From NCBI GenBank assembly GCA_030529505.1, contig JAUMWT010000008.1, forward strand, positions 1 to 64,000: a stretch of DNA of 64,000 bases, written 5' to 3'. Under the pieces are notes generated by a model. It saw nothing but the letters and a program-made list of their open reading frames with translations. It ran no database searches and had not been told where the DNA came from. Below are positions 1 through 64,000 of the stretch, one piece after another (position 1 is the first letter of the stretch; each line of letters opens with the position of its first letter). Both the position numbers and the translations under genes were made by a program. This DNA is from Allobrachymonas sp. Lineage in GTDB: Bacteria > Pseudomonadota > Gammaproteobacteria > Burkholderiales > Burkholderiaceae_C.

Positions 1-403
1 CGAAGGAGATCGCCCGCCCGCGCTGCTGCGGGGCCCAGTGCTCGGCAATCAGCGCTGCACACGGCCCCCACACGCCGCCAATGGCCAGTCCGGTGACGAC
101 GCGCAGCACCATCCATGCCGACCAAGCGTGAATGAAATAGGCCGCGCCCATGCCCAGGCCCATCCAGCACAGGGCCAGCACTAGGGCGAAGCGGCGACCG
201 CGGTTTTCTGAAATCAAGCCGAAGAGCACGCTGCCCAGCATGGTGGCCGTACCCAGCAGCCCGCCCTGCGGCAAAGACAGCGAGAGCTTTTGCAGCATGA
301 CCGGTAGCACGATGCTCAGCACGGTCAGGTCGAAACTGTCAAACAGATAGGCCATGAAAGTGGCCCACAGCACCCGCCAGCAGTGCGGGCTGCCGCTGGC
401 CGT
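1..403 (-). CDS. MFS transporter, N-terminal part (cut by window edge, 5' end rearranged)
   Basis: Reading leftwards, the frame encodes the first transmembrane helices of a major facilitator transporter (visible pieces include RVLWATFMAYLFDSFDLTV and LGSVLFGLISENRGRR). The latter fits the conserved loop between helices 2 and 3 of MFS proteins, followed by helices 3 and 4. The C-terminal part lies beyond position 1. The homologous part seems to begin near 400. Upstream of that the DNA is instead the tail of an unrelated secreted-protein gene on the other strand. The frame stays open to an ATG at 463-461, and another ATG at 355-353 falls inside helix 1, so the native start appears to be lost or replaced. 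Substrate is unknown. Whether it is functional cannot be told from this piece. Confidence 0.75.
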
Positions 404-404
404 G

Positions 405-588
405 GCGCCCGACAAATCTACGTCGCCGTGGACAGCCAAACCGGCACAGGCGACGTATACCATGTGGTGGGCGGCGCAGATGCCAACGACCTGAGCGTGA
501 CCCTGCTCGGCCACATCACCCTGGCCAATCACCCACGAGTGACGACCCCTATAACTGGGCGAACTTGACAGCTGAGAGTTTTGTGTAA
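405..588 (+). pseudogene. C-terminal remnant of a type I secretion substrate, frameshifted
   Basis: The translation RQIYVAVDSQTGTGDVYHVV, continuing through a GHITLANH segment, closely matches the last 60 residues of the intact secreted protein at 1030-2676 (KQLYIAIDHDTSTADVYQV, GNITLANH). After LANH the match continues only in another frame (PYNWANLTAESFV, stop at 586-588, against PFSWLTLNAANFA). A small indel near 530-541 has therefore broken it. Everything upstream of about 405 is missing and replaced by the MFS gene. It is a decayed paralogue keeping just the C-terminal secretion-signal region. Confidence 0.75.
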
Positions 589-778
589 TCGCTGATTCGA
601 TTGTTGATGCCCGGCAGCTGCCGCTACGCCTACGCCTGCCAAACAGGCCCGCAGATAGAAACATGTATGGAGGCATCAACCCCAATCGACTAGGGCCTGT
701 TCATCCTTCTTTGAAAGATACCTTGCGCTTCGGCACACGCTTCGATTGGCAGCCTGGCAGGCCGCTTCGCATCACCAA

Positions 779-805
779 AGCAGGGCTGAACAGCCCCCTG
801 CTTTT
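779..805 (+). terminator. Rho-independent terminator-like hairpin
   Basis: A 7-bp GC-rich stem (AGCAGGG at 779-785, CCCTGCT at 796-802) has a 10-nt loop and is followed by a short T run. It could terminate read-through from the decayed gene upstream. Confidence 0.4.
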
Positions 806-824
806 CAACAAAAGCACACTTGGC

Positions 825-860
825 AAAAACCACTTGGATTTAAAAACAGGTGGTTTTTTA
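825..860 (+). terminator. Bidirectional terminator-like hairpin
   Basis: AAAAACCAC (825-833) pairs with GTGGTTTTT (850-858), with T or A runs on both flanks. It lies 170 bp before the secreted-protein gene and may insulate it. Confidence 0.5.
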
Positions 861-1029
861 CAAGCCAAGCAGCCCGCAAAGCAAAACAAGAGAAAAAAGA
901 CATTAGCACGCTGATCAGCTTTACAAAAAACAGGGAGGCAAGTATCATCCAAGTGGAGAGGCGTGAAGTCTTTGCCTGCTTCGAGCTTGGGCTTAAAGCG
1001 AAATCATTCACTCAAAAGGAGTCAAAGAA

Positions 1030-2676
1030 ATGGCCATGACCGGAAATCAAGCCACCGTGATGCGTGCATTTGCCACATTGACAGCTACTGCGCCCAGCAG
1101 AGCAGATTATCAATACGTTTTGGATCACTTCAACACCCATGGCAAAGAAGCTTCCATTCAGGTGCTCAACAATCTTTTTGCCTCTTATACAGATGAGCAG
1201 CTGGCCACGATGCTGCTGAATACAACCTATCTCAATACCATTGATCTGGAAGGCGATGGAAATACCGACAACATGGGCATTGCCACGGGCTTCATTCGTG
1301 CCAATGCGGGCAACCGCATTGGCGCCATACTGGATCTAACCGAGCTGCTTTCGCAATTTACCAGTGGTCCATTCGCCTCCATCGCCAATGCCTACAATGC
1401 CAAAATCAATGCAGGCTATTTGCATGCCACCCACCCGGGTAGCAGCACTGCAGTGGCTCTCAACTTCCCCCAAAAAATAAATGGCTCCGCCGGGCACGAA
1501 ACCTTCTACGTCGACAACACCGGCTTCCAGCAAAGCACCATCGGCGGCAAAACAAGCTTCACCCGGGCCGCTTGGGTCTTTAATACAGCCGGGCAAGGAG
1601 TGTGGGAGGGCGATAGTTCGCAAAAACTGGGCAACCTGCAACCAGACACCGTATTCGATTTTGCACCTTCGTGGAAAACGACTCTGCAAATCCATTATCG
1701 CGGCCTGACTTCGCAAAAAATCGCATTGAACGACCTGGATTACAAAGTCACCAAACAAGAGCTCAACCAAGGCATCAAACACGCCATCCGTGGCGATGCG
1801 GTACTCAGTCAATTACTGGAAGTGGAAGACGGCCCCGGCGGCATTTTGAAAGTATTTGCCAAAACAGATGGCGAGCACGGCAGAAATGCGCTGCATATTC
1901 AAGGGCGTGGTCAATGGGACGGTACAAACGATGCGATTCTGAATTCGCTACCAATTGATACTTTTTTTGACAGTCTAAATGACTCGACATCCCCCCGCAC
2001 TCTGGAACAAGTAAAATACAAACTCAGTCTTGGCTACCTCTCAATGGCCATTATGACTCTCCCTCAAGTGGGACGCAGCGACGACGACACACTGGTCACC
2101 GGCAAGAATGCCGCTAATAAAATCAGCCACGTCATCGAAGGTGCCGGAGGCAACGACTTGATCGTGCTTTCTTCCACCAACGCGGCTGCAGACGATGTCG
2201 TGCAGTTCAACTCTGCCTTTGGGCACGATACGATCGTGAACTTCACCCCCAACGGCAGCAACCACGATAAACTTGACTTCGGCTTATTGCATAGAACCGC
2301 TTACGACACAACAACCAGACTGCACAACACTGAAATTGCCAACAGCACCGCGACCGTTGTAGGCCGTGTAACAAATGGGCAAATCCGGTTGGTACAAAAA
2401 AACACACAACCCGGCATAACAGCTGAAACTACTGATAATGATTCATCAGAAGACGTGAAACAACTTTTCATTGATGAGCAAACAGGTATCGCAAGCAAAC
2501 AGCTCTACATTGCCATCGACCACGATACTAGCACCGCTGATGTGTATCAAGTTACGGACGGTGGTAGCGCCAATGACCTGAATGTCACTCTGCTGGGCAA
2601 TATCACCTTGGCCAACCATGCTGATACACATGTGCCGTTCAGCTGGCTGACTTTAAATGCAGCTAATTTTGCTTAA
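1030..2676 (+). CDS. RTX/S-layer-like secreted protein, probable type I secretion substrate
   Basis: This 548-residue protein has no N-terminal signal peptide. The start is fixed by AAGGAG at 1016-1021, 8 nt upstream. The N-terminal 130 residues (NQATVMRAF, then a helical region) resemble the start of proteobacterial S-layer and RTX-type proteins. Around residues 370-420 is a haemolysin-type calcium-binding segment with one GAGGND turn followed by FGHDTIVNF and DKLDF, typical just before type I secretion signals. The last 60 residues (LYIAIDHDTSTADVYQV, then LGNITLA and a hydrophobic end) resemble the C-terminus of RsaA-type S-layer proteins, which carries the secretion signal. A T1SS lies about 7 kb downstream on the other strand and is the likely exporter (inference). 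Few nonapeptide repeats are present, so a large RTX toxin is unlikely. A broken paralogue sits at 405-588. Confidence 0.7.
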   Translation: MAMTGNQATVMRAFATLTATAPSRADYQYVLDHFNTHGKEASIQVLNNLFASYTDEQLATMLLNTTYLNTIDLEGDGNTDNMGIATGFIRANAGNRIGAILDLTELLSQFTSGPFASIANAYNAKINAGYLHATHPGSSTAVALNFPQKINGSAGHETFYVDNTGFQQSTIGGKTSFTRAAWVFNTAGQGVWEGDSSQKLGNLQPDTVFDFAPSWKTTLQIHYRGLTSQKIALNDLDYKVTKQELNQGIKHAIRGDAVLSQLLEVEDGPGGILKVFAKTDGEHGRNALHIQGRGQWDGTNDAILNSLPIDTFFDSLNDSTSPRTLEQVKYKLSLGYLSMAIMTLPQVGRSDDDTLVTGKNAANKISHVIEGAGGNDLIVLSSTNAAADDVVQFNSAFGHDTIVNFTPNGSNHDKLDFGLLHRTAYDTTTRLHNTEIANSTATVVGRVTNGQIRLVQKNTQPGITAETTDNDSSEDVKQLFIDEQTGIASKQLYIAIDHDTSTADVYQVTDGGSANDLNVTLLGNITLANHADTHVPFSWLTLNAANFA

Positions 2677-3357
2677 TGCGCATTATTTTTGTATTGAACA
2701 TCCACATTCAATGCATAAAATGCAAACTGGAATGAAATAGCCAAAAACCTTCTTTCCAGATTAATCAAAAAAACTTCTATGCGCCCCCATTGTCACGAAG
2801 CAATGGGGGCTTTTATCTCATATGAGCAAATCGCAAATTTTCTTGGAATCTGCTCAAAATCTGTTGAGTTCAGTGCCAAGAAGGCAAGATGGGCGGATTG
2901 CAAGTCAGTGTTCAGATGCCTCCCGCAATTCTTCCACGGTCTTCGCTTCTTCTCCAGCCAAGCAAATCTGTACTCCAAGGCTCAGTGCCTGAGGATCGCT
3001 TTCATCTCCTCACCTTCATAGCTGCCCAGCCCCCTGCTGCCGCAAATAGCCCTCTGCGCAAAACCCTCTCTGCCTCACAACTTCTTCTGACTTACCAACG
3101 CCTCATGAAAATCTCTCTTGTAATCAGAATTTTGAGCGTACGTATCCACTTCGTGACGCCACAGATCGCCGCTATACTCTACCAAAAGTGCACATGATCT
3201 TTATCCGCACCAGCCTCTAAAAATTTCATCTCATAACGACGCCCAATATCCAACCGTGCCTCTTTGATCTATCGATCTACTTCATCTCCTCCTGCACTTG
3301 GCCGGAAATAGCAAGCGATACAGTAAAATCGTGACCCTCTAACACCTGTGGACGAAC
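2677..3357. other. Intergenic region, no gene supported
   Basis: AT-rich spacer between convergent genes. It contains the terminator at 2783-2814. The rest shows short open frames without ribosome-binding sites or recognisable similarity. Confidence 0.6.
2783..2814 (+). terminator. Rho-independent terminator of the secreted-protein gene
   Basis: A perfect 10-bp stem, GCCCCCATTG (2783-2792) with CAATGGGGGC (2801-2810), has an 8-nt loop and then TTTTA. It is placed 105 bp after the stop codon. Confidence 0.85.
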
Positions 3358-4287
3358 TCACTCATCCTGCAAACTGGCACTGTAAGAGGCTGGAAAAGAT
3401 TGAATAACTCCATCCCAGCCTTGCCAACAAGCAGGATTTTTTTTGCACTCAATTTCCAAAAAACAAATGTATTTTTTCAGCACATCTTCCAATATTTCAG
3501 GTCTTCCCAAATCTTGAAACTGCACGAGTAGCTTCTGATCGCAAGGAGCACAAATTGCAATATAAATAGGCATTCTGTAGCGTATCGCCAACCTAATAAT
3601 ACCTACTGGAGGAGATATTTGTCTAGAAAAAAAATTAAATGAAAGCTTTTTGATGTTATTATTTCTTGGCAAAGGAAAATCGGCCAAACACACCACCAAT
3701 GATTTTTCTGAAAACGCCTCTTTAACCAACCCCTGCAAACGCCTCAAATTATCATTAAATAAATACTCGCCGCCATTGAAATGCTTAGAAGACTCCCTAT
3801 TTATCTGCTCCATCCATGAGCCTATGTAAGGAAACATTGGAGAACGATCCGGCGCATCCGCTACGGCGTATAACTTACAACCCATAATACCTAAAATGGA
3901 ACATAAAGTATTTTGATGATGCGTATGATACGTAAGCAATAACCCCCCATGAGTTCGCATATATCGGATCAATTCAACATCCGCAACATGAGCATATTTA
4001 TCTACATTTTTCTCACTCATTAGATGATATCTTGAAAAATCACGTATGAAATGACTGTGACTATCCAGCCAAGCATTCCATGCTTTTTTTTCACTATCAG
4101 TATCTGCAGCCATTTTTAGGCCGCTAGTTATAATGCTTTTTCTAAGTTGATAGGGATTCAAAAAACGGCCAAAAGTTTTTTGCACCAATGCCCATAAAAA
4201 ATCCGGACAATAACGACTCAAAGGCATAAATATTTGAAAATATCTTCGATATTTATAAGCAAACATTTCCTGCGATTTCCCTTGCAC
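3358..4287 (-). CDS. LpxL/HtrB-like lysophospholipid acyltransferase family protein
   Basis: A 309-residue protein encoded by clearly AT-rich DNA. Its middle and end follow the LpxL/HtrB layout: a His-rich block around LLLTYHTHHQNT in the place of the HX4D/E motif, a VVCLADFPLP segment like the conserved Asp strand, then FNFFSRQISPPVGIIRLA, which matches the 'pFFG..a..p.G..rlA' region. The family transfers acyl chains to lipid A or related lipids at the inner membrane. Here it may act on a surface glycolipid made by the neighbouring genes (inference). The catalytic motif is not canonical. The start is a GTG preceded by AAGGAT; an internal ATG at 4266 is the alternative. It lies 41 bp downstream of the GNAT gene in the same direction. 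Confidence 0.6.
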   Translation of the reverse strand: MQGKSQEMFAYKYRRYFQIFMPLSRYCPDFLWALVQKTFGRFLNPYQLRKSIITSGLKMAADTDSEKKAWNAWLDSHSHFIRDFSRYHLMSEKNVDKYAHVADVELIRYMRTHGGLLLTYHTHHQNTLCSILGIMGCKLYAVADAPDRSPMFPYIGSWMEQINRESSKHFNGGEYLFNDNLRRLQGLVKEAFSEKSLVVCLADFPLPRNNNIKKLSFNFFSRQISPPVGIIRLAIRYRMPIYIAICAPCDQKLLVQFQDLGRPEILEDVLKKYICFLEIECKKNPACWQGWDGVIQSFPASYSASLQDE

Positions 4288-4328
4288 CTTCTATCCTTTT
4301 CTGCATGAATTATGTTATTTGTAGCAAC

Positions 4329-5372
4329 CTATCGGTAATCAGTATCCCCTAACATTAGCCACCAGTTGTTTTGAAAATGCGCCAAGACCTCGGGCGGAGT
4401 GCGCGGGTTGGCCATGATGCGGATTTCACTGGCCGTGCATTCGGCCGCCAGCGGCGCCAGTTGCTGTGCAAAGCGGCCGGTGAGGGCCAAGCGGATTTCG
4501 TGCAGGGCTTGCTGGCTGCACCATGCACGCAAGGCCGTCAGCACATCGGGCAGGGCAGAAGGCGGGCCCAGTACGTCGATGAGGTGGCACACACCTTCAT
4601 CGCCCCAACGCAGCACCAGCAAGGCACAGGGCTTGCGCCAGATGGCGCTTTGGCAGAGCAGCAGCCGATAGCTGAGCCGCTGCGGATGCCGCACAAAGCG
4701 CCAGTGCATGTAAGTGGCATCGCGCACGCCCACGGCGGCATCGGCCAGTTCGCGCGCCATGCTGTGCCAGAGGGCATTGAGCACACGCGCTTCAGGCAGG
4801 GCATCCAGCAATTGGCAGCGCAGGCCCAGCCAATTGTGCCGAGGCGCAGGGACAAATTTCAAGTCATAGACTTGATCGACCGATTGGTAGACGCCCAGAT
4901 GCTCGCCCAAGCGCATGGCACGCCCGCTGGGAAAGCCCAGCGCCAGGCCATGCGGATTGTCGGCTCGCGGCAAGCGGTCCAGCAGGTGATGCATCAGCTG
5001 GCTGAAAGACCCGTTGCGCCGCGCCAGCCCCGTTTTATCGGACCCGGCAGCCAAGTCCACCAACTGGGCCATGCGAGCGCCCTGCCCGGCAAAGCGCACA
5101 TCGCGAAAGAGCAGGCCGCAATGCATCAGGGGGCGGCCATCTGCTGCCTGCGCCAGCCACGATTCGCCCAAGCCGGTGGCGTATTTCCAGCGCAGCACAT
5201 CCAGCCCGATCGGCTGACCAAAGGCATGCGCAAACACGGGTGGCAGCAGGCCCAGCTCGTCACCGGCCAGGCGGCGCATGTGCAGGACTTTGGATGCGCG
5301 CATGCCCGCATCAGCCGCTGGCGCCGCGTGCGCGCTTGCTGCCTGAACGGCCTCATCCGCTTGCTGCATCAT
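4329..5372 (-). CDS. GNAT-family acetyltransferase of a polysaccharide cluster
   Basis: A 347-residue protein with a LRWKY motif near residue 60 and a Gly-rich LALGFPSGRAMR segment. Both are typical of the GNAT-like proteins often encoded in capsule and O-antigen clusters. No signal peptide or membrane helix is evident. The start codon overlaps the stop of the ABC ATPase gene as ATGA (5372-5369), so translation is probably coupled and the two likely work on the same glycan. The acceptor is unknown. The DNA is GC-rich, unlike the acyltransferase gene that follows. Confidence 0.65.
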   Translation of the reverse strand: MMQQADEAVQAASAHAAPAADAGMRASKVLHMRRLAGDELGLLPPVFAHAFGQPIGLDVLRWKYATGLGESWLAQAADGRPLMHCGLLFRDVRFAGQGARMAQLVDLAAGSDKTGLARRNGSFSQLMHHLLDRLPRADNPHGLALGFPSGRAMRLGEHLGVYQSVDQVYDLKFVPAPRHNWLGLRCQLLDALPEARVLNALWHSMARELADAAVGVRDATYMHWRFVRHPQRLSYRLLLCQSAIWRKPCALLVLRWGDEGVCHLIDVLGPPSALPDVLTALRAWCSQQALHEIRLALTGRFAQQLAPLAAECTASEIRIMANPRTPPEVLAHFQNNWWLMLGDTDYR

Positions 5373-6709
5373 CTTCTGCGCGTAGGGATGACTTCGCCAT
5401 CGTCCCAGGCATGGGGCATGAAGACCAGCCCCTGCTCCAGTCCGTCGTCTAACACTTCAATCTCGGCAAGTCCTTTTACGTGATCGTAGCAATGAAGCAT
5501 GCGCTCACAGCCTAAAAATACAGCCAACCTATATTTACCCCTTAAAAGTGGTAGGTTTGGACATGTTAATTTCACACTTCCGCATCCCGACGATGCATCT
5601 ACCTTTGGAAAATAATGATCAAAAGCCGTGCTAAAACTAGTAACCAAATGACCGCCAAACGTTTCCAAGCTAAAAACAACTGTTGGAGGAGGAATATCCA
5701 ATGTATATGCGTACGCTACAAAGATCTCCAAGTTTGACTGTCCTGCGTATGCTTGCAGCACTCTGCCACTCACTCCATCAATGCTAACTTGAACTTCTCG
5801 TAAAAAGGCCTGCTTCGAAGTCTGCTGGTGTTGATTGAGAGCTTCTGGTGATACATCGGCCACCGTGGCGGCTTCACCTTTGTGAAAGGCCGCTTGCTTG
5901 GCACCATCGCTGCGCTCCGTGCTCTGTAGCAGGCTTTCGCTGTAGAGGCGCGCCACCGCTTCGGGCTTGCCCATTTTGACGACGCGTCCGCGCTCCAGCC
6001 ACAAGGCCTGATCGCAGATGGCCTCGATGTGGTACATGGAGTGCGAGCAGAAGATGATGGTGGCCCCCGCATCCTTGAGCGCCATGATGCGATCGAACGA
6101 TTTGCGCGCAAAACTGCCATCGCCCACCGAAAGCGCTTCGTCGATGATGAGGATGTCGGGCTCGACCGAGGTGGCAATCGCAAACGCCAGGCGCACATAC
6201 ATGCCGCTGGAATAGGTTTTGACGGGCTGGTCGATAAAGGCCTGCAACTCGGCAAAGGCCACGATGTCGTTGTAGCGGCGGTCGATTTCGGTCTGCTCCA
6301 AGCCCAGAATCGAGGCGTTCATGTAGATGTTTTCGCGCCCGGTGAACTCGGGGTTGAAGCCTGCGCCCAACTCCAGCAGGGCAGCGATGCGACCGTTGAC
6401 GGCGACGCTGCCGCTGCTGGGGCGCAAGGTGCCACAGATCAGCTGCAACAAAGTGGATTTGCCCGCACCGTTTTTGCCGATCAGGCCCAGCACCTGGCCA
6501 CGCGGCAGCTCGAAGCTGATGTCGTCCAGCGCCACGTATTCGCGCCCGTGGCGCTTGCCCCAAGGCAGCATTTCGTAAAGGCGGTGTACGGGTTTTTCGT
6601 ACAGCACGAAGCGCTTGCCGAGATTGCGCACGGCCACTGCTGGCGCAGCTGGCAGGGCAACCGGTGCAGATGTGGGGGCGGATGCGAGAACGGAAGAATC
6701 AACCATCAT
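5369..6709 (-). CDS. Wzt/KpsT-like polysaccharide ABC transporter ATP-binding protein
   Basis: A 446-residue cytoplasmic ATPase. Walker A GKNGAGKST lies at residues 78-86, the signature is YSSGMYVRLAF near 175, and Walker B is ILIIDEA near 195. A C-terminal beta-rich domain (about 305-446) corresponds to Wzt_C, which in O-antigen exporters binds the modified end of the glycan. The partner Wzm permease is not in this window. The DNA for roughly residues 285-420 (about 5450-5870) is visibly AT-richer than that for the ATPase domain, suggesting the specificity domain was acquired by recombination. Start is one of two adjacent ATGs; no strong Shine-Dalgarno is seen. Confidence 0.85.
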   Translation of the reverse strand: MMVDSSVLASAPTSAPVALPAAPAVAVRNLGKRFVLYEKPVHRLYEMLPWGKRHGREYVALDDISFELPRGQVLGLIGKNGAGKSTLLQLICGTLRPSSGSVAVNGRIAALLELGAGFNPEFTGRENIYMNASILGLEQTEIDRRYNDIVAFAELQAFIDQPVKTYSSGMYVRLAFAIATSVEPDILIIDEALSVGDGSFARKSFDRIMALKDAGATIIFCSHSMYHIEAICDQALWLERGRVVKMGKPEAVARLYSESLLQSTERSDGAKQAAFHKGEAATVADVSPEALNQHQQTSKQAFLREVQVSIDGVSGRVLQAYAGQSNLEIFVAYAYTLDIPPPTVVFSLETFGGHLVTSFSTAFDHYFPKVDASSGCGSVKLTCPNLPLLRGKYRLAVFLGCERMLHCYDHVKGLAEIEVLDDGLEQGLVFMPHAWDDGEVIPTRRR

Positions 6710-6951
6710 GTCAAACGATGCGGCAGCGCTGTGCTAGATCGCTCAAAGGGCATGGGCATGCCCACGCCCAGCTTGCACGCACCGTGCCGCGCGGCACGCA
6801 GCGCCAGACAAGGCTCCAAGCCATGCTCCCCAAATTACGCGCACCATTGCAGAGTGCTGGGCAGGGGCCAAGGGGCAGCGCTGCCGCCTCTTGCCAGCAA
6901 CCAAACGGTTCAAACAAAACAGCAAGCACATGGCTGCGAATGCGCGGGCTT

Positions 6952-8934
6952 TCAAGAGCGGCCCTCTTGCGAATGGTCTTGAAAATGAGGAAGCGCTTCC
7001 GCACCGCTGGCGCTGAACGTGGCAGCCGGGCCGCCCACAGCGGCCGCTGACGCGCTGGGGGCGGCATCAGGCATCGCCAACCCGGGCGTTGTGGCTGAAG
7101 CAGAAGGGGCAGGCGATGCCGATTCCCCCTGCGTACCAGTTGGCTGGGCCGCCGCCGTGCGCTGCCAACGGTGCTTGAGACGCCGCAACATACCCACCAC
7201 GCTCCACGCGCTGGTGCGGCGGATGTCGTGAATGGCCTCGTGCATTTCGGCCAACTTGTCGTGCCTGATTTCAAATAGCACCTGCTGCAAATCAGCCAAC
7301 TGCAGCGCCGTTTTTTGCAAGGCTTCGCGCTCGGCTTGCCATCGCTCACGCCACTGGGCATCTTGTTGCGCAATGGCAGCCTCATAGCCCTGCACCAAGC
7401 GCTGGGCGTGCCGCTGCGCCTCGTCCAGATCACGACGCAAGGCGGTGGATCGCTGCTGTTCGTCCAGCAAGGCTTGCAGCACGCCACGCGCATAGGCCAG
7501 GCGATCCACGGCTTGGTCAATCGGCAAGCCCTGGTGCCATTTGCGAACGATTTGCTCCAGCGCCGCGCGCGCCTTGGCCGAATCGGCGCGCACGCCGTGG
7601 CCGCTGGCGGCATGGATGCGGTAGATGGCCGAAGCGCCCGGCACATGGGCAAACGCGCCATGCTGAGTGAGTTGCAGCCACCAATCCCAATCCTCGAACA
7701 GATCGAAAGCCGTATCAAAACGCAGTTGCGCCACGGCGCTGCGGCGGAACAGCACGGCATGAATGGGCAATTTGTTGTCAAAGGGCAGGGCGCTGATCTG
7801 GATATCGCCTTCAAAGCGGCGCACTTCCTGCCACTGGCCCTCGCGATCTTGCTCCACGCAAATCGTGTCGCCATAGCCGGCCAGCACGGCCGGATCGTTT
7901 TGCAAAACGGCGGCCAAACCTGCAATGTGGCCGGGCATGAGCCAGTCGTCATCGTCCAGAAACAGGGCGTAGTCGCCTCGCGCCTGCTCCAGCAAAACAT
8001 TGGCTGCCTCCGAGCGGCCCAGGGGCTGGCCGGCATCGATCAGGCGCAAGGGCCGCGTACCGATGAAATCGGGCAGTGCCGCATGCGCCTGGCCCGTGGC
8101 GTTGACGACGCAGATTTCGATGTTCGGATAGGTTTGCTCGCCTACCGATCGCAGGGCCTGCATCAGTTCGGGGCGATTGCTGCTGCGCACCAGCACGCTG
8201 ACCAAGGGCTGCGGGCGCTCGGCCTGCTGCAAGGCCACAGGAGCCAACGCTGCCTCCAGCGCACTGCCGCCTGCGGCCAGCATGAGCGGATCCAGCCGGT
8301 GAAACGCTTCGGCCGCCGCGACGTGGGCAGGCAGCTGATAGGTGCGATAGGTGTTGAGGGCGCTGATGTGCCGGTCGTAAGCTTGCACGCGCAACTGGCT
8401 GGCAAAGCAGGCCATGGCGCGCTGTTTTTGTTCGAAGACCGTGCTGATGTCGATGTAGGCATTGGGCCGCAGGGCCTGACCCACTTCGTACATCCAGACC
8501 TCCGGCGTCAGGCCGCTCAAGCGAATGGCTTCGCGCGCCGCGGCGCACACGGCCAGATGGTCGGGGTGCACTTCCCACACCGAGGGGATAAGGACCACAT
8601 GCGGCTGCAGGGCCTGCAGGCGCGCCAGGAAATGATCGATCAGACCCTGGCCAAAACGCAGGCCCTGATCGGGAAAGTTGCAGAAGTGCGGCTCGGCATA
8701 GCCCAGCACGGCAGCTGCGGCGCGGCTTTCGGCCACGCGCGCCTGCGGGTTTTTGCCGAATTCGCCAAACGCCCCGTCAGACACGATATCGACCACCACC
8801 TGCGCTTGGTTCGCGGCCAGCAATGCCAAGGTGCCGCCGCAGCCGAACACTTCGTCGTCAGGGTGGGGCGCCAGCACCCACACCGTGCGTCCGCGGCATG
8901 TTTGCAAAAAGTCTTGTGCCAATGAATCACTCAT
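6952..8934 (-). CDS. PIG-L deacetylase / GT2 glycosyltransferase fusion
   Basis: A 660-residue two-domain enzyme. Residues 18-230 form a PIG-L/LmbE-type zinc deacetylase (APHPDDE at 22-28, HPDH near 130) that would remove N-acetyl groups from sugars. Residues from about 250 form a GT-A family 2 glycosyltransferase (start VSVLVRSSNRPE, metal-binding LDDDD near 335, EDWDWW near 420). A predicted coiled coil and a low-complexity Ala/Pro/Ser tail follow. I chose the ATG at 8934, immediately before the conserved domain. The open frame runs 63 codons further upstream, but that part is made of repeat-element DNA (8965-9027). It likely builds or edits the surface glycan exported with the Wzt-like protein. 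Confidence 0.8.
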   Translation of the reverse strand: MSDSLAQDFLQTCRGRTVWVLAPHPDDEVFGCGGTLALLAANQAQVVVDIVSDGAFGEFGKNPQARVAESRAAAAVLGYAEPHFCNFPDQGLRFGQGLIDHFLARLQALQPHVVLIPSVWEVHPDHLAVCAAAREAIRLSGLTPEVWMYEVGQALRPNAYIDISTVFEQKQRAMACFASQLRVQAYDRHISALNTYRTYQLPAHVAAAEAFHRLDPLMLAAGGSALEAALAPVALQQAERPQPLVSVLVRSSNRPELMQALRSVGEQTYPNIEICVVNATGQAHAALPDFIGTRPLRLIDAGQPLGRSEAANVLLEQARGDYALFLDDDDWLMPGHIAGLAAVLQNDPAVLAGYGDTICVEQDREGQWQEVRRFEGDIQISALPFDNKLPIHAVLFRRSAVAQLRFDTAFDLFEDWDWWLQLTQHGAFAHVPGASAIYRIHAASGHGVRADSAKARAALEQIVRKWHQGLPIDQAVDRLAYARGVLQALLDEQQRSTALRRDLDEAQRHAQRLVQGYEAAIAQQDAQWRERWQAEREALQKTALQLADLQQVLFEIRHDKLAEMHEAIHDIRRTSAWSVVGMLRRLKHRWQRTAAAQPTGTQGESASPAPSASATTPGLAMPDAAPSASAAAVGGPAATFSASGAEALPHFQDHSQEGRS

Positions 8935-9373
8935 GACGTGCCATGTGTGGTTGTTTCGCCTTGAGAGCCTGGTCATTTGCTGCCTTTGCCAAGCAAGGCA
9001 CACGATGTGAAGACTTTGAACAGACTCTAAGAATCGACCGAAAAATTCTGCGCCATGCGATGAGCGACAGAGCGCAAGGGCCAACGACCCTCGGTTGAAG
9101 CAAGCCGTATTGTCCTTCAGCACCGGCCATCCGGTGTGTGCGCGGGGTCACAAAATATGCGCCCTTGGCCTGCTGCCGGTCGTTTCAGCAGCAGTTCACA
9201 AGGCAGCCGCCTGAAGTGACGGGATCGCGGGAAGGAGATGTGCCCAAGCCTGCAACCCCATGCATGTCGGCCCCATGCCCCGTGGATGAGCAAGATGTGC
9301 CGTGCAACAACCAAGCGCACCGGCCCGCTTTTGCCGCCTCTGCGGCGCAAGCCATGCCCAGCGGCTTAGCAGC
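8935..9373. other. Intergenic region with a short inverted-repeat element
   Basis: Apart from the 63-bp element at 8965-9027, no coding or structural signal is recognised. Confidence 0.55.
8965..9027. repeat. Short TIR element (63 bp) with shared core
   Basis: GAGCCTGGTCA at the left end is mirrored by TGAACAGACTC at the right. The flanks are TGA and TAA, consistent with TNA-type insertion. The core 8985-9031 recurs at 40174-40221 (inverted) and 54380-54426 with few differences. The ends resemble those of the larger elements at 29513-29687 and 37141-37314. Confidence 0.65.
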
Positions 9374-11074
9374 TTAGCGGCTCAGCCAATCATCGGCTTT
9401 CTGCACATCTTCGCTGTCGAGCAGGCCCGTGAATTTGCGCAGCTTGAGTTGCGTGAGCAAATAGTCGTGCCGCGCCTGCGCCAGATCCCGCTGGGCAGCA
9501 AACAGGGCCTGCTGCGCATCGAGCACTTCCACATGCGTGCGCACACCCAGCTCTTTGCCTTTGCTGGCCGATTGCAGGATCAAATCCTGCGCCTTGACCT
9601 GCTGCTGCGCCGCCTGGATGCGCGCCACGGCGGCCGACAGGTTCAGAAACTGTTCGCGCAGGCCCAGGCTGGTGATCTGGCGGGCATGCTCCAGCTCGCT
9701 GGAAGCCTTGTCGCGCAATGCAATGGTTTGCCGCACGCGGCCCTGCGTGCTGCCGCCCGAAAAGATCGGAATGGTCAGCTGCAAGGCCACGCTTTTGTGC
9801 TTGAGCTTTTCGTTGATGGTGGTGTAGCCCGGGCTGCGCTCGCGGCTGCTGGATGCCACCAGATCCAGCACGGGCAAATGGCCCGAGCGGGCGCGCATCA
9901 CTTCCTTGTCGGACACGTCGTAGCGGGCCTGCGCGGCACGCACGGCGGCATTGCCCTGCATGGCGGTTTGTACCAGGCCTTCCATCTCGTCGAGCTTGGG
10001 GCTTTGCGCGCGCAAGCCCTTGCTCACGCTGCGCAGGGCATGGTGCTCTTGCCCGGTGATGTTTTGCAGGATGTTCTTGCGCAAGTCGAAGGTGTTTTTG
10101 GCCGTGATTTCCTGCGCCATGGCCGATTCGTGGCGCGCCTGCGAATCCTCCACATCGGTGATGGTGCCCACGCCCGTTTCGAAGTAACGCCTGGCCCGCT
10201 GCACGTGCGCGGACATGGCCTGCGTTTGCGCCTGCGCCAGGGCCACCACGTCTTGCGCCAGCAGGGTGTCGAAATAGGCCTGGCTGACGCGCAGGATCAG
10301 CTCCTGCGTGGCGTTTTCAAATTCGGCTTGAGCCAGGCGCAGCTCGGCCCGGCTGCGCGCATATTCGGCCCACAACTGGGGACGGAAGATGGGCATGGCC
10401 AGACGGATGGATGCCGTTCGGGCCTTGTAATCGAAGGTTCGTGTCAATGGCCGCCGCGTCCGCAAAGTGGTTTGCTCGGTTTCGTTTTTGCCCAGCGAGC
10501 CATGCGCGCTGATTTGCGGCAGAAACTGTCCGCCCACCTGCTGGGGCAGGGTCTTGGCAGCCTCCAGCGCAGCGCGGGCGGCTGCGTATTGCATGTCGCG
10601 CTCCAGCGCCAACTGGTACACATCCAGCAAGCTGCTGGGCTGGGCCTTGGCGGCAGCGGATGCGCTGGCGGCGGGGCTGGTGGCCTGGTTGGTTGCGGTT
10701 GCGGCTGCGACTACGGTTGCTGTAGCAACGTCTGGCGGCTGCACAGCATCTGTGGCTGCTTCTGCTGGCTGAGCCTGCTTCTCGGCCACCTGGGCCTTGG
10801 CGCCGCGTTTGCTCTTGGCCGCTTTCTTTTTGGATGAAGCCGCAGTCGCGGGGGCAGCCATTGGTGTGGCTGATGCGCTTGGTGCGGCCGATGCAGCCAG
10901 CGCAGAGGCAGAGGTTGCAGTTGACGGCTTCGCTGCCGTTTCAGCCGCATCGGCCGCGCTGGCCAATGCGGACGGCGGGGCCATGGTTTCGGCACGCAAG
11001 AGGCTGCTGCCACTCAGCAGGCCCAGCAAGAGCATCAAGGCCGGGGTTTGCTGCAAAACGCTTCGTTTCATCAT
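9374..11074 (-). CDS. TolC-family outer membrane protein of a type I secretion system
   Basis: A 566-residue outer membrane channel component. A signal peptide (MMKRSVLQQTPALMLLLGLL, cleavage after a short LLRA segment) is followed by an unusual Ala/Lys/Pro-rich stretch of about 115 residues. The TolC-type outer-membrane efflux domain then starts at LLDVYQLALERDMQYAAARA and has the usual two repeats of long helices (ARSRAELRLAQAEFENA, YDVSDKEVMRARSGHLPVLDL). The start overlaps the stop of the membrane fusion protein gene as ATGA (11074-11071), showing an operon. It would form the outer exit duct for the substrate at 1030-2676 (inference). Confidence 0.9.
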   Translation of the reverse strand: MMKRSVLQQTPALMLLLGLLSGSSLLRAETMAPPSALASAADAAETAAKPSTATSASALAASAAPSASATPMAAPATAASSKKKAAKSKRGAKAQVAEKQAQPAEAATDAVQPPDVATATVVAAATATNQATSPAASASAAAKAQPSSLLDVYQLALERDMQYAAARAALEAAKTLPQQVGGQFLPQISAHGSLGKNETEQTTLRTRRPLTRTFDYKARTASIRLAMPIFRPQLWAEYARSRAELRLAQAEFENATQELILRVSQAYFDTLLAQDVVALAQAQTQAMSAHVQRARRYFETGVGTITDVEDSQARHESAMAQEITAKNTFDLRKNILQNITGQEHHALRSVSKGLRAQSPKLDEMEGLVQTAMQGNAAVRAAQARYDVSDKEVMRARSGHLPVLDLVASSSRERSPGYTTINEKLKHKSVALQLTIPIFSGGSTQGRVRQTIALRDKASSELEHARQITSLGLREQFLNLSAAVARIQAAQQQVKAQDLILQSASKGKELGVRTHVEVLDAQQALFAAQRDLAQARHDYLLTQLKLRKFTGLLDSEDVQKADDWLSR

Positions 11075-12450
11075 TGCTCCCGCAGTCCGGTGGAAAGTCT
11101 GGTGACCAGCGGATCGATCAGGTACTGCATCAGCGTTCTTTCGCCGGTGCGCACGATCACGGCCGCCTGCATGCCGGGTTGCGGCACGATGTGGTTGGCG
11201 CGCAGCTCTTCTTCGCCCTTGGGCGTGATTTCGATGCGGCCCTGGTAGTAGGGAAAGCCCGTGCGCGGGTCGCTCAGGCGGTCAGCCGAGAGCTGCACCA
11301 GCTTGCCTTCGATGGCGGGCGATTTGCCCCCGCCCAGCAGAATCTGGAAGTTGACCGTGACCAGGCTGCCCACCTTGACGGTGTTGATGAGGTTGACGGG
11401 GAATTGCGCCTCGATCACGAGCTTGTCGCCCTGGGGCACGATGTCCATGATGTGTTCGCCCGGGCGAATCACGCCGCCGATGGTGGCCACGTTCAGGCCC
11501 ACCACATGCCCTTCGATGGGCGAGCGGATGGTGGCGCGCTCGTAAGCTTCCAGCGCTGATTTGTATTTGTCGTGCAGCACCGCCACTTCTTTTTGCACCT
11601 CGGCCAGTTGCAGGCCCACTTCCTTGTTCTGGTCCAGCTCGCGCTGCAGCTTCTTGAGCTGCAATTCGCCGATGGCCGCCTGCATGCGCGCGACTTGCGC
11701 GGCATCGTTGCCGCGCGTGCCCGACACATCGGCTACGGCCCTTTCCAGATCGTGCACCTTGCTGCGGGGCGCAAAGCCCTCGGCGGCCAGCTCGCGGTAG
11801 GCGGCCAGCTCCTTGTTGAGCGCGCTCAGCTGCGCGCCTTTGCCGCCCTGAATCGAGTTCAGGCCGCGGATGTTGCTGTGCAGGCCCTGGATCATGGTGT
11901 CCATGGTTTTGAGCTCGCCCACCAGTGCCGAGCGGCGCGCTTCGAACAAACTGGTTTGCGCGCGCATGGTGTCGGCGATCTGTGGCACTTGCTCGCCCAT
12001 TTCGTGCAACTCGGCCGGGAAGGTGATTTGCTTGGCCTTGTCGCGCTCGGCCTGCAGGCGCGACTGCATCGCCAGCATCTGCGCGTATTGCAGTTGCACG
12101 ATGTCGTGCTGGGCTTTCACGTCCGTGTCGTTCAGGCGCACCAGCACGGCGCCGGCCGGCACCAGGTCGCCTTCATGCACGGCAATTTCCTGCACGATGC
12201 CGCCATGCAAATGCTGAATCGTTTTGCGCTTGCTGCCCACAATGACCACGCCATTGCCGGGCACGCCCGAATCCAGCGGCGCAAAGCAGGCCCACAGCAA
12301 AAAAGCGCCCAGGCCGAGCCAGAACACCCAGGCGCCCAGGCGAATGGTTTTGCGCGTTTCGCTCGCCACGGCGTCGTCCGAAAGGGGCTCGGCCCGGCCA
12401 GACAGGCCCAGGCCTTGCAGCAATTTTTGATACCACGGTTTGTCGTTCAT
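11071..12450 (-). CDS. HlyD-family membrane fusion protein of a type I secretion system
   Basis: A 459-residue periplasmic adaptor. One N-terminal membrane helix (LGAWVFWLGLGAFLLWACFA) is followed by a lipoyl/biotinyl-like half (HGGIVQEIAVHEGDLVPAGA), a long coiled-coil hairpin (about residues 90-280), the second half-motif (IRSPIEGHVVGLNVATIGG), and a C-terminal beta-barrel domain (GMQAAVIVRTGERT). This is the PrtE/AprE type. The ATG at 12450 was chosen over a frame start 10 codons upstream because AAGGATCAAC precedes it. The gene sits between the ABC exporter and the TolC-like gene. Confidence 0.92.
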   Translation of the reverse strand: MNDKPWYQKLLQGLGLSGRAEPLSDDAVASETRKTIRLGAWVFWLGLGAFLLWACFAPLDSGVPGNGVVIVGSKRKTIQHLHGGIVQEIAVHEGDLVPAGAVLVRLNDTDVKAQHDIVQLQYAQMLAMQSRLQAERDKAKQITFPAELHEMGEQVPQIADTMRAQTSLFEARRSALVGELKTMDTMIQGLHSNIRGLNSIQGGKGAQLSALNKELAAYRELAAEGFAPRSKVHDLERAVADVSGTRGNDAAQVARMQAAIGELQLKKLQRELDQNKEVGLQLAEVQKEVAVLHDKYKSALEAYERATIRSPIEGHVVGLNVATIGGVIRPGEHIMDIVPQGDKLVIEAQFPVNLINTVKVGSLVTVNFQILLGGGKSPAIEGKLVQLSADRLSDPRTGFPYYQGRIEITPKGEEELRANHIVPQPGMQAAVIVRTGERTLMQYLIDPLVTRLSTGLREQ

Positions 12451-12641
12451 GTTGATCCTTGAAGATCGAAAAAGATGCACATTCAGTCTGTTTCACTCGC
12501 CCCGGATGGGGCCTGGGAAGGGGCTTGAAGCCGAGCCACTCAGGGCTGGGCGGTACGCGGCCACCAGGGCCTGCGAAACCCGGCACCCGCAGCGGTGTTG
12601 GCCTCGCCGCCACGCTGCACGGCCCCACCCACAGCTCTTCC

Positions 12642-14495
12642 TTACGCCTCGCCTTTCGTCCCGCCGCCTGCATCGCCCTCGCCTGTGGGCTTAGGGGCTT
12701 GGGGCTGGCCAGCGCCCGGGCTTGGTGGCTCGCTCGAGGCCGAGTCGGCAGGCCCGCCCTGTGCCTTGTTCTGCGCGGCCTTTTGCAGCAACTGTGCCGG
12801 CTTCTGCTGCTGCGCGCCGCCTTGCAGGGCCTGCATGACCTTGTCGCGCGGGCCAAAAGCCTGCACGCTGCCATTGACCAGCAAGAGCAGCTTGTTGACA
12901 ACGGCCAGAATGCTGCTGCGGTGCGAGATCAGCACCACCGTGCTGCCCAGGGCCTTGAGTTGCATCACGGCCTGCACCAGCGCGGCTTCGCCGCTGTCGT
13001 CGAGGTTGGAGTTGGGTTCATCGAGCACCACGAAGGCCGGGTTGCCGTAGAGCGCACGCGCCAGCCCCAGGCGCTGGCGCTGGCCGCCCGAAAGGTGCGA
13101 GCCGCCTTCGCCGATTTCGGTCTCATACCCTTTGGGAAATTTCAGAATCATTTCGTGCACGCCTGCCATCTTGGCCGCCGTGACGATTTTTTCGGCATCC
13201 AGCGGGCCAAAGCGGCAGATGTTTTCGGCCACGGTGCCAGCAAACAGCTCGATGTCTTGCGGCAAATAGCCCACGGCCGGGCCCAGCTCCTGCTTGCTCC
13301 ACTGATACACATCGGCGCCATCCAAACGCACCTTGCCCGCAATGGACGGCCACACGCCCACCAGCAGGCGCGCCAGCGAGGATTTGCCCGAGGCCGAGGG
13401 CCCGATCACGCCCACCACATCGCCCGGCTGCGCCTGAAAGCTCACCTGATTCAGAATCACCTGCTGGCCGCCCGGCACCTTGGCCACCACATGTTCCACC
13501 TGCAAATGCCCAGCCGGGCGCGGCAGGCTCATGGTCTCTTTGCGCTCGGGGTTTTCTTCCAGCAGTTTTTCCAACCGCGTGTAGGCCGTGCGCGCCGACA
13601 GGAATTGCTTCCACGCCCCAATGGCCAGCTCAATGGGGGCCAAAGTCTTGCCCAGCAGAATGGAGCCAGCAATCATGCCGCCAGGCGTCATCTTGCCCTC
13701 GATCACCAGCCAGGCGCCCAGGCCCAACACCAGCGACTGCACCGCGATGCGGATGGATTTGGTCAAGGACGTGATGCTGGCCGAACGGTCGCTGGCCTGC
13801 GCTTGCAGATCCAGAAAATGTATCTGCTTTTCGCGCCAGCGGTTTTTCAGGTTGTCGAGCATGCCCATCGCCTCAATCACCTCGGCATTGCGCAAGGTGT
13901 TGGTGGCGTAGGCGGTGGAGTTGTTGGCTTCCTTGTTGGCTTCGGTCAAGGGCGCGCGCGTGATTTTTTCGGTGAGCCAGGCCAGGCTGCACAGCACGAT
14001 GGCCGTGATCACCGCAAACACGCCCAGCCAGGGGTGCAGCAGAAAAATCACCAGCAGATAAATCGGCGCCCAGGGCGCATCGAAAAAGGCAAACAGCCCT
14101 GCCCCCGTGAGGAACTGGCGCACATGGGTCAAATCGGCCAAAGCCGCGCCTGCGCTGCCCATCTGGCGCTTGAGGTTCTGCTCGAACGAGGCCACGAACA
14201 CGCGGTCGTTCATGCGCAGATCAATGCCTGTGCCAATGCGCACGAGCAGGCGCGAGCGCGCCAGCTCCAGCAGCGCCTGCACGATGTAGAGCAATACGAT
14301 CACCAGCGTGAGCATCAGCAGGGTCGTGCCGCTGCGGCTTTGCAGCACGCGGTCGTACACCTGCAGCATGTAGATCGTGGGCACCAGGCCCAGAATGTTG
14401 ATCAGCATGCTGAACACGCCAGCGGCCATGAAAGCCCGGCGAAATTGCAGCAAAACGGCGGCCAACTCGGAACGGAAATTGATTTTTGGTTTCAT
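12642..14495 (-). CDS. Type I secretion ABC exporter (PrtD/RsaD type permease-ATPase)
   Basis: A 617-residue protein. An N-terminal six-helix transmembrane domain starts at FRRAFMAAGVFSMLINILGLV with the typical PTIYMLQVYDRV segment. A nucleotide-binding domain follows, with Walker A GPSASGKSS, signature LSGGQRQRLGLARAL and Walker B VVLDEPNSNLD. No peptidase C39 domain is present, as in exporters of proteases and S-layer proteins. The tail after about residue 570 is a Gln/Ala/Pro/Gly-rich extension. It is followed after about 190 bp by the HlyD-like gene and preceded 18 bp upstream by the TnpB-like small gene, all in one direction. Confidence 0.92.
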   Translation of the reverse strand: MKPKINFRSELAAVLLQFRRAFMAAGVFSMLINILGLVPTIYMLQVYDRVLQSRSGTTLLMLTLVIVLLYIVQALLELARSRLLVRIGTGIDLRMNDRVFVASFEQNLKRQMGSAGAALADLTHVRQFLTGAGLFAFFDAPWAPIYLLVIFLLHPWLGVFAVITAIVLCSLAWLTEKITRAPLTEANKEANNSTAYATNTLRNAEVIEAMGMLDNLKNRWREKQIHFLDLQAQASDRSASITSLTKSIRIAVQSLVLGLGAWLVIEGKMTPGGMIAGSILLGKTLAPIELAIGAWKQFLSARTAYTRLEKLLEENPERKETMSLPRPAGHLQVEHVVAKVPGGQQVILNQVSFQAQPGDVVGVIGPSASGKSSLARLLVGVWPSIAGKVRLDGADVYQWSKQELGPAVGYLPQDIELFAGTVAENICRFGPLDAEKIVTAAKMAGVHEMILKFPKGYETEIGEGGSHLSGGQRQRLGLARALYGNPAFVVLDEPNSNLDDSGEAALVQAVMQLKALGSTVVLISHRSSILAVVNKLLLLVNGSVQAFGPRDKVMQALQGGAQQQKPAQLLQKAAQNKAQGGPADSASSEPPSPGAGQPQAPKPTGEGDAGGGTKGEA

Positions 14496-14513
14496 GATGA
14501 AGAGTCGATAAAT

Positions 14514-15107
14514 TCAGCTGGCAGCCACACTCTGTACCTGCAAATAATCCGGCAAGGCCGCGCTTTGCTGCTCTTGGCGCTCGGGCTTTTCAAAGAAAAA
14601 AGTCAGCGAAAAACCTTCGCGCCCTCTTTGCAGCACCACCTCTTTGGGTGCGCTGCTTTCGAACAAGCGTGCCTGCGCCGCACCCAACTTAATCTCGAAC
14701 TGCATGCGCCCATCCAGCGTGAACAAAGACAAACTGCCTTTGCGCACGCTCAAGGTGCGCTGATCGAAATACACCGGTGCCGTAGGTGCAAAGCACAACA
14801 GGGGCAAAGGCGCCGCGCCGTCCTTGTCCACCTTCCAGGGGCTGTTCTCACCCTGGTACACCTGGCGCGCCGAGCGGCAAACGGCATAAATCACATTGCA
14901 AGCCATTTGCGAGCCCAGCTGGGGGTACTTTTCACGCAACTGGCGGTAGGCCAGATGGTGCAAAGCCACCCGGTTCCAGCAGCGCGTTTCGCGCACCGTG
15001 CGCGCCAGCCACGTGCAGGCCTCGGCGAACAGCGTTTGCAATTCGACCAGGCGCTGCAAGTGATCCCGCGACGGGTTCAGTGGACAAACAAGACGAGTGA
15101 TTGGCAT
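14514..15107 (-). CDS. Stand-alone TnpB-like N-terminal module lacking RuvC
   Basis: A 197-residue protein. Its full length follows the N-terminal half of IS605-type TnpB proteins: an initial strand and helices (LVCPLNPSRDHLQRLVEL, EACTWLARTV), a helical part with AYRQLREKYPQLGSQ and VIYAVCRSARQVY, then the strand-rich block PVYFDQRTLSV (111-121) and LSLFTLDGRMQF, ending at FFFEKPE (170-176). In TnpB the RuvC-I motif (GVDLG type) follows at exactly this point. Here the protein instead ends after 21 more residues, with no DED residues. It would keep the WED/REC nucleic-acid-binding part only. It is intact, lies 18 bp before the T1SS exporter gene in the same direction, and may be a regulator of it (inference). 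No guide RNA was identified. Confidence 0.65.
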   Translation of the reverse strand: MPITRLVCPLNPSRDHLQRLVELQTLFAEACTWLARTVRETRCWNRVALHHLAYRQLREKYPQLGSQMACNVIYAVCRSARQVYQGENSPWKVDKDGAAPLPLLCFAPTAPVYFDQRTLSVRKGSLSLFTLDGRMQFEIKLGAAQARLFESSAPKEVVLQRGREGFSLTFFFEKPERQEQQSAALPDYLQVQSVAAS

Positions 15108-15544
15108 GACAGTGCGGCGGATTGTAGCGCGTTCCTATATGAAGTTTTTTGCACGCCACGCGGATGCCCCAAAACGGCTGGCTGGCACGGGCCAATCGGC
15201 CCGCATCTGTTTCAAAAAACCAACGCCGCCGCTCGCTTTGCCGGGCTGGCTGAGGTGCGGCATTCGCGAACAAGCCAGGCCCCGCAACAGCCAGGGCGGG
15301 GTGGAACAGCCAGATCAGAGTGGTTCAAGGCAAGGGCTGCTGTTCACGGCTGCACCCAGAGACGCCTATTCACCATCTCCTTGCGGGCGCTTGAGAATGG
15401 AAGCGGGCGCTCTGCTGCGTTGCAAATTTTGTCCATAGCATGCGGGCCATGCACTGCGATTTGCGCCCTGCATCCCATCCCGCACTTTGTCCAATCACTT
15501 CACGATGAAATCTTGAACAGGCTCTCAAGCGCTCAAGCAGCGCA
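15108..15544. other. Intergenic region holding a MITE-like element
   Basis: Apart from the element at 15361-15524, nothing is recognised. The promoter of the T1SS operon should lie in the half nearest 15107. Confidence 0.5.
15361..15524. repeat. MITE-like element, copy A
   Basis: About 164 bp, homologous along its length to copies B, D and E. The left end (GCCTATTCACCATCTCC) and right end (TCTTGAACAGGCTC) are imperfect inverted repeats of each other. It ends 20 bp beyond the stop codon of the membrane glycosyltransferase gene. Confidence 0.75.
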
Positions 15545-17077
15545 TCATGGCTTGTAGGTGTTGATGCAAAACCGCTCATTGACGAATTGGCACTGGCCCA
15601 CGGCCGCTGCAGCTTCTGCCGGATTGCGCAGGGCCCACACATCAATCACGGGCCTTGCCTGCGGGTCTTTGAATCTTGCGAGCTGCTCATCGCCCGTTTC
15701 CCCGAACGAAGACGGATAAAAATACCGCAGCCAGCTTTGTGATGCGCCTTGCAGATTGCCGATTTGAACCAGGCCGCACACATCGTAAATCCATGCGTCA
15801 GGCCCTGCGAAGAAAGAAACAATGCCGATTTCGCACATTCTGATCCTCACCGGCTCGTTGGAATAAGGCTTGATGAGGTACTTGCCATCGCCCACGGCGC
15901 TTTTTCCCACTTCCTGATACGCCAAATACCCCGGCGAATTTTCATTCCACGGATAAGGTTTGTTCTTGCCCAAATTGGCCAACAGCGTCAGCGCAAATGC
16001 CAGAAGCAGCAACACAGCCAAAGGCGCGGCCATTTTCATGCCGCGCTTTTGATAAATGGCCACGCTGACCGCCAACATGATGGCCCAGAGCGCGATCATG
16101 AAATTTTCGCTGTACCAAGTGAAATTGCCGGGCATGGAAACTGCAATCAGCAGCAGCAAACAGATGGCTGACACGACCGGAACAGCCGCTCTTGCCAGCA
16201 AAAGAGCAAATGCGGCCGGCAAGCCAATCAAGATCCAGCCCACGACAGGCCCATTCAAACCCATCATTTGAGCGATATCGCCCGGAAGAATTTCAATCAA
16301 ATTCTTGTCGGTGAACATTTTGAGCTTGCCGGTGATTTGCTTGGACCAGATGGTGCTGGGAATGGGATAAACGCCCAGAAGCAGCATGATCGCCGCATAC
16401 ACCAAAAAGCCGAGCAAGAGCGCCAGCATGATTTTGAACAAAGCCTGGGGCTGTGAAAGATAGATCAGCACCGTAGAGATGATCGCCACCACGCCGATTT
16501 CGGGCCTGGAAAGGCCCACCAGCAGCAAAGCCAGCCCGATTGCAAAGTGATTTTCCGTTTTTTCGCTCAACAGCTTGACCAATGTAAACAGCGAAAGCAG
16601 CAGCACCCCGCCTTCCATCAGAAAAAGGGTATCCAGGGCCATGCTCAACAAAAAGAAAGCGCTGCCCAGCAACAAATAGGACTTGAGCCGATTGCACCAA
16701 AATGGCAGAAAGCATAAAAACGCGACGAAACCGCTGCACAAAAAAGCGAACCGTGCGGCTTCAATGGTTCGCAAAGGCACATTGAAAAATTCCAAGGCCC
16801 CAAACGCCGGCACCAAGGTCAATAGCCTCAGCGGCGAACTGGAAAGCAGCATGCCCGATTCCGCGATCGGGAAATAGCGCGCGGTGCCCAGCTCCACGAT
16901 GTTGGCAGCCATGTGCAAATAAATGAAGCTGTCGTCGAAATACGCGGTTTTCTTGAACAGGAAAAAAGCGCTTGCCCCCATCGCGGAAAAAACAAGGGCG
17001 CATGCAGCGGCCAGCAGGCCCGCATTCGATCGCCCCAGCCACGCAAAGTCGAACCGTGTTTGCTTGTCGGGCTGCAT
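15545..17077 (-). CDS. GT-C-like polytopic membrane protein, candidate arabinofuranosyltransferase
   Basis: A 510-residue protein with about 10-12 hydrophobic helices. The first periplasmic loop carries YFDDSFIYLHMAANI, the acidic DD motif position used by GT-C enzymes that take sugars from polyprenyl phosphates. The C-terminal 120 residues are a soluble, presumably periplasmic, domain (VRIRMCEIGIVSFF). The gene starts 1 bp after the DprE2 gene ends and is the last gene of an operon for decaprenyl-phosphoryl-arabinose. A role as the transferase that puts D-arabinofuranose on a glycan or pilin is inferred from this context. The acceptor is unknown. Confidence 0.6.
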   Translation of the reverse strand: MQPDKQTRFDFAWLGRSNAGLLAAACALVFSAMGASAFFLFKKTAYFDDSFIYLHMAANIVELGTARYFPIAESGMLLSSSPLRLLTLVPAFGALEFFNVPLRTIEAARFAFLCSGFVAFLCFLPFWCNRLKSYLLLGSAFFLLSMALDTLFLMEGGVLLLSLFTLVKLLSEKTENHFAIGLALLLVGLSRPEIGVVAIISTVLIYLSQPQALFKIMLALLLGFLVYAAIMLLLGVYPIPSTIWSKQITGKLKMFTDKNLIEILPGDIAQMMGLNGPVVGWILIGLPAAFALLLARAAVPVVSAICLLLLIAVSMPGNFTWYSENFMIALWAIMLAVSVAIYQKRGMKMAAPLAVLLLLAFALTLLANLGKNKPYPWNENSPGYLAYQEVGKSAVGDGKYLIKPYSNEPVRIRMCEIGIVSFFAGPDAWIYDVCGLVQIGNLQGASQSWLRYFYPSSFGETGDEQLARFKDPQARPVIDVWALRNPAEAAAAVGQCQFVNERFCINTYKP

Positions 17078-17078
17078 G

Positions 17079-17831
17079 TCAAATATCCATTTTGTTGAAG
17101 ATGAAGGCGGGCAGATGCCGAATCACCAGCATGATCAGCCGCCATTTGCCCGGCGTGTAAATAAGTGGCTTGCCCGCTGCGATGCCGGCAACGATCTGTT
17201 GGGCCACGCTTTCAACGGGCGCCAGCTTGGCCCCTTGGCCCTTGAGGTGCGCCGTCATGGGGGTATCGGTCGGGCCGGGTTTGATCAGCACCACCTGAAC
17301 GGCCGTGCCCGCCAAGCGGTGCTGCAGGCCCTGGGCGTAGCGCGTGACCAGCCCCTTGGCGGCCCCATACACGTAGTTGGATTTGCGCCCCCGGTCGCCC
17401 GCCACGGAGCCAATCAGGGCGATCGTGCCGTGATTGGCTTTTTCCATCTCTTGCGCAAAGGCTTCGGCGTAGAGGACGGGCGAGATGCCGTTGATAGCCA
17501 AGGCATCACGGCAGGCAGGCAAATGGCGCTGGCACCCGGCCTGATCGGGCAAGGAGCCATGCGCAATCAAGGCAATGTCCACACGCCCGGATTGGGCCAT
17601 GCTCCCCACCGTGGCGCTGATGGCTTCGGGGTTCAGAAAATCTGCCTGAACGCAGCGAATCTCGGACTGCGGGCTGCGCGCCCGCAGATCGGCGGCCACC
17701 CGCTCAAGGCGCTGGGCGTCGCGCCCCACCAGCGTCAGGTCGGCGGCTTGGTCGGCCAGCCACAGCCGGGCGCAGTGTTCGGCGATGGCCGAGGTGGCGC
17801 CCACGATGACGATTTTTTTCCGTTTCAGCAT
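17079..17831 (-). CDS. dprE2: DprE2-like decaprenylphospho-D-erythro-pentulose-2-ulose reductase
   Basis: A 250-residue short-chain dehydrogenase. It has an N-terminal nucleotide-binding GATSAIAEHCARLW, NG at the Asn position (AINGISPVLYA), Ser in LIGSVAGDRG, and the YGAAK catalytic pair. The C-terminal part (TPGKWRLIMLVIRHLPAFIF) matches the membrane-near end of mycobacterial DprE2. It would reduce the keto intermediate made by DprE1 to decaprenyl-phosphoryl-arabinose. It directly follows the DprE1 gene with no spacing and precedes the membrane transferase gene. Confidence 0.82.
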   Translation of the reverse strand: MLKRKKIVIVGATSAIAEHCARLWLADQAADLTLVGRDAQRLERVAADLRARSPQSEIRCVQADFLNPEAISATVGSMAQSGRVDIALIAHGSLPDQAGCQRHLPACRDALAINGISPVLYAEAFAQEMEKANHGTIALIGSVAGDRGRKSNYVYGAAKGLVTRYAQGLQHRLAGTAVQVVLIKPGPTDTPMTAHLKGQGAKLAPVESVAQQIVAGIAAGKPLIYTPGKWRLIMLVIRHLPAFIFNKMDI

Positions 17832-19136
17832 TCAATCCCCCATCAAACGGCGCGAAAGCCCCGAGCTGATGCCCGCATCCCGATACTGCCTGAATTCGGC
17901 CAGACGCGGATAGCCCGCTTCGAAGAGTGCCCTGGGCATGCGCGCATCCTTGGCCGGGTAGAGGCGCCCCCCGGCCTCGCGCACGATGGCGTCCAGCCGC
18001 TCGAAAAGCCGGTGCGTGCGCTCCCCGCGATTCGGAAAATCCAGCGCCAGCGTCACCCCGGGCTGCGCAAAGCTCAGCATGCCCACGGGCTGGCGGTGGC
18101 CAAAGGTCTTCAACACGGCCAGGAAGGAACCCTCCCCCGATCGGGCGATGGCATGGAGCATGGCCTGCACCGCGTCTTGCCCCACTTCGCGCGGCACCAC
18201 GCTCTGGTACTGGAAAAAGCCCTTGGGCCCGTACATGCGGTTCCATTCGAGGAGGTTGTCAAGCGGGTAGAAAAAAGGCTCGTAGTGCGCCACGGCCCGC
18301 CCGGCCCGCCACTTCTTGAGCTGGTAATACGCCGTATTGAACAGGCGCAGCGAGAGCTGATTGACCAGCGAAACGGGCGGCACGATGGGCATGGTCAACT
18401 GGCGCGCCTGGGGGGCCGGGCGCTGGTCCGCATCCGCAGCGGGGTTGCCGCGCATGAACACGCCGCGCCCGCCGCCGCCCGTGATGCAGTCGATCCACGA
18501 CACCGTGTGCTCCCAGCCCGCTTCGGAATCATCGGCCAGCCGGAAGAACTCGCCCAGATTGGCATAGGGCAGGGTTTCGGTATCCAGCCACGGGCCGTTG
18601 ACCCGCCGCAACTGGATCTCGGCCTGGGTGATCAGCCCCGTCAGGCCCAATCCGCCCACCGTGGCGGCGAACCAGTCGGGCCGCTCGTTCGGACCGCATT
18701 GGATGACTTCGCCATCGGTGCGCATGAGGGTCAGGCTTTGCACATGGTCGCCAAAAGAGCCCAGCACGTGGTGGTTCTTGCCATGCACATCGTTGGCGAT
18801 GGCGCCGCCAACGGTCACCAACTGGGTGCCAGGCGTCACCGGCAGCATCCAGCCGCGGGGAATGACCAGGCGCTGGATGTCTCGCAGCAGCACGCCGGCT
18901 TCGCACACCAGGCGGCCGCTGCTGTCGTCAAAAGCGATGAAATGATCCAGCCCGGTCGTGAGCCAAAGCGTGCCTTCGGGATTCAGACAAGCATCCCCAT
19001 AGCTGCGGCCCATGCCATGCGCCAGGCCCGGCTGGGCCCCGCGGCCAAGCAGATCCTTGATCCGGGCAGGATCATTCAGCGCCACCACATGGTGCGGTTC
19101 GGCGCTCAAACGCCCCCAGGAAGCAAGCGGCCTCAT
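17832..19136 (-). CDS. dprE1: DprE1-like decaprenylphosphoryl-beta-D-ribose 2'-oxidase
   Basis: A 434-residue FAD-dependent oxidase. GMGRSYGDACLN (41-52), VTVGGAIANDVHGKNHH (107-123, His118 at the flavin position), YPLDNLLEWNRMYGP and LYPAKDAR (Lys396) match mycobacterial DprE1 nearly motif for motif. It oxidises the 2'-OH of decaprenyl-phosphoryl-ribose in the first half of the epimerisation to arabinose. The residue matching Cys387 of the Mycobacterium tuberculosis enzyme is Ala364 (TLALDFP). Its start overlaps the stop of the GtrA gene as ATGA (19136-19133). Confidence 0.88.
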   Translation of the reverse strand: MRPLASWGRLSAEPHHVVALNDPARIKDLLGRGAQPGLAHGMGRSYGDACLNPEGTLWLTTGLDHFIAFDDSSGRLVCEAGVLLRDIQRLVIPRGWMLPVTPGTQLVTVGGAIANDVHGKNHHVLGSFGDHVQSLTLMRTDGEVIQCGPNERPDWFAATVGGLGLTGLITQAEIQLRRVNGPWLDTETLPYANLGEFFRLADDSEAGWEHTVSWIDCITGGGGRGVFMRGNPAADADQRPAPQARQLTMPIVPPVSLVNQLSLRLFNTAYYQLKKWRAGRAVAHYEPFFYPLDNLLEWNRMYGPKGFFQYQSVVPREVGQDAVQAMLHAIARSGEGSFLAVLKTFGHRQPVGMLSFAQPGVTLALDFPNRGERTHRLFERLDAIVREAGGRLYPAKDARMPRALFEAGYPRLAEFRQYRDAGISSGLSRRLMGD

Positions 19137-19546
19137 GCCACCTCCATTCGGAAGACGTAACGCTTGTCGAGCTGGTACTTGATCAGATAGCCAATGGCCA
19201 GGCCCAGCACGCCGCCAAGGTAGCGCATGCCCTTGGTCGCGAAAAGGGCCTGAAAGCCGAACTCGAAGCCCCAGAAGATCGCGGTCGTGGCCAGGCCCAT
19301 GACGGTGTAGAGCGCAAACGTCCGGGTGTCGTGGGCGACACTGCGTGCCCGAAAGCGAAAAATGTAGCGCTTGTCGAGGATGTACTTGAGCACCAAACCC
19401 ACTCCGGTTCCCACCATAATCGAGAGCAAAATGGCCAAAGCGCCGCTGTAAACGCGCAATACCAGATCCTGGGCAGCAATATTTGCTACAGTTGCCATCA
19501 GTGCAAAAATGGCATAGTTAATCGCCAGCCTGGCCGAAGAAAACAT
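19133..19546 (-). CDS. GtrA-family membrane protein
   Basis: A 137-residue protein with four predicted membrane helices and the two half-repeats typical of GtrA (VLKYILDKRYIFRF and LIKYQLDKRYVFRM at equivalent places). GtrA proteins are proposed to help flip polyprenyl-phosphate sugars across the inner membrane. Here the likely cargo is decaprenyl-phosphoryl-arabinose. It is the first gene of the leftward operon GtrA-DprE1-DprE2-GT-C, divergent from the phosphoribosyltransferase gene. Confidence 0.85.
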   Translation of the reverse strand: MFSSARLAINYAIFALMATVANIAAQDLVLRVYSGALAILLSIMVGTGVGLVLKYILDKRYIFRFRARSVAHDTRTFALYTVMGLATTAIFWGFEFGFQALFATKGMRYLGGVLGLAIGYLIKYQLDKRYVFRMEVA

Positions 19547-19592
19547 TAAGTACTTTCACCAAGAATCAAAAAACACAGCGCATGATACCGCA
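19547..19592. promoter_or_regulatory. Compact divergent promoter region of the arabinose-lipid cluster
   Basis: Only 46 bp separate the starts of the two divergent operons. At least one promoter must therefore overlap this gap or the opposite coding sequence, and the two are likely co-regulated. No operator motif is recognised. Confidence 0.35.
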
Positions 19593-20465
19593 ATGACTCA
19601 CTCACTTTTTACACAAATACGGGGCCTCATCCGGCTGATGCGGCCCAAGCAATGGGTCAAAAACGGCTTTGTGCTGGCCCCGCTGATTTTTTCCGGCGCG
19701 TTTTCGGATGCGGCAGCCATCAAACAAGCCCTCTTGGCCGTGCTGCTGTTCTGCGTGGCCTCATCGGCCACCTACATCGTCAACGATCTGCACGATATCG
19801 AGCGCGACCGCCGCCACCCCACAAAGTCCCACACCCGCCCCTTGGCCGCCGGCATCGTTTCGCTCCCCGCTGCCTTGATCCTGCTCGCAACTCTTTGCGC
19901 CATATTGGTGGGCGGCTGGTTCGCGGCTCCGCAGGTGGTGCTGGTCATCGGCGCCTATCTGGCCCTGAACCTGGCCTACACCTTTGTGCTCAAGCACCAG
20001 CCCGTGGTCGATATCTTCACCATCGCCATCGGATTCGTTCTGCGCGTTTACGCCGGCGCCAAGGCGCTGAGCGTGCCCGTGTCCTCGTGGATGTTCATCA
20101 CCACCTTGTGCCTGGCCTTGTATCTGGCCGCCGTCAAACGCCGTCAGGAGCTCAGCCAAAGTGGCATCGAAGGCCGGAAAGTGCTGGAAAAATATTCCGT
20201 CTCGCTGGTGGATCGCTATGCGGAAATGGCGGCCACCGGGGCGCTGCTGTTCTACAGCATGTTCGTGATGTCGGCCAAGCCCGAACTGGTCATCACCGTG
20301 CCGCTGGTTCTGTTTGGCTTGTTCCGCTACTGGTTCGTGGTAGAAACCCTGGATGGCGGCGAATCGCCCACCGACGCCTTGCTGGCAGACTGGCAGCTCT
20401 TGCTGACCGTGGTGCTGTGGGTGCTTGCCTGCGGCTGGGCCTTGTGGCTGGCCCAAAAAGGGTGA
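19593..20465 (+). CDS. Decaprenyl-phosphate phosphoribosyltransferase (UbiA family)
   Basis: A 290-residue membrane prenyltransferase-fold enzyme with about nine helices. The first Asp motif NDLHDIERDRRHPTK (64-78) is the variant seen in the 5-phosphoribose-1-diphosphate:decaprenyl-phosphate transferases (Rv3806c type) rather than in ubiquinone enzymes, and LIRLMRPKQWVKN lies near the N-terminus. The enzyme would make decaprenyl-phosphoryl-5-phosphoribose, the first lipid of the pathway. The neighbouring phosphatase, DprE1 and DprE2 genes support this. The phosphatase gene follows after 6 bp. Confidence 0.85.
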   Translation: MTHSLFTQIRGLIRLMRPKQWVKNGFVLAPLIFSGAFSDAAAIKQALLAVLLFCVASSATYIVNDLHDIERDRRHPTKSHTRPLAAGIVSLPAALILLATLCAILVGGWFAAPQVVLVIGAYLALNLAYTFVLKHQPVVDIFTIAIGFVLRVYAGAKALSVPVSSWMFITTLCLALYLAAVKRRQELSQSGIEGRKVLEKYSVSLVDRYAEMAATGALLFYSMFVMSAKPELVITVPLVLFGLFRYWFVVETLDGGESPTDALLADWQLLLTVVLWVLACGWALWLAQKG

Positions 20466-20471
20466 TGGATC

Positions 20472-20900
20472 ATGGACTTTTCTTACGCACTGACGCCCCT
20501 GCTGGCCTGGCTCGTCGCCGGCATCTCGAAATTCATCATCAACAGCGTCAAGGCCAGACAGCTCGCGTTCGGCCTCATCGGCTACGGCGGCTTGCCCAGC
20601 AACCACAGCGCCATCGTCAGCAGCATGGCCGCGCTCATCGCCTTCAAAGAAGGCATCGGCCACCCCGCCTTTGGCGTGGCCCTCACCCTGGCCTTCATCG
20701 TGATGCTCGATGCCAACAGCCTTCGCCGGCAAGTGGGTAAACACGCCGCAGCCATCAACAAACTGGCGGCTGGCGCAGCCGATCAGCCGCCGCACCCGCC
20801 GCTGCGCGAACGCATGGGCCACACCCGCCTGGAAATCGCAGCGGGCATCGTCGTGGGCGTTGCCATTGCCGCTGCGATAAACACACTTAAAACCCAATAA
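20472..20900 (+). CDS. Divergent PAP2 family phosphatase
   Basis: A 142-residue membrane protein of the divergent PAP2 (DUF212) family, with GGLPSNHSAIVSSM (39-52), LDANSLRRQVGKHA and RERMGHTRLEIAAGI. The family is related to acid phosphatases and haloperoxidases. By context it is the likely phosphatase that removes the 5'-phosphate from decaprenyl-phosphoryl-5-phosphoribose, the step assigned to a PAP2 protein in mycobacteria. It is co-transcribed with the transferase gene. Confidence 0.8.
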   Translation: MDFSYALTPLLAWLVAGISKFIINSVKARQLAFGLIGYGGLPSNHSAIVSSMAALIAFKEGIGHPAFGVALTLAFIVMLDANSLRRQVGKHAAAINKLAAGAADQPPHPPLRERMGHTRLEIAAGIVVGVAIAAAINTLKTQ

Positions 20901-21447
20901 AAATCCTGGCTCAATACCCCGCGCTCAACCAAAAATTGCTACGGTCATCTTTCAGCTTGATCACATGCTTTTTTTGGTCCTCGCGATGCGCTAGTACTGC
21001 TAGCAAAATGTCAATCTTGACTCGAAAAATTGAGAGGCGCTTGTAGCAACTTCGTCGCTGACCGCCGCACTTTGGTTGTGACCGCACAGCATCTCACAAA
21101 GGCTATCCTAGACATTTTTGTCTTCTACCAATCATCCTACGCCGCTTGCCCCTCCAAGCCCTTCTTGGCACAGTAATTACGAATAAACCCCTTGGTTTTT
21201 AAGAGGAAGCGTAAAGTGATCGCACACACCTCTTGTTTCACGCCCTGATTTTTAACAAACCTTAAATTATCAATCAAAAAAACTGCATATTTCATCGTTT
21301 CGGCTAAAAATCCATCCAGTGACGCATAAAAACATCAAACCCAATTTTTTAAAATTTAATCCAAAACTTCATAAATTAAGCTATATTCAAGATGCTGGCT
21401 CGCTTATCCAGCATCACTCTTAAAGCGAACTAATCAAGGAGCTTGAA
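20901..21447. other. AT-rich intergenic region, no gene supported
   Basis: GC content falls sharply from about 20950 onwards. No gene is supported. A hairpin (21391-21415) precedes the next gene. Confidence 0.55.
21391..21415 (+). promoter_or_regulatory. Leader hairpin before the AT-rich secreted protein gene
   Basis: GATGCTGG (21391-21398) pairs perfectly with CCAGCATC (21408-21415) across a 9-nt loop. There is no T run after it, so it is more likely a leader structure or protein-binding inverted repeat than a terminator. Confidence 0.4.
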
Positions 21448-22449
21448 ATGAGGTTTTTCAATATTTTATTGATGTTTTTTCTTTTGAGCATAGGAACATA
21501 TGCCAATGCATGTCCCTCAAGCAAAATAGCTGCGTGGTATGTAAGCTCGTCTACGGATATTGATATTTTAGAGAACAAACAGTTTAATTTGTTTTTCTTC
21601 AATGATGCAAATTATGAAAAATGGAGCGTCGTACGCAGGAACAATGAAATTCAGAAAGCGATCAACTCTCTCAATGCCTGTAGTCAAATAATACTACCAA
21701 TTGACAATTTTCTTACCAAAAGTTGGTTCGCCAATGATGGAATGGAAAATTTCATGAAACAATGGGGAGAACATCCAAAAGTATATGGATTTTTACTCAA
21801 AGATGATGTCTTAATTGAAAGTTTTCCCGACGCAAACAATGTAAATCCAAATGCACTTTGGGTGTATAGATGGTATTACAAAATGATTAGAAACCAAGCA
21901 GAAATCAACAATGGATACAACAAAGACCTTGCCCCCGGTAAAAAGATTTTTGTAACAATACCGTTCCACCCACAAGCAAGGAACAATGTTAATGAATTCA
22001 ATTTTTTTATATCAAGCAATTATAATTTGCCTCCAGATTTTTTGACTCCTGGCAATGCATGGGATGTTGCCATAACCTACTGGTATCCCTATAGACAAGG
22101 CATGTCCCGCTCCGAAGAGTTGCATCACATGAACGAATTGCATCGTCAAATGAAACGATTTGTTCCTGATGAGGCAAGAATGGCATTGATTCAGGTCGCA
22201 TCAGAGCCTCAAAATAGAAATGATGCTCTAAAGGAGGAGTATGATTTATCTATACAATATACCTCATTGATTGATCAAGGCGTAATTAATGGAAATAATA
22301 AATGGGTTGGCTATTTCGCAGCCAATGGACACGCAGGATCCAATAATAGTCTTCTTTGGAAAAATTACAGAAGAATCACAGACGACTCCAATATTTATCT
22401 ACGGGAGTCAGGCAAATTAAATTATTGTCACACAATAGGATTTAGATGA
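21448..22449 (+). CDS. AT-rich secreted protein of unknown function
   Basis: A 333-residue protein. AAGGAG lies 7 nt before the ATG. A clear signal peptide (MRFFNILLMFFLLSIGTYAN, cleavage near ANA) precedes the mature part. That part has alternating strand and helix pieces (FNLFFFND, YGFLLKDD, VTIPFHPQ, DVAITYWYPY, RMALIQVAS) resembling a TIM-barrel glycosidase-like fold, with four cysteines in the whole protein. The family was not recognised. GC content is far below that of its neighbours, pointing to horizontal transfer. It is monocistronic with its own terminator. Confidence 0.6.
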   Translation: MRFFNILLMFFLLSIGTYANACPSSKIAAWYVSSSTDIDILENKQFNLFFFNDANYEKWSVVRRNNEIQKAINSLNACSQIILPIDNFLTKSWFANDGMENFMKQWGEHPKVYGFLLKDDVLIESFPDANNVNPNALWVYRWYYKMIRNQAEINNGYNKDLAPGKKIFVTIPFHPQARNNVNEFNFFISSNYNLPPDFLTPGNAWDVAITYWYPYRQGMSRSEELHHMNELHRQMKRFVPDEARMALIQVASEPQNRNDALKEEYDLSIQYTSLIDQGVINGNNKWVGYFAANGHAGSNNSLLWKNYRRITDDSNIYLRESGKLNYCHTIGFR

Positions 22450-22450
22450 T

Positions 22451-22485
22451 AAAAAATGGACCAGGATTCTGGTCCATTTTTTATC
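22451..22485. terminator. Strong bidirectional terminator
   Basis: A perfect 13-bp stem (AAAAAATGGACCA at 22451-22463 with its complement at 22470-22482) has a 6-nt loop and begins one base after the TGA stop. It would also serve the opposite strand. Confidence 0.9.
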
Positions 22486-22627
22486 ATTGACTTTATCCAT
22501 CAAAATCAGTATATTTATCTAATTCCATTTGCAAATCATAGATTATTTCGAGGAAGATTAAAGCACGTTTAAGGTTTAGAGAATCTAAAATACATAAACC
22601 TACTATTTTCACTTGTACCTGACCACC

Positions 22628-23275
22628 ATGCCCCTGCACCCCGAAGAACTGGCGGCGCTGCGCCGCAGCTACGAACGCGCCGAACTGGACGAAGCCGCCT
22701 CGCACGCCGATCCGCTACAGCAATTCGCCCACTGGTTTGACCAGGCCCTGCAAGCCGAGGTGCCCGAGCCCAACGCCATGACCCTGTGTACCGTCAGCAG
22801 CCAGATGCGCCCCAGTTCGCGCGTGGTGCTGCTCAAGGGTTTGGATGCGCGCGGCATCGTCTGGTACAGCAACTACCACAGCCGCAAGGGCAGCGAACTG
22901 GCGGGCAACCCTTTTGCCGCCTTGCAATTTTTCTGGCCCGAGTTGGAGCGCGTGGTGCGCATCGAAGGGCGCGTCGAGCCCGTAAGCGCCGAAGAAAGCG
23001 ATGCCTACTTCGCCAGCCGCCCGCTAGATTCGCGCATCGGCGCCTGGGCTTCGCCGCAGAGCCAGGTGATTGCCGGCCGCCACGTGCTGCTGATGAATGC
23101 GGCGAAATACGGCGCCCAGTATCTGCTGCACCCGCCGCGCCCGCCGCATTGGGGCGGCTACCGCCTCGTGCCCGATCAGTGGGAGTTTTGGCAGGGCCGC
23201 AAAAGCCGCCTGCACGACCGCCTGCGCTACCGCCTGGACGATGGCCGCTGGGTGCGCGAACGGCTGGCGCCGTAA
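22628..23275 (+). CDS. pdxH: Pyridoxamine 5'-phosphate oxidase
   Basis: A 215-residue FMN enzyme that oxidises pyridoxine or pyridoxamine phosphate to pyridoxal phosphate in the vitamin B6 pathway. Family motifs are [58 protein letters not shown] and [16 protein letters not shown]. The ATG at 22628 fits the family N-terminus ([15 protein letters not shown]); a TTG 15 bp upstream is less likely. It stands alone. Confidence 0.95.
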
Positions 23276-23319
23276 AACCCCATTTGCAAATCCGCTCGCG
23301 CCTGCGGCATGGGCGCTTG

Positions 23320-23949
23320 TCAGAAGCTGTTGTGATTCATGGCCGCAGCGCGCTGACGCTGCCGAATGGCAAACCACGTCTGTGGTGTGTGCTGTTCAAA
23401 ATAGCGTTGGTAGGCTTGGATGTAGCGCGTGCCGACCTGGCAGCAAGTGATGTCGGCATAGCGCCAGCGCTCGGGCGCCCACCAGCGGGCCGTGCCCGAA
23501 AAGCCGCGCAGCCGCAGTTTTTTGCGGCCCACTTTCAGCACTTGGCCAATCAAAAAGTCGGGCGGCTGTTGCGCTTCGCACTCCAGCACCAGCAAGGGCC
23601 ACTGTTGCGACCATTGCCCGATCAGGCCGGGCCAATCGCTCACGTCAAAGCGCTGCCCAAAGGGCACTGCGGCCAGCGCGCCCGCTTCTTGCAGCATGCC
23701 TTGTTGCAGCGCGTCCGTGGCGCTGCGCCGCAGCGCGCTCACGTCTGAAGTGCGCAGGGCCAGCAGGCCATCGCACAAAAAGTCGTACACGTACTGCAGC
23801 ACGATCAGTTGCTCGGAGGCCGCCAACACAAAGCCCTGGATGCTGCGCTCATCTAGGCCGGCGCGCTCCAACTGGATCAACTCCCGCCGCTCAGCATGCC
23901 GCTGCAAGGCGGCAATGAGCTTTTTGCTTGGTTTTGCAGCACGCGCCAT
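23320..23949 (-). CDS. Conserved hypothetical protein
   Basis: A 209-residue soluble protein with a helical, charged N-terminus and a more beta-like C-terminal half (WPLLVLECEAQQ, KKLRLRGFSGTARWW). I do not recognise the family. It converges with pdxH (45 bp between the stops) and lies 45 bp downstream of leuB in the same direction, so it may be read through from the leu operon. Confidence 0.6.
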   Translation of the reverse strand: MARAAKPSKKLIAALQRHAERRELIQLERAGLDERSIQGFVLAASEQLIVLQYVYDFLCDGLLALRTSDVSALRRSATDALQQGMLQEAGALAAVPFGQRFDVSDWPGLIGQWSQQWPLLVLECEAQQPPDFLIGQVLKVGRKKLRLRGFSGTARWWAPERWRYADITCCQVGTRYIQAYQRYFEQHTPQTWFAIRQRQRAAAMNHNSF

Positions 23950-23994
23950 GCCTGATAGTCCTCACAAGCGCCGTCGATCAAATCATCAGGGCCA

Positions 23995-25065
23995 TCAGCC
24001 CAGCGCCTGCACCACGGCGTCGCCCATGTACTGGGTGTCAACCTTCTTGGTGCCTTCGCTCCAGATGTCGGGCGTGCGCAGGCCGCTGGCCAGTACGCGC
24101 TGCACGGCTTGCTCGATGCGGCTGGCGGCTTCGTTCTGATTGAGGCTGTAGCGCAGCATCATGGCCGCACTCAGGATGGTGGCCAGCGGGTTGGCAATGC
24201 CTTTGCCCGCAATGTCGGGCGCGCTGCCGTGGCTGGGTTCGTACAGGCCCTGGTTCTTGTCGTTGAGGCTGGCGCTGGGCAGCATGCCGATGGAGCCTGT
24301 GAGCATGGAGGCCTCATCGCTCAAGATGTCGCCAAAGAGGTTGCCGGTGACGATCACGTCAAAGCGCTTGGGCGCCTTCACCAGCTGCATGGCAGCATTG
24401 TCCACCAGCATGTGTTCCAGCGTCACATCCGGATATTGCTGGCCCACTTGTGTGACGACCTCCTTCCACAGCTGCGAGGTTTCGAGCACATTGTTCTTGT
24501 CCACGCTGGTGAGGCGCTTGCTGCGCTTGCGCGCGGCGGCAAAGGCGGTGTGCGCAATGCGCTCGATTTCGGGGCGGCTGTAGCGCATGGTGTCGAAGCC
24601 TTCTTCCGCGCCGGGGAAGAGGCCATCCGTCGCCTGGCGGCGGCCGCGCGGCTGGCCGAAGTACACATCGCCCGTCAGCTCGCGGATGATGAGGATGTCC
24701 AGCCCCGCAATCAGCTCGGGCTTGAGGCTGGAGGCATCGACCAGTTCCTTGTAGCAAATCGCCGGGCGGAAGTTGGCGTACAGGCCCAGCGCCTTGCGCA
24801 AGCCCAGAATGGCCTGTTCGGGGCGCAGGTGGCGATCCAGCGTGTCGTATTTGAAATCGCCCACGGCGCCAAACAGCACGGCATCGGCCGATTGGGCGAG
24901 TTTGAGCGTGGCCTCGGGCAGGGGGTGGCCGTGTTTTTCGTAGGCCGCGCCGCCCACGTCGGCGTACTGCAAGTCCAGCGGCAGGCGCAGCGCCTGCAGC
25001 ACCTTGACCGCCTCGGCCATGATTTCGGGGCCGATGCCGTCACCGGGAAGAATGGCAATTTTCAT
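23995..25065 (-). CDS. leuB: 3-isopropylmalate dehydrogenase
   Basis: A 356-residue NAD-dependent decarboxylating dehydrogenase of leucine biosynthesis. It shows [12 protein letters not shown] at the start, [61 protein letters not shown]-type residues (as [12 protein letters not shown]) and [14 protein letters not shown]. The ATG at 25065 is preceded by AAGGTGAG. The open frame extends 23 codons upstream but without homology. It is the last gene of leuC-entericidin-leuD-leuB. Confidence 0.96.
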
Positions 25066-25143
25066 GCTTGGCTCACCTTGAAAAGAAACAGACAGCCGCT
25101 TCCCTGTTCGGCAAAAAGCGGCACTTGCATGCACGGCCAGCCC

Positions 25144-25824
25144 TCAAGCGGCCGGGGGCAAAGTGGTTTCAGCGCCGCGCTTGCTGCGCTTGGCCAACCA
25201 CGGCTTGGCGGCCAGGCGCTCGGCTTCAAACGCGGCGATTTTGTCTTTGTGGCGCAGGGTCAGGCCGATGTCGTCCCAGCCGTTGAGCAGGCACTCCTTG
25301 CGGAAGGGCTGCACCTCAAACGCAATCTCCTCGCCCTGCGGGCGCACGACCACCTGGCGGGGCAGGTCGATGGTGAGCCGGTAGCCGGGGCAAGCCGCCA
25401 CTTCGTCAAACAACTGGCTGATGACGGCCTCGGGCAGCACGATGGGCAGCAGGCCATTCTTGAAGCTGTTGTTGAAAAAGATGTCGGCAAAGCTGGGCGC
25501 CAGAATGGCGCGAAAGCCATATTGCTCCAGCGCCCAGGGGGCGTGTTCGCGGCTGGAGCCGCAGCCGAAATTGCCGCGTGTGAGCAGGATGCTCGCGCCC
25601 CGGTAGCGCGGCTGGTTCAGCACAAAGTCGGGGTTGGGCTGGCGTGCCGATTCGGGCTTGCCCGGCTCGCCTTTGTCGAGGTAGCGCCATTCGTCAAACA
25701 GATTGGGGCCAAAGCCCGTGCGCCGAATGGACTTGAGAAATTGCTTGGGGATGATGGCATCGGTATCGACGTTTTCGCGATCCAAAGGGGCCACCAGGCC
25801 CTGGTGAACGGTGAATGTTTGCAT
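25144..25824 (-). CDS. leuD: 3-isopropylmalate dehydratase small subunit
   Basis: A 226-residue partner of LeuC that isomerises 2- to 3-isopropylmalate. It has the family start [34 protein letters not shown] and [17 protein letters not shown]. The ATG at 25824 matches the usual N-terminus ([11 protein letters not shown]). The gene lies between the entericidin gene and leuB. Confidence 0.96.
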
Positions 25825-26023
25825 GGTGCCAATCAGGAAGAGGGGCAAATGAAGTGCAAATGGAAAGCGCGCAAACAGCAAAAAACGGCCAGCGGCCCCG
25901 CGAGGCACAGGCGCGGCGCAGATGATGGCGTGAAGAATGACGGCGCTCAGCCCCGCATCCCACGCCCATCCAGTCTTCCATCAAAAAGGGCCTTGCCCGG
26001 TTGCCCCGGCAAAGCCCCTGCGT

Positions 26024-26185
26024 TTACTGGGAAGCTTGCTGGAGCTTCTCGCCCGCCTTCTCAAGGCCGCGGCCGGTGGCCTGGCCGGCTTCCTTGGCGT
26101 CTTGCTTCACGCCGCTCCAGGTGTTGCAAGCGGTCAAAGAAAAGGCCAGGGCAAATACACCCAGAATGGCTGTCAAACGTTTCAT
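26024..26185 (-). CDS. Entericidin A/B-family small lipoprotein
   Basis: A 53-residue peptide starting MKRLTAILGVFALAFSLTAC, a lipoprotein signal with lipobox LTAC and lipidated Cys20. A short Gly/Lys/Gln-rich mature part (CNTWSGVKQDAKEAGQATG) is typical of entericidins. GAGGAG precedes the ATG. Entericidins are small cell-envelope toxin/antidote lipoproteins in enterobacteria. Here a single copy lies inside the leucine operon between leuC and leuD, so its expression is tied to leu transcription. Confidence 0.9.
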   Translation of the reverse strand: MKRLTAILGVFALAFSLTACNTWSGVKQDAKEAGQATGRGLEKAGEKLQQASQ

Positions 26186-26209
26186 GACGCAATCTCCTCT
26201 ATTTGCTGG

Positions 26210-27661
26210 TCATACAAAAGCACGGACATCGACAAAATGCCCGTGTACCGCCGCCGCCGCGGCCATGGCCGGGCTGACGAGGTGCGTGCGGCCGCCAGCG
26301 CCCTGGCGGCCTTCAAAATTGCGGTTGCTGGTGGAAGCGCAACGCTCGCCCGGCTCCAGCCGGTCGGCGTTCATGGCCAGGCACATGCTGCAACCCGGCT
26401 CGCGCCATTCAAAGCCGGCGGCCTTGAAGATTTCGTGCAGGCCTTCGCGCTCGGCCTGCGCCTTGACCTGGCCCGAACCCGGCACCACCATCGCCAACTT
26501 GATATTGGGCGCCACCTTGCGCCCGAGCTTGCGCAGCATGCCGGCGGCTTCGCGCATGTCTTCGATGCGGCTGTTGGTGCAACTGCCGATGAAGACTTTG
26601 TCCACGTGGATGTCGGTCAGAGGCTTGCCGGGTTCCAGCGCCATATAGACCAAGGCGCGCTCCATGGCGCTGCGTTTGGTGGCGTCTTTTTCCTGGTCGG
26701 GGTCGGGCACGGCAGCCGTCACGCCCAGCACCATTTCGGGGCTGGTGCCCCAGGTGACTTGGGGCTGAATGTCTTCGGCTTTGAGCTCGACCACGGCGTC
26801 GAAGTGCGCGTCCGCGTCGGAATGCAGGGTGCGCCAGTAGGCCACGGCCTGATCCCACTCGGGCCCGCCCACGAACTGGCCGGTTTCGGGATCGGTGCCG
26901 GGCGCAAAGGGCCGGCCCTTGACGTATTCGATCGTGGTGTCATCCACCGCCACCATGCCGGCGCGCGCGCCCGCTTCGATGGACATGTTGCAGATCGTCA
27001 TGCGGCCTTCCATGCTCAGGCTGCGAATGGTGCTGCCGGCAAATTCGATGGTGTAGCCGGTGCCGCCAGCGGTGCCGATTTTGCCGATGATGGCCAGCAT
27101 CACGTCCTTGGCCGTGACGCCTGGCTGCAACTGGCCCTCGACGCGCACCTGCATATTCTTGGCTTTTTTGGCGATCAGGGTTTGCGTGGCCATGACGTGC
27201 TCGACCTCGCTGGTGCCGATGCCGTGGGCCAGGGCGCCGAATGCGCCGTGCGTGCTGGTGTGGCTGTCGCCGCAAACCACGGTCATGCCGGGCAGGGTGG
27301 CGCCGTTTTCCGGGCCGATCACGTGCACAATGCCTTGCTTGGCGCTCAAGAAGGGGTAGTAGGCCGCCGCGCCAAATTCCCCGATGTTGGCATCGAGCGT
27401 GACGATCTGCTCTTTGCTCGTGGCATCGGCAATGCCAGCGTAGCCGTTTTCGCAACCGGTGGTGGGCACGTTGTGATCGGTGGTGGCCACGACCGAGCTC
27501 ACGCGCCACAGCTTGCGACCGGCCGCGCGCAGGCCCTCGAAGGCTTGCGGGCTGGTCACCTCGTGCACGAGGTGGCGATCGATGTAAAGGATGGCGGTGC
27601 CGTCCTCTTCGGTGTGGACGACGTGCTCATCCCAGAGTTTGTCGTAAAGCGTGCGAGCCAT
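26210..27661 (-). CDS. leuC: 3-isopropylmalate dehydratase large subunit
   Basis: A 483-residue aconitase-family enzyme with a [4Fe-4S] cluster. It shows [13 protein letters not shown] at the start, [37 protein letters not shown] (first cluster Cys), GCSMCLAMN (the other two) and [11 protein letters not shown]. It is the first gene of the leucine operon and is followed by the entericidin gene. Confidence 0.97.
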
Positions 27662-28050
27662 TTCGCGTTTCCTCGGTATTGCGGCTTGTTTTCTGCCTTG
27701 TGTTTAAGCGCCGTTGCTGCATGGGGGCTGGCCGGGCTTTTGAGCATGCCCGGCGGGCCCAGAGCCGCAAGCATATCCAGCTCTCTCCCCGTGTGGCAGG
27801 GCAGGGCGCCAAAACCCTGGCCGCCGCCGTGCAAACGTCTTGCCGCAACAACACCAAGCCTTGAAGCCGGCGCTGCGCGCCATGCCTGCAATCTGCACGC
27901 CACTTGCAGCCCAATCGCGCATCATGCTGCTGTTCGGCCGCTGCGCCTATCCGCAAAAACACCCAGAAAGGGCGCTGCACCCCTGCCGTTTCGTGCCGTG
28001 CCTTTGCCGATTCCACGCGGCCTCAAGCGGGCAGCGGGCAGGCATCAGCC
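27662..28050. other. Spacer between leuC and gltA, no gene supported
   Basis: It must contain the leu promoter. No leader peptide, riboswitch or gene is recognised. Confidence 0.5.
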
Positions 28051-29361
28051 TCAGCCCTTGAAATTAGGCGGCACTTCGCGCCGCGCTTGCCCCACGTAGA
28101 GTTGGCGCGGGCGGCCGATTTTGTATTCGGGGTCGGCAATCATTTCGTTGAGCTGGGCGATCCAGCCCACGGTGCGCGCCAGCGCAAAGATGCCCGTGAA
28201 CAGATTGACCGGGATGCCGATGGCGCGCTGCACGATGCCCGAGTAGAAGTCCACGTTGGGGTAGAGCTTGCGCTCGACGAAGTAATCGTCTTCGAGCGCG
28301 ATTTTTTCGAGCTTCTTGGCCAGGGCGAACAAGGGATCGTTTTCCAGCCCCAGTTCGGCCAGCACTTCGTGGCAGGTTTCCTGCAGCAGCTTGGCGCGCG
28401 GGTCGTAGTTCTTGTAAACGCGGTGGCCAAAGCCCATCAGGCGCACGCCCGAATTCTTGTCTTTGACCTTTTCCATGAACTCGCCCACCTTGGCGATGCC
28501 GCCGTTGTGATACAGCTCTTCGAGCATGCTCAGGCAGGCCTCGTTGGCGCCGCCATGCGCCGGCCCCCACAGGCAGGCCACGCCAGCCGAAATGGCCGCA
28601 AAGGGGTTGGTACCCGAGCTGCCGCACAGGCGCACGGTGGAAGTAGAGGCGTTTTGCTCGTGATCGGCATGCAGGATGAAGATGCGATCCATCGCGCGTT
28701 CGATCACGGGGTTGACCGAGTAGTCTTCGCAAGGTGTGCCGAACATCATGCGCAGGAAATTGCCCGCGTAGCTCAAATCGTTGCGCGGGTACATATAGGG
28801 CTCGCCCTTGCCGTATTTGTAGGCCATGGCCACGAGCGTGGGCATTTTGGCGATCAGGCGGATGGCCGAAATTTCGCGGTGGCGCGCATTGTGGATATCG
28901 GTCGAGTCGTGATAGAAGGCCGACATGCCGCCCGTGAGGCCCGTGAGCACGGCCATGGGATGCGCATCGCGCCGGAAGCCGCGCAGGAAGAAATGCATCT
29001 GCTCGTGCACCAGGGTGTGGCGCAACACCATCTGGTGAAATTCCTTGCTTTGCTGGGCGTCGGGCAACTCGCCCATGAGCAGCAGATAGCACACGTCCAG
29101 AAAATCGCAATGCTTGGCCAGTTGTTCGATCGGGTAGCCGCGATAGAGCAGCTCGCCCTTGTCGCCATCGATGTAGGTGATGGTGGACTGGCACGAAGCG
29201 GTGGAGAGAAAGCCCGTGTCGTAGGTGAACATGCCGGTTTGGCCGTAGAGCGAACGAATGTCCACCACCTCCGGCCCGATGGCGCCCTCGTAAATCGGCA
29301 GCTCCACGCTGGGCTGGCCGTTGCTGAACGAAAGAGTCGCGACGTTATTGGAAAGTTTCAT
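28051..29361 (-). CDS. gltA: Citrate synthase (type II, hexameric family)
   Basis: A 436-residue enzyme condensing acetyl-CoA and oxaloacetate in the TCA cycle. It has an N-terminal beta-domain ([20 protein letters not shown]), [25 protein letters not shown] (catalytic His region), [26 protein letters not shown] and NVDFYSGIV (catalytic Asp). The ATG at 29361 begins the conserved domain; a longer open frame upstream has no homology. It is encoded downstream of the sdh genes, separated by repeat elements. Confidence 0.97.
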
Positions 29362-29512
29362 CACTGCATGGCTCCCGAAGTAACAGCAAAAAGAGATGAA
29401 GCACAAAGGGCTTACAAACAAAACCAGCCTGCTGGCAATCCCGGGCACTTGAAGCATGGCAAGCCTCAGCCCCTTCACGCTTCAATCATCGCCTCTGGCC
29501 CAGATCATCTAA

Positions 29513-29687
29513 GAGCCTGTTCACAATCTCCTCACGGTCGCTTGAAAATGGATGCGGGCGGTCTGCTGCGTTGCAAATCTTGTCGATCATCTTGAACATG
29601 TCGCACGGGCGATGCACTGCAATTTGCGCCTTGCATCCCATCCCGCCCCATCTCCAAGCACCTCGCGTTGAGATCGTGAACAGGCTC
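29513..29687. repeat. MITE-like element, copy B (reference copy)
   Basis: A 175-bp element with near-perfect terminal inverted repeats (GAGCCTGTTCACAATCTC at the left, GAGATCGTGAACAGGCTC at the right). It is flanked by a TAA target duplication (29510-29512 and 29688-29690). It encodes no protein. Confidence 0.85.
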
Positions 29688-29770
29688 TAACAGGCTTTGA
29701 ACAAGCGTGGCATCTTGACACAGACTGCGCCCAACCCTGCAAGCCAATGTAAAAAGGCGGGTTAACGCCA

Positions 29771-29978
29771 GGAGGCCGTCAATAATTTCCTCATGGGGCC
29801 CATTGAAAACGGAAGCAGGCAATCTGCTGCGTTGCCAATCTTCTCCATCGCACAGGCAATGGACTTTGAACAGAAGCGCAAGAGCGCCCGGGCTTGCAAC
29901 GAACAAATCAACAAGGGCTGGGCCAATCGCCCGACTCCGTATTCAAGCGCCCGTGAGGAGGAGATTGTGAACAGGCGC
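29771..29978. repeat. MITE-like element, copy C (degenerate, two left-type ends)
   Basis: The first 110 bp align with the left half of copy B. The last 40 bp (from TTCAAGCGCCCGTGAGGAG onward) are again a left-type end, in inverted orientation. This suggests a hybrid or nested product. Confidence 0.6.
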
Positions 29979-30217
29979 TCGTAGCATCGCGCGGATGAAA
30001 GGCATGCTGGGATGCATCAGGACAGCTTCCACCGGCCGCGCTCTGCTGCCGGGCAAAAGCCTTCCGCTTCTCGCCTCGGGCTCAAGCGGAACAAGGCGTT
30101 GAGAAGCCACATCTGGCTGGGATGCGCGCCCCTTGGCCACCGCTTCAAACAAGCGCCCATTCAGCACATGGCCAAGCTGGGCGCGCGCATCAGGACGCGA
30201 GAAAAGCCTGGAAAAAA

Positions 30218-30493
30218 CTAAGCGCCCGGGCGCTGCATTTCGCCCAGCAGGGCCAGCACGGCGGGGGTGGCCAGCGCGGCCTTGGGCTGGGCACGGCGCA
30301 GCAGCAAGTCCAGCAAATCATTGTCGGGCAGATCCAGCAAGCGGGTCAGGGCATCGGCCTGCGCCTGCGTGATGTGGCCCATGCGCGCGTCGAGCCAGCG
30401 GTTGATGATGAGTTCGTTTTCCAGCAGGCCGCGGCGGCAGCGCCAGCGCAACCGGTTGAGCGCTTCGGGCGAGAGTGGCATGTGCTGGGGCAT
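30218..30493 (-). CDS. sdhE: Succinate dehydrogenase flavinylation factor SdhE
   Basis: A 91-residue helical protein with the family RGxxE motif (RRGLLENELI) and the DLLDLLL segment. It assists covalent FAD attachment to SdhA. It is located 25 bp after sdhB in the sdhCDAB-sdhE operon. Confidence 0.9.
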   Translation of the reverse strand: MPQHMPLSPEALNRLRWRCRRGLLENELIINRWLDARMGHITQAQADALTRLLDLPDNDLLDLLLRRAQPKAALATPAVLALLGEMQRPGA

Positions 30494-30518
30494 GACTGAA
30501 CGCGGGAGCGCCCGCGCC

Positions 30519-31220
30519 TTACAGCACGCGCTGCACCATCAGCTCTTTGATCTTGCCGATGGCGCGCGCCGGGTTCAGGTTCTTGGGGCACACATCCGTG
30601 CAGTTCATGATGGTATGGCAGCGGAACAGGCGATAGGTGTTGTCCAGATCGTCCAGTCGCTCGGCCGTGGCCTGATCGCGGCTGTCGGCAATGAAGCGGT
30701 AGGCCTGCAACAGGCCGGCCGGGCCCACGAATTTGTCGGGGTTCCACCAGAAGCTGGGGCAGGAGGTGGAGCACGAAGCGCACAGAATGCACTCGTACAG
30801 GCCGTTGAGTTCTTCGCGCTGCTCGGGCGATTGCAGGCGCTCGCGCTCGGGCGGCTGGCTGTGGTTGATCAGATAGGGCTTGACCGATTCGTACTGCTTG
30901 AAGAACATGGTCATGTCCACGATCAGATCACGCACCACGGGCACGCCGGGCAGGGGTTTGAGCACGATGGGGTCTTTGAGCGTGCGCAGATTGGTCAGGC
31001 AAGCCAGGCCGTTTTTGCCGTTGATGTTCATGGCGTCCGACCCGCACACGCCTTCGCGGCAAGAGCGGCGGAAAGAGATCGTGGGGTCTTGCGCTTTGAG
31101 TTTGACCAGGGCATCGAGCAGCATGCGTTCGCTGCCGTCGAGCTCAAGCGTCACGGTCTGCATGCGCGGCTTGGCGTCTTTGTCCGGATCGTAACGGTAG
31201 ATTTTGAATGTGCGTTGCAT
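30519..31220 (-). CDS. sdhB: Succinate dehydrogenase iron-sulfur subunit
   Basis: A 233-residue subunit. The [2Fe-2S] motif is CREGVCGSDAMNINGKNGLAC, shortened here to CREGVCGSD and GLAC. The [4Fe-4S] motif is CILCASCSTSCP, and the [3Fe-4S] region is CHTIMNCTDVCP. It passes electrons from SdhA to quinone. The ATG at 31220 (MQRTFKIYRYDPD) matches the family start. Confidence 0.97.
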   Translation of the reverse strand: MQRTFKIYRYDPDKDAKPRMQTVTLELDGSERMLLDALVKLKAQDPTISFRRSCREGVCGSDAMNINGKNGLACLTNLRTLKDPIVLKPLPGVPVVRDLIVDMTMFFKQYESVKPYLINHSQPPERERLQSPEQREELNGLYECILCASCSTSCPSFWWNPDKFVGPAGLLQAYRFIADSRDQATAERLDDLDNTYRLFRCHTIMNCTDVCPKNLNPARAIGKIKELMVQRVL

Positions 31221-31268
31221 CGAGAAATAACTCCGGGTCGTGGGCGGCTGCGGCTCAGTCAAACGCCA

Positions 31269-33074
31269 TCAGAAGGTGCGCACCTGCGGCGGCACGGTGG
31301 GCACCGTCAGGGGCTTGGTCGTTACGGGTTTGTAGCTCAGGCTGTTGCTGGCGCTGTGCCACAGGGTGTGCTTCATCCACTCGGCATCGTTGCGGCCCAG
31401 GCCCATGGTGGGGTGGTCGGCCGGGTATTCGTAGTCGTTGACCATGTGCGCGCCACGGCATTCCTTGCGCGCCGCGGCCGAAACGATGGTGGCCTGCGCC
31501 ACTTCGATCAGGTTTTGCACTTCCAGCGCTTCCACGCGGTCGGTGTTGAAGACTTGCGATTTGTCGCGCAAGTGCATGTGCTGCACACGCTCGCGAATGG
31601 CGGCGATTTTTTCCACGCCTTCGTCCATCAGCGCCTGGGTTCGGAAGACGCCCGCATGCTGCTGCATGGCGAGGCGCATGTCGGCGGCAATTTCTTGCGA
31701 GTATTCGCCTTCGGTGCTGGCATCGAGCTGGGCCAGGCGCTCGCGCGTTTTGTCGCTGGCATCGGCCGGCAGCGGTTTGTGCAATTGCTCGCGCAGATTG
31801 GCGCGCACGATGTGGTCGCCCGCGGCCTTGCCGAACACCAGCAGATCGAGCAGCGAATTGGTGCCCAGGCGGTTGGCCCCGTGCACGCTCACGCAGGCGC
31901 ATTCACCCACGGCGTACAGGCCGTTGACGACGCGGTTGGCACCGTCCACATGCTCCACCACCTGCCCATGCATATTGGTGGGAATGCCGCCCATCATGTA
32001 ATGGATGGTCGGCACCACGGGCACCGGCTCGCGCGTGATGTCCACATTGGCAAAGTGCAGGCCGATTTCGTGCACTGAGGGCAGGCGCTTGAGGATGGTC
32101 TCGGCGCCCAGGTGATCCATTTTCATCAGGATGTGGTCTTTGTTGGGGCCGCAGCCGCGGCCTTCCTTGATCTCCTGATCCATGGAGCGCGAGACGAAAT
32201 CGCGCGGCGCCAGGTCCTTGAGCGTGGGCGCGTAGCGTTCCATGAAGCGTTCGCCCTCGCTGTTGAGCAGAATGGCCCCTTCACCGCGGCAGCCTTCGGT
32301 CAGCAGCACGCCGGCGTTGTGCACGCCGGTGGGGTGGAATTGCCAGAACTCCATGTCTTGCAGCGGAATGCCCGCGCGCGCCGCCATGCCCAGGCCATCG
32401 CCCGTGTTGATGAAGGCGTTGGTGGACGAGTGATAAATGCGCCCCGCGCCGCCCGTGGCTAGCAGGGTGGCCTTGGCTTCGAGCACATAGACTTCGCCCG
32501 TTTCCATTTCCAGCGCGACCACGCCCAGCACGTCGCCGTCGGCATCGCGGATCAGATCCAGCGCCATCCATTCCACGAGGAATTGCGTGTGCACCGTGAG
32601 GTTTTGCTGGTACAGGGTGTGCAACATGGCGTGGCCGGTGCGGTCAGCCGCGGCGCAGGCGCGCTGCACGGGCTTTTCGCCGTGGTTGGCGGTGTGGCCG
32701 CCAAAGGGGCGCTGGTAGATGGTGCCGTCGGGGTTGCGGTCGAAGGGCATGCCGAAATGTTCCAGCTCGTACACCACTTTGGGCGCTTCGCGGCACATGA
32801 ATTCGATGGCGTCCTGGTCGCCCAGCCAGTCGGAGCCCTTGATGGTGTCGTAGAAGTGCCATTCCCAATGGTCTTCGCTCATATTGCCCAGCGAGGCGCT
32901 CACGCCGCCTTGCGCGGCCACGGTGTGCGAACGGGTCGGAAAGACCTTGGACAGCACGGCCACTTTCAGGCCCGCGCGCGCCAGTTGCAGCGAAGCGCGC
33001 ATGCCCGATCCGCCTGCACCCACGATGACCACGTCGAACTTGCGCCGCGGCAGGTTTTGCATGATTGCTGTCAT
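31269..33074 (-). CDS. sdhA: Succinate dehydrogenase flavoprotein subunit
   Basis: A 601-residue catalytic subunit oxidising succinate to fumarate. It shows [18 protein letters not shown] (FAD), [16 protein letters not shown] (His that binds FAD covalently), the HPTGV substrate region, [16 protein letters not shown] and [18 protein letters not shown]. It lies 3 bp after sdhD. Confidence 0.98.
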
Positions 33075-33077
33075 TGT

Positions 33078-33452
33078 TTAAATTCTCCACAGAACCTGAA
33101 GGGCCCAACCGGCGCACACGCCCAGCCAGACGATGGCGCCCAGGTGCAACACCAGGCGCAGGGCAAAGGGCTTGACGTAATCCATGAACACATCGCGCAT
33201 GCCCACGATGGCATGCCAGCCCATCGCAACGATGGTGAGAAAGGTCAACCCCTTCATCCACGGCGCGGCAAAAATGCCCGCCCAGGCGGTGTAGGTGATA
33301 GGGCCTTGCACCAGCAGAACCCGCGCGATCAGCACGAAGGTGAACAGAATCATCAGCAGGGCGGTGGCGCGCTGCATGATCCAGTCGCCCAGGCCACGCT
33401 GGGTGCCGCTGGTAGAACGCTTGGCGTTTTGCAGGATGGATTTGACGGACAT
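33078..33452 (-). CDS. sdhD: Succinate dehydrogenase membrane anchor subunit D
   Basis: A 124-residue protein with three membrane helices and the WIMQRATALLMI start of helix I. His in GWHAIVGMRDVFMDYV is the probable haem ligand. GGGAGGAGA precedes the ATG at 33452. It anchors SdhAB and helps form the quinone site. Confidence 0.92.
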   Translation of the reverse strand: MSVKSILQNAKRSTSGTQRGLGDWIMQRATALLMILFTFVLIARVLLVQGPITYTAWAGIFAAPWMKGLTFLTIVAMGWHAIVGMRDVFMDYVKPFALRLVLHLGAIVWLGVCAGWALQVLWRI

Positions 33453-33471
33453 GGTGTTTCTCCTCCCGCGC

Positions 33472-33912
33472 TCAGTACAAACCAAACAGCTTGGCGCCCA
33501 GCGCCAGCGTGAGCGGAATGCTTGCGGCAAACACGGCCAGCGCCGACTTCTTGCCCGGTGCCTTGGCCACGAGCTTGTGGCTCACATCCATCACCAGGTG
33601 ACGCACACCCGCGCACAGGTGATGCAAGAAGGCCCAGATCAGACCCAGCACCACCAGTTTCACCATCCAGCCCGGCACGCCCAAGAGCCCGTCAAACAGG
33701 GCCGTGAAGCGCTCGTAAGACAGCTCGGACGTGAGCGAATGGTCGAACAGCCAAATGAGGAAAGGAAGCATCACGAACAGGATCACGCCGCTGATGCGGT
33801 GCAGGATGGACACCAAGGCGCCCGGCGGCAGGCGGTAAGACAGGATGTCGACCGGAGAAATGTTGCGGAATTCGCGCCGCGGCGGCGCGTTTTTTGCAGG
33901 TGGGGATGCCAT
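33472..33912 (-). CDS. sdhC: Succinate dehydrogenase cytochrome b556 subunit C
   Basis: A 146-residue protein with three helices. RISGVILFVMLPF contains the quinone-site Ser/Arg region, and HHLCAGVRHLVMD contains the haem His. The start MASPPAKNAPPRRE at 33912 gives the usual length. It is the first gene of the sdh operon. Confidence 0.93.
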   Translation of the reverse strand: MASPPAKNAPPRREFRNISPVDILSYRLPPGALVSILHRISGVILFVMLPFLIWLFDHSLTSELSYERFTALFDGLLGVPGWMVKLVVLGLIWAFLHHLCAGVRHLVMDVSHKLVAKAPGKKSALAVFAASIPLTLALGAKLFGLY

Positions 33913-34571
33913 AGGGTTTTGATCCAAGCAAAGAAAAAAGCCGGGGGCATGCCTATGCGTACGCCCGGCCACATGCACAGGAATGCCGAGGATTTTAGGC
34001 GCTGTTCCCCCGCCGGAAAAAGCGTCGCGCCACAAAAACACAGCGCCGCACTCAGAAACCACGGGAAAACCCCAAGCTCCGTTTCAGCCCCGCCCGGCAA
34101 GGCTTTGCCGGGCAGACCGCTTGCTTGAGAATGACTTGCAATTCAATGGCCGCTTGCCGCTACTCGGCTGCCTATTCGCCCGCCCACGCACGACTGCATC
34201 GTGCGCTTGCCCCCGGTCAACAAGAAACGGGCTCGCCATCTGCTCGTGGCTTGGCGCAATCAAGAATGGCCGTACCGAGTGCTGGCATGGCAGCGAATGC
34301 GCTTTTGCTTGCGATTGGAAATGCGCTTGAATCAGCCGGCAAAGATAAGGCCCCAAGCAGACACCGCCCAGCCAAGGCGCCGCCCTCGCTCACCAGCAAA
34401 AGAAATGAAATGCGCGAATGCATGAATGCAATGGCTGCGCCAATGGCCTACCTGACGCTGCGGCCAACTGCTCGCGCAGCCCTACCGTCAACCATTCACG
34501 CTTGGATCAAATCAGAGAAGCCTGAAAAACGAAAAAAGAACAGGCGCCCGCGCAGCCCACTCAAAAAGCGG
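33913..34571. other. Spacer between gntR and sdhC, no gene supported
   Basis: This 659-bp region should contain the sdh promoter. Short frames on both strands look like chance. A compact hairpin-like GGCAAGGCTTTGCC lies near 34097. Confidence 0.5.
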
Positions 34572-35390
34572 TCAACCCAAAGTGTTGCGGTAGTAGTGCC
34601 TGTCCGTGCGATTGAGCACGCGGCGGATTTCAACCGGCTGGTTGTTGAAGGTGTAGCTGATGCGCTCGATTTGCAGCAGCGGCGTGCCCACATCGCATTG
34701 CAGCAGCGCGGCCTGCTCGGCATCGGGCAGCACGGCGCGCAGCTTTTCTTCGGCCCGCACCATGCGCACACCGTATTCTTTTTCGAACAGCACGTAAGTC
34801 GGATCGGGGTAGTCGCGCAACCGCTCAGCCGTAAGGCCGCGAAACTGCAAAGCGGGCAGCCAGATGTCTTCCAACACCGTGGGAATGCCTGCAAACGAGA
34901 GCACGCGGCGAATCAGCAAGAGCGTGTCGCCCGTGTTGAGGCCCAGCACCCGCGCCAGATCGGCCGGCGCGCGCAGGCGGCGGCATTCGAGGATGTTGCG
35001 CTGGGGCTGGCGGGTTTCGCCTAGCTCGGGCCGGTCGGACTGCAAGCGCAAAAAGCGGTCGCGCACCTGTTGCTCGTCGTGGCTGGCCACGAAGGTGCCC
35101 TTGCCTTGGCGGCGCAGCAGCAGGCCCTCGGCCACCAGCTCATCAATGGCTTTGCGCACCGTGCCCTGGCTCACCTGGTAGCGCCGGGCCAGCTCTATTT
35201 CGCTGGGGATGAGGCCATGCGGCTTCCACTCGCCCGCCTGCAAACTGCTCACAATGGCTTGACGGATCTGCTGATACAACGGGCCAGCCGCTACCGGCGC
35301 AGCCGAAGCAACCCGCTTTGCCGCCGATGTGGCAGACACACCGCCAGCACCCAACCATTTCTTTTGTTTTTCGCTAAGAGGAAAACTCAT
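34572..35390 (-). CDS. GntR-family (HutC/UTRA type) transcriptional regulator
   Basis: A 272-residue regulator. The N-terminal winged helix has IPSEIELARRYQVSQGTVRKAI and GLLLRRQGKGTFVA; the C-terminal UTRA ligand-binding domain has RVLSFAGIPTVLEDIWLPA. The start is placed at MSFPLSEKQKKW (35390). Its conserved position between sdhC and mdh suggests that it controls TCA-cycle genes in response to a metabolite (inference). Confidence 0.88.
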   Translation of the reverse strand: MSFPLSEKQKKWLGAGGVSATSAAKRVASAAPVAAGPLYQQIRQAIVSSLQAGEWKPHGLIPSEIELARRYQVSQGTVRKAIDELVAEGLLLRRQGKGTFVASHDEQQVRDRFLRLQSDRPELGETRQPQRNILECRRLRAPADLARVLGLNTGDTLLLIRRVLSFAGIPTVLEDIWLPALQFRGLTAERLRDYPDPTYVLFEKEYGVRMVRAEEKLRAVLPDAEQAALLQCDVGTPLLQIERISYTFNNQPVEIRRVLNRTDRHYYRNTLG

Positions 35391-35574
35391 GAGGGCATAC
35401 GCGCACAAAGGCAAAAGGGAACGAAACTCAGCACAGCCTGCGCTCACAACATCACAGGCTTTGTCGTTATCTTACTCATCTGCCAATCAAGCCCACCGCT
35501 CTGCCTGCGGCAATAGTCGCCAGCCACTGTTTAATTAACCTAAGCGCTGCTCTTTTACGTACTGATCCGTCATG

Positions 35575-35835
35575 ATGCCCGACCCTACCACCCTTCGCGA
35601 ATACCTGATTCTTTTCGTGTACGGCCTGCCTTTCATGCTGCTACTGGGCAAGCTTCTGTTTGGCTCCTGGCACGGCTTTTGGGAGGCTTGGCGCTTCACG
35701 CTCACGCCAGACATTTTTTCGGTCTTGCGCGGCGAATGGCTCGAAGACGCCTGGGGCACGCTGAAGCTACTCGTCTTTCTGCTGCTGTGCGCCGCCGCGC
35801 TGGTGCTGGCGCACGGGCAGTTCTTTGCGGCGTAA
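35575..35835 (+). CDS. Small membrane protein, conserved hypothetical
   Basis: An 86-residue protein (start [10 protein letters not shown]; another ATG lies one codon earlier) with two strongly hydrophobic helices ([19 protein letters not shown] and [17 protein letters not shown]) joined by a charged loop. Function is unknown. It is divergent from the GntR gene and upstream of mdh. Confidence 0.6.
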
Positions 35836-36083
35836 GCCCTTGGCCGCGCAAGGTACTCGCGCGGCTGGCACGCACCGTCTGCATGCCCCCCAGCCAGCCC
35901 GCGTGCCACGCAGCGGCCGCTTCAACCGCGGCCCGTGCGCCTGCCGCTACACTACTGGCGCATGACGCACAGCGCCCACGCGCCCGTGCGCCAATCCGGC
36001 TGCGGCCGCGCGCCCATCATGGGCGCATCACGGGCTGCAACAGGCCGAACGTGGCCGCATTTGACTTTTCTCGGAGAACGACC

Positions 36084-37067
36084 ATGAAACAACCCGTACG
36101 TGTTGCCGTGACTGGCGCTGCCGGCCAGATCGGCTATGCCTTGCTCTTTCGTATTGCCGCTGGCGAAATGCTGGGCAAAGACCAGCCGGTCATCCTGCAA
36201 CTGCTCGAAATCCCCGACGAAAAGGCACAAAACGCGCTGCGCGGCGTGATGATGGAGCTGCAAGACTGCGCTTTTCCGCTGCTGGCGGGCATGGAAGCGT
36301 ATAGCGACCCGATGAAGGCCTTCAAGGACGTGGACTACGCCCTGCTGGTGGGCGCACGCCCGCGCGGCCCGGGCATGGAGCGCGCCGACCTGCTGGCAGC
36401 CAACGCGCAAATCTTCACCACGCAAGGCAAGGCGCTCAATGCCGTGGCCAGCCGCAATGTGAAAGTGCTGGTGGTGGGCAATCCGGCCAACACCAATGCC
36501 TACATCGCCATGAAGAGCGCGCCCGATCTGCCGCCCGAAAACTTCACCGCCATGCTGCGCCTGGATCACAACCGTGCGCTGTCGCAAATCGCCGAAAAAA
36601 CCGGCCAGCCCGTGGCCGCCATCGAAAAAATGGCCGTGTGGGGCAACCATTCGCCCACCATGTATGCCGACTACCGCTTCGCCACCATCAACGGCCAAAG
36701 CGTCAAGGACATGATTGGCGACGAGGACTGGAACCGCAACACCTTCCTGCCCACCGTGGGCAAGCGTGGCGCGGCCATCATCGAAGCGCGCGGCCTGAGT
36801 TCTGCCGCCAGCGCAGCCAATGCCGCCATCGACCACATGCGCGACTGGGCGCTGGGCAGCAATGGCCGCTGGGTGACGATGGGCGTGCCCAGCCAGGGCT
36901 GGTACGGCATCCCCAAGGACGTGATGTTCGGCTTTCCGGTCACTTGCGAAAACGGCCGCTACCAGGTAGTGCAAGGGCTGGAGATCGACGCCTTCAGCCA
37001 GGAATGCATCAACAAGACCCTGGCCGAGCTGGAAGGCGAGAAAGAAGGCGTCAGGCACCTGCTGTAA
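36084..37067 (+). CDS. mdh: Malate dehydrogenase
   Basis: A 327-residue NAD-dependent enzyme converting malate to oxaloacetate. [17 protein letters not shown] is the nucleotide-binding start. It also shows [37 protein letters not shown] and [14 protein letters not shown] (catalytic His). CGGAGAA lies upstream of the ATG. It ends 73 bp before a MITE-like element. Confidence 0.98.
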
Positions 37068-37824
37068 ACAGGCGGGGCGGCGGCAAGCCCTTGAGCAGCG
37101 CGCCGCACTTGACCGCCCGCCCGAATCAGATCAGCCCTTAGAGCCTGTTCACAATCTCCCGCGGGTGCTTGAAAACGGAAGCGGGCGGTTTGCCGTGTTG
37201 CAAATCTTGTCAACCATCTTGCACGTGTCGCACGGGCTATGCACTGCAATTTGCGCCTTGCATCCCATCCCAAACCGCTTTTTGCCCATTGATCCCGAGA
37301 TCTTGAACAGGTTCTTAGCCCCTGCTTGGCTGGTGGCTGGCGGGGCCAGCGGTATTGGGCCGCGGGGCAGGGTGGTCATCATGTCGTCAAAGCCCGGGCT
37401 GATGGGCCGAGCGAGCTTGGCTTCTTTTGCGCTTGCTTGGGTTCAATGGCAACGCTTGGCACGAACCCTGGCCCAAACGGGGGAGCGGCCACTGCTGCCG
37501 ATGCATGGCGATTGAAAACGATTGAGCGCCATTAACCGCCATTGCCAGCAACTTGCCGCCCATTGCCGTATTTGCAGCAACACGCACGACCCGCACAACC
37601 CGTATAACCCGCACGCATGGCCCGCACCTTTGCCCGCCCACATCCAAACGTCCCCTCGCGCCGCGCCTGATTCAACCCTTTTCATTACAGATTACAGTGA
37701 TGGATCGATGACGAAGCGGTGAGCAGTGGCGGATTGCCTTTTGCCCGCCCCATGCACATCATTGCGCAGCTCGCGCTGGGCGGCACACGCCGTCCAGCCC
37801 CTCCACCCAGAAAGGCCCACAGAC
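37068..37824. other. Spacer between mdh and the CitE-like gene
   Basis: It contains MITE copy D (37141-37314). No gene is supported in the rest. Confidence 0.5.
37141..37314. repeat. MITE-like element, copy D
   Basis: 174 bp, GAGCCTGTTCACAATCTC to GAGATCTTGAACAGGTTC, flanked by a TTA target duplication (37138-37140 and 37315-37317). It aligns with copy B over its whole length. Confidence 0.85.
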
Positions 37825-38829
37825 ATGGCCCAGTCCCAACAACACCCCCGTGAAATCCTGCTGGGCGCACAGGCCCGAACCGGCGTGCTGCCCGTGTGCG
37901 ATCACTACAGCGGCATCCCCAGCCGCATGGTGCGCAGCCTGCAACTGCAGGCCGAGCTGACCAAGGAATTCGGCACCTGCGTCATGGACGTGACGCTCGA
38001 TTGCGAAGACGGCGCCCCCGTTGGCCGCGAGGCCGACCACGCCGCGCTGGTGGCCGATCTGGCCGCAGGCAGCGCGGCCGACGCGCGCGTGGCCGTGCGC
38101 GTGCACCCGCTGGATCACCCGGCCTTTGCCAACGATGTGCACGTGCTGCTCACGCGCGCCGGGCACAAGCTGCGCCACATCATGCTGCCCAAAATCGAAT
38201 CGGTCGAAGACGTCGACCGCGCCGTGCGCCACATCGACGCGGCCGGCGGCAGCCACATTCCGCTGCACGCCCTGCTGGAATCGCCCCTGGCCGTGCACCG
38301 CGCCTTCACCATCGCCGCGCATCCGCGCGTGGCCTCGCTCAGCTTCGGGCTGATGGACTTCATCTCCAGCCACGGCGGCGCGATTAGCGCGCACGCCATG
38401 CAGATAGACGGGCAGTGCACCCACCCGCTGGTGGTGCAGGCCAAGCTGCAAATCGCTTCGGCCTGCCACGCCTGGGGCAAAACGCCCTCGCATTGCGTGG
38501 TGACGGAACTCAACGGCAGAGCCGCCGTGACCCGCGCGGCCACCATGGCGGCGCGGCAGTGGGGCTATTCGCGCATGTGGAGCATCCACCCCGACCAAAT
38601 CCGCCCGATCCTGGCCGCCTTCACGCCAGACGAAGACGTGGTGCAAGAGGCTGCCGCCATCATCGCCGCCGCCCATGCCGCGCAATGGGCGCCCATCAGC
38701 CACAAGCGCCAACTGCACGACCGGGCCAGCTACCGCTATTTCTGGCAAGTGCTGGAGCGCGCCCACGCCACCGGCCAGTCCCTGCCCGCCAGCGTGCAGC
38801 CCCTGTTTGCCGAGCCGTCCCTTGCATAG
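37825..38829 (+). CDS. HpcH/HpaI aldolase / CitE-like lyase family protein
   Basis: A 334-residue TIM-barrel protein of the citrate-lyase-beta/malyl-CoA-lyase family. It shows MDVTLDCEDGAP (metal-binding acid), VAVRVHPLDHP, IMLPKIESVEDV, HALLESPLAVHRAF and the region SLSFGLMDFISSHGG. Likely a CoA-ester lyase of a C4/C5 dicarboxylate. The ATG at 37825 begins the homologous part. It follows mdh in the same direction, suggesting a link to malate metabolism, but the substrate is unproven. Confidence 0.82.
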   Translation: MAQSQQHPREILLGAQARTGVLPVCDHYSGIPSRMVRSLQLQAELTKEFGTCVMDVTLDCEDGAPVGREADHAALVADLAAGSAADARVAVRVHPLDHPAFANDVHVLLTRAGHKLRHIMLPKIESVEDVDRAVRHIDAAGGSHIPLHALLESPLAVHRAFTIAAHPRVASLSFGLMDFISSHGGAISAHAMQIDGQCTHPLVVQAKLQIASACHAWGKTPSHCVVTELNGRAAVTRAATMAARQWGYSRMWSIHPDQIRPILAAFTPDEDVVQEAAAIIAAAHAAQWAPISHKRQLHDRASYRYFWQVLERAHATGQSLPASVQPLFAEPSLA

Positions 38830-39041
38830 CTCCCTTGCTTGGCGAAGTTTGCCAAGGCGGTGGCTGCAAGACGCAAAGCGCAGATGGGCAGACCGCGCCT
38901 GACAAACATGTGCAGCACAGCAGATGCCGCTCGTTCGCAGCAAGCACCAAGGCCTGTCCCGCTCGATCTCCAATGGCTTGGCGTAGACGCCGGGACAAGA
39001 CCCCAAACGGCGCATGCCGCATCATTCGAATACCGCCTCCA

Positions 39042-40139
39042 TCAGCGCGATGCAGGCGGCAGGATGCGACTGGCGTCGATGATGAAATAGCTGGCGCCGC
39101 GCTGCTTTTTGCTGCTGCCGTTGTCGCCCAGCACCAGCAGATGGGGCTTGCCACGAATCTGGGCCACGGTCACGGCTTCTGCGTTTTTGAGCGCATCGAT
39201 TTCGGGCAGATGCACCTTGCGCGGGGCCGATTGCGCGCGGCCGTCCCACAGCCAGAGTTGAGATGTGGGCTTGTCGCTTTCGGTTTTGAAGCTTTCGTTG
39301 GTGATCAGATAGGTTTTGCTGGGCGCGTGATACGCCAGCGAACGGATGCCGCTGCCTTTGAGGTCGAACGCAAACACTTCGCCAAATTCGGGCGCGGCGC
39401 CGCTGTCGAACAGGGCATCGGGATTGTTGATGCTGAGGATGAGCGACAGCACTTTGGATCCGGCCTTGACTTGCGGCTCGCGCAGGCCCAGCAGCAGTTG
39501 CTTGCTTTGGGGGTTGTAGGCCATGCCTTCCAGGTTCAGGCGGCTGAAGTCGGCTGGCCCGCCCGCCTGGCTTTGCACTGCCTGTTGCACAACCGCTGAT
39601 TGTTGCAGGGCTTCCTTCAAGTTAGGGCCATCGCGCATTTCTTGGATGCGGTTGTTGCTGATCGCAAAGCGCACGAGGCGCTCGCGCTGGGCGCGGCGGC
39701 CACCTCCCTGGTTGGCCTTGACTTCCGAATGGGAAGTCGCGGCATAAAAGCGGCCTTTCGCGTCTTGCGCGAGGGCTTCCAGATCACTCAATTCGCCGCG
39801 GATGCTTTGCCGCAGAGCCTGAGTGGCTGCGGCATCTTCAAGCAATGTGTTATCGGCGTTGATGCGCAAGACGCTGAAGGAGCGCTTGGCTTCATCTTCC
39901 ACCACCAGCAGGCGGCCATCGGGCAGTTGCTGCACGGCCGATGGCTCGTAAATCTGCCGAAGCTGCGCGTGCTCAGCAGGCGTCGCGGCGCTCGTGGCGC
40001 TTGCTGTTGCCGGGGCTGCGCGGCTGCGATCTTGCGCCCGGGCCGCAGGCATGAAAGCCGTTTGCGCGACCAGCAGCGCCAGCAGGGCAACTGCACATGT
40101 GCCAAAGAGGGGGCTTGCATGCTTCCGTTTTTCAGGCAT
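39042..40139 (-). CDS. Secreted DUF3616 beta-propeller protein
   Basis: A 365-residue protein. The signal peptide ends with ALLVAQTAFMPAARA, so it is periplasmic or exported. The DUF3616 pattern then follows: IYEPSAVQQLPDGRLLVVEDE, DLEALAQDAKGRFYAATSHS, LNLEGMAYNPQSKQLLLGLR and GSGIRSLAYHAPSKTYL, i.e. repeated propeller blades. GGAAG precedes the ATG at 40139. It lies downstream of, and is paralogous to, the C-terminal half of the membrane fusion protein that follows. Activity is unknown. Confidence 0.75.
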   Translation of the reverse strand: MPEKRKHASPLFGTCAVALLALLVAQTAFMPAARAQDRSRAAPATASATSAATPAEHAQLRQIYEPSAVQQLPDGRLLVVEDEAKRSFSVLRINADNTLLEDAAATQALRQSIRGELSDLEALAQDAKGRFYAATSHSEVKANQGGGRRAQRERLVRFAISNNRIQEMRDGPNLKEALQQSAVVQQAVQSQAGGPADFSRLNLEGMAYNPQSKQLLLGLREPQVKAGSKVLSLILSINNPDALFDSGAAPEFGEVFAFDLKGSGIRSLAYHAPSKTYLITNESFKTESDKPTSQLWLWDGRAQSAPRKVHLPEIDALKNAEAVTVAQIRGKPHLLVLGDNGSSKKQRGASYFIIDASRILPPASR

Positions 40140-40173
40140 GGGTTGGCTTCCTTTCTTTGCATGGCGCCTTGGC

Positions 40174-40221
40174 CTTAGAGCCTGTTCAACAGTCTTCGCA
40201 TCGTGTGCCTTGCTTGGCAAA
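40174..40221. repeat. Short repeat core, inverted copy
   Basis: 48 bp, reverse complement of the cores at 8985-9031 and 54380-54426. Its left end is TTAGAGCCTGTTCAA, as in the MITE termini. A second terminal repeat is not evident. Confidence 0.6.
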
Positions 40222-40290
40222 GCCAGTGCTTGCGCAAAAGCGGCTCGCCGTTTGGCGCGCCAGCAACAGGCCAGCAGCACAGCAAGGGCC

Positions 40291-42150
40291 TCACATTTCA
40301 TCATGATCCACCAGGGTGTATTTGCCCGGCTTCTTCAGCTTGGCATCACCTTCGTCACTCATCATGAGGATGCGCGGCTGGCCGTTGATGACGACCGAAT
40401 CGATGGCCTCCACATTGGTGAGGTGACGCAGGCTGGGCACGTCCACCGCCTTGGGCTGGGCGTCGGGTGCGCCGCTCCAGGTCCACAATTGCGAGGTCTT
40501 GTTGCCTTCTTCGTCTTTCACCTCGTTGCTCATGATGAAGGTTTTGAGCACCGGGTCGTAATTGAGCGAACGGATGCCGCCGCCCTTGATGTCGAACACG
40601 GCCACATCCACGAATTCAGGCTCGGCCTTGCGCGTGAAGATTTCCTTGGGGTTGCCGATGTAGGCCACGATGGCCTTCTGGTTGAATTCGGGCTTGCGAA
40701 AACCCAGCAACAGGCGCTTGGTGTTCGGGTCGAAGGCCAGGCCCTCGATGTTGATGGTGCTGAAATCAACCTTGACGCCGACCTTGGCCGTGAGCATGGC
40801 GTGCAACTGTTCGGAGTTTTCCAGCACATCGGTCAGATTGTCGAACGAGGCCAGTTCGCGCACATCGTTGTTCTGGATCTTGAAGCGCATCAAATGCTCG
40901 CGCTCGGGGCGGCGCAAGCCTTCGCGCGTGCGGGCATGCGAAGTCACGGCGTACACATAGCCTTCGTCATCCAGCGCCAAGCCTTCCAGATCGCTGATTT
41001 TGCGCTTGAAGCCACGAATGATGCGGGTGTCGACGGCCTCGTCTTCGAGCATATTGCCGTCTTTATCAAAGCTGATGATGCTGAAGGCGTGCGAGTGCTC
41101 GTCCTCGGCCACCAGCACGCGGCCATCGGGCAGGCTTTGCAGCGCCGAAGGCTCGTAAATGCCTTTCAAGTTGTGCACGCCCTGTTTGGCAAGCTCCGCG
41201 CTTTGTTTGCGCTCCTGCATGGACGGCATGATGCCGGGCAGCGTTTTGATGCCGATGAAGGCCAGCACGGAAGCCAGCAGCCCCCAGCGAAACACCGTGT
41301 AGGAAAAATCCAGGTATTTGAACTGCTTGTTCGCCAGCTTGCCCAGCCAATACAGCTCATCACTCATGCTGTGATAAACCTTCTTGCGATCGGCCATGGT
41401 GGCTTGCATCATTTCCCAATACTCGTCTTTGGGAATTTTCACGCGATCTTCGTAAATCAGGATATTGGGTGTTTGATCCACGAAGCGCGCACCTGGCGCC
41501 GTCACCCTGGTTTTGAAATCGCTGAAACTCGCCTTGCCTTTGAAAAGGTCTTGCAACCAGTGCCAGGCCCCACGAATCTTGCCCGCGCGCTCGGGCGAAG
41601 CAGACAGCAGGGCAAACACGATGGAAGAAGCCGCGGTGAACATGAAAATGCCCGCCGGAACGAGAAATTCGGGCGCATCACTGAAAATGAAAGCGCCCGA
41701 AATCATCAAGGCCGAAACGATGAAGCCGTTGAGCGAAATCATGATGTTGGCCTTGGTCGCCGCCAAAGCCAGCAATTCCATCTCGGTGCGAAAAGCGTTG
41801 CGAAACATCGTTTCCACGCCCTTGGCCGTGCCCAGCTCAACCGCTTGCTGCTCCAGACTGGCGCTTGGCTTGCCCTCGTTGCGGACCGCTTTTTTCTTTT
41901 TGCCCTTTTTCTTTTCGGCCGTTTCGGCCCCGGCTGCAGCCTCATCCGCTTCGCACACGCCTCCATCGGCATGCACGGCCTCGCCGAAGCCATCAGCGGC
42001 CCCACCAAGCGCCGTCACCAGCCCTTTCTCCTCGTGCACCAGCTCTTTCAGCTGCAACGCCTCAGGCTCAAAAACGTCCGGGGCATTTTTTGATCCCTCT
42101 CCAGACCCAAGATCCTCTTGCAGTGGGTTTTTATTCGATAAATCACTCAC
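40291..42150 (-). CDS. DUF5706 (Pycsar-effector type) membrane domain fused to a DUF3616 propeller
   Basis: About 619 residues from a GTG at 42150, which follows a purine-rich GAGGGGG; a TTG 11 codons earlier is the alternative. Residues 1-95 are acidic then Lys-rich (KKKGKKKK). Residues 114-301 match DUF5706: MFRNAFRTEMELLALAATKA then NIMISLNGFIVSALM, two hydrophobic helices, ILIYEDRVKIPKDEYWEMM, and YHSMSDELYWLGKLANKQ with a third helix LLASVLAFIGI. Residues 330-619 are a DUF3616 propeller (IYEPSALQSLPDGRVLVAED, DLEGLALDDEGYVYAVTSH, INIEGLAFDPNTKRLLLGFR). Three helices would put the propeller in the periplasm. DUF5706 proteins are membrane effectors of cyclic-pyrimidine (Pycsar) phage defence, but no cyclase is nearby. 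Confidence 0.7.
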   Translation of the reverse strand: MSDLSNKNPLQEDLGSGEGSKNAPDVFEPEALQLKELVHEEKGLVTALGGAADGFGEAVHADGGVCEADEAAAGAETAEKKKGKKKKAVRNEGKPSASLEQQAVELGTAKGVETMFRNAFRTEMELLALAATKANIMISLNGFIVSALMISGAFIFSDAPEFLVPAGIFMFTAASSIVFALLSASPERAGKIRGAWHWLQDLFKGKASFSDFKTRVTAPGARFVDQTPNILIYEDRVKIPKDEYWEMMQATMADRKKVYHSMSDELYWLGKLANKQFKYLDFSYTVFRWGLLASVLAFIGIKTLPGIMPSMQERKQSAELAKQGVHNLKGIYEPSALQSLPDGRVLVAEDEHSHAFSIISFDKDGNMLEDEAVDTRIIRGFKRKISDLEGLALDDEGYVYAVTSHARTREGLRRPEREHLMRFKIQNNDVRELASFDNLTDVLENSEQLHAMLTAKVGVKVDFSTINIEGLAFDPNTKRLLLGFRKPEFNQKAIVAYIGNPKEIFTRKAEPEFVDVAVFDIKGGGIRSLNYDPVLKTFIMSNEVKDEEGNKTSQLWTWSGAPDAQPKAVDVPSLRHLTNVEAIDSVVINGQPRILMMSDEGDAKLKKPGKYTLVDHDEM

Positions 42151-42675
42151 CCCAACCCCCTCACCCTCATCAGTGCACGACAAGCAAACGCCAGGCGAAA
42201 ATCATCCATCCCACAACCGCCCGAGACGCTTGTTTGCAAAAAATACAAAAACAAACGAAAGCCGCCTCGCATGTTTTGATTCGATTCTGCAAAGCGATTT
42301 TTTCGTGTGCCTAAAGTGTAGAAATGATTGGCGGCATATTTTGCCCAAAAGGGTAAAAATATGAACAAAATGTTTTGACTGCTGCTTGCCTCTGTTGCAC
42401 GACTGGCGACAGAGAAGGATGCGTTGCGCAAAGTTCGTCCGTGCGCTTGCAGCCGTAAAAGCGGTGAAATGTGAGCGCCCGCTTATTTAAAATCCCCTGC
42501 CACAAAAGAACTCATTCAAAAGAGCAGTACGCGCAGAGGCAAGTGAATCAAGGGGACGGCGGCTGGCCTTGGCTGATTTCCATGCCCCTGTTTGGCAAAG
42601 CACCGCCACGCGGTTGGCTGCAACGCTCACGAAAACACGCCACGCCGCCCGAAAAAGCATGATCCGGCCAAACGA
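42151..42675. other. AT-rich spacer upstream of the DUF5706 fusion
   Basis: No gene is supported. It is the probable promoter region of the fusion gene. GC content is clearly lower than in the surrounding genes. Confidence 0.5.
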
Positions 42676-43101
42676 TTAGTGAGCCAACTCATTCCAAAGC
42701 AAAACACCCAGGCCCAGAATGAAGCCCAAGAAAAATACCACTTGACGGAAGCACTCGTAGCGCTCCTCATTATTGCGTTGGTCGTAATGATCCACCACCA
42801 CCGAAAGCAATGATGCCGCTCCGCAAATCATTGCCGCATACATGACCCAGGCTGGTGCGCCATGCAAATGCACGCGGCTCAATCTTCCCCATGAAATATA
42901 CAAATCATTCTTCCAAACGCCGTATGCACCATAAGCCAACAAGCACAATCCCAGAAGCGTATTGCGAATACGGTGCCACAAGCCGAATTCATTGACAAGG
43001 TATTCTTTTTCAAATGCACCCCGATGCTCTTCTTGAGGAGAAAATCGCCAATCTTCCCCAGACTCGGAAATGGATTGCTGATTCCTGGAATGATTATTCA
43101 T
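42676..43101 (-). CDS. Small membrane protein, unknown function
   Basis: A 141-residue protein starting MNNHSRNQQ. A hydrophilic N-terminus is followed by three hydrophobic helices (LLGLCLLAYGAYGVW, VMYAAMICGAASLLSVVV, VVFFLGFILGLGVLLW). The family was not recognised. It lies 39 bp downstream of another small membrane protein gene, both oriented towards the DUF5706 fusion. Confidence 0.55.
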   Translation of the reverse strand: MNNHSRNQQSISESGEDWRFSPQEEHRGAFEKEYLVNEFGLWHRIRNTLLGLCLLAYGAYGVWKNDLYISWGRLSRVHLHGAPAWVMYAAMICGAASLLSVVVDHYDQRNNEERYECFRQVVFFLGFILGLGVLLWNELAH

Positions 43102-43140
43102 GGTCAATAAACAGATCGCATTTGATCGATGAACAACTTG

Positions 43141-43563
43141 TCAAAAGTAAAAAGAAAACATCAAAAACAGGACAATTGGCCAGAGAAGAATGCCTGCTCC
43201 CACCCCTAAAAACAGGCAAATCCTGCTTTCTTTTTTCAGGAAAAAACCCGCCAAAGAAGCGATGACATTGCATAAAACAAATACAAGAAACAGGCCCAGC
43301 AAGCCAAACAGATAGGCAAATCCGTCTCCTGGTCCGGGCGGCCCACCGTCAGCGGGCGGATCAGGCTCCGGCCAGTTCATGATCAAAAAGCACAAAAACG
43401 CAATGCCCAGCAAATTGCAAACAACAGGGAAGCATGCCAACCATTTGCTTGGCTTGATTTGTTTCCAGCCCAGCCCGTCTTTTTTCAACTGCCTATGGTT
43501 GAGATAGGCATGAAAAAGCAGAAAAAATGCCCAACACAAGGGCGCAAACAGATAAATAGCCAT
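43141..43563 (-). CDS. Small membrane protein, unknown function
   Basis: A 140-residue protein with about four helices (LFAPLCWAFFLLFHAYL, FPVVCNLLGIAFLCFLIM, GLLGLFLVFVLCNVIASL, GAGILLWPIVLFLMFSFY) and a Pro/Gly-rich loop (PPADGGPPGPGDG). Not recognised. It follows thiE by 47 bp, so it may be read through from it. Confidence 0.55.
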   Translation of the reverse strand: MAIYLFAPLCWAFFLLFHAYLNHRQLKKDGLGWKQIKPSKWLACFPVVCNLLGIAFLCFLIMNWPEPDPPADGGPPGPGDGFAYLFGLLGLFLVFVLCNVIASLAGFFLKKESRICLFLGVGAGILLWPIVLFLMFSFYF

Positions 43564-43610
43564 GAGCTCTTCCTGTTCTTTTGCTCATCCATCGCGCGCA
43601 CTGTTCGCGA

Positions 43611-44978
43611 TCAAGATCCCATGCCCGTTTCCGGCTCTGCCTGCCGCTGCTCCAAGCCTTGCGCCACCGCCCGCCGCAAAGCCTCGATGGCCTGTGCCGG
43701 ATCAGCCGCCTGGGTGATGTGGCTGACCACGGCCACGCTATCAGCACCCGCCGCAGCCGCAGCCTGGGCGCGCTCGGCATTCATGCCGCCGATGGCGACC
43801 AGGGGCAGGGCAGGGGCATCGGCTTCGGGCAGGCTGCCATGCAGCACTTGCGCCCAGCGGCGCACGCCCGCCAAGCCCACGGGGGGGCGGGCGATGGCTT
43901 TGGTGGTGGTGGCATGCACCGGCCCGCAGGCGATGTAGCTGGGGCGCAGGCGCAGGGCGCGCGCCAGTTGCCAGGGGGTTTGGCTGCTCACGCCCAGGCG
44001 CAGGCCGCTGGCTTGCAGTTCATCCAGCGCCGCTTCGCTCAGCGCGGCGGCATCGTCTTGCCCCAGGTGCACGCCGTAGATGCCGGGCAGGCGCTGCGCC
44101 AAGCGCAGGGCGGCCTGCCAATGGTCGTTGATGATGAGCAGCGCGCCCTGTTCGTGCGCGGCTTGCGCGCAGCGGATGATTTGCGCGTCGATCACGTCTG
44201 CCGGGGCTTGCTTGATGCGCAGCTGCAGGAGTTGGACGCCCAGCTGCATGCAGCGAATGGTCCAGTCCGCGTCGCCCATGACGGCGTACAGCCCCCAGGC
44301 ATGCCCTGCTTGCCGCATGGCTGCGGGCATGGGCGCAAAAGCGCGCGCGCGCAGCGTGCCCAGCAAGGGAAAGTAGCGGCGCTGCCAGAGCGGGCCAATG
44401 GGTGCATCTGGTTCGGCCGGTGCCGAAGAGGCAGAGGCAGATACCGATGCGGCTGTATCGGCTACGTCCGCCGCTGGCGGACGGGCGGGGATGTGCGGCT
44501 GGGCCAAGCCCGCCGGGCGCTGGGTCTGCGCATCCAGCGCAGCCCACACGGCTGCCGCCGCATGCAAGCCCGCCTCTGTGCCGCAGCAGCCTGCCGCAAT
44601 CGCTTGGCGGGCCTGTTGCAGCAGCAGATCGGCGCTGCCCGCTTGCCAGCGGGGCGCGGTGGGCGTGGCGTGCAGGGGCGAATGCAGCCAGCCGCTGGCC
44701 TCTGGCGTTACCAGATAGAAGCGGGCACGCTCCTGCACCTGGCCGGGATGGGCCAACACCACATGGCGCTGCTGGGGCAGGGCAGTGCCCAGATCGTGCC
44801 AGCAACGTTGCGCCCAATCGGCCACCACGGCATCGCGCTGCGCGGGCGTGGCCGATGCGGGCAGATCAAGCAGGGCCTGCTGCCAATCGGGGCAGTGCAC
44901 GGCCCAAGGGGCACCGTCGGGCGGTACGGCAGGCGGGGCGTTGGATGAATCCGTATTGGCATGATGGGAATGGCTCAT
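43611..44978 (-). CDS. thiE: Thiamine-phosphate synthase with long N-terminal extension
   Basis: 455 residues. The C-terminal 230 form a ThiE barrel that joins HMP diphosphate and thiazole phosphate: GLYAVMGDADWTIR, LLQLRIKQ, LIINDHWQAAL, GVHLGQDD, GPVHATTTKA and VAIGGMNAERA. The first 220 residues have no clear motif and contain a Pro/Ala/Ser-rich linker near 160-200; ThiE alone is about 210 residues. The start overlaps the stop of the thioesterase gene as ATGA (44978-44975). Confidence 0.85.
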   Translation of the reverse strand: MSHSHHANTDSSNAPPAVPPDGAPWAVHCPDWQQALLDLPASATPAQRDAVVADWAQRCWHDLGTALPQQRHVVLAHPGQVQERARFYLVTPEASGWLHSPLHATPTAPRWQAGSADLLLQQARQAIAAGCCGTEAGLHAAAAVWAALDAQTQRPAGLAQPHIPARPPAADVADTAASVSASASSAPAEPDAPIGPLWQRRYFPLLGTLRARAFAPMPAAMRQAGHAWGLYAVMGDADWTIRCMQLGVQLLQLRIKQAPADVIDAQIIRCAQAAHEQGALLIINDHWQAALRLAQRLPGIYGVHLGQDDAAALSEAALDELQASGLRLGVSSQTPWQLARALRLRPSYIACGPVHATTTKAIARPPVGLAGVRRWAQVLHGSLPEADAPALPLVAIGGMNAERAQAAAAAGADSVAVVSHITQAADPAQAIEALRRAVAQGLEQRQAEPETGMGS

Positions 44979-45412
44979 GTTTCTACATCCATGGCAGGTG
45001 CGGCCAAAAAGCGCGCAAAGTTGGCGCGCAGCTCGTCGGGCATGGCTTGCGGGCGCAGCTCTTGCAGGCTGGTGTTGACGAGTTTGAGCTTCATGCGCAC
45101 GCGCTCTTCATCGTCGCAACGCGCGTCGATGCGCACGGTGAGCGAGGTATGCCCCAGGTGCAGCACTTGCAGGCTGAATTCGAGCAGTTCGTTGTAGCGG
45201 CTGGGCCGCAGAAATTCCATTTCGAGCTTGACCAGCGGATGCACCACGCCAAAGCGCTCGATGATGGTGGGCATGTCGCACTCCAGGCCCTCGCGCAGCC
45301 AGGCCTCGATCACGGCGTGGCTCATCTCGCCGTAGCGGGGGTAGAAAACGATGCCGGCGTGATCGCATTCGCCAAAGCGCACACGGTGAAAGGTTCGGAA
45401 GATTTCGTTCAT
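44975..45412 (-). CDS. Acyl-CoA thioesterase, 4-hydroxybenzoyl-CoA thioesterase (YbgC) type
   Basis: A 145-residue single hotdog domain with VRFGECDHAGIVFYPRYGEM, whose Asp-His-Ala-Gly segment is the YbgC/4HBT active site. It hydrolyses an acyl- or aroyl-CoA; the substrate is not predictable. It is translationally coupled to thiE. Confidence 0.85.
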   Translation of the reverse strand: MNEIFRTFHRVRFGECDHAGIVFYPRYGEMSHAVIEAWLREGLECDMPTIIERFGVVHPLVKLEMEFLRPSRYNELLEFSLQVLHLGHTSLTVRIDARCDDEERVRMKLKLVNTSLQELRPQAMPDELRANFARFLAAPAMDVET

Positions 45413-46004
45413 GCGGTTTGTCTTGTGTCAAAACAGAATGGAAAAAGCAGGTACGCAAAATGTGCAAGCCACAGCGGCCGGGCGGGTCTGCACCAAGCAA
45501 ACAACCGGAAGCTGCACCAGCCCTGCGGTTGCACCACGCCGCGGCTGCCTGCACAGCCGTGGTGCGCAGCCAGAACACGCCGCCATGATGGCTGGCTGTG
45601 ACGAATGGGCATGATGCACCGTGCCCAGCCACCCAGATGCTGCCAGCCAATCATGCGCCTGACCACTCGGGCCATCCGGCCATCCATATCCCGCAGCCAT
45701 TGCGCCACCACAGAGGCGGGCGGGGCAGGTTGCATGCAGCGCAAGAAGCGGCCACACAGGCCGAGTTGAAACGCCCCCAGGCAATTTTGTACCGCCGGCC
45801 GGATGAGCCGCTGCATCAATGTGCAAGCGATGCCAATGCACCATGCAGAGCGCAACAGTTCGTCTGGTGCATGGTTGCGCGGGCCTGACAAAGGCTGGCT
45901 GCACACGCGCTGCGCTGGCATGATCCGCAGCCAAGCAAAGCAGATACGCCGCCTACAAAAAAACACCTGCACGGGCAGGTCCCAAGCCCCAAGTGGCAGC
46001 GGCC
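45413..46004. other. Intergenic region, no gene supported
   Basis: Frames on both strands are open by composition only. A stem-loop (GCACCACG at 45531-45538 with CGTGGTGC downstream, plus a second short pairing) is present but has no terminator tail. Confidence 0.45.
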
Positions 46005-46310
46005 TTACTGCGCCAGCGTCGGCGCAGGCCCTGTCACCGATTCAGCTGCGGGCGCTGTGGCTGCGCCTGCAGCATCTGCACCGGGTTCGGCATCTGCCGC
46101 AGTCTCGCCGGTGGGCGCAGGCGCCAGGCGGCTGGCTGCTTCAGACCGGGCCGGGCGCAATACGATGGCCTCGGGGTGCAGTTGCTCTTGCAGGCGGTAG
46201 GGCTCGCCTTCGGACATGGGGGCCAGCCCCAGCGGAGCCAGCCAGTGCTGCGACCAGGCGAAAAACAGCAGGTTGGCAAGCACGATCAGGGCCAATGTCC
46301 AGCGCAGCAT
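46005..46310 (-). CDS. Small membrane-anchored protein
   Basis: 101 residues. One N-terminal helix (MLRWTLALIVLANLLFFAWS) is followed by GLAPMSEGEPYRLQEQLHPEAIVL and a long Ala/Pro/Glu tail. It resembles the N-terminal anchor of SPOR-domain proteins, but no SPOR domain is present. Start chosen at 46310. Function is unknown; it is probably in the birA transcription unit. Confidence 0.6.
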   Translation of the reverse strand: MLRWTLALIVLANLLFFAWSQHWLAPLGLAPMSEGEPYRLQEQLHPEAIVLRPARSEAASRLAPAPTGETAADAEPGADAAGAATAPAAESVTGPAPTLAQ

Positions 46311-46553
46311 GTGAGGGGTCTTCCTTGTTTGTGGATAGGGGTTGGGGCGTGGTGGCAATCCGCCAGTGGAATGAAGCCGTTGGCTGCAATCAGCCAGCCA
46401 GTCGCCTGTCCAATGCGCAAGCGCCTGGCTGCATCCATTGGGCTACGTGCTTTCCTGCATGTTGGCCCGCATCGTTGCGGCATCTGCCCGGGCAAACCCG
46501 GCGCCCTTGCAGCAAAACGCAACGCCCTTGAGAATCAGGCTGCTTCGTCTTGA

Positions 46554-46934
46554 TCAACCGAACAGCGCATCAAAGCCTTCGCAGCGCACGGCCCGGCAGC
46601 CGTAGATGCGGGTGTCGTCGGCCGAGCAGGCGGCCTGCAGATTGTCCCGCAAGAAGCGGCAATTTTCAAAGCGGCTGTCAACGATGCGGCATCCGGCAAA
46701 CGAGGTACCGCGAAAGGTGCAGCTTTCGCAAATGCAATCCACGAAGATCGCCGTGTTGAACAAGCCCCAGCACAAGTCGATGTGCTCGAAGGTGCAGGCG
46801 ACGAAGACCCCGTCGCAATGCGCGCCTTCCAGCTCGGCATCGGCAAAGGTGCAGTAGCGGTAAATGGTGTGGCTGCCCGCCAGCGCCTGCTGAACGGCCC
46901 GTGTGCCCACAAATGTGCGATCGACGTTGAGCAT
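46554..46934 (-). CDS. Pentapeptide-repeat-like protein
   Basis: 126 residues from MLNVDRTF. It is built of loose five-residue repeats of the A(D/N)LxX type (YCTFADAELEGAHCDGVFVA, CTFEHIDL, CTFRGTSFAGCRIVDSRFEN) that form a right-handed beta-helix. It is unusually Cys-rich. No target is known. It lies 45 bp after birA in the same direction. Confidence 0.65.
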   Translation of the reverse strand: MLNVDRTFVGTRAVQQALAGSHTIYRYCTFADAELEGAHCDGVFVACTFEHIDLCWGLFNTAIFVDCICESCTFRGTSFAGCRIVDSRFENCRFLRDNLQAACSADDTRIYGCRAVRCEGFDALFG

Positions 46935-46978
46935 GTTTTTCAATCCATTGCGCCCAGGCAAAACTTCAGGCGCCGCTT

Positions 46979-47797
46979 TCAGTGGGCGGCCGCGTCCAGC
47001 GGGCGCAGGCTGATGTCGGCGGAGTGCACCTCGCGCAGCGTGCCATCGGCCAATTGCACGCGCAAAGCGCCCCCGGCGTTGATGCCGCGAGCCACTCCCT
47101 GGCTGCCGTCAGACAGGCACACGGCCTGGCCCTGCAGGGCATCGCGCTCGGCAAAGCGTGCTTGCCACGGCGCAAAACCGTGGTCGATGAATTGCCGCAC
47201 GGCCTGTGCCAGCGGCGCGGCGATTTGTTCCAGCACCCAGGGGGCCGTGGCATGCGGCGCAAATTCCTGCACCCAGGCCGGGGGCTGCGCACTGGCCTGG
47301 CCCGGCGCGGCTTCTGGCAAGGGCGGCAGCGCCCGGATATTGATTCCCACGCCGATCACTGCCTGGCGCTGCGTGCCCTGGCTGCAAATTTCAATCAGCA
47401 CGCCGCCCAGTTTGCGCCCGGCCAGCCACAAATCATTAGGCCATTTCACGCGCAGCCGGTGCACGCCGTTCGGGTCGAGCGCCTGCGCCAGGGTGTAACC
47501 CACCACCAGCGACAGGCCTGCCACATTGGCCTGGCCCAGCGGCACGCCCAGCGAAAAGGTGAGCGAGCCGCCCGCTTCTTGCAAGCTCAGCCACTGCCGC
47601 CCCATGCGGCCGCGCCCGGCCGTTTGGCGCTCGGCCACCAGCAGCGTGGGCTGCGTCTGGCCCGCGCGGGCGCGATCGAGCAGCGTGGTGTTGCTCGACG
47701 CCACTTGCGGCAGCACCTCGACCTGCGCATCCGGCCAGACCGCCGCCAGCGATTGTTCGATGGCCGCCACGGGCCAAGCCAGTTCCAGGCTTTGCAT
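46979..47797 (-). CDS. birA: Biotin-[acetyl-CoA-carboxylase] ligase
   Basis: A 272-residue enzyme that attaches biotin to the carboxyl carrier protein. It shows SSNTTLLDRA, the AERQTAGRGRMGRQW biotinyl-AMP loop, SLTFSLG, KWPNDLWLAGRKLGGVLIE and VIGVGINI. There is no N-terminal helix-turn-helix, so it is the non-repressor class. Divergent from topB. Confidence 0.92.
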   Translation of the reverse strand: MQSLELAWPVAAIEQSLAAVWPDAQVEVLPQVASSNTTLLDRARAGQTQPTLLVAERQTAGRGRMGRQWLSLQEAGGSLTFSLGVPLGQANVAGLSLVVGYTLAQALDPNGVHRLRVKWPNDLWLAGRKLGGVLIEICSQGTQRQAVIGVGINIRALPPLPEAAPGQASAQPPAWVQEFAPHATAPWVLEQIAAPLAQAVRQFIDHGFAPWQARFAERDALQGQAVCLSDGSQGVARGINAGGALRVQLADGTLREVHSADISLRPLDAAAH

Positions 47798-48031
47798 GAA
47801 CCATTCCCCCCAATTTTTTCGGTGCCTGTTTCAACACCCGCACGGCCTGCGGCAATCGTTGCGGCCAGCCCGGCTGCTGCCAGCCGCACGCACAGAGTGT
47901 GTTAGCGTATAAAAAAGCAAAGCGGCCTTGGCCGTGGCTGGCATCAGCCTACTGGCGCAAGACACATTGGCCCGATTGTAAGAATTTGCCCGCAGCCCCT
48001 GCTGCCCTGTTGATATGGATTGATGCGCTTT

Positions 48032-50983
<2,952 letters not shown>

Positions 50984-51039
50984 CAACAGCCCGAATACCG
51001 TTGCTCCATTAAACCGGGTTTTTAAATAACGCTAGAACT

Positions 51040-51633
51040 ATGAGTATTGATCTACTGCCAGCATTCATCCGCAAGCACTATGAAGTGCATGAGTGGAAGC
51101 ACGCCTGTGCCATTCTGCGGCACGACTTTCCGTCCGAATGGCAAGATTTGTGCAAACTACTGACGCAATTCCGACTACAGAAAAGCTGGATTACTGTGGG
51201 CGGTGGTCGCAAAAGCCAAGTTTCCGAGCATATTGATCAATTTTTATACGATCGTGGCTGGCAAGAAAAGCAGTTTGTCACCCAGTATAAGGTAGACGCT
51301 GTCACACGCGATGCACCAACACACAAGGTAGATTGTTTCAAGAACCGTATTGCCCTCGAAATTGAATGGAATAACAAAGACCCATTCTTCGACCGCGATC
51401 TGAACAATTTCCGTCTACTTTTCGATTTGCGAGCAATTAGTGTCGGAATCATCATCACTCGTACCGATAAATTACAAGAGATTTTCAATGACTTGGGTCG
51501 TGGCTCAAGCTATGGTGCCTCGACTACCCATATGGCCAAACTGCTTCCCCGCATTGAGGGCGGCAGTGGCGGTGGCTGCCCCATATTGGTTTTTGGCATC
51601 CAACCAAAACTCTACGTTGAGGACATCCCATGA
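51040..51633 (+). CDS. BglII-family type II restriction endonuclease
   Basis: 197 residues. The core IALEIEWNNKDPFFDRDLNN with FRLLFDLRAISVGIIITRTD matches the BglII/BstYI family, where the Glu-x-Glu/Asp region is part of the catalytic site. The N-terminal FIRKHYEVHEWKHACAIL and a C-terminal Gly-rich GGSGGGCPILVFGI also fit. Recognition is probably a GATC-centred site as in the known members, but this is not provable here. The DNA is AT-richer than topB. The stop overlaps the methyltransferase start as ATGA. Confidence 0.82.
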   Translation: MSIDLLPAFIRKHYEVHEWKHACAILRHDFPSEWQDLCKLLTQFRLQKSWITVGGGRKSQVSEHIDQFLYDRGWQEKQFVTQYKVDAVTRDAPTHKVDCFKNRIALEIEWNNKDPFFDRDLNNFRLLFDLRAISVGIIITRTDKLQEIFNDLGRGSSYGASTTHMAKLLPRIEGGSGGGCPILVFGIQPKLYVEDIP

Positions 51634-52313
51634 CTACCCTTTCGCCCCAGCACACAGCAGCGCAAGATTTACAGATCCGAGTAGGCTCTCAGCGATTTGC
51701 TACCATTCTTGCCGATCCTCCTTGGCAATTCCAAAATCGTACAGGCAAGGTGGCTCCAGAACACCGACGCCTATCGCGCTACGCCACGATGTCACTGGAG
51801 AACATCAAAACTCTTCCTGTCACCAACATTGCTGCTGAAACTGCCCATCTTTATCTCTGGGTACCCAATGCCCTATTACCCGAAGGACTAGCAGTTATGG
51901 CAGCATGGGGATTCAAATACAAATCCAATTTGGTTTGGCATAAAGTGCGCAAAGATGGCGAACCCGACGGTCGCGGTGTGGGTTTTTATTTCCGTAACAC
52001 AACCGAGCTAGTACTGTTTGGCACACGCGGACGCAATGCGCGCACACTAGCCCCTGGTCGCCGTCAGGTTAATATTCTAAAGACCCAGAAACGCGAACAT
52101 TCCCGCAAACCGGATGAGTTTTACGACATTGTTGAATCATGTAGTCCCGGCCCTTATTTGGAGCTTTTCGCCCGCGGCACACGATCAGGCTGGACGACTT
52201 GGGGCGAACAAGCAGATGTATATCAGCCGACTTGGCCCACTTACAAAAACCACTCAGGTGGCATACACACTCGTTCTGAAGCTGATCTATCGCTAATTTT
52301 CACCCACGCCTGA
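51630..52313 (+). CDS. MT-A70 family DNA methyltransferase
   Basis: 227 residues. Catalytic ADPPWQFQNR (30-39, DPPW motif of N6-adenine enzymes), LYLWVPNALL, a conserved lysine in YKSNLVWHKVRKDG, and the SAM-binding PGPYLELFARGTRSGW are visible. It would protect the host against the partner endonuclease. Translationally coupled with it. Confidence 0.87.
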   Translation: MTTLSPQHTAAQDLQIRVGSQRFATILADPPWQFQNRTGKVAPEHRRLSRYATMSLENIKTLPVTNIAAETAHLYLWVPNALLPEGLAVMAAWGFKYKSNLVWHKVRKDGEPDGRGVGFYFRNTTELVLFGTRGRNARTLAPGRRQVNILKTQKREHSRKPDEFYDIVESCSPGPYLELFARGTRSGWTTWGEQADVYQPTWPTYKNHSGGIHTRSEADLSLIFTHA

Positions 52314-52352
52314 TCATCTCTTTGCTATCACCCTTTATCTGCTTAAACGTTA

Positions 52353-52615
52353 CAGGTCCCTTTGGCCGTGGCGAGATGATGAAGAAGCTGTGGGACTACA
52401 TCAGGGCCCACAACTTGCAAGACCCGCAGGACAAGCGCACCATCCACGCCGACGACAAGCTGCGCCCCGTGCTCGGCGCCGACCGCGTGGGCATGTTCAA
52501 ACTTGCAGGTATTGTGAGCGGGCATTTGCTAGTAAACGCTTGCGGTGTCTGCACCACTGTGCAGGGCACAGAGCCAGCAGAGATTTGCAGAGTTTTTTGG
52601 CTGGATGTTTTTTGA
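52353..52615 (+). pseudogene. Second, diverged copy of the topB 3' end
   Basis: It encodes GPFGRGEMMKKLWDYIRAHN and onwards to GIVSGHL in one frame, nearly the SWIB end of topB (differences IKANN/IRAHN, VADDK/HADDK). No upstream topB sequence precedes it. It marks the right border of the restriction-modification insertion. Confidence 0.85.
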
Positions 52616-52857
52616 GACTTTTGCGTCATTCAGAAGTCCTGGCTTAGCCATTCAGGCAGAGCATTAATGCATGAGGCGCACATTACGTGCATCCTCTGCG
52701 AATCTCTGTGCCCACTGCGCCTTGACGGCGAGATGAGCTCGCCCAACAAGCAAAATCCTTCTGCGCTTTCTGAGTAGTTTTGCGCCTGCCACATCCAAAC
52801 GGTCTTGCATATCGACCCAAGCCCTGAGCCTGCTCCGTGCTTTAAAAAATTCCTTTC

Positions 52858-54207
52858 ATGAACAGCAACAGCACCACCTTTTCCGAACTGAAGCAAACCG
52901 TGAAGCTGGCGATTCCGCTGATCTTCACGCAGCTGCTGTCGCACGTGCAGCCCGTGGTGGATACGGTGATGGCCGGGCGCGAGCCGCCTGCGGTGCTGGC
53001 CTCGGTCGCGCTGGGAGCGCAGATTTTCGTGCTGATCTATCTGTTCATGATCGGCATTGCGCTGGTCATTACCACGCAGATTGCCAAGCACCAGGGCGCG
53101 GGCGACCGTTTAGGCATTCGCCGCAGTTTTCAGCAAGGGGTGTGGCTCACGGCGCTGCTGGGCGTGCTCACCGTGTTGCTCACACTGGCGGCGGCCTGGG
53201 TGCCGCAGCTCATCGGCAGTGCGCCCGATATTGTTGAAGGCGCGCGGGCTTACATCTTGCTCATTGCGCCGGGCGCAGGGCTGTTTGTGTGTTCGCTGGC
53301 GGCGCGCTATTTTCTGGATGGCATGAGCCACCCGCGCACCAGCATCCTGGTGCAGCTGGGTTTGATTCCGGTAAACATTGCGGGCAACTACGTGCTGCTC
53401 AAAGGCGTGGGGCCGATTCCGCCCCTGGGCGCCGCAGGCATGGCGATTGCCACCAGCCTGTGCTATGCGCTGTATGCGCTGGCGATGTTTCATGCGGTTT
53501 GGCGCAACCCGCGCTGGCGGCCGTATCGCCTGTTTCACCGTTTTGCTGCGCCCGACGGGGCAGAGATCAAACACTTTTTCCGCATCGGCTTGCCGATTGC
53601 CCTGGGCATCATCATGGAAGCGGGCTTGTTCGTGGCGGTGACGCTCATCGTCAGCCGCTCGGACGCGATCTTCACCGGCGCCAACCAGATTGCGCTCAAT
53701 TACGCCGGCCTGTCGTTCATGGTGCCGCTGGGCCTTTCTTACGCGCTCACGGTGCGCATCGGCCATGCGCGCGGCGAACAAAACCCCCTGGCTCTGCGCC
53801 AGCGCGCCATCGGCGGGCTGTTCCTCGCAGCAGCCATCATGGCCTTTTCAGCGCTCATGATCTTTTTGTTTGCGCGCTTCATCGTCGGGCTGTACACCAA
53901 CAACGCGGCCATCACGCCCATTGCGGTGAAGATCCTTTTCATCATCGGCATCTTCCAGCTGGTGGATGGCATTCAGGTATGCGCGGCGGGCATTTTGCGC
54001 GGCCTGCAAGACACGAAGATGCCAATGTTCTACGCACTCATCGGCTACTGGATCATCGGCTTTCCCTGCGGCCTGCTGCTGGCCTACCCCTTCGGCTACG
54101 GCATCTACGGCCTGTGGGGCGGCATCGTGGCGGGGCTGACGTGCAACGCCATCCTCGGCGTGCGCCGGGTGCTGCGCATGACGCGCCTGCCAACGGCGCA
54201 GGCATGA
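52858..54207 (+). CDS. MATE-family multidrug efflux protein (NorM type)
   Basis: 449 residues, 12 hydrophobic helices in two bundles. It shows AIPLIFTQLLSHVQPVVDTVMAG, QIAKHQGAGD, DGMSHPRTS and the second-half QIALNYAGLSFMVPLG. It would exchange Na+ or H+ for cationic drugs at the inner membrane. A single gene preceded by about 240 bp without features. Confidence 0.9.
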   Translation: MNSNSTTFSELKQTVKLAIPLIFTQLLSHVQPVVDTVMAGREPPAVLASVALGAQIFVLIYLFMIGIALVITTQIAKHQGAGDRLGIRRSFQQGVWLTALLGVLTVLLTLAAAWVPQLIGSAPDIVEGARAYILLIAPGAGLFVCSLAARYFLDGMSHPRTSILVQLGLIPVNIAGNYVLLKGVGPIPPLGAAGMAIATSLCYALYALAMFHAVWRNPRWRPYRLFHRFAAPDGAEIKHFFRIGLPIALGIIMEAGLFVAVTLIVSRSDAIFTGANQIALNYAGLSFMVPLGLSYALTVRIGHARGEQNPLALRQRAIGGLFLAAAIMAFSALMIFLFARFIVGLYTNNAAITPIAVKILFIIGIFQLVDGIQVCAAGILRGLQDTKMPMFYALIGYWIIGFPCGLLLAYPFGYGIYGLWGGIVAGLTCNAILGVRRVLRMTRLPTAQA

Positions 54208-54608
54208 TTCGAGGAGGCTGAATCACGACCAGGCGCACGCCGCAGCAGCCAGGGCTGTCCGTCTTGGCAAAGGAGCAGCACAGCGCATGATCATTTGTTG
54301 CCTGGGCCCAAGGCTTGCTTAACAGGCTGCATCTGCCATGTTGCCCGTGATCTGTGCTTTGTGCCGTGCAGCTACCGCATTTGCCAAGCCAGGCACACGA
54401 GGCGAAGATTCTGAACAGACCCTAAGCGGTAGACAGAAGCCGTTCGAACGTGGCCGGCCCAAACACAGCAAGGGCCGAACTGTAGGCAGCCTCTGAACAG
54501 CGGCTTGCAGCCAGCCGCAGGTGAAAAATGGCGGCACGGGCCTGGGCCGGTGCAAGGGCACGGCCCATTACCATGCCGCCTTGCCCCTCTGAAGAAAGGA
54601 AGCGCCCC
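54208..54608. other. Spacer with short repeat core
   Basis: Contains the 47-bp core at 54380-54426. No gene is supported. Confidence 0.5.
54380..54426. repeat. Short repeat core, direct copy
   Basis: 47 bp, nearly identical to 8985-9031. It ends CTGAACAGACCCTAAG like the MITE terminus. Confidence 0.6.
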
Positions 54609-55640
54609 ATGCCACCCCGCCCCAAACTCATCCGTGCCTATGCCGCGCCCGCGCCGGGCGCCGATTTGCTGCGCCACGATTACGATCCCGGCCCGCTGCC
54701 TGCGGACGAGGTTGAAATCCGCGTGCACTACTGCGGCATCTGCCACTCCGATCTGTCGATGATCGACAACGCCTGGCGCATGAGCCACTACCCGCTGGTG
54801 CCCGGGCACGAAATCATTGGCGAGATCGTGCAGATGGGCAGTGCCGTCAAGGGATTGGCCGTGGGGCAAACCGTGGGCGTGGGCTGGACGGCCCATTCCT
54901 GCCAGCATTGCGATCCCTGCATCGGCGGCAAGGCGCATCTGTGCGCGGATGCAGCCGCCACCGTCACGCGCCGGGGCGGCTTTGCCGAGCGGGTGCGCGC
55001 GCAATGGCCCTGGGTCATCCCCCTGCCTGCGGGGCTCGATCCCGCCAGCGCCGGGCCTTTGCTCTGTGGCGGCATCACGGTGTTTCAGCCCCTGTTGCAG
55101 CACGGCATACAGGCCCACCACCGCGTGGGCGTGATTGGCATAGGCGGGCTGGGGCACATGGCCCTTGCCTTTTGCCAAGCCTGGGGTTGCGAAGTCAGCG
55201 CCTTCAGCACCCAGCCGGCCAAGCACGCGGCCATTGCCCAAATGGGCGCGCAACACATCTTCGATCCCACCCGGCCCGAGAGCTTTGCCGCCGCGCGCGG
55301 CAGCCTGGATTTGCTGCTGTGCACCGTCAACGCGCCACTGGACTGGAACGCGCTGATGAAGCTGCTCAAACCCGAAGGCCGCCTGCACATTGTGGGCGCA
55401 GTGATGGAGCCTTTGAACATTCACGCCTTCTCGCTCATCGATGGCGCGCGTACCGTGGCAGGCTCACCCACCGGCTCGCCCATGCAGCTGCGCACCATGC
55501 TCGACTTTGCCGCGCGCAAACGCATCGCTGCGCAGGTGGAAACATTTCCCCTATCGGCCGTCAACGAGGCCCTGCACCACGTGCGCCAAGGCCGGGCGCG
55601 CTACCGCGTGGTGCTGAAAAACGATTTCGACCCGGTTTGA
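54609..55640 (+). CDS. Zinc-dependent alcohol dehydrogenase (CAD/YahK type)
   Basis: 343 residues. Catalytic zinc is bound by CGICHSDL and GHEIIGEI; structural zinc by C-x2-C-x2-C-x7-C (CQHCDPCIGGKAHLC). NAD(P) binds at VGVIGIGGLGHMALAF. It probably reduces aldehydes with NADPH. The ATG at 54609 starts the homologous part. Stands alone. Confidence 0.88.
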   Translation: MPPRPKLIRAYAAPAPGADLLRHDYDPGPLPADEVEIRVHYCGICHSDLSMIDNAWRMSHYPLVPGHEIIGEIVQMGSAVKGLAVGQTVGVGWTAHSCQHCDPCIGGKAHLCADAAATVTRRGGFAERVRAQWPWVIPLPAGLDPASAGPLLCGGITVFQPLLQHGIQAHHRVGVIGIGGLGHMALAFCQAWGCEVSAFSTQPAKHAAIAQMGAQHIFDPTRPESFAAARGSLDLLLCTVNAPLDWNALMKLLKPEGRLHIVGAVMEPLNIHAFSLIDGARTVAGSPTGSPMQLRTMLDFAARKRIAAQVETFPLSAVNEALHHVRQGRARYRVVLKNDFDPV

Positions 55641-56151
55641 AGCGTGCCACACCACCTCATCACGAGCGCTCATCATGGGCGTCCGCCACGGCTTGCTCAT
55701 GGCAAGCACTCGCTCACCGGCGGCTCAATCCGATGCATGCAAAGACCGGCCGCCTGCGCCAGACCTCTTGCCGCCAGGCGGCAGGCATTGCTGCCCCTCC
55801 ACCGCGGCTGTTGCCTGCAATTGGAGTGGGGGCAGCACGGATTCACGCGCAACCCTGGCCCGCGCAACGCATCCGGCATGCTGAGCGCGGTAAAGGCCGG
55901 GCGCTTAACGCCCCCTGTTTGGCTGGCAGGGCAAAGCCTGATTGAAGCGATTAACGCCGGATGCCACCATTCCTGTCATTCCCGTGAATGTCGCCTGGCC
56001 AAATACCCTTGTCTTGCCAAACCAAGCAAAAAACAACGAAATGAATCCACCCATGTATGACCGGCGTTCATTCATCCCATGAGGCATCGGTCAATCGCAT
56101 ATTGCTTGATTCAACTAGCTTGCAACCACATCGCATTTTTCTGGAAGAACC
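55641..56151. other. Intergenic region, no gene supported
   Basis: Open frames here are compositional. No repeat or hairpin stands out. Confidence 0.45.
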
Positions 56152-56451
56152 ATGTTCACCTGCCGCGAAATCGTCAAAAGCCTGATCATCGAGTGCCCCA
56201 CTGAGACTCGCGGCACTTTCGAATTCAGGGCGGATATTTCCAAACAGTCTGATCAGTGCTTTTTCGTGCATTTGTACGAAAAGAAAATGTATCGTCTTCG
56301 TCCTTTTGATCGTCTTGAGGATACGTGGTCTGACGAGATGATGTGGGTGGACACTTCGCATCTGTTCGCTGATGAATTGCCCTGTGCATCGGTAGAAGCT
56401 TGCGAGCAAAAAGTCTTCAGCACTTTGCGGCGCTTTTTTGGCCCGGCCTGA
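56152..56451 (+). CDS. Small hypothetical protein
   Basis: 99 residues starting MFTCREIVKSLIIECP, soluble, acidic in the middle (EDTWSDEMMW). Not recognised. It has the look of a small accessory or immunity-type protein, but there is no evidence of a cognate toxin. It is followed by the broken DUF7336-like gene, and both have lower GC than their neighbours. Confidence 0.5.
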   Translation: MFTCREIVKSLIIECPTETRGTFEFRADISKQSDQCFFVHLYEKKMYRLRPFDRLEDTWSDEMMWVDTSHLFADELPCASVEACEQKVFSTLRRFFGPA

Positions 56452-56518
56452 TGAAAGAGCTTGGCCTGTGCCAATGAAAGGTTGTCTCAAGCGTGTTTGA
56501 AATACAGAGAATTGGCGA

Positions 56519-56767
56519 ATGAAAAAACGCCAAGCCATGCCAACGGTTTATATTTTGCGGCATGTGAGGCCCGGTGAAGATGATGCAGATGATGGCAAAG
56601 CCAAATTGATCGGTGTGTTCGATCCGACAGAAAAATCCAAATCTGCCATTATTTATTTACTGAATAAACCGGGCTTCAAAGATTAGCCCTATTATTTTCA
56701 TATCAATGAACATGAATTGAATGAAATGCATGGGACATCGGATTTTGGTGATCCCCGATTCGCCTGA
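56519..56767 (+). pseudogene. DUF7336-like gene with in-frame TAG
   Basis: From MKKRQAMPTVYILRHVRPG through AKLIGVFDPTEKSK and LLNKPGFKD it follows the DUF7336 pattern, then hits TAG at 56684-56686. The same frame continues with PYYFHINEHELNEMHGTSDF to a TGA at 56765. This is what the family has after GFKD, so the TAG appears to be a premature stop. Function of the family is unknown. Confidence 0.6.
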
Positions 56768-56884
56768 GCCATTGGCATGCAATGATTTTTATCAAGCTGC
56801 TTGCCGCAATGCAATAAAGCGCACATGCAAAAGGGCGGCACAGCTGCCAAAAGCCACCCGCACTGATGCAACAGGCTTGCCTGT

Positions 56885-58522
56885 TTAATGCCCCTTCAGG
56901 CCCAGCAGCTTTTGCAATAGCGGCCAGGTGCTTGTCCAGTTCACGGCCTGCGCGGTGTCCAGCCGCAGCAGGTGCGCTTGCTCATCCACCGTGAAGGGTT
57001 CGACGTGGGCGAGTTGATCAAGCAGCACGGCTTCGCCTGCTTCGGAGGCATCGTCGCCACGAACCTGGCGCTGGCGCAGGCGTTCGCGCAGCACATGCTC
57101 GGGCGCGTTGAAAGACAGGATGCACCAAGGCAGGCCCAGTTGCCGCGCCAGTTCGATGAAGGGCGCGCGCCGTTCGCGCTGGATGAAGGTGGCATCCACC
57201 AGCACGGGCTGGCCCGCTTGCAGGGCGATGCGCGCCACGTCCAGCAGGCGGGCAAAGGTCTGGTCGCTGGCCGATCGCGTGTAGATGCCGCCGGGAATGT
57301 GGGCGCTGCTGGCCTCGGGCGGCAGGCCGAACAGGCGCTTGCGTTCCACATCGGCGCGCACGCGCACCAGGCCCCGTTGTTCGATCAGGCCCTGGCTCTG
57401 GCTGCTTTTGCCACTGCCGCTCACGCCGTGGGTCAGCGCCAGCCAAGGCTGGCGCGGGCGGGCCAGTTCGGTCGCCAAGTGGATGTAACGCAGGGCCTCT
57501 TGTTGCGCAGGGGCAGCATGAGCCGTATCGCCCCCATCGCCATCTGCCCGCAGCGCAGCAACCTTGGCGCGCACCAGGGCGCGGTACACGGCGTCGTAGG
57601 GCAGGCGGGGCAGGGCCGCATAGTCGCCCGTGCGCTCCAGCCAGGCATTGAGCAGGCGCCAGGCCAGCGCGGGCAGGCCGTGGGCGTGCAAATCCATGAA
57701 CAAAAAGGCGATGTCGCAGGCGGTGTCGAGCCAGCGCAGGGCGGGGTTGAATTCGATGGCATCAAACAGCAGGGGCTGGCCGTGCAGCCACAAGAGGTTG
57801 CCCAGGTGCAGGTCACCGTGGCCTTCGCGCACATGGCCAGCCGCGCGGCGTTCTTCCATCAACGGCGCCAGGCGCTGGCTTTGCATGCTCGTCCACTGCT
57901 GCAGCTGTTGCAGCGGCTCGTGCGCAGCGGGCAAGCAGCCGGGGGCCAGCAAAACCTTGAAGTTGTCTTGCGCCAGCTGGGCCAGGTCAGCCGCCCGCCC
58001 CCAGGGGCTGCCGGCAGGCGCCACCGCGGCCTGCGCCTGAAAAGCCGCTATCGCCCGCGCCAAGGCATCGACATGCGCAGCAGCCAGTTCACCACGCGCA
58101 GCCATCTCGGCCATGAGCGAGCGGGCCGGAAAGCGGCGCATGCGCACGGCCCATTCCAGCGGCGGGTTTTCAGAGTCGATGTGGCCGTCGGTGTGGCCGC
58201 CGATGCGCGGCGCTTGCACGCTGCCGGTAACAGGCAGCACGCGCAAATACAGATCAGGCGCCGTGCGGCGGTTGATGCGCAACTCTTCCTGGCAAGCCGC
58301 GTGGCGCAGCGCCAGCGTGCTGAAGTCCAGAAAGTCCAGCTTCAGCGGCTTTTTGAATTTGTAGGCGAAGTCGCCCGCCAGCAAGATCCACGAGATATGG
58401 GTTTGCAGCAACTGCACGTCTGCCTCGCCGCGCGCGATGGCTGCATCGCGCAGGCGGGTGATGAGTGCTTCGCTGGCCTGGGCGCTGGCGGGTTCGGGGG
58501 CAGGGACTGTGTTCATGGCCAT
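56885..58522 (-). CDS. Aminoglycoside-phosphotransferase-like kinase fused to P-loop ATPase
   Basis: 545 residues. The first 340 are an APH-like kinase: FAYKFKKPLKLDFLDF (ATP lysine region), GHGDLHLGNLL (catalytic loop), FDAIEFNP and DTACDIAFLFMDL (Mg site). The last 200 are an AAA_33/zeta-like P-loop kinase (GVSGSGKSS, VRADVERKR, LVDATFIQRERR). The fusion is widespread in proteobacteria; substrate unknown. Confidence 0.82.
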   Translation of the reverse strand: MAMNTVPAPEPASAQASEALITRLRDAAIARGEADVQLLQTHISWILLAGDFAYKFKKPLKLDFLDFSTLALRHAACQEELRINRRTAPDLYLRVLPVTGSVQAPRIGGHTDGHIDSENPPLEWAVRMRRFPARSLMAEMAARGELAAAHVDALARAIAAFQAQAAVAPAGSPWGRAADLAQLAQDNFKVLLAPGCLPAAHEPLQQLQQWTSMQSQRLAPLMEERRAAGHVREGHGDLHLGNLLWLHGQPLLFDAIEFNPALRWLDTACDIAFLFMDLHAHGLPALAWRLLNAWLERTGDYAALPRLPYDAVYRALVRAKVAALRADGDGGDTAHAAPAQQEALRYIHLATELARPRQPWLALTHGVSGSGKSSQSQGLIEQRGLVRVRADVERKRLFGLPPEASSAHIPGGIYTRSASDQTFARLLDVARIALQAGQPVLVDATFIQRERRAPFIELARQLGLPWCILSFNAPEHVLRERLRQRQVRGDDASEAGEAVLLDQLAHVEPFTVDEQAHLLRLDTAQAVNWTSTWPLLQKLLGLKGH

Positions 58523-58678
58523 GCGTGCGCAAACGAATGGGGCCTGATCAAATCAGGCCACATCATGCAGGAAACGCAGCACCCACCCATTGCGCAACGG
58601 CCTTGTTTTACAGCGGCTCGATTCAAAGAGCTTGGTGGCAACCGCCCGGCGCGCCCGCTTGCTGTGCTTGGATCGGGC

Positions 58679-60031
58679 TTATTTGACAAACAGCATCAAG
58701 AAGGCATCCCACAAGCGGCCGAAGAAGCCCGCCTGCGGCACGGCCTTTTGCGCCTGCAGCGGCACGGCGGCCACAGGCTGGCCGTTGAGGCTAGCGGTGA
58801 GCGTACCCAGCGGCTGCTGCGCTTCGATCGGCGCGACGATGGGGCCGCCTTGCGCCACGGCCTCGCGCGTGAGCTGGCTGGCCTGGCCCGCGGGCACGGT
58901 CACGAACACGTCTTGCGCGCTGCCCAGGTCGAGCTTGTTGCTTTGGCCTTTCCACACCCGCACTTGCAAAACCGATTGCCCGGCTTGCAGCAGTTGCACG
59001 TCTTCAAACGCGCCATAGCCCCAATTGAGCAGCTTCATCGTTTCGTTGGCGCGCGCGGCTTCGTTGGCCGTACCGAACACGATGGCGAGCAGCCGCCGGC
59101 CCTGCGGCTGCGCCGCGGTGGGGCGCTTGGCGGTGGCGATCAGGTTGTAGCCAGCCGCGGCGGTGTGGCCGGTTTTGAGGCCATCCACACTCGCATCGCG
59201 AAACAGCAGCAGGTTGCGGTTGGCCGCATTGATGGCGGGGGTGCCGGGGTAGCGGTATTCCTTGATGGCGTAGTAGTGCACGTATTGCGGAAAGTCGCTC
59301 ATCAAGCGGGTGGAGAGCAGGGCCATGTCGCGCGCGGTGGTGGTGTGGCCCTGGGCCGTGAGCCCTTCGGGGTTGCGGTAGCGGGTGTTGCGCATGCCCA
59401 ACTGCTGCGCGACCTCGTTCATGCGCGCCACAAAGGCTTCTTCGCTGCCGAACAGGCCCTCGGCCAGGGCCATGGTGGCGTCGTTGCCCGATTGCACGAT
59501 CATGCCCTTGAGCAGATCTTCAACGCTCACCTGCGTATTGGGCTTGATGAACATGCGCGAGCCGATCATCTTCCAGGCTTTTTCGCTCACGCCAAAAGTC
59601 TGTTCGAGCGTGATCTTGCCGCTTTTGAGGGCATCGAACACGATGTAGGCCGTCATGAGCTTGGTGAGCGAGGCCGGCTCCATCACCGCATCGATGTCCT
59701 TGGCCGCCAGGATCTGGTTGTTGGAGTTGATGTCGATGAGCAAGAAGCTGCGCGCGGCCAATGGCGGCGGGGCCGGAAAGCCCGGCTGCACCGGGGCCAC
59801 GGCTTGCGCTTCGCCCGTGGCCTGGCTGGCGCCTGGCTGCGCACCGGCCGGGTTGGCCGCCTGGCCCGCCACCGTTGCACGCACAGCCGTTTTGGATTGC
59901 GCCGATGCCGCCAGCGGCCACTGCCCCCCGATCAAAGCCGCTGTGCAGGCAGCGACCAAGAAACGCGAAGAAAAAGAAGGGGGGCGAGAAGAAAAGGGCA
60001 GGGCAGAAGACATGGTGGAAGCAATCATCAT
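58679..60031 (-). CDS. D-alanyl-D-alanine carboxypeptidase (PBP5/6 family)
   Basis: About 450 residues from the ATG at 60031 (alternatives at 60028 and 60013). The signal region VAACTAALIGGQWPLAASA is followed by a linker rich in Ala, Gly and Pro. The peptidase S11 domain shows SxxK in EPASLTKLMTAYI, SGN in IVQSGNDATMA and KTG in DGLKTGHTAAAG. A C-terminal PBP5-type beta domain and an amphipathic end (GFFGRLWDAFLMLFVK) for membrane attachment follow. It trims the terminal D-Ala from peptidoglycan stems. Confidence 0.92.
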   Translation of the reverse strand: MMIASTMSSALPFSSRPPSFSSRFLVAACTAALIGGQWPLAASAQSKTAVRATVAGQAANPAGAQPGASQATGEAQAVAPVQPGFPAPPPLAARSFLLIDINSNNQILAAKDIDAVMEPASLTKLMTAYIVFDALKSGKITLEQTFGVSEKAWKMIGSRMFIKPNTQVSVEDLLKGMIVQSGNDATMALAEGLFGSEEAFVARMNEVAQQLGMRNTRYRNPEGLTAQGHTTTARDMALLSTRLMSDFPQYVHYYAIKEYRYPGTPAINAANRNLLLFRDASVDGLKTGHTAAAGYNLIATAKRPTAAQPQGRRLLAIVFGTANEAARANETMKLLNWGYGAFEDVQLLQAGQSVLQVRVWKGQSNKLDLGSAQDVFVTVPAGQASQLTREAVAQGGPIVAPIEAQQPLGTLTASLNGQPVAAVPLQAQKAVPQAGFFGRLWDAFLMLFVK

Positions 60032-60358
60032 CGGGTTAAGCAACTCACGACCTGGGCGGCTGTTTGCTGTTTTAGCTGGCGCTGCTGCACCCACTGGACA
60101 TGACCGGTGGCAAGTGGCAAAAAATGGCAAAGCCTGATGCAAAAGGGTGAAACAGGCAGGCAACTCGCAGCCGCCAGAGCCTGGCAATTGTCCATGAAAA
60201 GCCCGCGCAAACCGGCGCGCCCCGCGGGCCCAAGCGTGACAGGGCGTGTCTTGCCACCTCGCGGCAGATCTGCCTGGGCATGGGCAAAAAGCCATTTGAA
60301 AAATGGACGCGCAACGCCAGACGAATTGATCAGAACATGGGCAAAGCAGCCACAGCGC
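60032..60358. other. Intergenic region, no gene supported
   Basis: Nothing recognised beyond the expected promoter of the carboxypeptidase gene. Confidence 0.45.
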
Positions 60359-60742
60359 TCAATCAGCGTCTGCAGCAATCAGCAAACGCGTCACGACCTG
60401 GCCGCCTTGCAGATGGCGGCTGACGATCTCATCAATATCGCTCAGGTTCCGGTAGCTGTACCACACGCCTTCGGGATAGACCACAGCCACCGGCGCCGCG
60501 TGGCAGCGCCCCAGACAGCCCGAACGGCTCACGCGCACCTGGCCTTCGCCGTGCAGGCCCAGGTCTTTGAGGCGCTTTTTGCAATGCGCTGCAGCCTCTT
60601 CGGCGCCGTGCTTGGCGCAGCAATCCTTGCCCGCCTCGCGCTGGTTGCAGCAGAAGAAAATGTGCCGCACAAAGTAGGGCGGCTGGGTGGAAGCTTGATC
60701 AGACAAAGGCGCAAGACCGGACGGGGAGGGATGACTGGACAT
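60359..60742 (-). CDS. (2Fe-2S) ferredoxin-like, thioredoxin-fold protein
   Basis: 127 residues. Cluster cysteines lie in FFCCNQREAGKDCCAKHG and SGCLGRCHAAPVAVVYPEG, the pattern of the thioredoxin-like ferredoxin family related to the NuoE C-terminal domain. It is a probable electron carrier of unknown partner. Confidence 0.82.
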   Translation of the reverse strand: MSSHPSPSGLAPLSDQASTQPPYFVRHIFFCCNQREAGKDCCAKHGAEEAAAHCKKRLKDLGLHGEGQVRVSRSGCLGRCHAAPVAVVYPEGVWYSYRNLSDIDEIVSRHLQGGQVVTRLLIAADAD

Positions 60743-60940
60743 GGCATGAATCAGAAAAACGGGCCAGCAAAAAAAGCGCCATCAAAACGGGCGGCCATTG
60801 TAGGCAGGCGCGGCAAACGCCTGCGTGGATCAGGGCTTGCATGAGGCAGAGTGGGGCCGCCGCAAGCCGGCCCTGTGCAGTGCCAAACCCAACGATGCAA
60901 GTGAGCCATGCATGGCTTCAAGGCAATGGCAAGACGTGGA

Positions 60941-62155
60941 TCAACCCTGCTTGCAACGGCTCGCCCAGGCCCGCCACAGCGCAGCGCCCACCACCGCCAG
61001 CAGATACAGCAGGGTGGCATAGGGCCAGAGCCAGCCGATCCATTGTGTGAGGCCGTAGAAGCGGATGAAGCGGCCCGGCAGCCATTCTTCCTCCAGCCCG
61101 AAATAGGCCGATACCGCCGCGCCATTGACCAGGCAGAGCTGCACCAGCAGCGCCGTGATGGCCAGCAAGCGGCACAGCCAGCGCGGCAGGCCCACGGCCA
61201 CGGCTGCCAGCGCGGCACCGGCCAGCAGCCCCGTTTGCACCGGCGGCCACAGCCAGGCCCAAGCGTGCGCCGGCCCGAATCCCAAGGCATTGCCCAGGGC
61301 ATTGGCCAGCACGCCCACGCCCAGCAGCAGCACGCCCAGCACCAGACGCTTGCGCCAGGCGGGCATGGCCCCAAAGGCCAGCAGGCAGGGCAGGGCCAGG
61401 CCCAGCGCCACCACCAGCGTGATTTGCCATTGCAGCAGCGGCTGAAATTCGATGGTGCGCAGGGGCAGCCAGTCCACAAAAGGCGTGCCAGCCAGCCACT
61501 GGGCCAACTGGTTTTCGAGCCGCTCTTGCACCTGCCCCAGGCCAAAGGGCAGGGGTTGCGGGTAGAGCAAGGCCCAGGGCCAGAGCAGCAGCAGCACGAG
61601 GTTTTCCTGCGCATCGGGCACGAACCAGGTGCGCCGCAGGCGTGACCACGCTTCCAGCGCGCCGCACTTCACCACCAGCCAAGCCAGCACCGCGCCCAGC
61701 AGGCCGCCTGCGCTGTTGAGCAACCAGTCCACATTCGAGGGCACGCGCTGCGGCAGCCAGTTTTGCAAGACTTCCACACTGAAAGAGAGCAGGGCGCACA
61801 GCAGCGCGCTCCAAACCACGCTCAAGCGCCGCCGCCACTGGCCCGCGCTGCGCAAGGCGGCCAGGGCGATCAGAAAGCCCAGCGGCACATAGCCCAGCAG
61901 ATTGGCGATGAAGTCAAAGCGCGTCCAGTACCGGGGCCAGGGGTGGGTGACGAAACCCCACCACGGCAGGCCGTTGCTGTTCCACGGCGCAAAGGGATAG
62001 AGCGAGGCGTAAACGATCAGGCCCGCATAAATCAGGGCCAATTCCAGTATGGCCCGATGGCGCACGGGCGGCGGCGCGCCTGCTGCCGCCAAGGGCACAG
62101 GCGCGCGTGCAGACGAGGAGGATGAGTGCGAGGAGAGCGGCTCGGGGCAGGTCAT
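60941..62155 (-). CDS. VanZ-like family membrane protein
   Basis: 404 residues, about 10-11 helices. The N-terminal half has LYPFAPWNSNG, FDFIANLLGYVPLGFLI and SVEVLQNWLPQRVPSNVDWL with LNSAGGLLGAVLAW, the VanZ pattern. The C-terminal half is further membrane helices. Its role is unknown; VanZ itself gives teicoplanin resistance. Confidence 0.82.
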   Translation of the reverse strand: MTCPEPLSSHSSSSSARAPVPLAAAGAPPPVRHRAILELALIYAGLIVYASLYPFAPWNSNGLPWWGFVTHPWPRYWTRFDFIANLLGYVPLGFLIALAALRSAGQWRRRLSVVWSALLCALLSFSVEVLQNWLPQRVPSNVDWLLNSAGGLLGAVLAWLVVKCGALEAWSRLRRTWFVPDAQENLVLLLLWPWALLYPQPLPFGLGQVQERLENQLAQWLAGTPFVDWLPLRTIEFQPLLQWQITLVVALGLALPCLLAFGAMPAWRKRLVLGVLLLGVGVLANALGNALGFGPAHAWAWLWPPVQTGLLAGAALAAVAVGLPRWLCRLLAITALLVQLCLVNGAAVSAYFGLEEEWLPGRFIRFYGLTQWIGWLWPYATLLYLLAVVGAALWRAWASRCKQG

Positions 62156-62457
62156 GGCCGGGCGTTTTGCTTTTTATGCATGACCACCAACCCAACCGGC
62201 CGCAAGCGCCGGGATGCAGGCCGCCGCATCAGCCGCAGTGCCATGCTGCTGGCTGGCAGGGCAGGGCGGTGCAGGCAGCGCCGCAAACACCTGGGTAGCA
62301 AAGGTTGCAATGCCTGCATTGGCCCAATGCCCGCAACCGCGGGCTGCTTTGCCCTGCATTGGGAGCAAACCGCCTGGCTCCTTGGCCGCATGCTTTGGGC
62401 CGGCTGCTTGCCAAGCCCGTCTTCGCGCGCCTTGGGCAGATATGGGCAGGCGCTGCA
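62156..62457. other. Intergenic region, no gene supported
   Basis: Nothing recognised. Confidence 0.4.
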
Positions 62458-63267
62458 TCACACGCCCCCGCTCAATGGTTGGGATGCTGGCGATGCCGCG
62501 GCATCGCCAACGTTGGGCGCAGCTTGGCCGCCTGCTGCGCGCAACCGTTTTTCGCTGTCGATCAGGGCCAGGGCGTAGCGCGTGCAGGACTGCACCGCCT
62601 CGGCCACGGGGCCTTGCAGCAGCTTGGGACTGATTCTTTGCAGCAGATCGACTTGCACCAGCATCAAATACACGGGAATGCCCACAATGGCCAGCACCAG
62701 GCGCTGCACGCCTTCGTCAGCCGCGCGCAGGCCCAGGTGACGTTGCACCAGTTCTTGCATGGCCTGGTGCATGGGCAGGAAACGGGTTTCGATTTCCTGC
62801 TGCCACAGGCCGGTAGGTTCGAGCATTTCGCGCATGTGCAGGCGCAGGCAGTGCCGCATCTGCTCGTCTTGCCCGAAGGGTGCCAGCATGTGGCTGAAAA
62901 AAGCCTGCAAAGCATCGGGCAGGGGCAGATCGGGGTTGCCGATGGCGGCCAGGGTGCCATCGAAATCGTCTTGCGCGGCAAAGGGTTCGTAAAAGGCGCT
63001 GCGGTACAGGCCCTCTTTGTCGCCGAAGTAGTAGCTGATGGCCGAGATGTTCACGCCCGCGGCCTGCGCGATGGTGCGTGTGGAGGTGCGGGCAAAACCC
63101 TGCTCGGCAAACAGGCGCACCGCCTCTTTCAGCAGGCGCGCACGCGCCGCTGCGCCATCGGCCCGGCCCGCGCCACGGCCCGATGCGCGTGGCGCCGCCG
63201 CCCGCTCAGGAGCTGCGGATGCCGTGTCAGCAGAGCTGGAAGAAGGGGCCGTTTTTGCCGGTTTCAT
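62458..63267 (-). CDS. TetR/AcrR-family regulator with CerR-type C-terminal domain
   Basis: 269 residues. After a 45-residue low-complexity N-terminus comes the TetR helix-turn-helix (LLKEAVRLFAEQGFARTSTR, AAGVNISAISYYFGDKEGLY). The C-terminal part (LRLHMREMLEPTGLW, MQELVQRHLG) fits the CerR/DUF1956 type. Target genes are not evident, as the neighbours are unrelated. Confidence 0.85.
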   Translation of the reverse strand: MKPAKTAPSSSSADTASAAPERAAAPRASGRGAGRADGAAARARLLKEAVRLFAEQGFARTSTRTIAQAAGVNISAISYYFGDKEGLYRSAFYEPFAAQDDFDGTLAAIGNPDLPLPDALQAFFSHMLAPFGQDEQMRHCLRLHMREMLEPTGLWQQEIETRFLPMHQAMQELVQRHLGLRAADEGVQRLVLAIVGIPVYLMLVQVDLLQRISPKLLQGPVAEAVQSCTRYALALIDSEKRLRAAGGQAAPNVGDAAASPASQPLSGGV

Positions 63268-63424
63268 GGGGCCAGATTACAGCACAGAAGGCCCAGGCAC
63301 AATGACCTTGCTTGGTGGGCGCAGAAAGCGCCAAGGGATCGCAGAAGCTATGCAGAGGGCGCTGAAATTTCAGAGAGGAACCAGAAGCAGGCTCATCCAG
63401 AACGGGGCTGCTTCCGTGCACTAA

Positions 63425-63611
63425 GAACCTGCTCAAAATCCCCTCGCGGACGCTTGAAATGGGTAGCGGGCGGTCTGCTGCGTTGAAATCTTGTCAACCA
63501 TCTGGCTCATGTTGCACGGGCCATGCGCTGCGCCACATGCAAGGATGGGCGCCTTGTATTCCATCCCGCCCCCTATCCAAATCGCCTCGCGTTGAGACTT
63601 TGAACAGGCTC
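63425..63611. repeat. MITE-like element, copy E
   Basis: 187 bp, GAACCTGCTCAAAATCCCC to GAGACTTTGAACAGGCTC, homologous to copies B and D. It is flanked by TAA (63422-63424) and TTA (63612-63614). The right flank is exactly the queF stop codon read on the other strand. Confidence 0.8.
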
Positions 63612-64000
63612 TTACTGCCGGGCCGTGCGCCAGTTGGGCGGCAGGGTTTGCGGGCTGTTGGTGCGCAGGGGGTTGATGTCCAGCCCGCCGCGGCGCGTGT
63701 AGCGCGCATACACGGTGAGCCGGCTCGGCTGGCAGCGCTGCATGATGTCCATGAAGATCTGCTCCACGCAATGCTCGTGAAAGCCGTTGTGCTTGCGCAG
63801 GCTCACGATGTAGCGCAGCAAGCCTTCGTGGTCGATGGCCGGGCCGCTGTAGCTGATTTGCAGATCACCCCAGTCGGGCTGATTGGTGACCGGGCAGTTG
63901 CTGCGCAGCAGGTGGCTGCTGAGGGTTTCGCTCACCGGCGCTTCGCCGCTGGCCGCGCGCAGCCAGTGCGGGGCGGGTTCGTAATCGCTGCATTCCACGT
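63612..64000 (-). CDS. queF: NADPH-dependent 7-cyano-7-deazaguanine reductase, C-terminal part
   Basis: The last 129 or so residues of the long (YqfF-like, type II) QueF, cut by the window end. It shows [53 protein letters not shown] and [14 protein letters not shown]. It reduces preQ0 to preQ1 in queuosine synthesis. The TAA stop coincides with the flanking trinucleotide of MITE copy E. Confidence 0.93.

Follow-up and report, generated by a model that had tools for sequence, protein, structure and literature searches.

Autorepressors that are encoded in the operon they control, and that act on inverted-repeat operators, are a known kind of regulator. The solo protein described here resembles them in that its gene is the first of the operon in most loci and a paired operator surrounds its own promoter. 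It differs from the usual ones in having no match to a helix-turn-helix or other known DNA-binding family in Pfam or NCBIfam, and in that its proposed DNA reader comes, by homology, from an RNA-guided nuclease. The operon is of the PrtD/HlyD/TolC type I secretion kind; the three exporter parts are alike, and the added first gene is what differs.

In the TnpB of the IS200/IS605 element ISDra2, the REC and WED domains read the TAM, according to the available extract of PMC10097598. The solo protein is homologous to TnpB over the N-terminal 168 residues, and the operator opens with the five bases that form the TAM of its relatives; unlike TnpB, it lacks RuvC, a zinc-finger domain, and transposon ends, has no detected omega-RNA, and occupies a fixed place in a chromosomal operon. 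TldR proteins, in the text excerpted from PMC13418256, retain a RuvC-like domain in inactivated form, along with a guide RNA that lies adjacent. The solo protein is similar to TldR in being TnpB-derived, domesticated, tied to adjoining genes, and, by inference, promoter-targeting; however, it lacks the whole nuclease half and its site is a short constant arm.

The gene was found in the window, a stretch of 64,000 nucleotides from Allobrachymonas sp. (GCA_030529505.1, contig JAUMWT010000008.1), with the following features.

14514..15107, minus strand: solo TnpB REC/WED-like gene, 197 aa, an intact ORF with an ATG start, gene 1 of the operon
12642..14495, minus strand: type I secretion permease/ATPase (ABC, PrtD type), TIGR01842 above cut-off
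11071..12480, minus strand: HlyD-family periplasmic adaptor, TIGR01843 above cut-off
9374..11074, minus strand: TolC-family outer-membrane channel, TIGR01844 above cut-off
15133..15143, minus strand: putative operator half-site TTCATATAGGA, the only arm in the window, its first five bases being the TAM of related TnpB elements
15121..15126, minus strand: -10-like box TACAAT, downstream of the half-site and ahead of the start codon, a layout also seen in relatives

The type I secretion operon (ABC, HlyD, and TolC) is complete and lies on one strand with the solo gene, which is separated from the ABC gene by 18 nt (14496-14513). The earlier note had described an intact 197-codon gene 18 bp ahead of an ABC exporter gene, and the ORF coordinates agree. 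The encoded protein is about 22 kDa and basic, with a pI of 9.3 (family median 9.7, residues 1-175). Neither a PF07282 match nor a second solo copy was found in its own genome (84% complete). The window ABC (12642-14495) is closest, at 54-61%, to ABCs of family genomes without the solo gene; the family genomes that carry these nearest ABCs show a single strong ABC match, and most solo operons have tandem ABCs.

It had also been claimed that the gene matches the N-terminal half of TnpB and stops where RuvC-I should begin, and profile alignment bears this out. When the 79-member solo family was compared by hhalign with a TnpB alignment in which three sequences are full-length and one is truncated, a probability of 99.9 and an E-value of 3.6e-34 were obtained. 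Solo residues 4-175 correspond to TnpB 1-168, TnpB RuvC-I (GVDIGE) begins at about 180, and the solo ORF ends just ahead of that position. PF07282 is present in all three full-length TnpBs of the alignment and PF01385 is above cut-off in two; both the RuvC catalytic domain (PF01385 region) and the TNB zinc finger (PF07282) are absent from the solo protein. At the level of sequence, homology to the REC/WED N-terminal half of TnpB is confirmed.

Scanned as a single sequence, the solo protein of the window matched nothing in Pfam at E<=10 or in NCBIfam at E<=1, and the 79-member alignment gave no convincing Pfam family (best E 0.0086, one member). The PADLOC Cas12f model was touched by five of the 79 members, with a best E of 0.0015. 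By tblastn against plasmids, 15 records were retrieved, most of them annotated as 'RNA-guided endonuclease TnpB family protein' or transposase. The best match was an IS605 tnpB of Methylomarinovum (42% identity, E 6e-29), which is annotated as a transposase and adjoins tnpA; the remaining matches share 25-31% identity. Nothing credible was found in a PDB profile search with the solo family, which gave one chance match, and the D. radiodurans plasmid gene had no match among solved chains. Judged from motif spacing alone, and as a guess of ours, solo Q67/M68/N71 could be the equivalents of ISDra2 K76/F77/Q80. Beyond a variable linker, residues ~186-191 (window 14535-14552) form a P-x-Y motif that is conserved at the C-terminus (consensus PEYVxV, here PDYLQV) and for which no counterpart was seen in the TnpB alignment; perhaps it serves dimerisation.

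The place of the gene is nearly invariant. The exporter ABC gene directly follows the solo gene on the same strand in all 45 loci whose solo match reaches at least 262 bits, with a stop/start overlap of 4 nt in 28 of them; in a few of the 45, the longest ABC frame begins inside or ahead of the solo gene. Among 80 named loci, a set that overlaps with the 45, the solo gene is directly ahead of a type I secretion ABC in 76, and the other four end at contig edges. This linkage holds in single-ABC operons (the window, Azonexus, G700, and G1083) as well as in tandem-ABC operons, and G1083 shows the same arrangement in another order. A TolC gene stands ahead of the solo gene in L112, L115, L116, and L169. 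No constant tnpA was found at the locus, and the fixed synteny with the exporter (45/45 and 76/80) speaks against mobility of the gene, in accordance with the earlier statement that neither a transposase nor a transposon end lies downstream of it. The exception to exporter linkage is L109 (8354-8968), a second, partial solo copy in G391; it has its own exact TTCATATAGGA site, and an exporter is absent from the stretch that was read. Across 113 distinct loci no other gene family is constant, the next being present in at most 16 (antisense and overlapping frames of operon genes set aside), and on this count another dedicated regulator beside the operon was rejected.

In a family-level survey, 42 of 399 sampled genomes matched the solo gene, 38 of them at >200 bits, which is far beyond chance. 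The order-level survey gave matches in 18 of 399 genomes, full-length TnpBs among them, and in the class-level survey of 321 genomes there were, apart from the own genome and G1083 (184 bits), just two weak matches; the surveyed genomes are mostly drafts and partly MAGs. In GTDB contigs, 215 stretches encode relatives, of which the best 80 span Comamonadaceae, Rhodocyclales, Gallionella, and others; one relative labelled Chitinophaga is probably a mis-binned MAG. All 27 solos sampled for a tree fall on one side of a branch with support 97/96, and the TnpBs of G449 and G493 are nearest to the solo clade, in a tree that is rooted at the midpoint only and has some long TnpB branches. Omega is 0 to 0.23 in the seven closest solo gene pairs; the median over 942 pairs is 0.31, which includes less reliable values from distant pairs.

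These results bear on whether a decayed TnpB fragment simply came to lie ahead of an exporter by chance. Truncated relatives do exist, such as the second copy in G391 (L109) and L118, whose frame departs from the RuvC sequence. However, the solos form one clade, their synteny is fixed, dN/dS is low among close pairs, and the operator described below is conserved; decay was therefore rejected for the clade and is extremely improbable. The earlier note would have been refuted by homologues that are only scattered decayed fragments; they instead form a conserved clade with a fixed operon position and low close-pair dN/dS.

An 11-bp site, TTCATATAGGA, is common to the sequences upstream of the solo operons, and the conservation ends at 11 bp. 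At least one site with no more than one mismatch is present in 105 of 113 promoters, and two or more in 92. As controls, the reversed motif was found in none, and 60 shuffled motifs were found in 0.8 promoters on average, with one shuffle reaching 23. Most often (61 promoters), the sites form an inverted pair whose TTCAT ends face outwards, the two starts being mostly 24-28 nt apart. In at least 78 of the 113 promoters the right arm extends over the start codon, and all of these 78 carry, between the arms, a hexamer with at most two mismatches from TATAAT starting at -26 to -11 (shuffle mean 50.6, maximum 59). TAM-led sites thus usually flank a -10-like box in the solo operon promoters. The window promoter has one arm only, those of L172 and L221 have no half-site with up to one mismatch, and in G495, where TolC is the first gene, tandem sites are found at the TolC start.

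The operator over the gene's own promoter co-occurs with the gene. Of 30 genomes that have both gene and exporter, 27 carry the exact motif at the operon, versus 0 of 51 exporter-only genomes (p 1.8e-18), a count of 51 that leaves out G155, which is truncated by a contig end; a single exact motif on another contig is present in each of three of the 51. Two exporter operons without the solo gene, in G014 and G015, were read whole and contain no site with up to one mismatch. Within the 399 genomes of the family, 34 of the 38 with the gene and 35 of the 361 others contain exact motifs, and close motif pairs are found in 25 of 38 versus 0 of 361 (p 1.7e-30); the exact motif is absent from G032, G033, G257, and G406. 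When 40 of 45 gene-bearing genomes were scanned, 34 had the exact motif, with 63 matches in total, and 61 of these lie at the exporter operon or at the partial copy in G391, the exceptions being one each in G244 and G389. A general regulon site was rejected, since nearly all matches lie at this operon. Off-operon exact copies at G235:C83:19747, G235:C189:4060, G244:C1:12019, and G389:C14:15476 are possibly further targets or chance.

Because the operator is conserved and restricted to operons with the gene, we strongly favour the solo protein as a domesticated DNA-binding regulator of the secretion system that would be more reduced than TldR. The earlier note had suggested a DNA- or RNA-binding regulator; the first part gains support from the conserved operator, and the second does not, as neither a guide-RNA gene nor extra synonymous-site constraint was found.

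It can be argued that the solo protein serves the exporter as a cytoplasmic accessory or docking component and that some other cellular protein reads the operator. The tight stop/start overlap with the ABC gene and the association with both single-ABC and tandem-ABC exporters would agree with such a role. However, 51 of 81 assessable exporter-bearing genomes have no solo gene, no second gene is constantly present at the locus, and the motif begins with the TAM of the solo protein's own relatives. Since the motif is absent from exporter-only operons, a general host regulator would also have to track the solo gene. A purely accessory role is quite unlikely. Even less probable is a translational autoregulator that binds UCCUAUAUGAA around the start codon of an mRNA with almost no leader. 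The right arm is indeed placed over the start codon in at least those 78 promoters, but the left arm is inverted, as expected for DNA, and is probably not transcribed since it lies upstream of the -10-like box; moreover, the tandem sites of G495 precede the TolC gene.

The sequence TTCAT at the left ends of the relatives was proposed from the arm sequence before these ends were looked at. It stands directly before the left end in 11 of 11 placed ends of related full-length TnpB elements (G054 6/6, G493 3/3, and G547 2/2), a count that omits G054 copy L009 and G547 copy L067, whose left ends were not placeable. TTCAT is present in TnpBs on both sides of the nearest fork; therefore, the ancestor of the solo clade probably had TTCAT. 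The distant element L121 would have TTCAC, by alignment and in our reading. Ten viral-contig elements were scanned from the left-end stem alone, and TCAT flanks it at exactly 21 nt in six; L273 has TCAT at 19 nt, which makes seven of ten, and in L275, L279, and L280 it is not at the expected place. L274, L276, and L271 have one left end in common and three different flanks, all ending in TCAT. The half of TnpB that reads the TAM (REC and WED) is, by homology, the half that is kept in the solo protein.

The 5' region showed no guide-RNA gene, and none was seen to overlap the coding sequence. Upstream identity, compared in eight close groups, stays high between about -40 and the gene and drops further out; one Limnohabitans group shows a small drop, and a two-row Malikia pair is high again further upstream. 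Identity at fourfold sites is flat along the solo gene (0.73-0.79) and is 0.74 at the ABC start, so that no raised constraint appears at either place. The two Rfam matches obtained for window 9000-20000 fall well short of their gathering scores (best E 0.015). Neither an adjacent omega-RNA nor a right end was recognised, most groups having no conserved non-coding block, and a TldR-type guide RNA cassette was not found beside the solo gene. A guide-RNA gene at the locus was rejected on the lack of any sign in upstream identity, fourfold-site constraint, and Rfam.

The strongest rival is a TldR-like RNA-guided repressor that would read TTCAT as a TAM, with a guide encoded elsewhere pairing with ATAGGA. 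It is the strongest because TldR, a known precedent for RNA-guided reading, depends on guide nucleotides 1-6 (PMC13418256, as excerpted) and the half-site is a 5-nt TAM plus 6 nt; the six bases after the TAM equal the TldR seed in number, and therefore the motif length alone is compatible with a short-guide mode. Against it are the fall in upstream identity beyond about -40, the fourfold sites, and the two sub-threshold Rfam matches, and 4-nt-overlap operons leave no downstream room for a guide. RuvC, which in the extract of PMC10097598 holds much of the omega-RNA scaffold in ISDra2, is gone from the solo protein. In addition, ATAGGA is nearly invariant over many genera, and the site also stands at the tnpB starts of elements whose guides should vary. 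We regard guided reading as unlikely.

A protein-only, guide-free REC+WED regulator that acts at TTCATATAGGA and represses its own operon with the exporter appears likely. We infer that the solo protein itself would bind the half-sites at its own promoter, with no role for RNA; the arms lie on either side of the -10 box and in many cases extend over the start codon, and binding would repress the solo gene and ABC/HlyD/TolC, giving negative feedback on exporter synthesis. In a wider form, which seems probable on balance, the TAM-reading half of TnpB would constitute a family of guide-free transcription factors with an extended TAM as operator, and full-length relatives may repress themselves likewise.

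Some such relatives carry the same site. Viral contigs encode tnpB relatives (L263-L283), and the comparison set of 12 tnpA-less relatives consists of eleven of them and L117 of G449, none with tnpA within 900 nt upstream (L283 being cut by the contig end); L269 and L282, whose tnpB region is the same as that of L278, and L284 (28% identity) were left out. TCCTAT directly followed by ATGAA occurs at the tnpB start codon in 7 of the 12 with up to one mismatch and in 10 with up to two, L280 and L117 having no site at this threshold. Other ORF starts in these loci have it in 0 of 377 and 1 of 377, respectively. It is absent from all six relatives with tnpA or a remnant, including L119 and L120, where the remnant is our reading and was not flagged by the script motif, and from the more distant TnpBs L121, L246, L247, and L284. 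The starts of L274, L276, and L271 have T for the last A of the site, which is the first, variable base of their TAM. Guide-free self-repression of tnpB through a start-codon site, e.g. TCCTATATGAA, is possible in the tnpA-less relatives; a promoter or translation signal could in principle also account for the site.

The operator site may predate the loss of RuvC. One evolutionary scheme is that the site descends, probably, from the start-codon site of tnpA-less tnpB genes in nearby full-length relatives, and that the lineage at the type I secretion operon would then have lost RuvC and gained a second inverted arm.

In a literature search that covered few subscription papers, no RuvC-less TnpB family, no link between TnpB and type I secretion, and no report of the motif as its site was found; the 11-mer TTCATATAGGA is present in literature on other subjects. 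If the proposed scheme is true, the TAM/PAM reader of TnpB/Cas12 can live as an independent, sequence-specific DNA-binding domain, and nucleases of mobile elements can become host regulators by a new route that goes further in reduction than TldR. Whether TnpBs control their own genes in a guide-free way could then be tested directly. A compact (~22 kDa) DNA-binding scaffold would become available together with a proposed site, and an exporter that is found across many betaproteobacterial genera would have a named regulator.

As for what is exported, window 1030-2676 encodes a 548-aa protein with no Pfam match, possibly exported; a comparison of it with an RTX protein found nothing. Likely exporter substrates near some loci are trypsin + Calx-beta, RTX/DUF4214, and serralysin-like proteins. 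The trypsin + Calx-beta proteins, at L015:12363-13577 and L240:1692-2891, are from two distant genomes.
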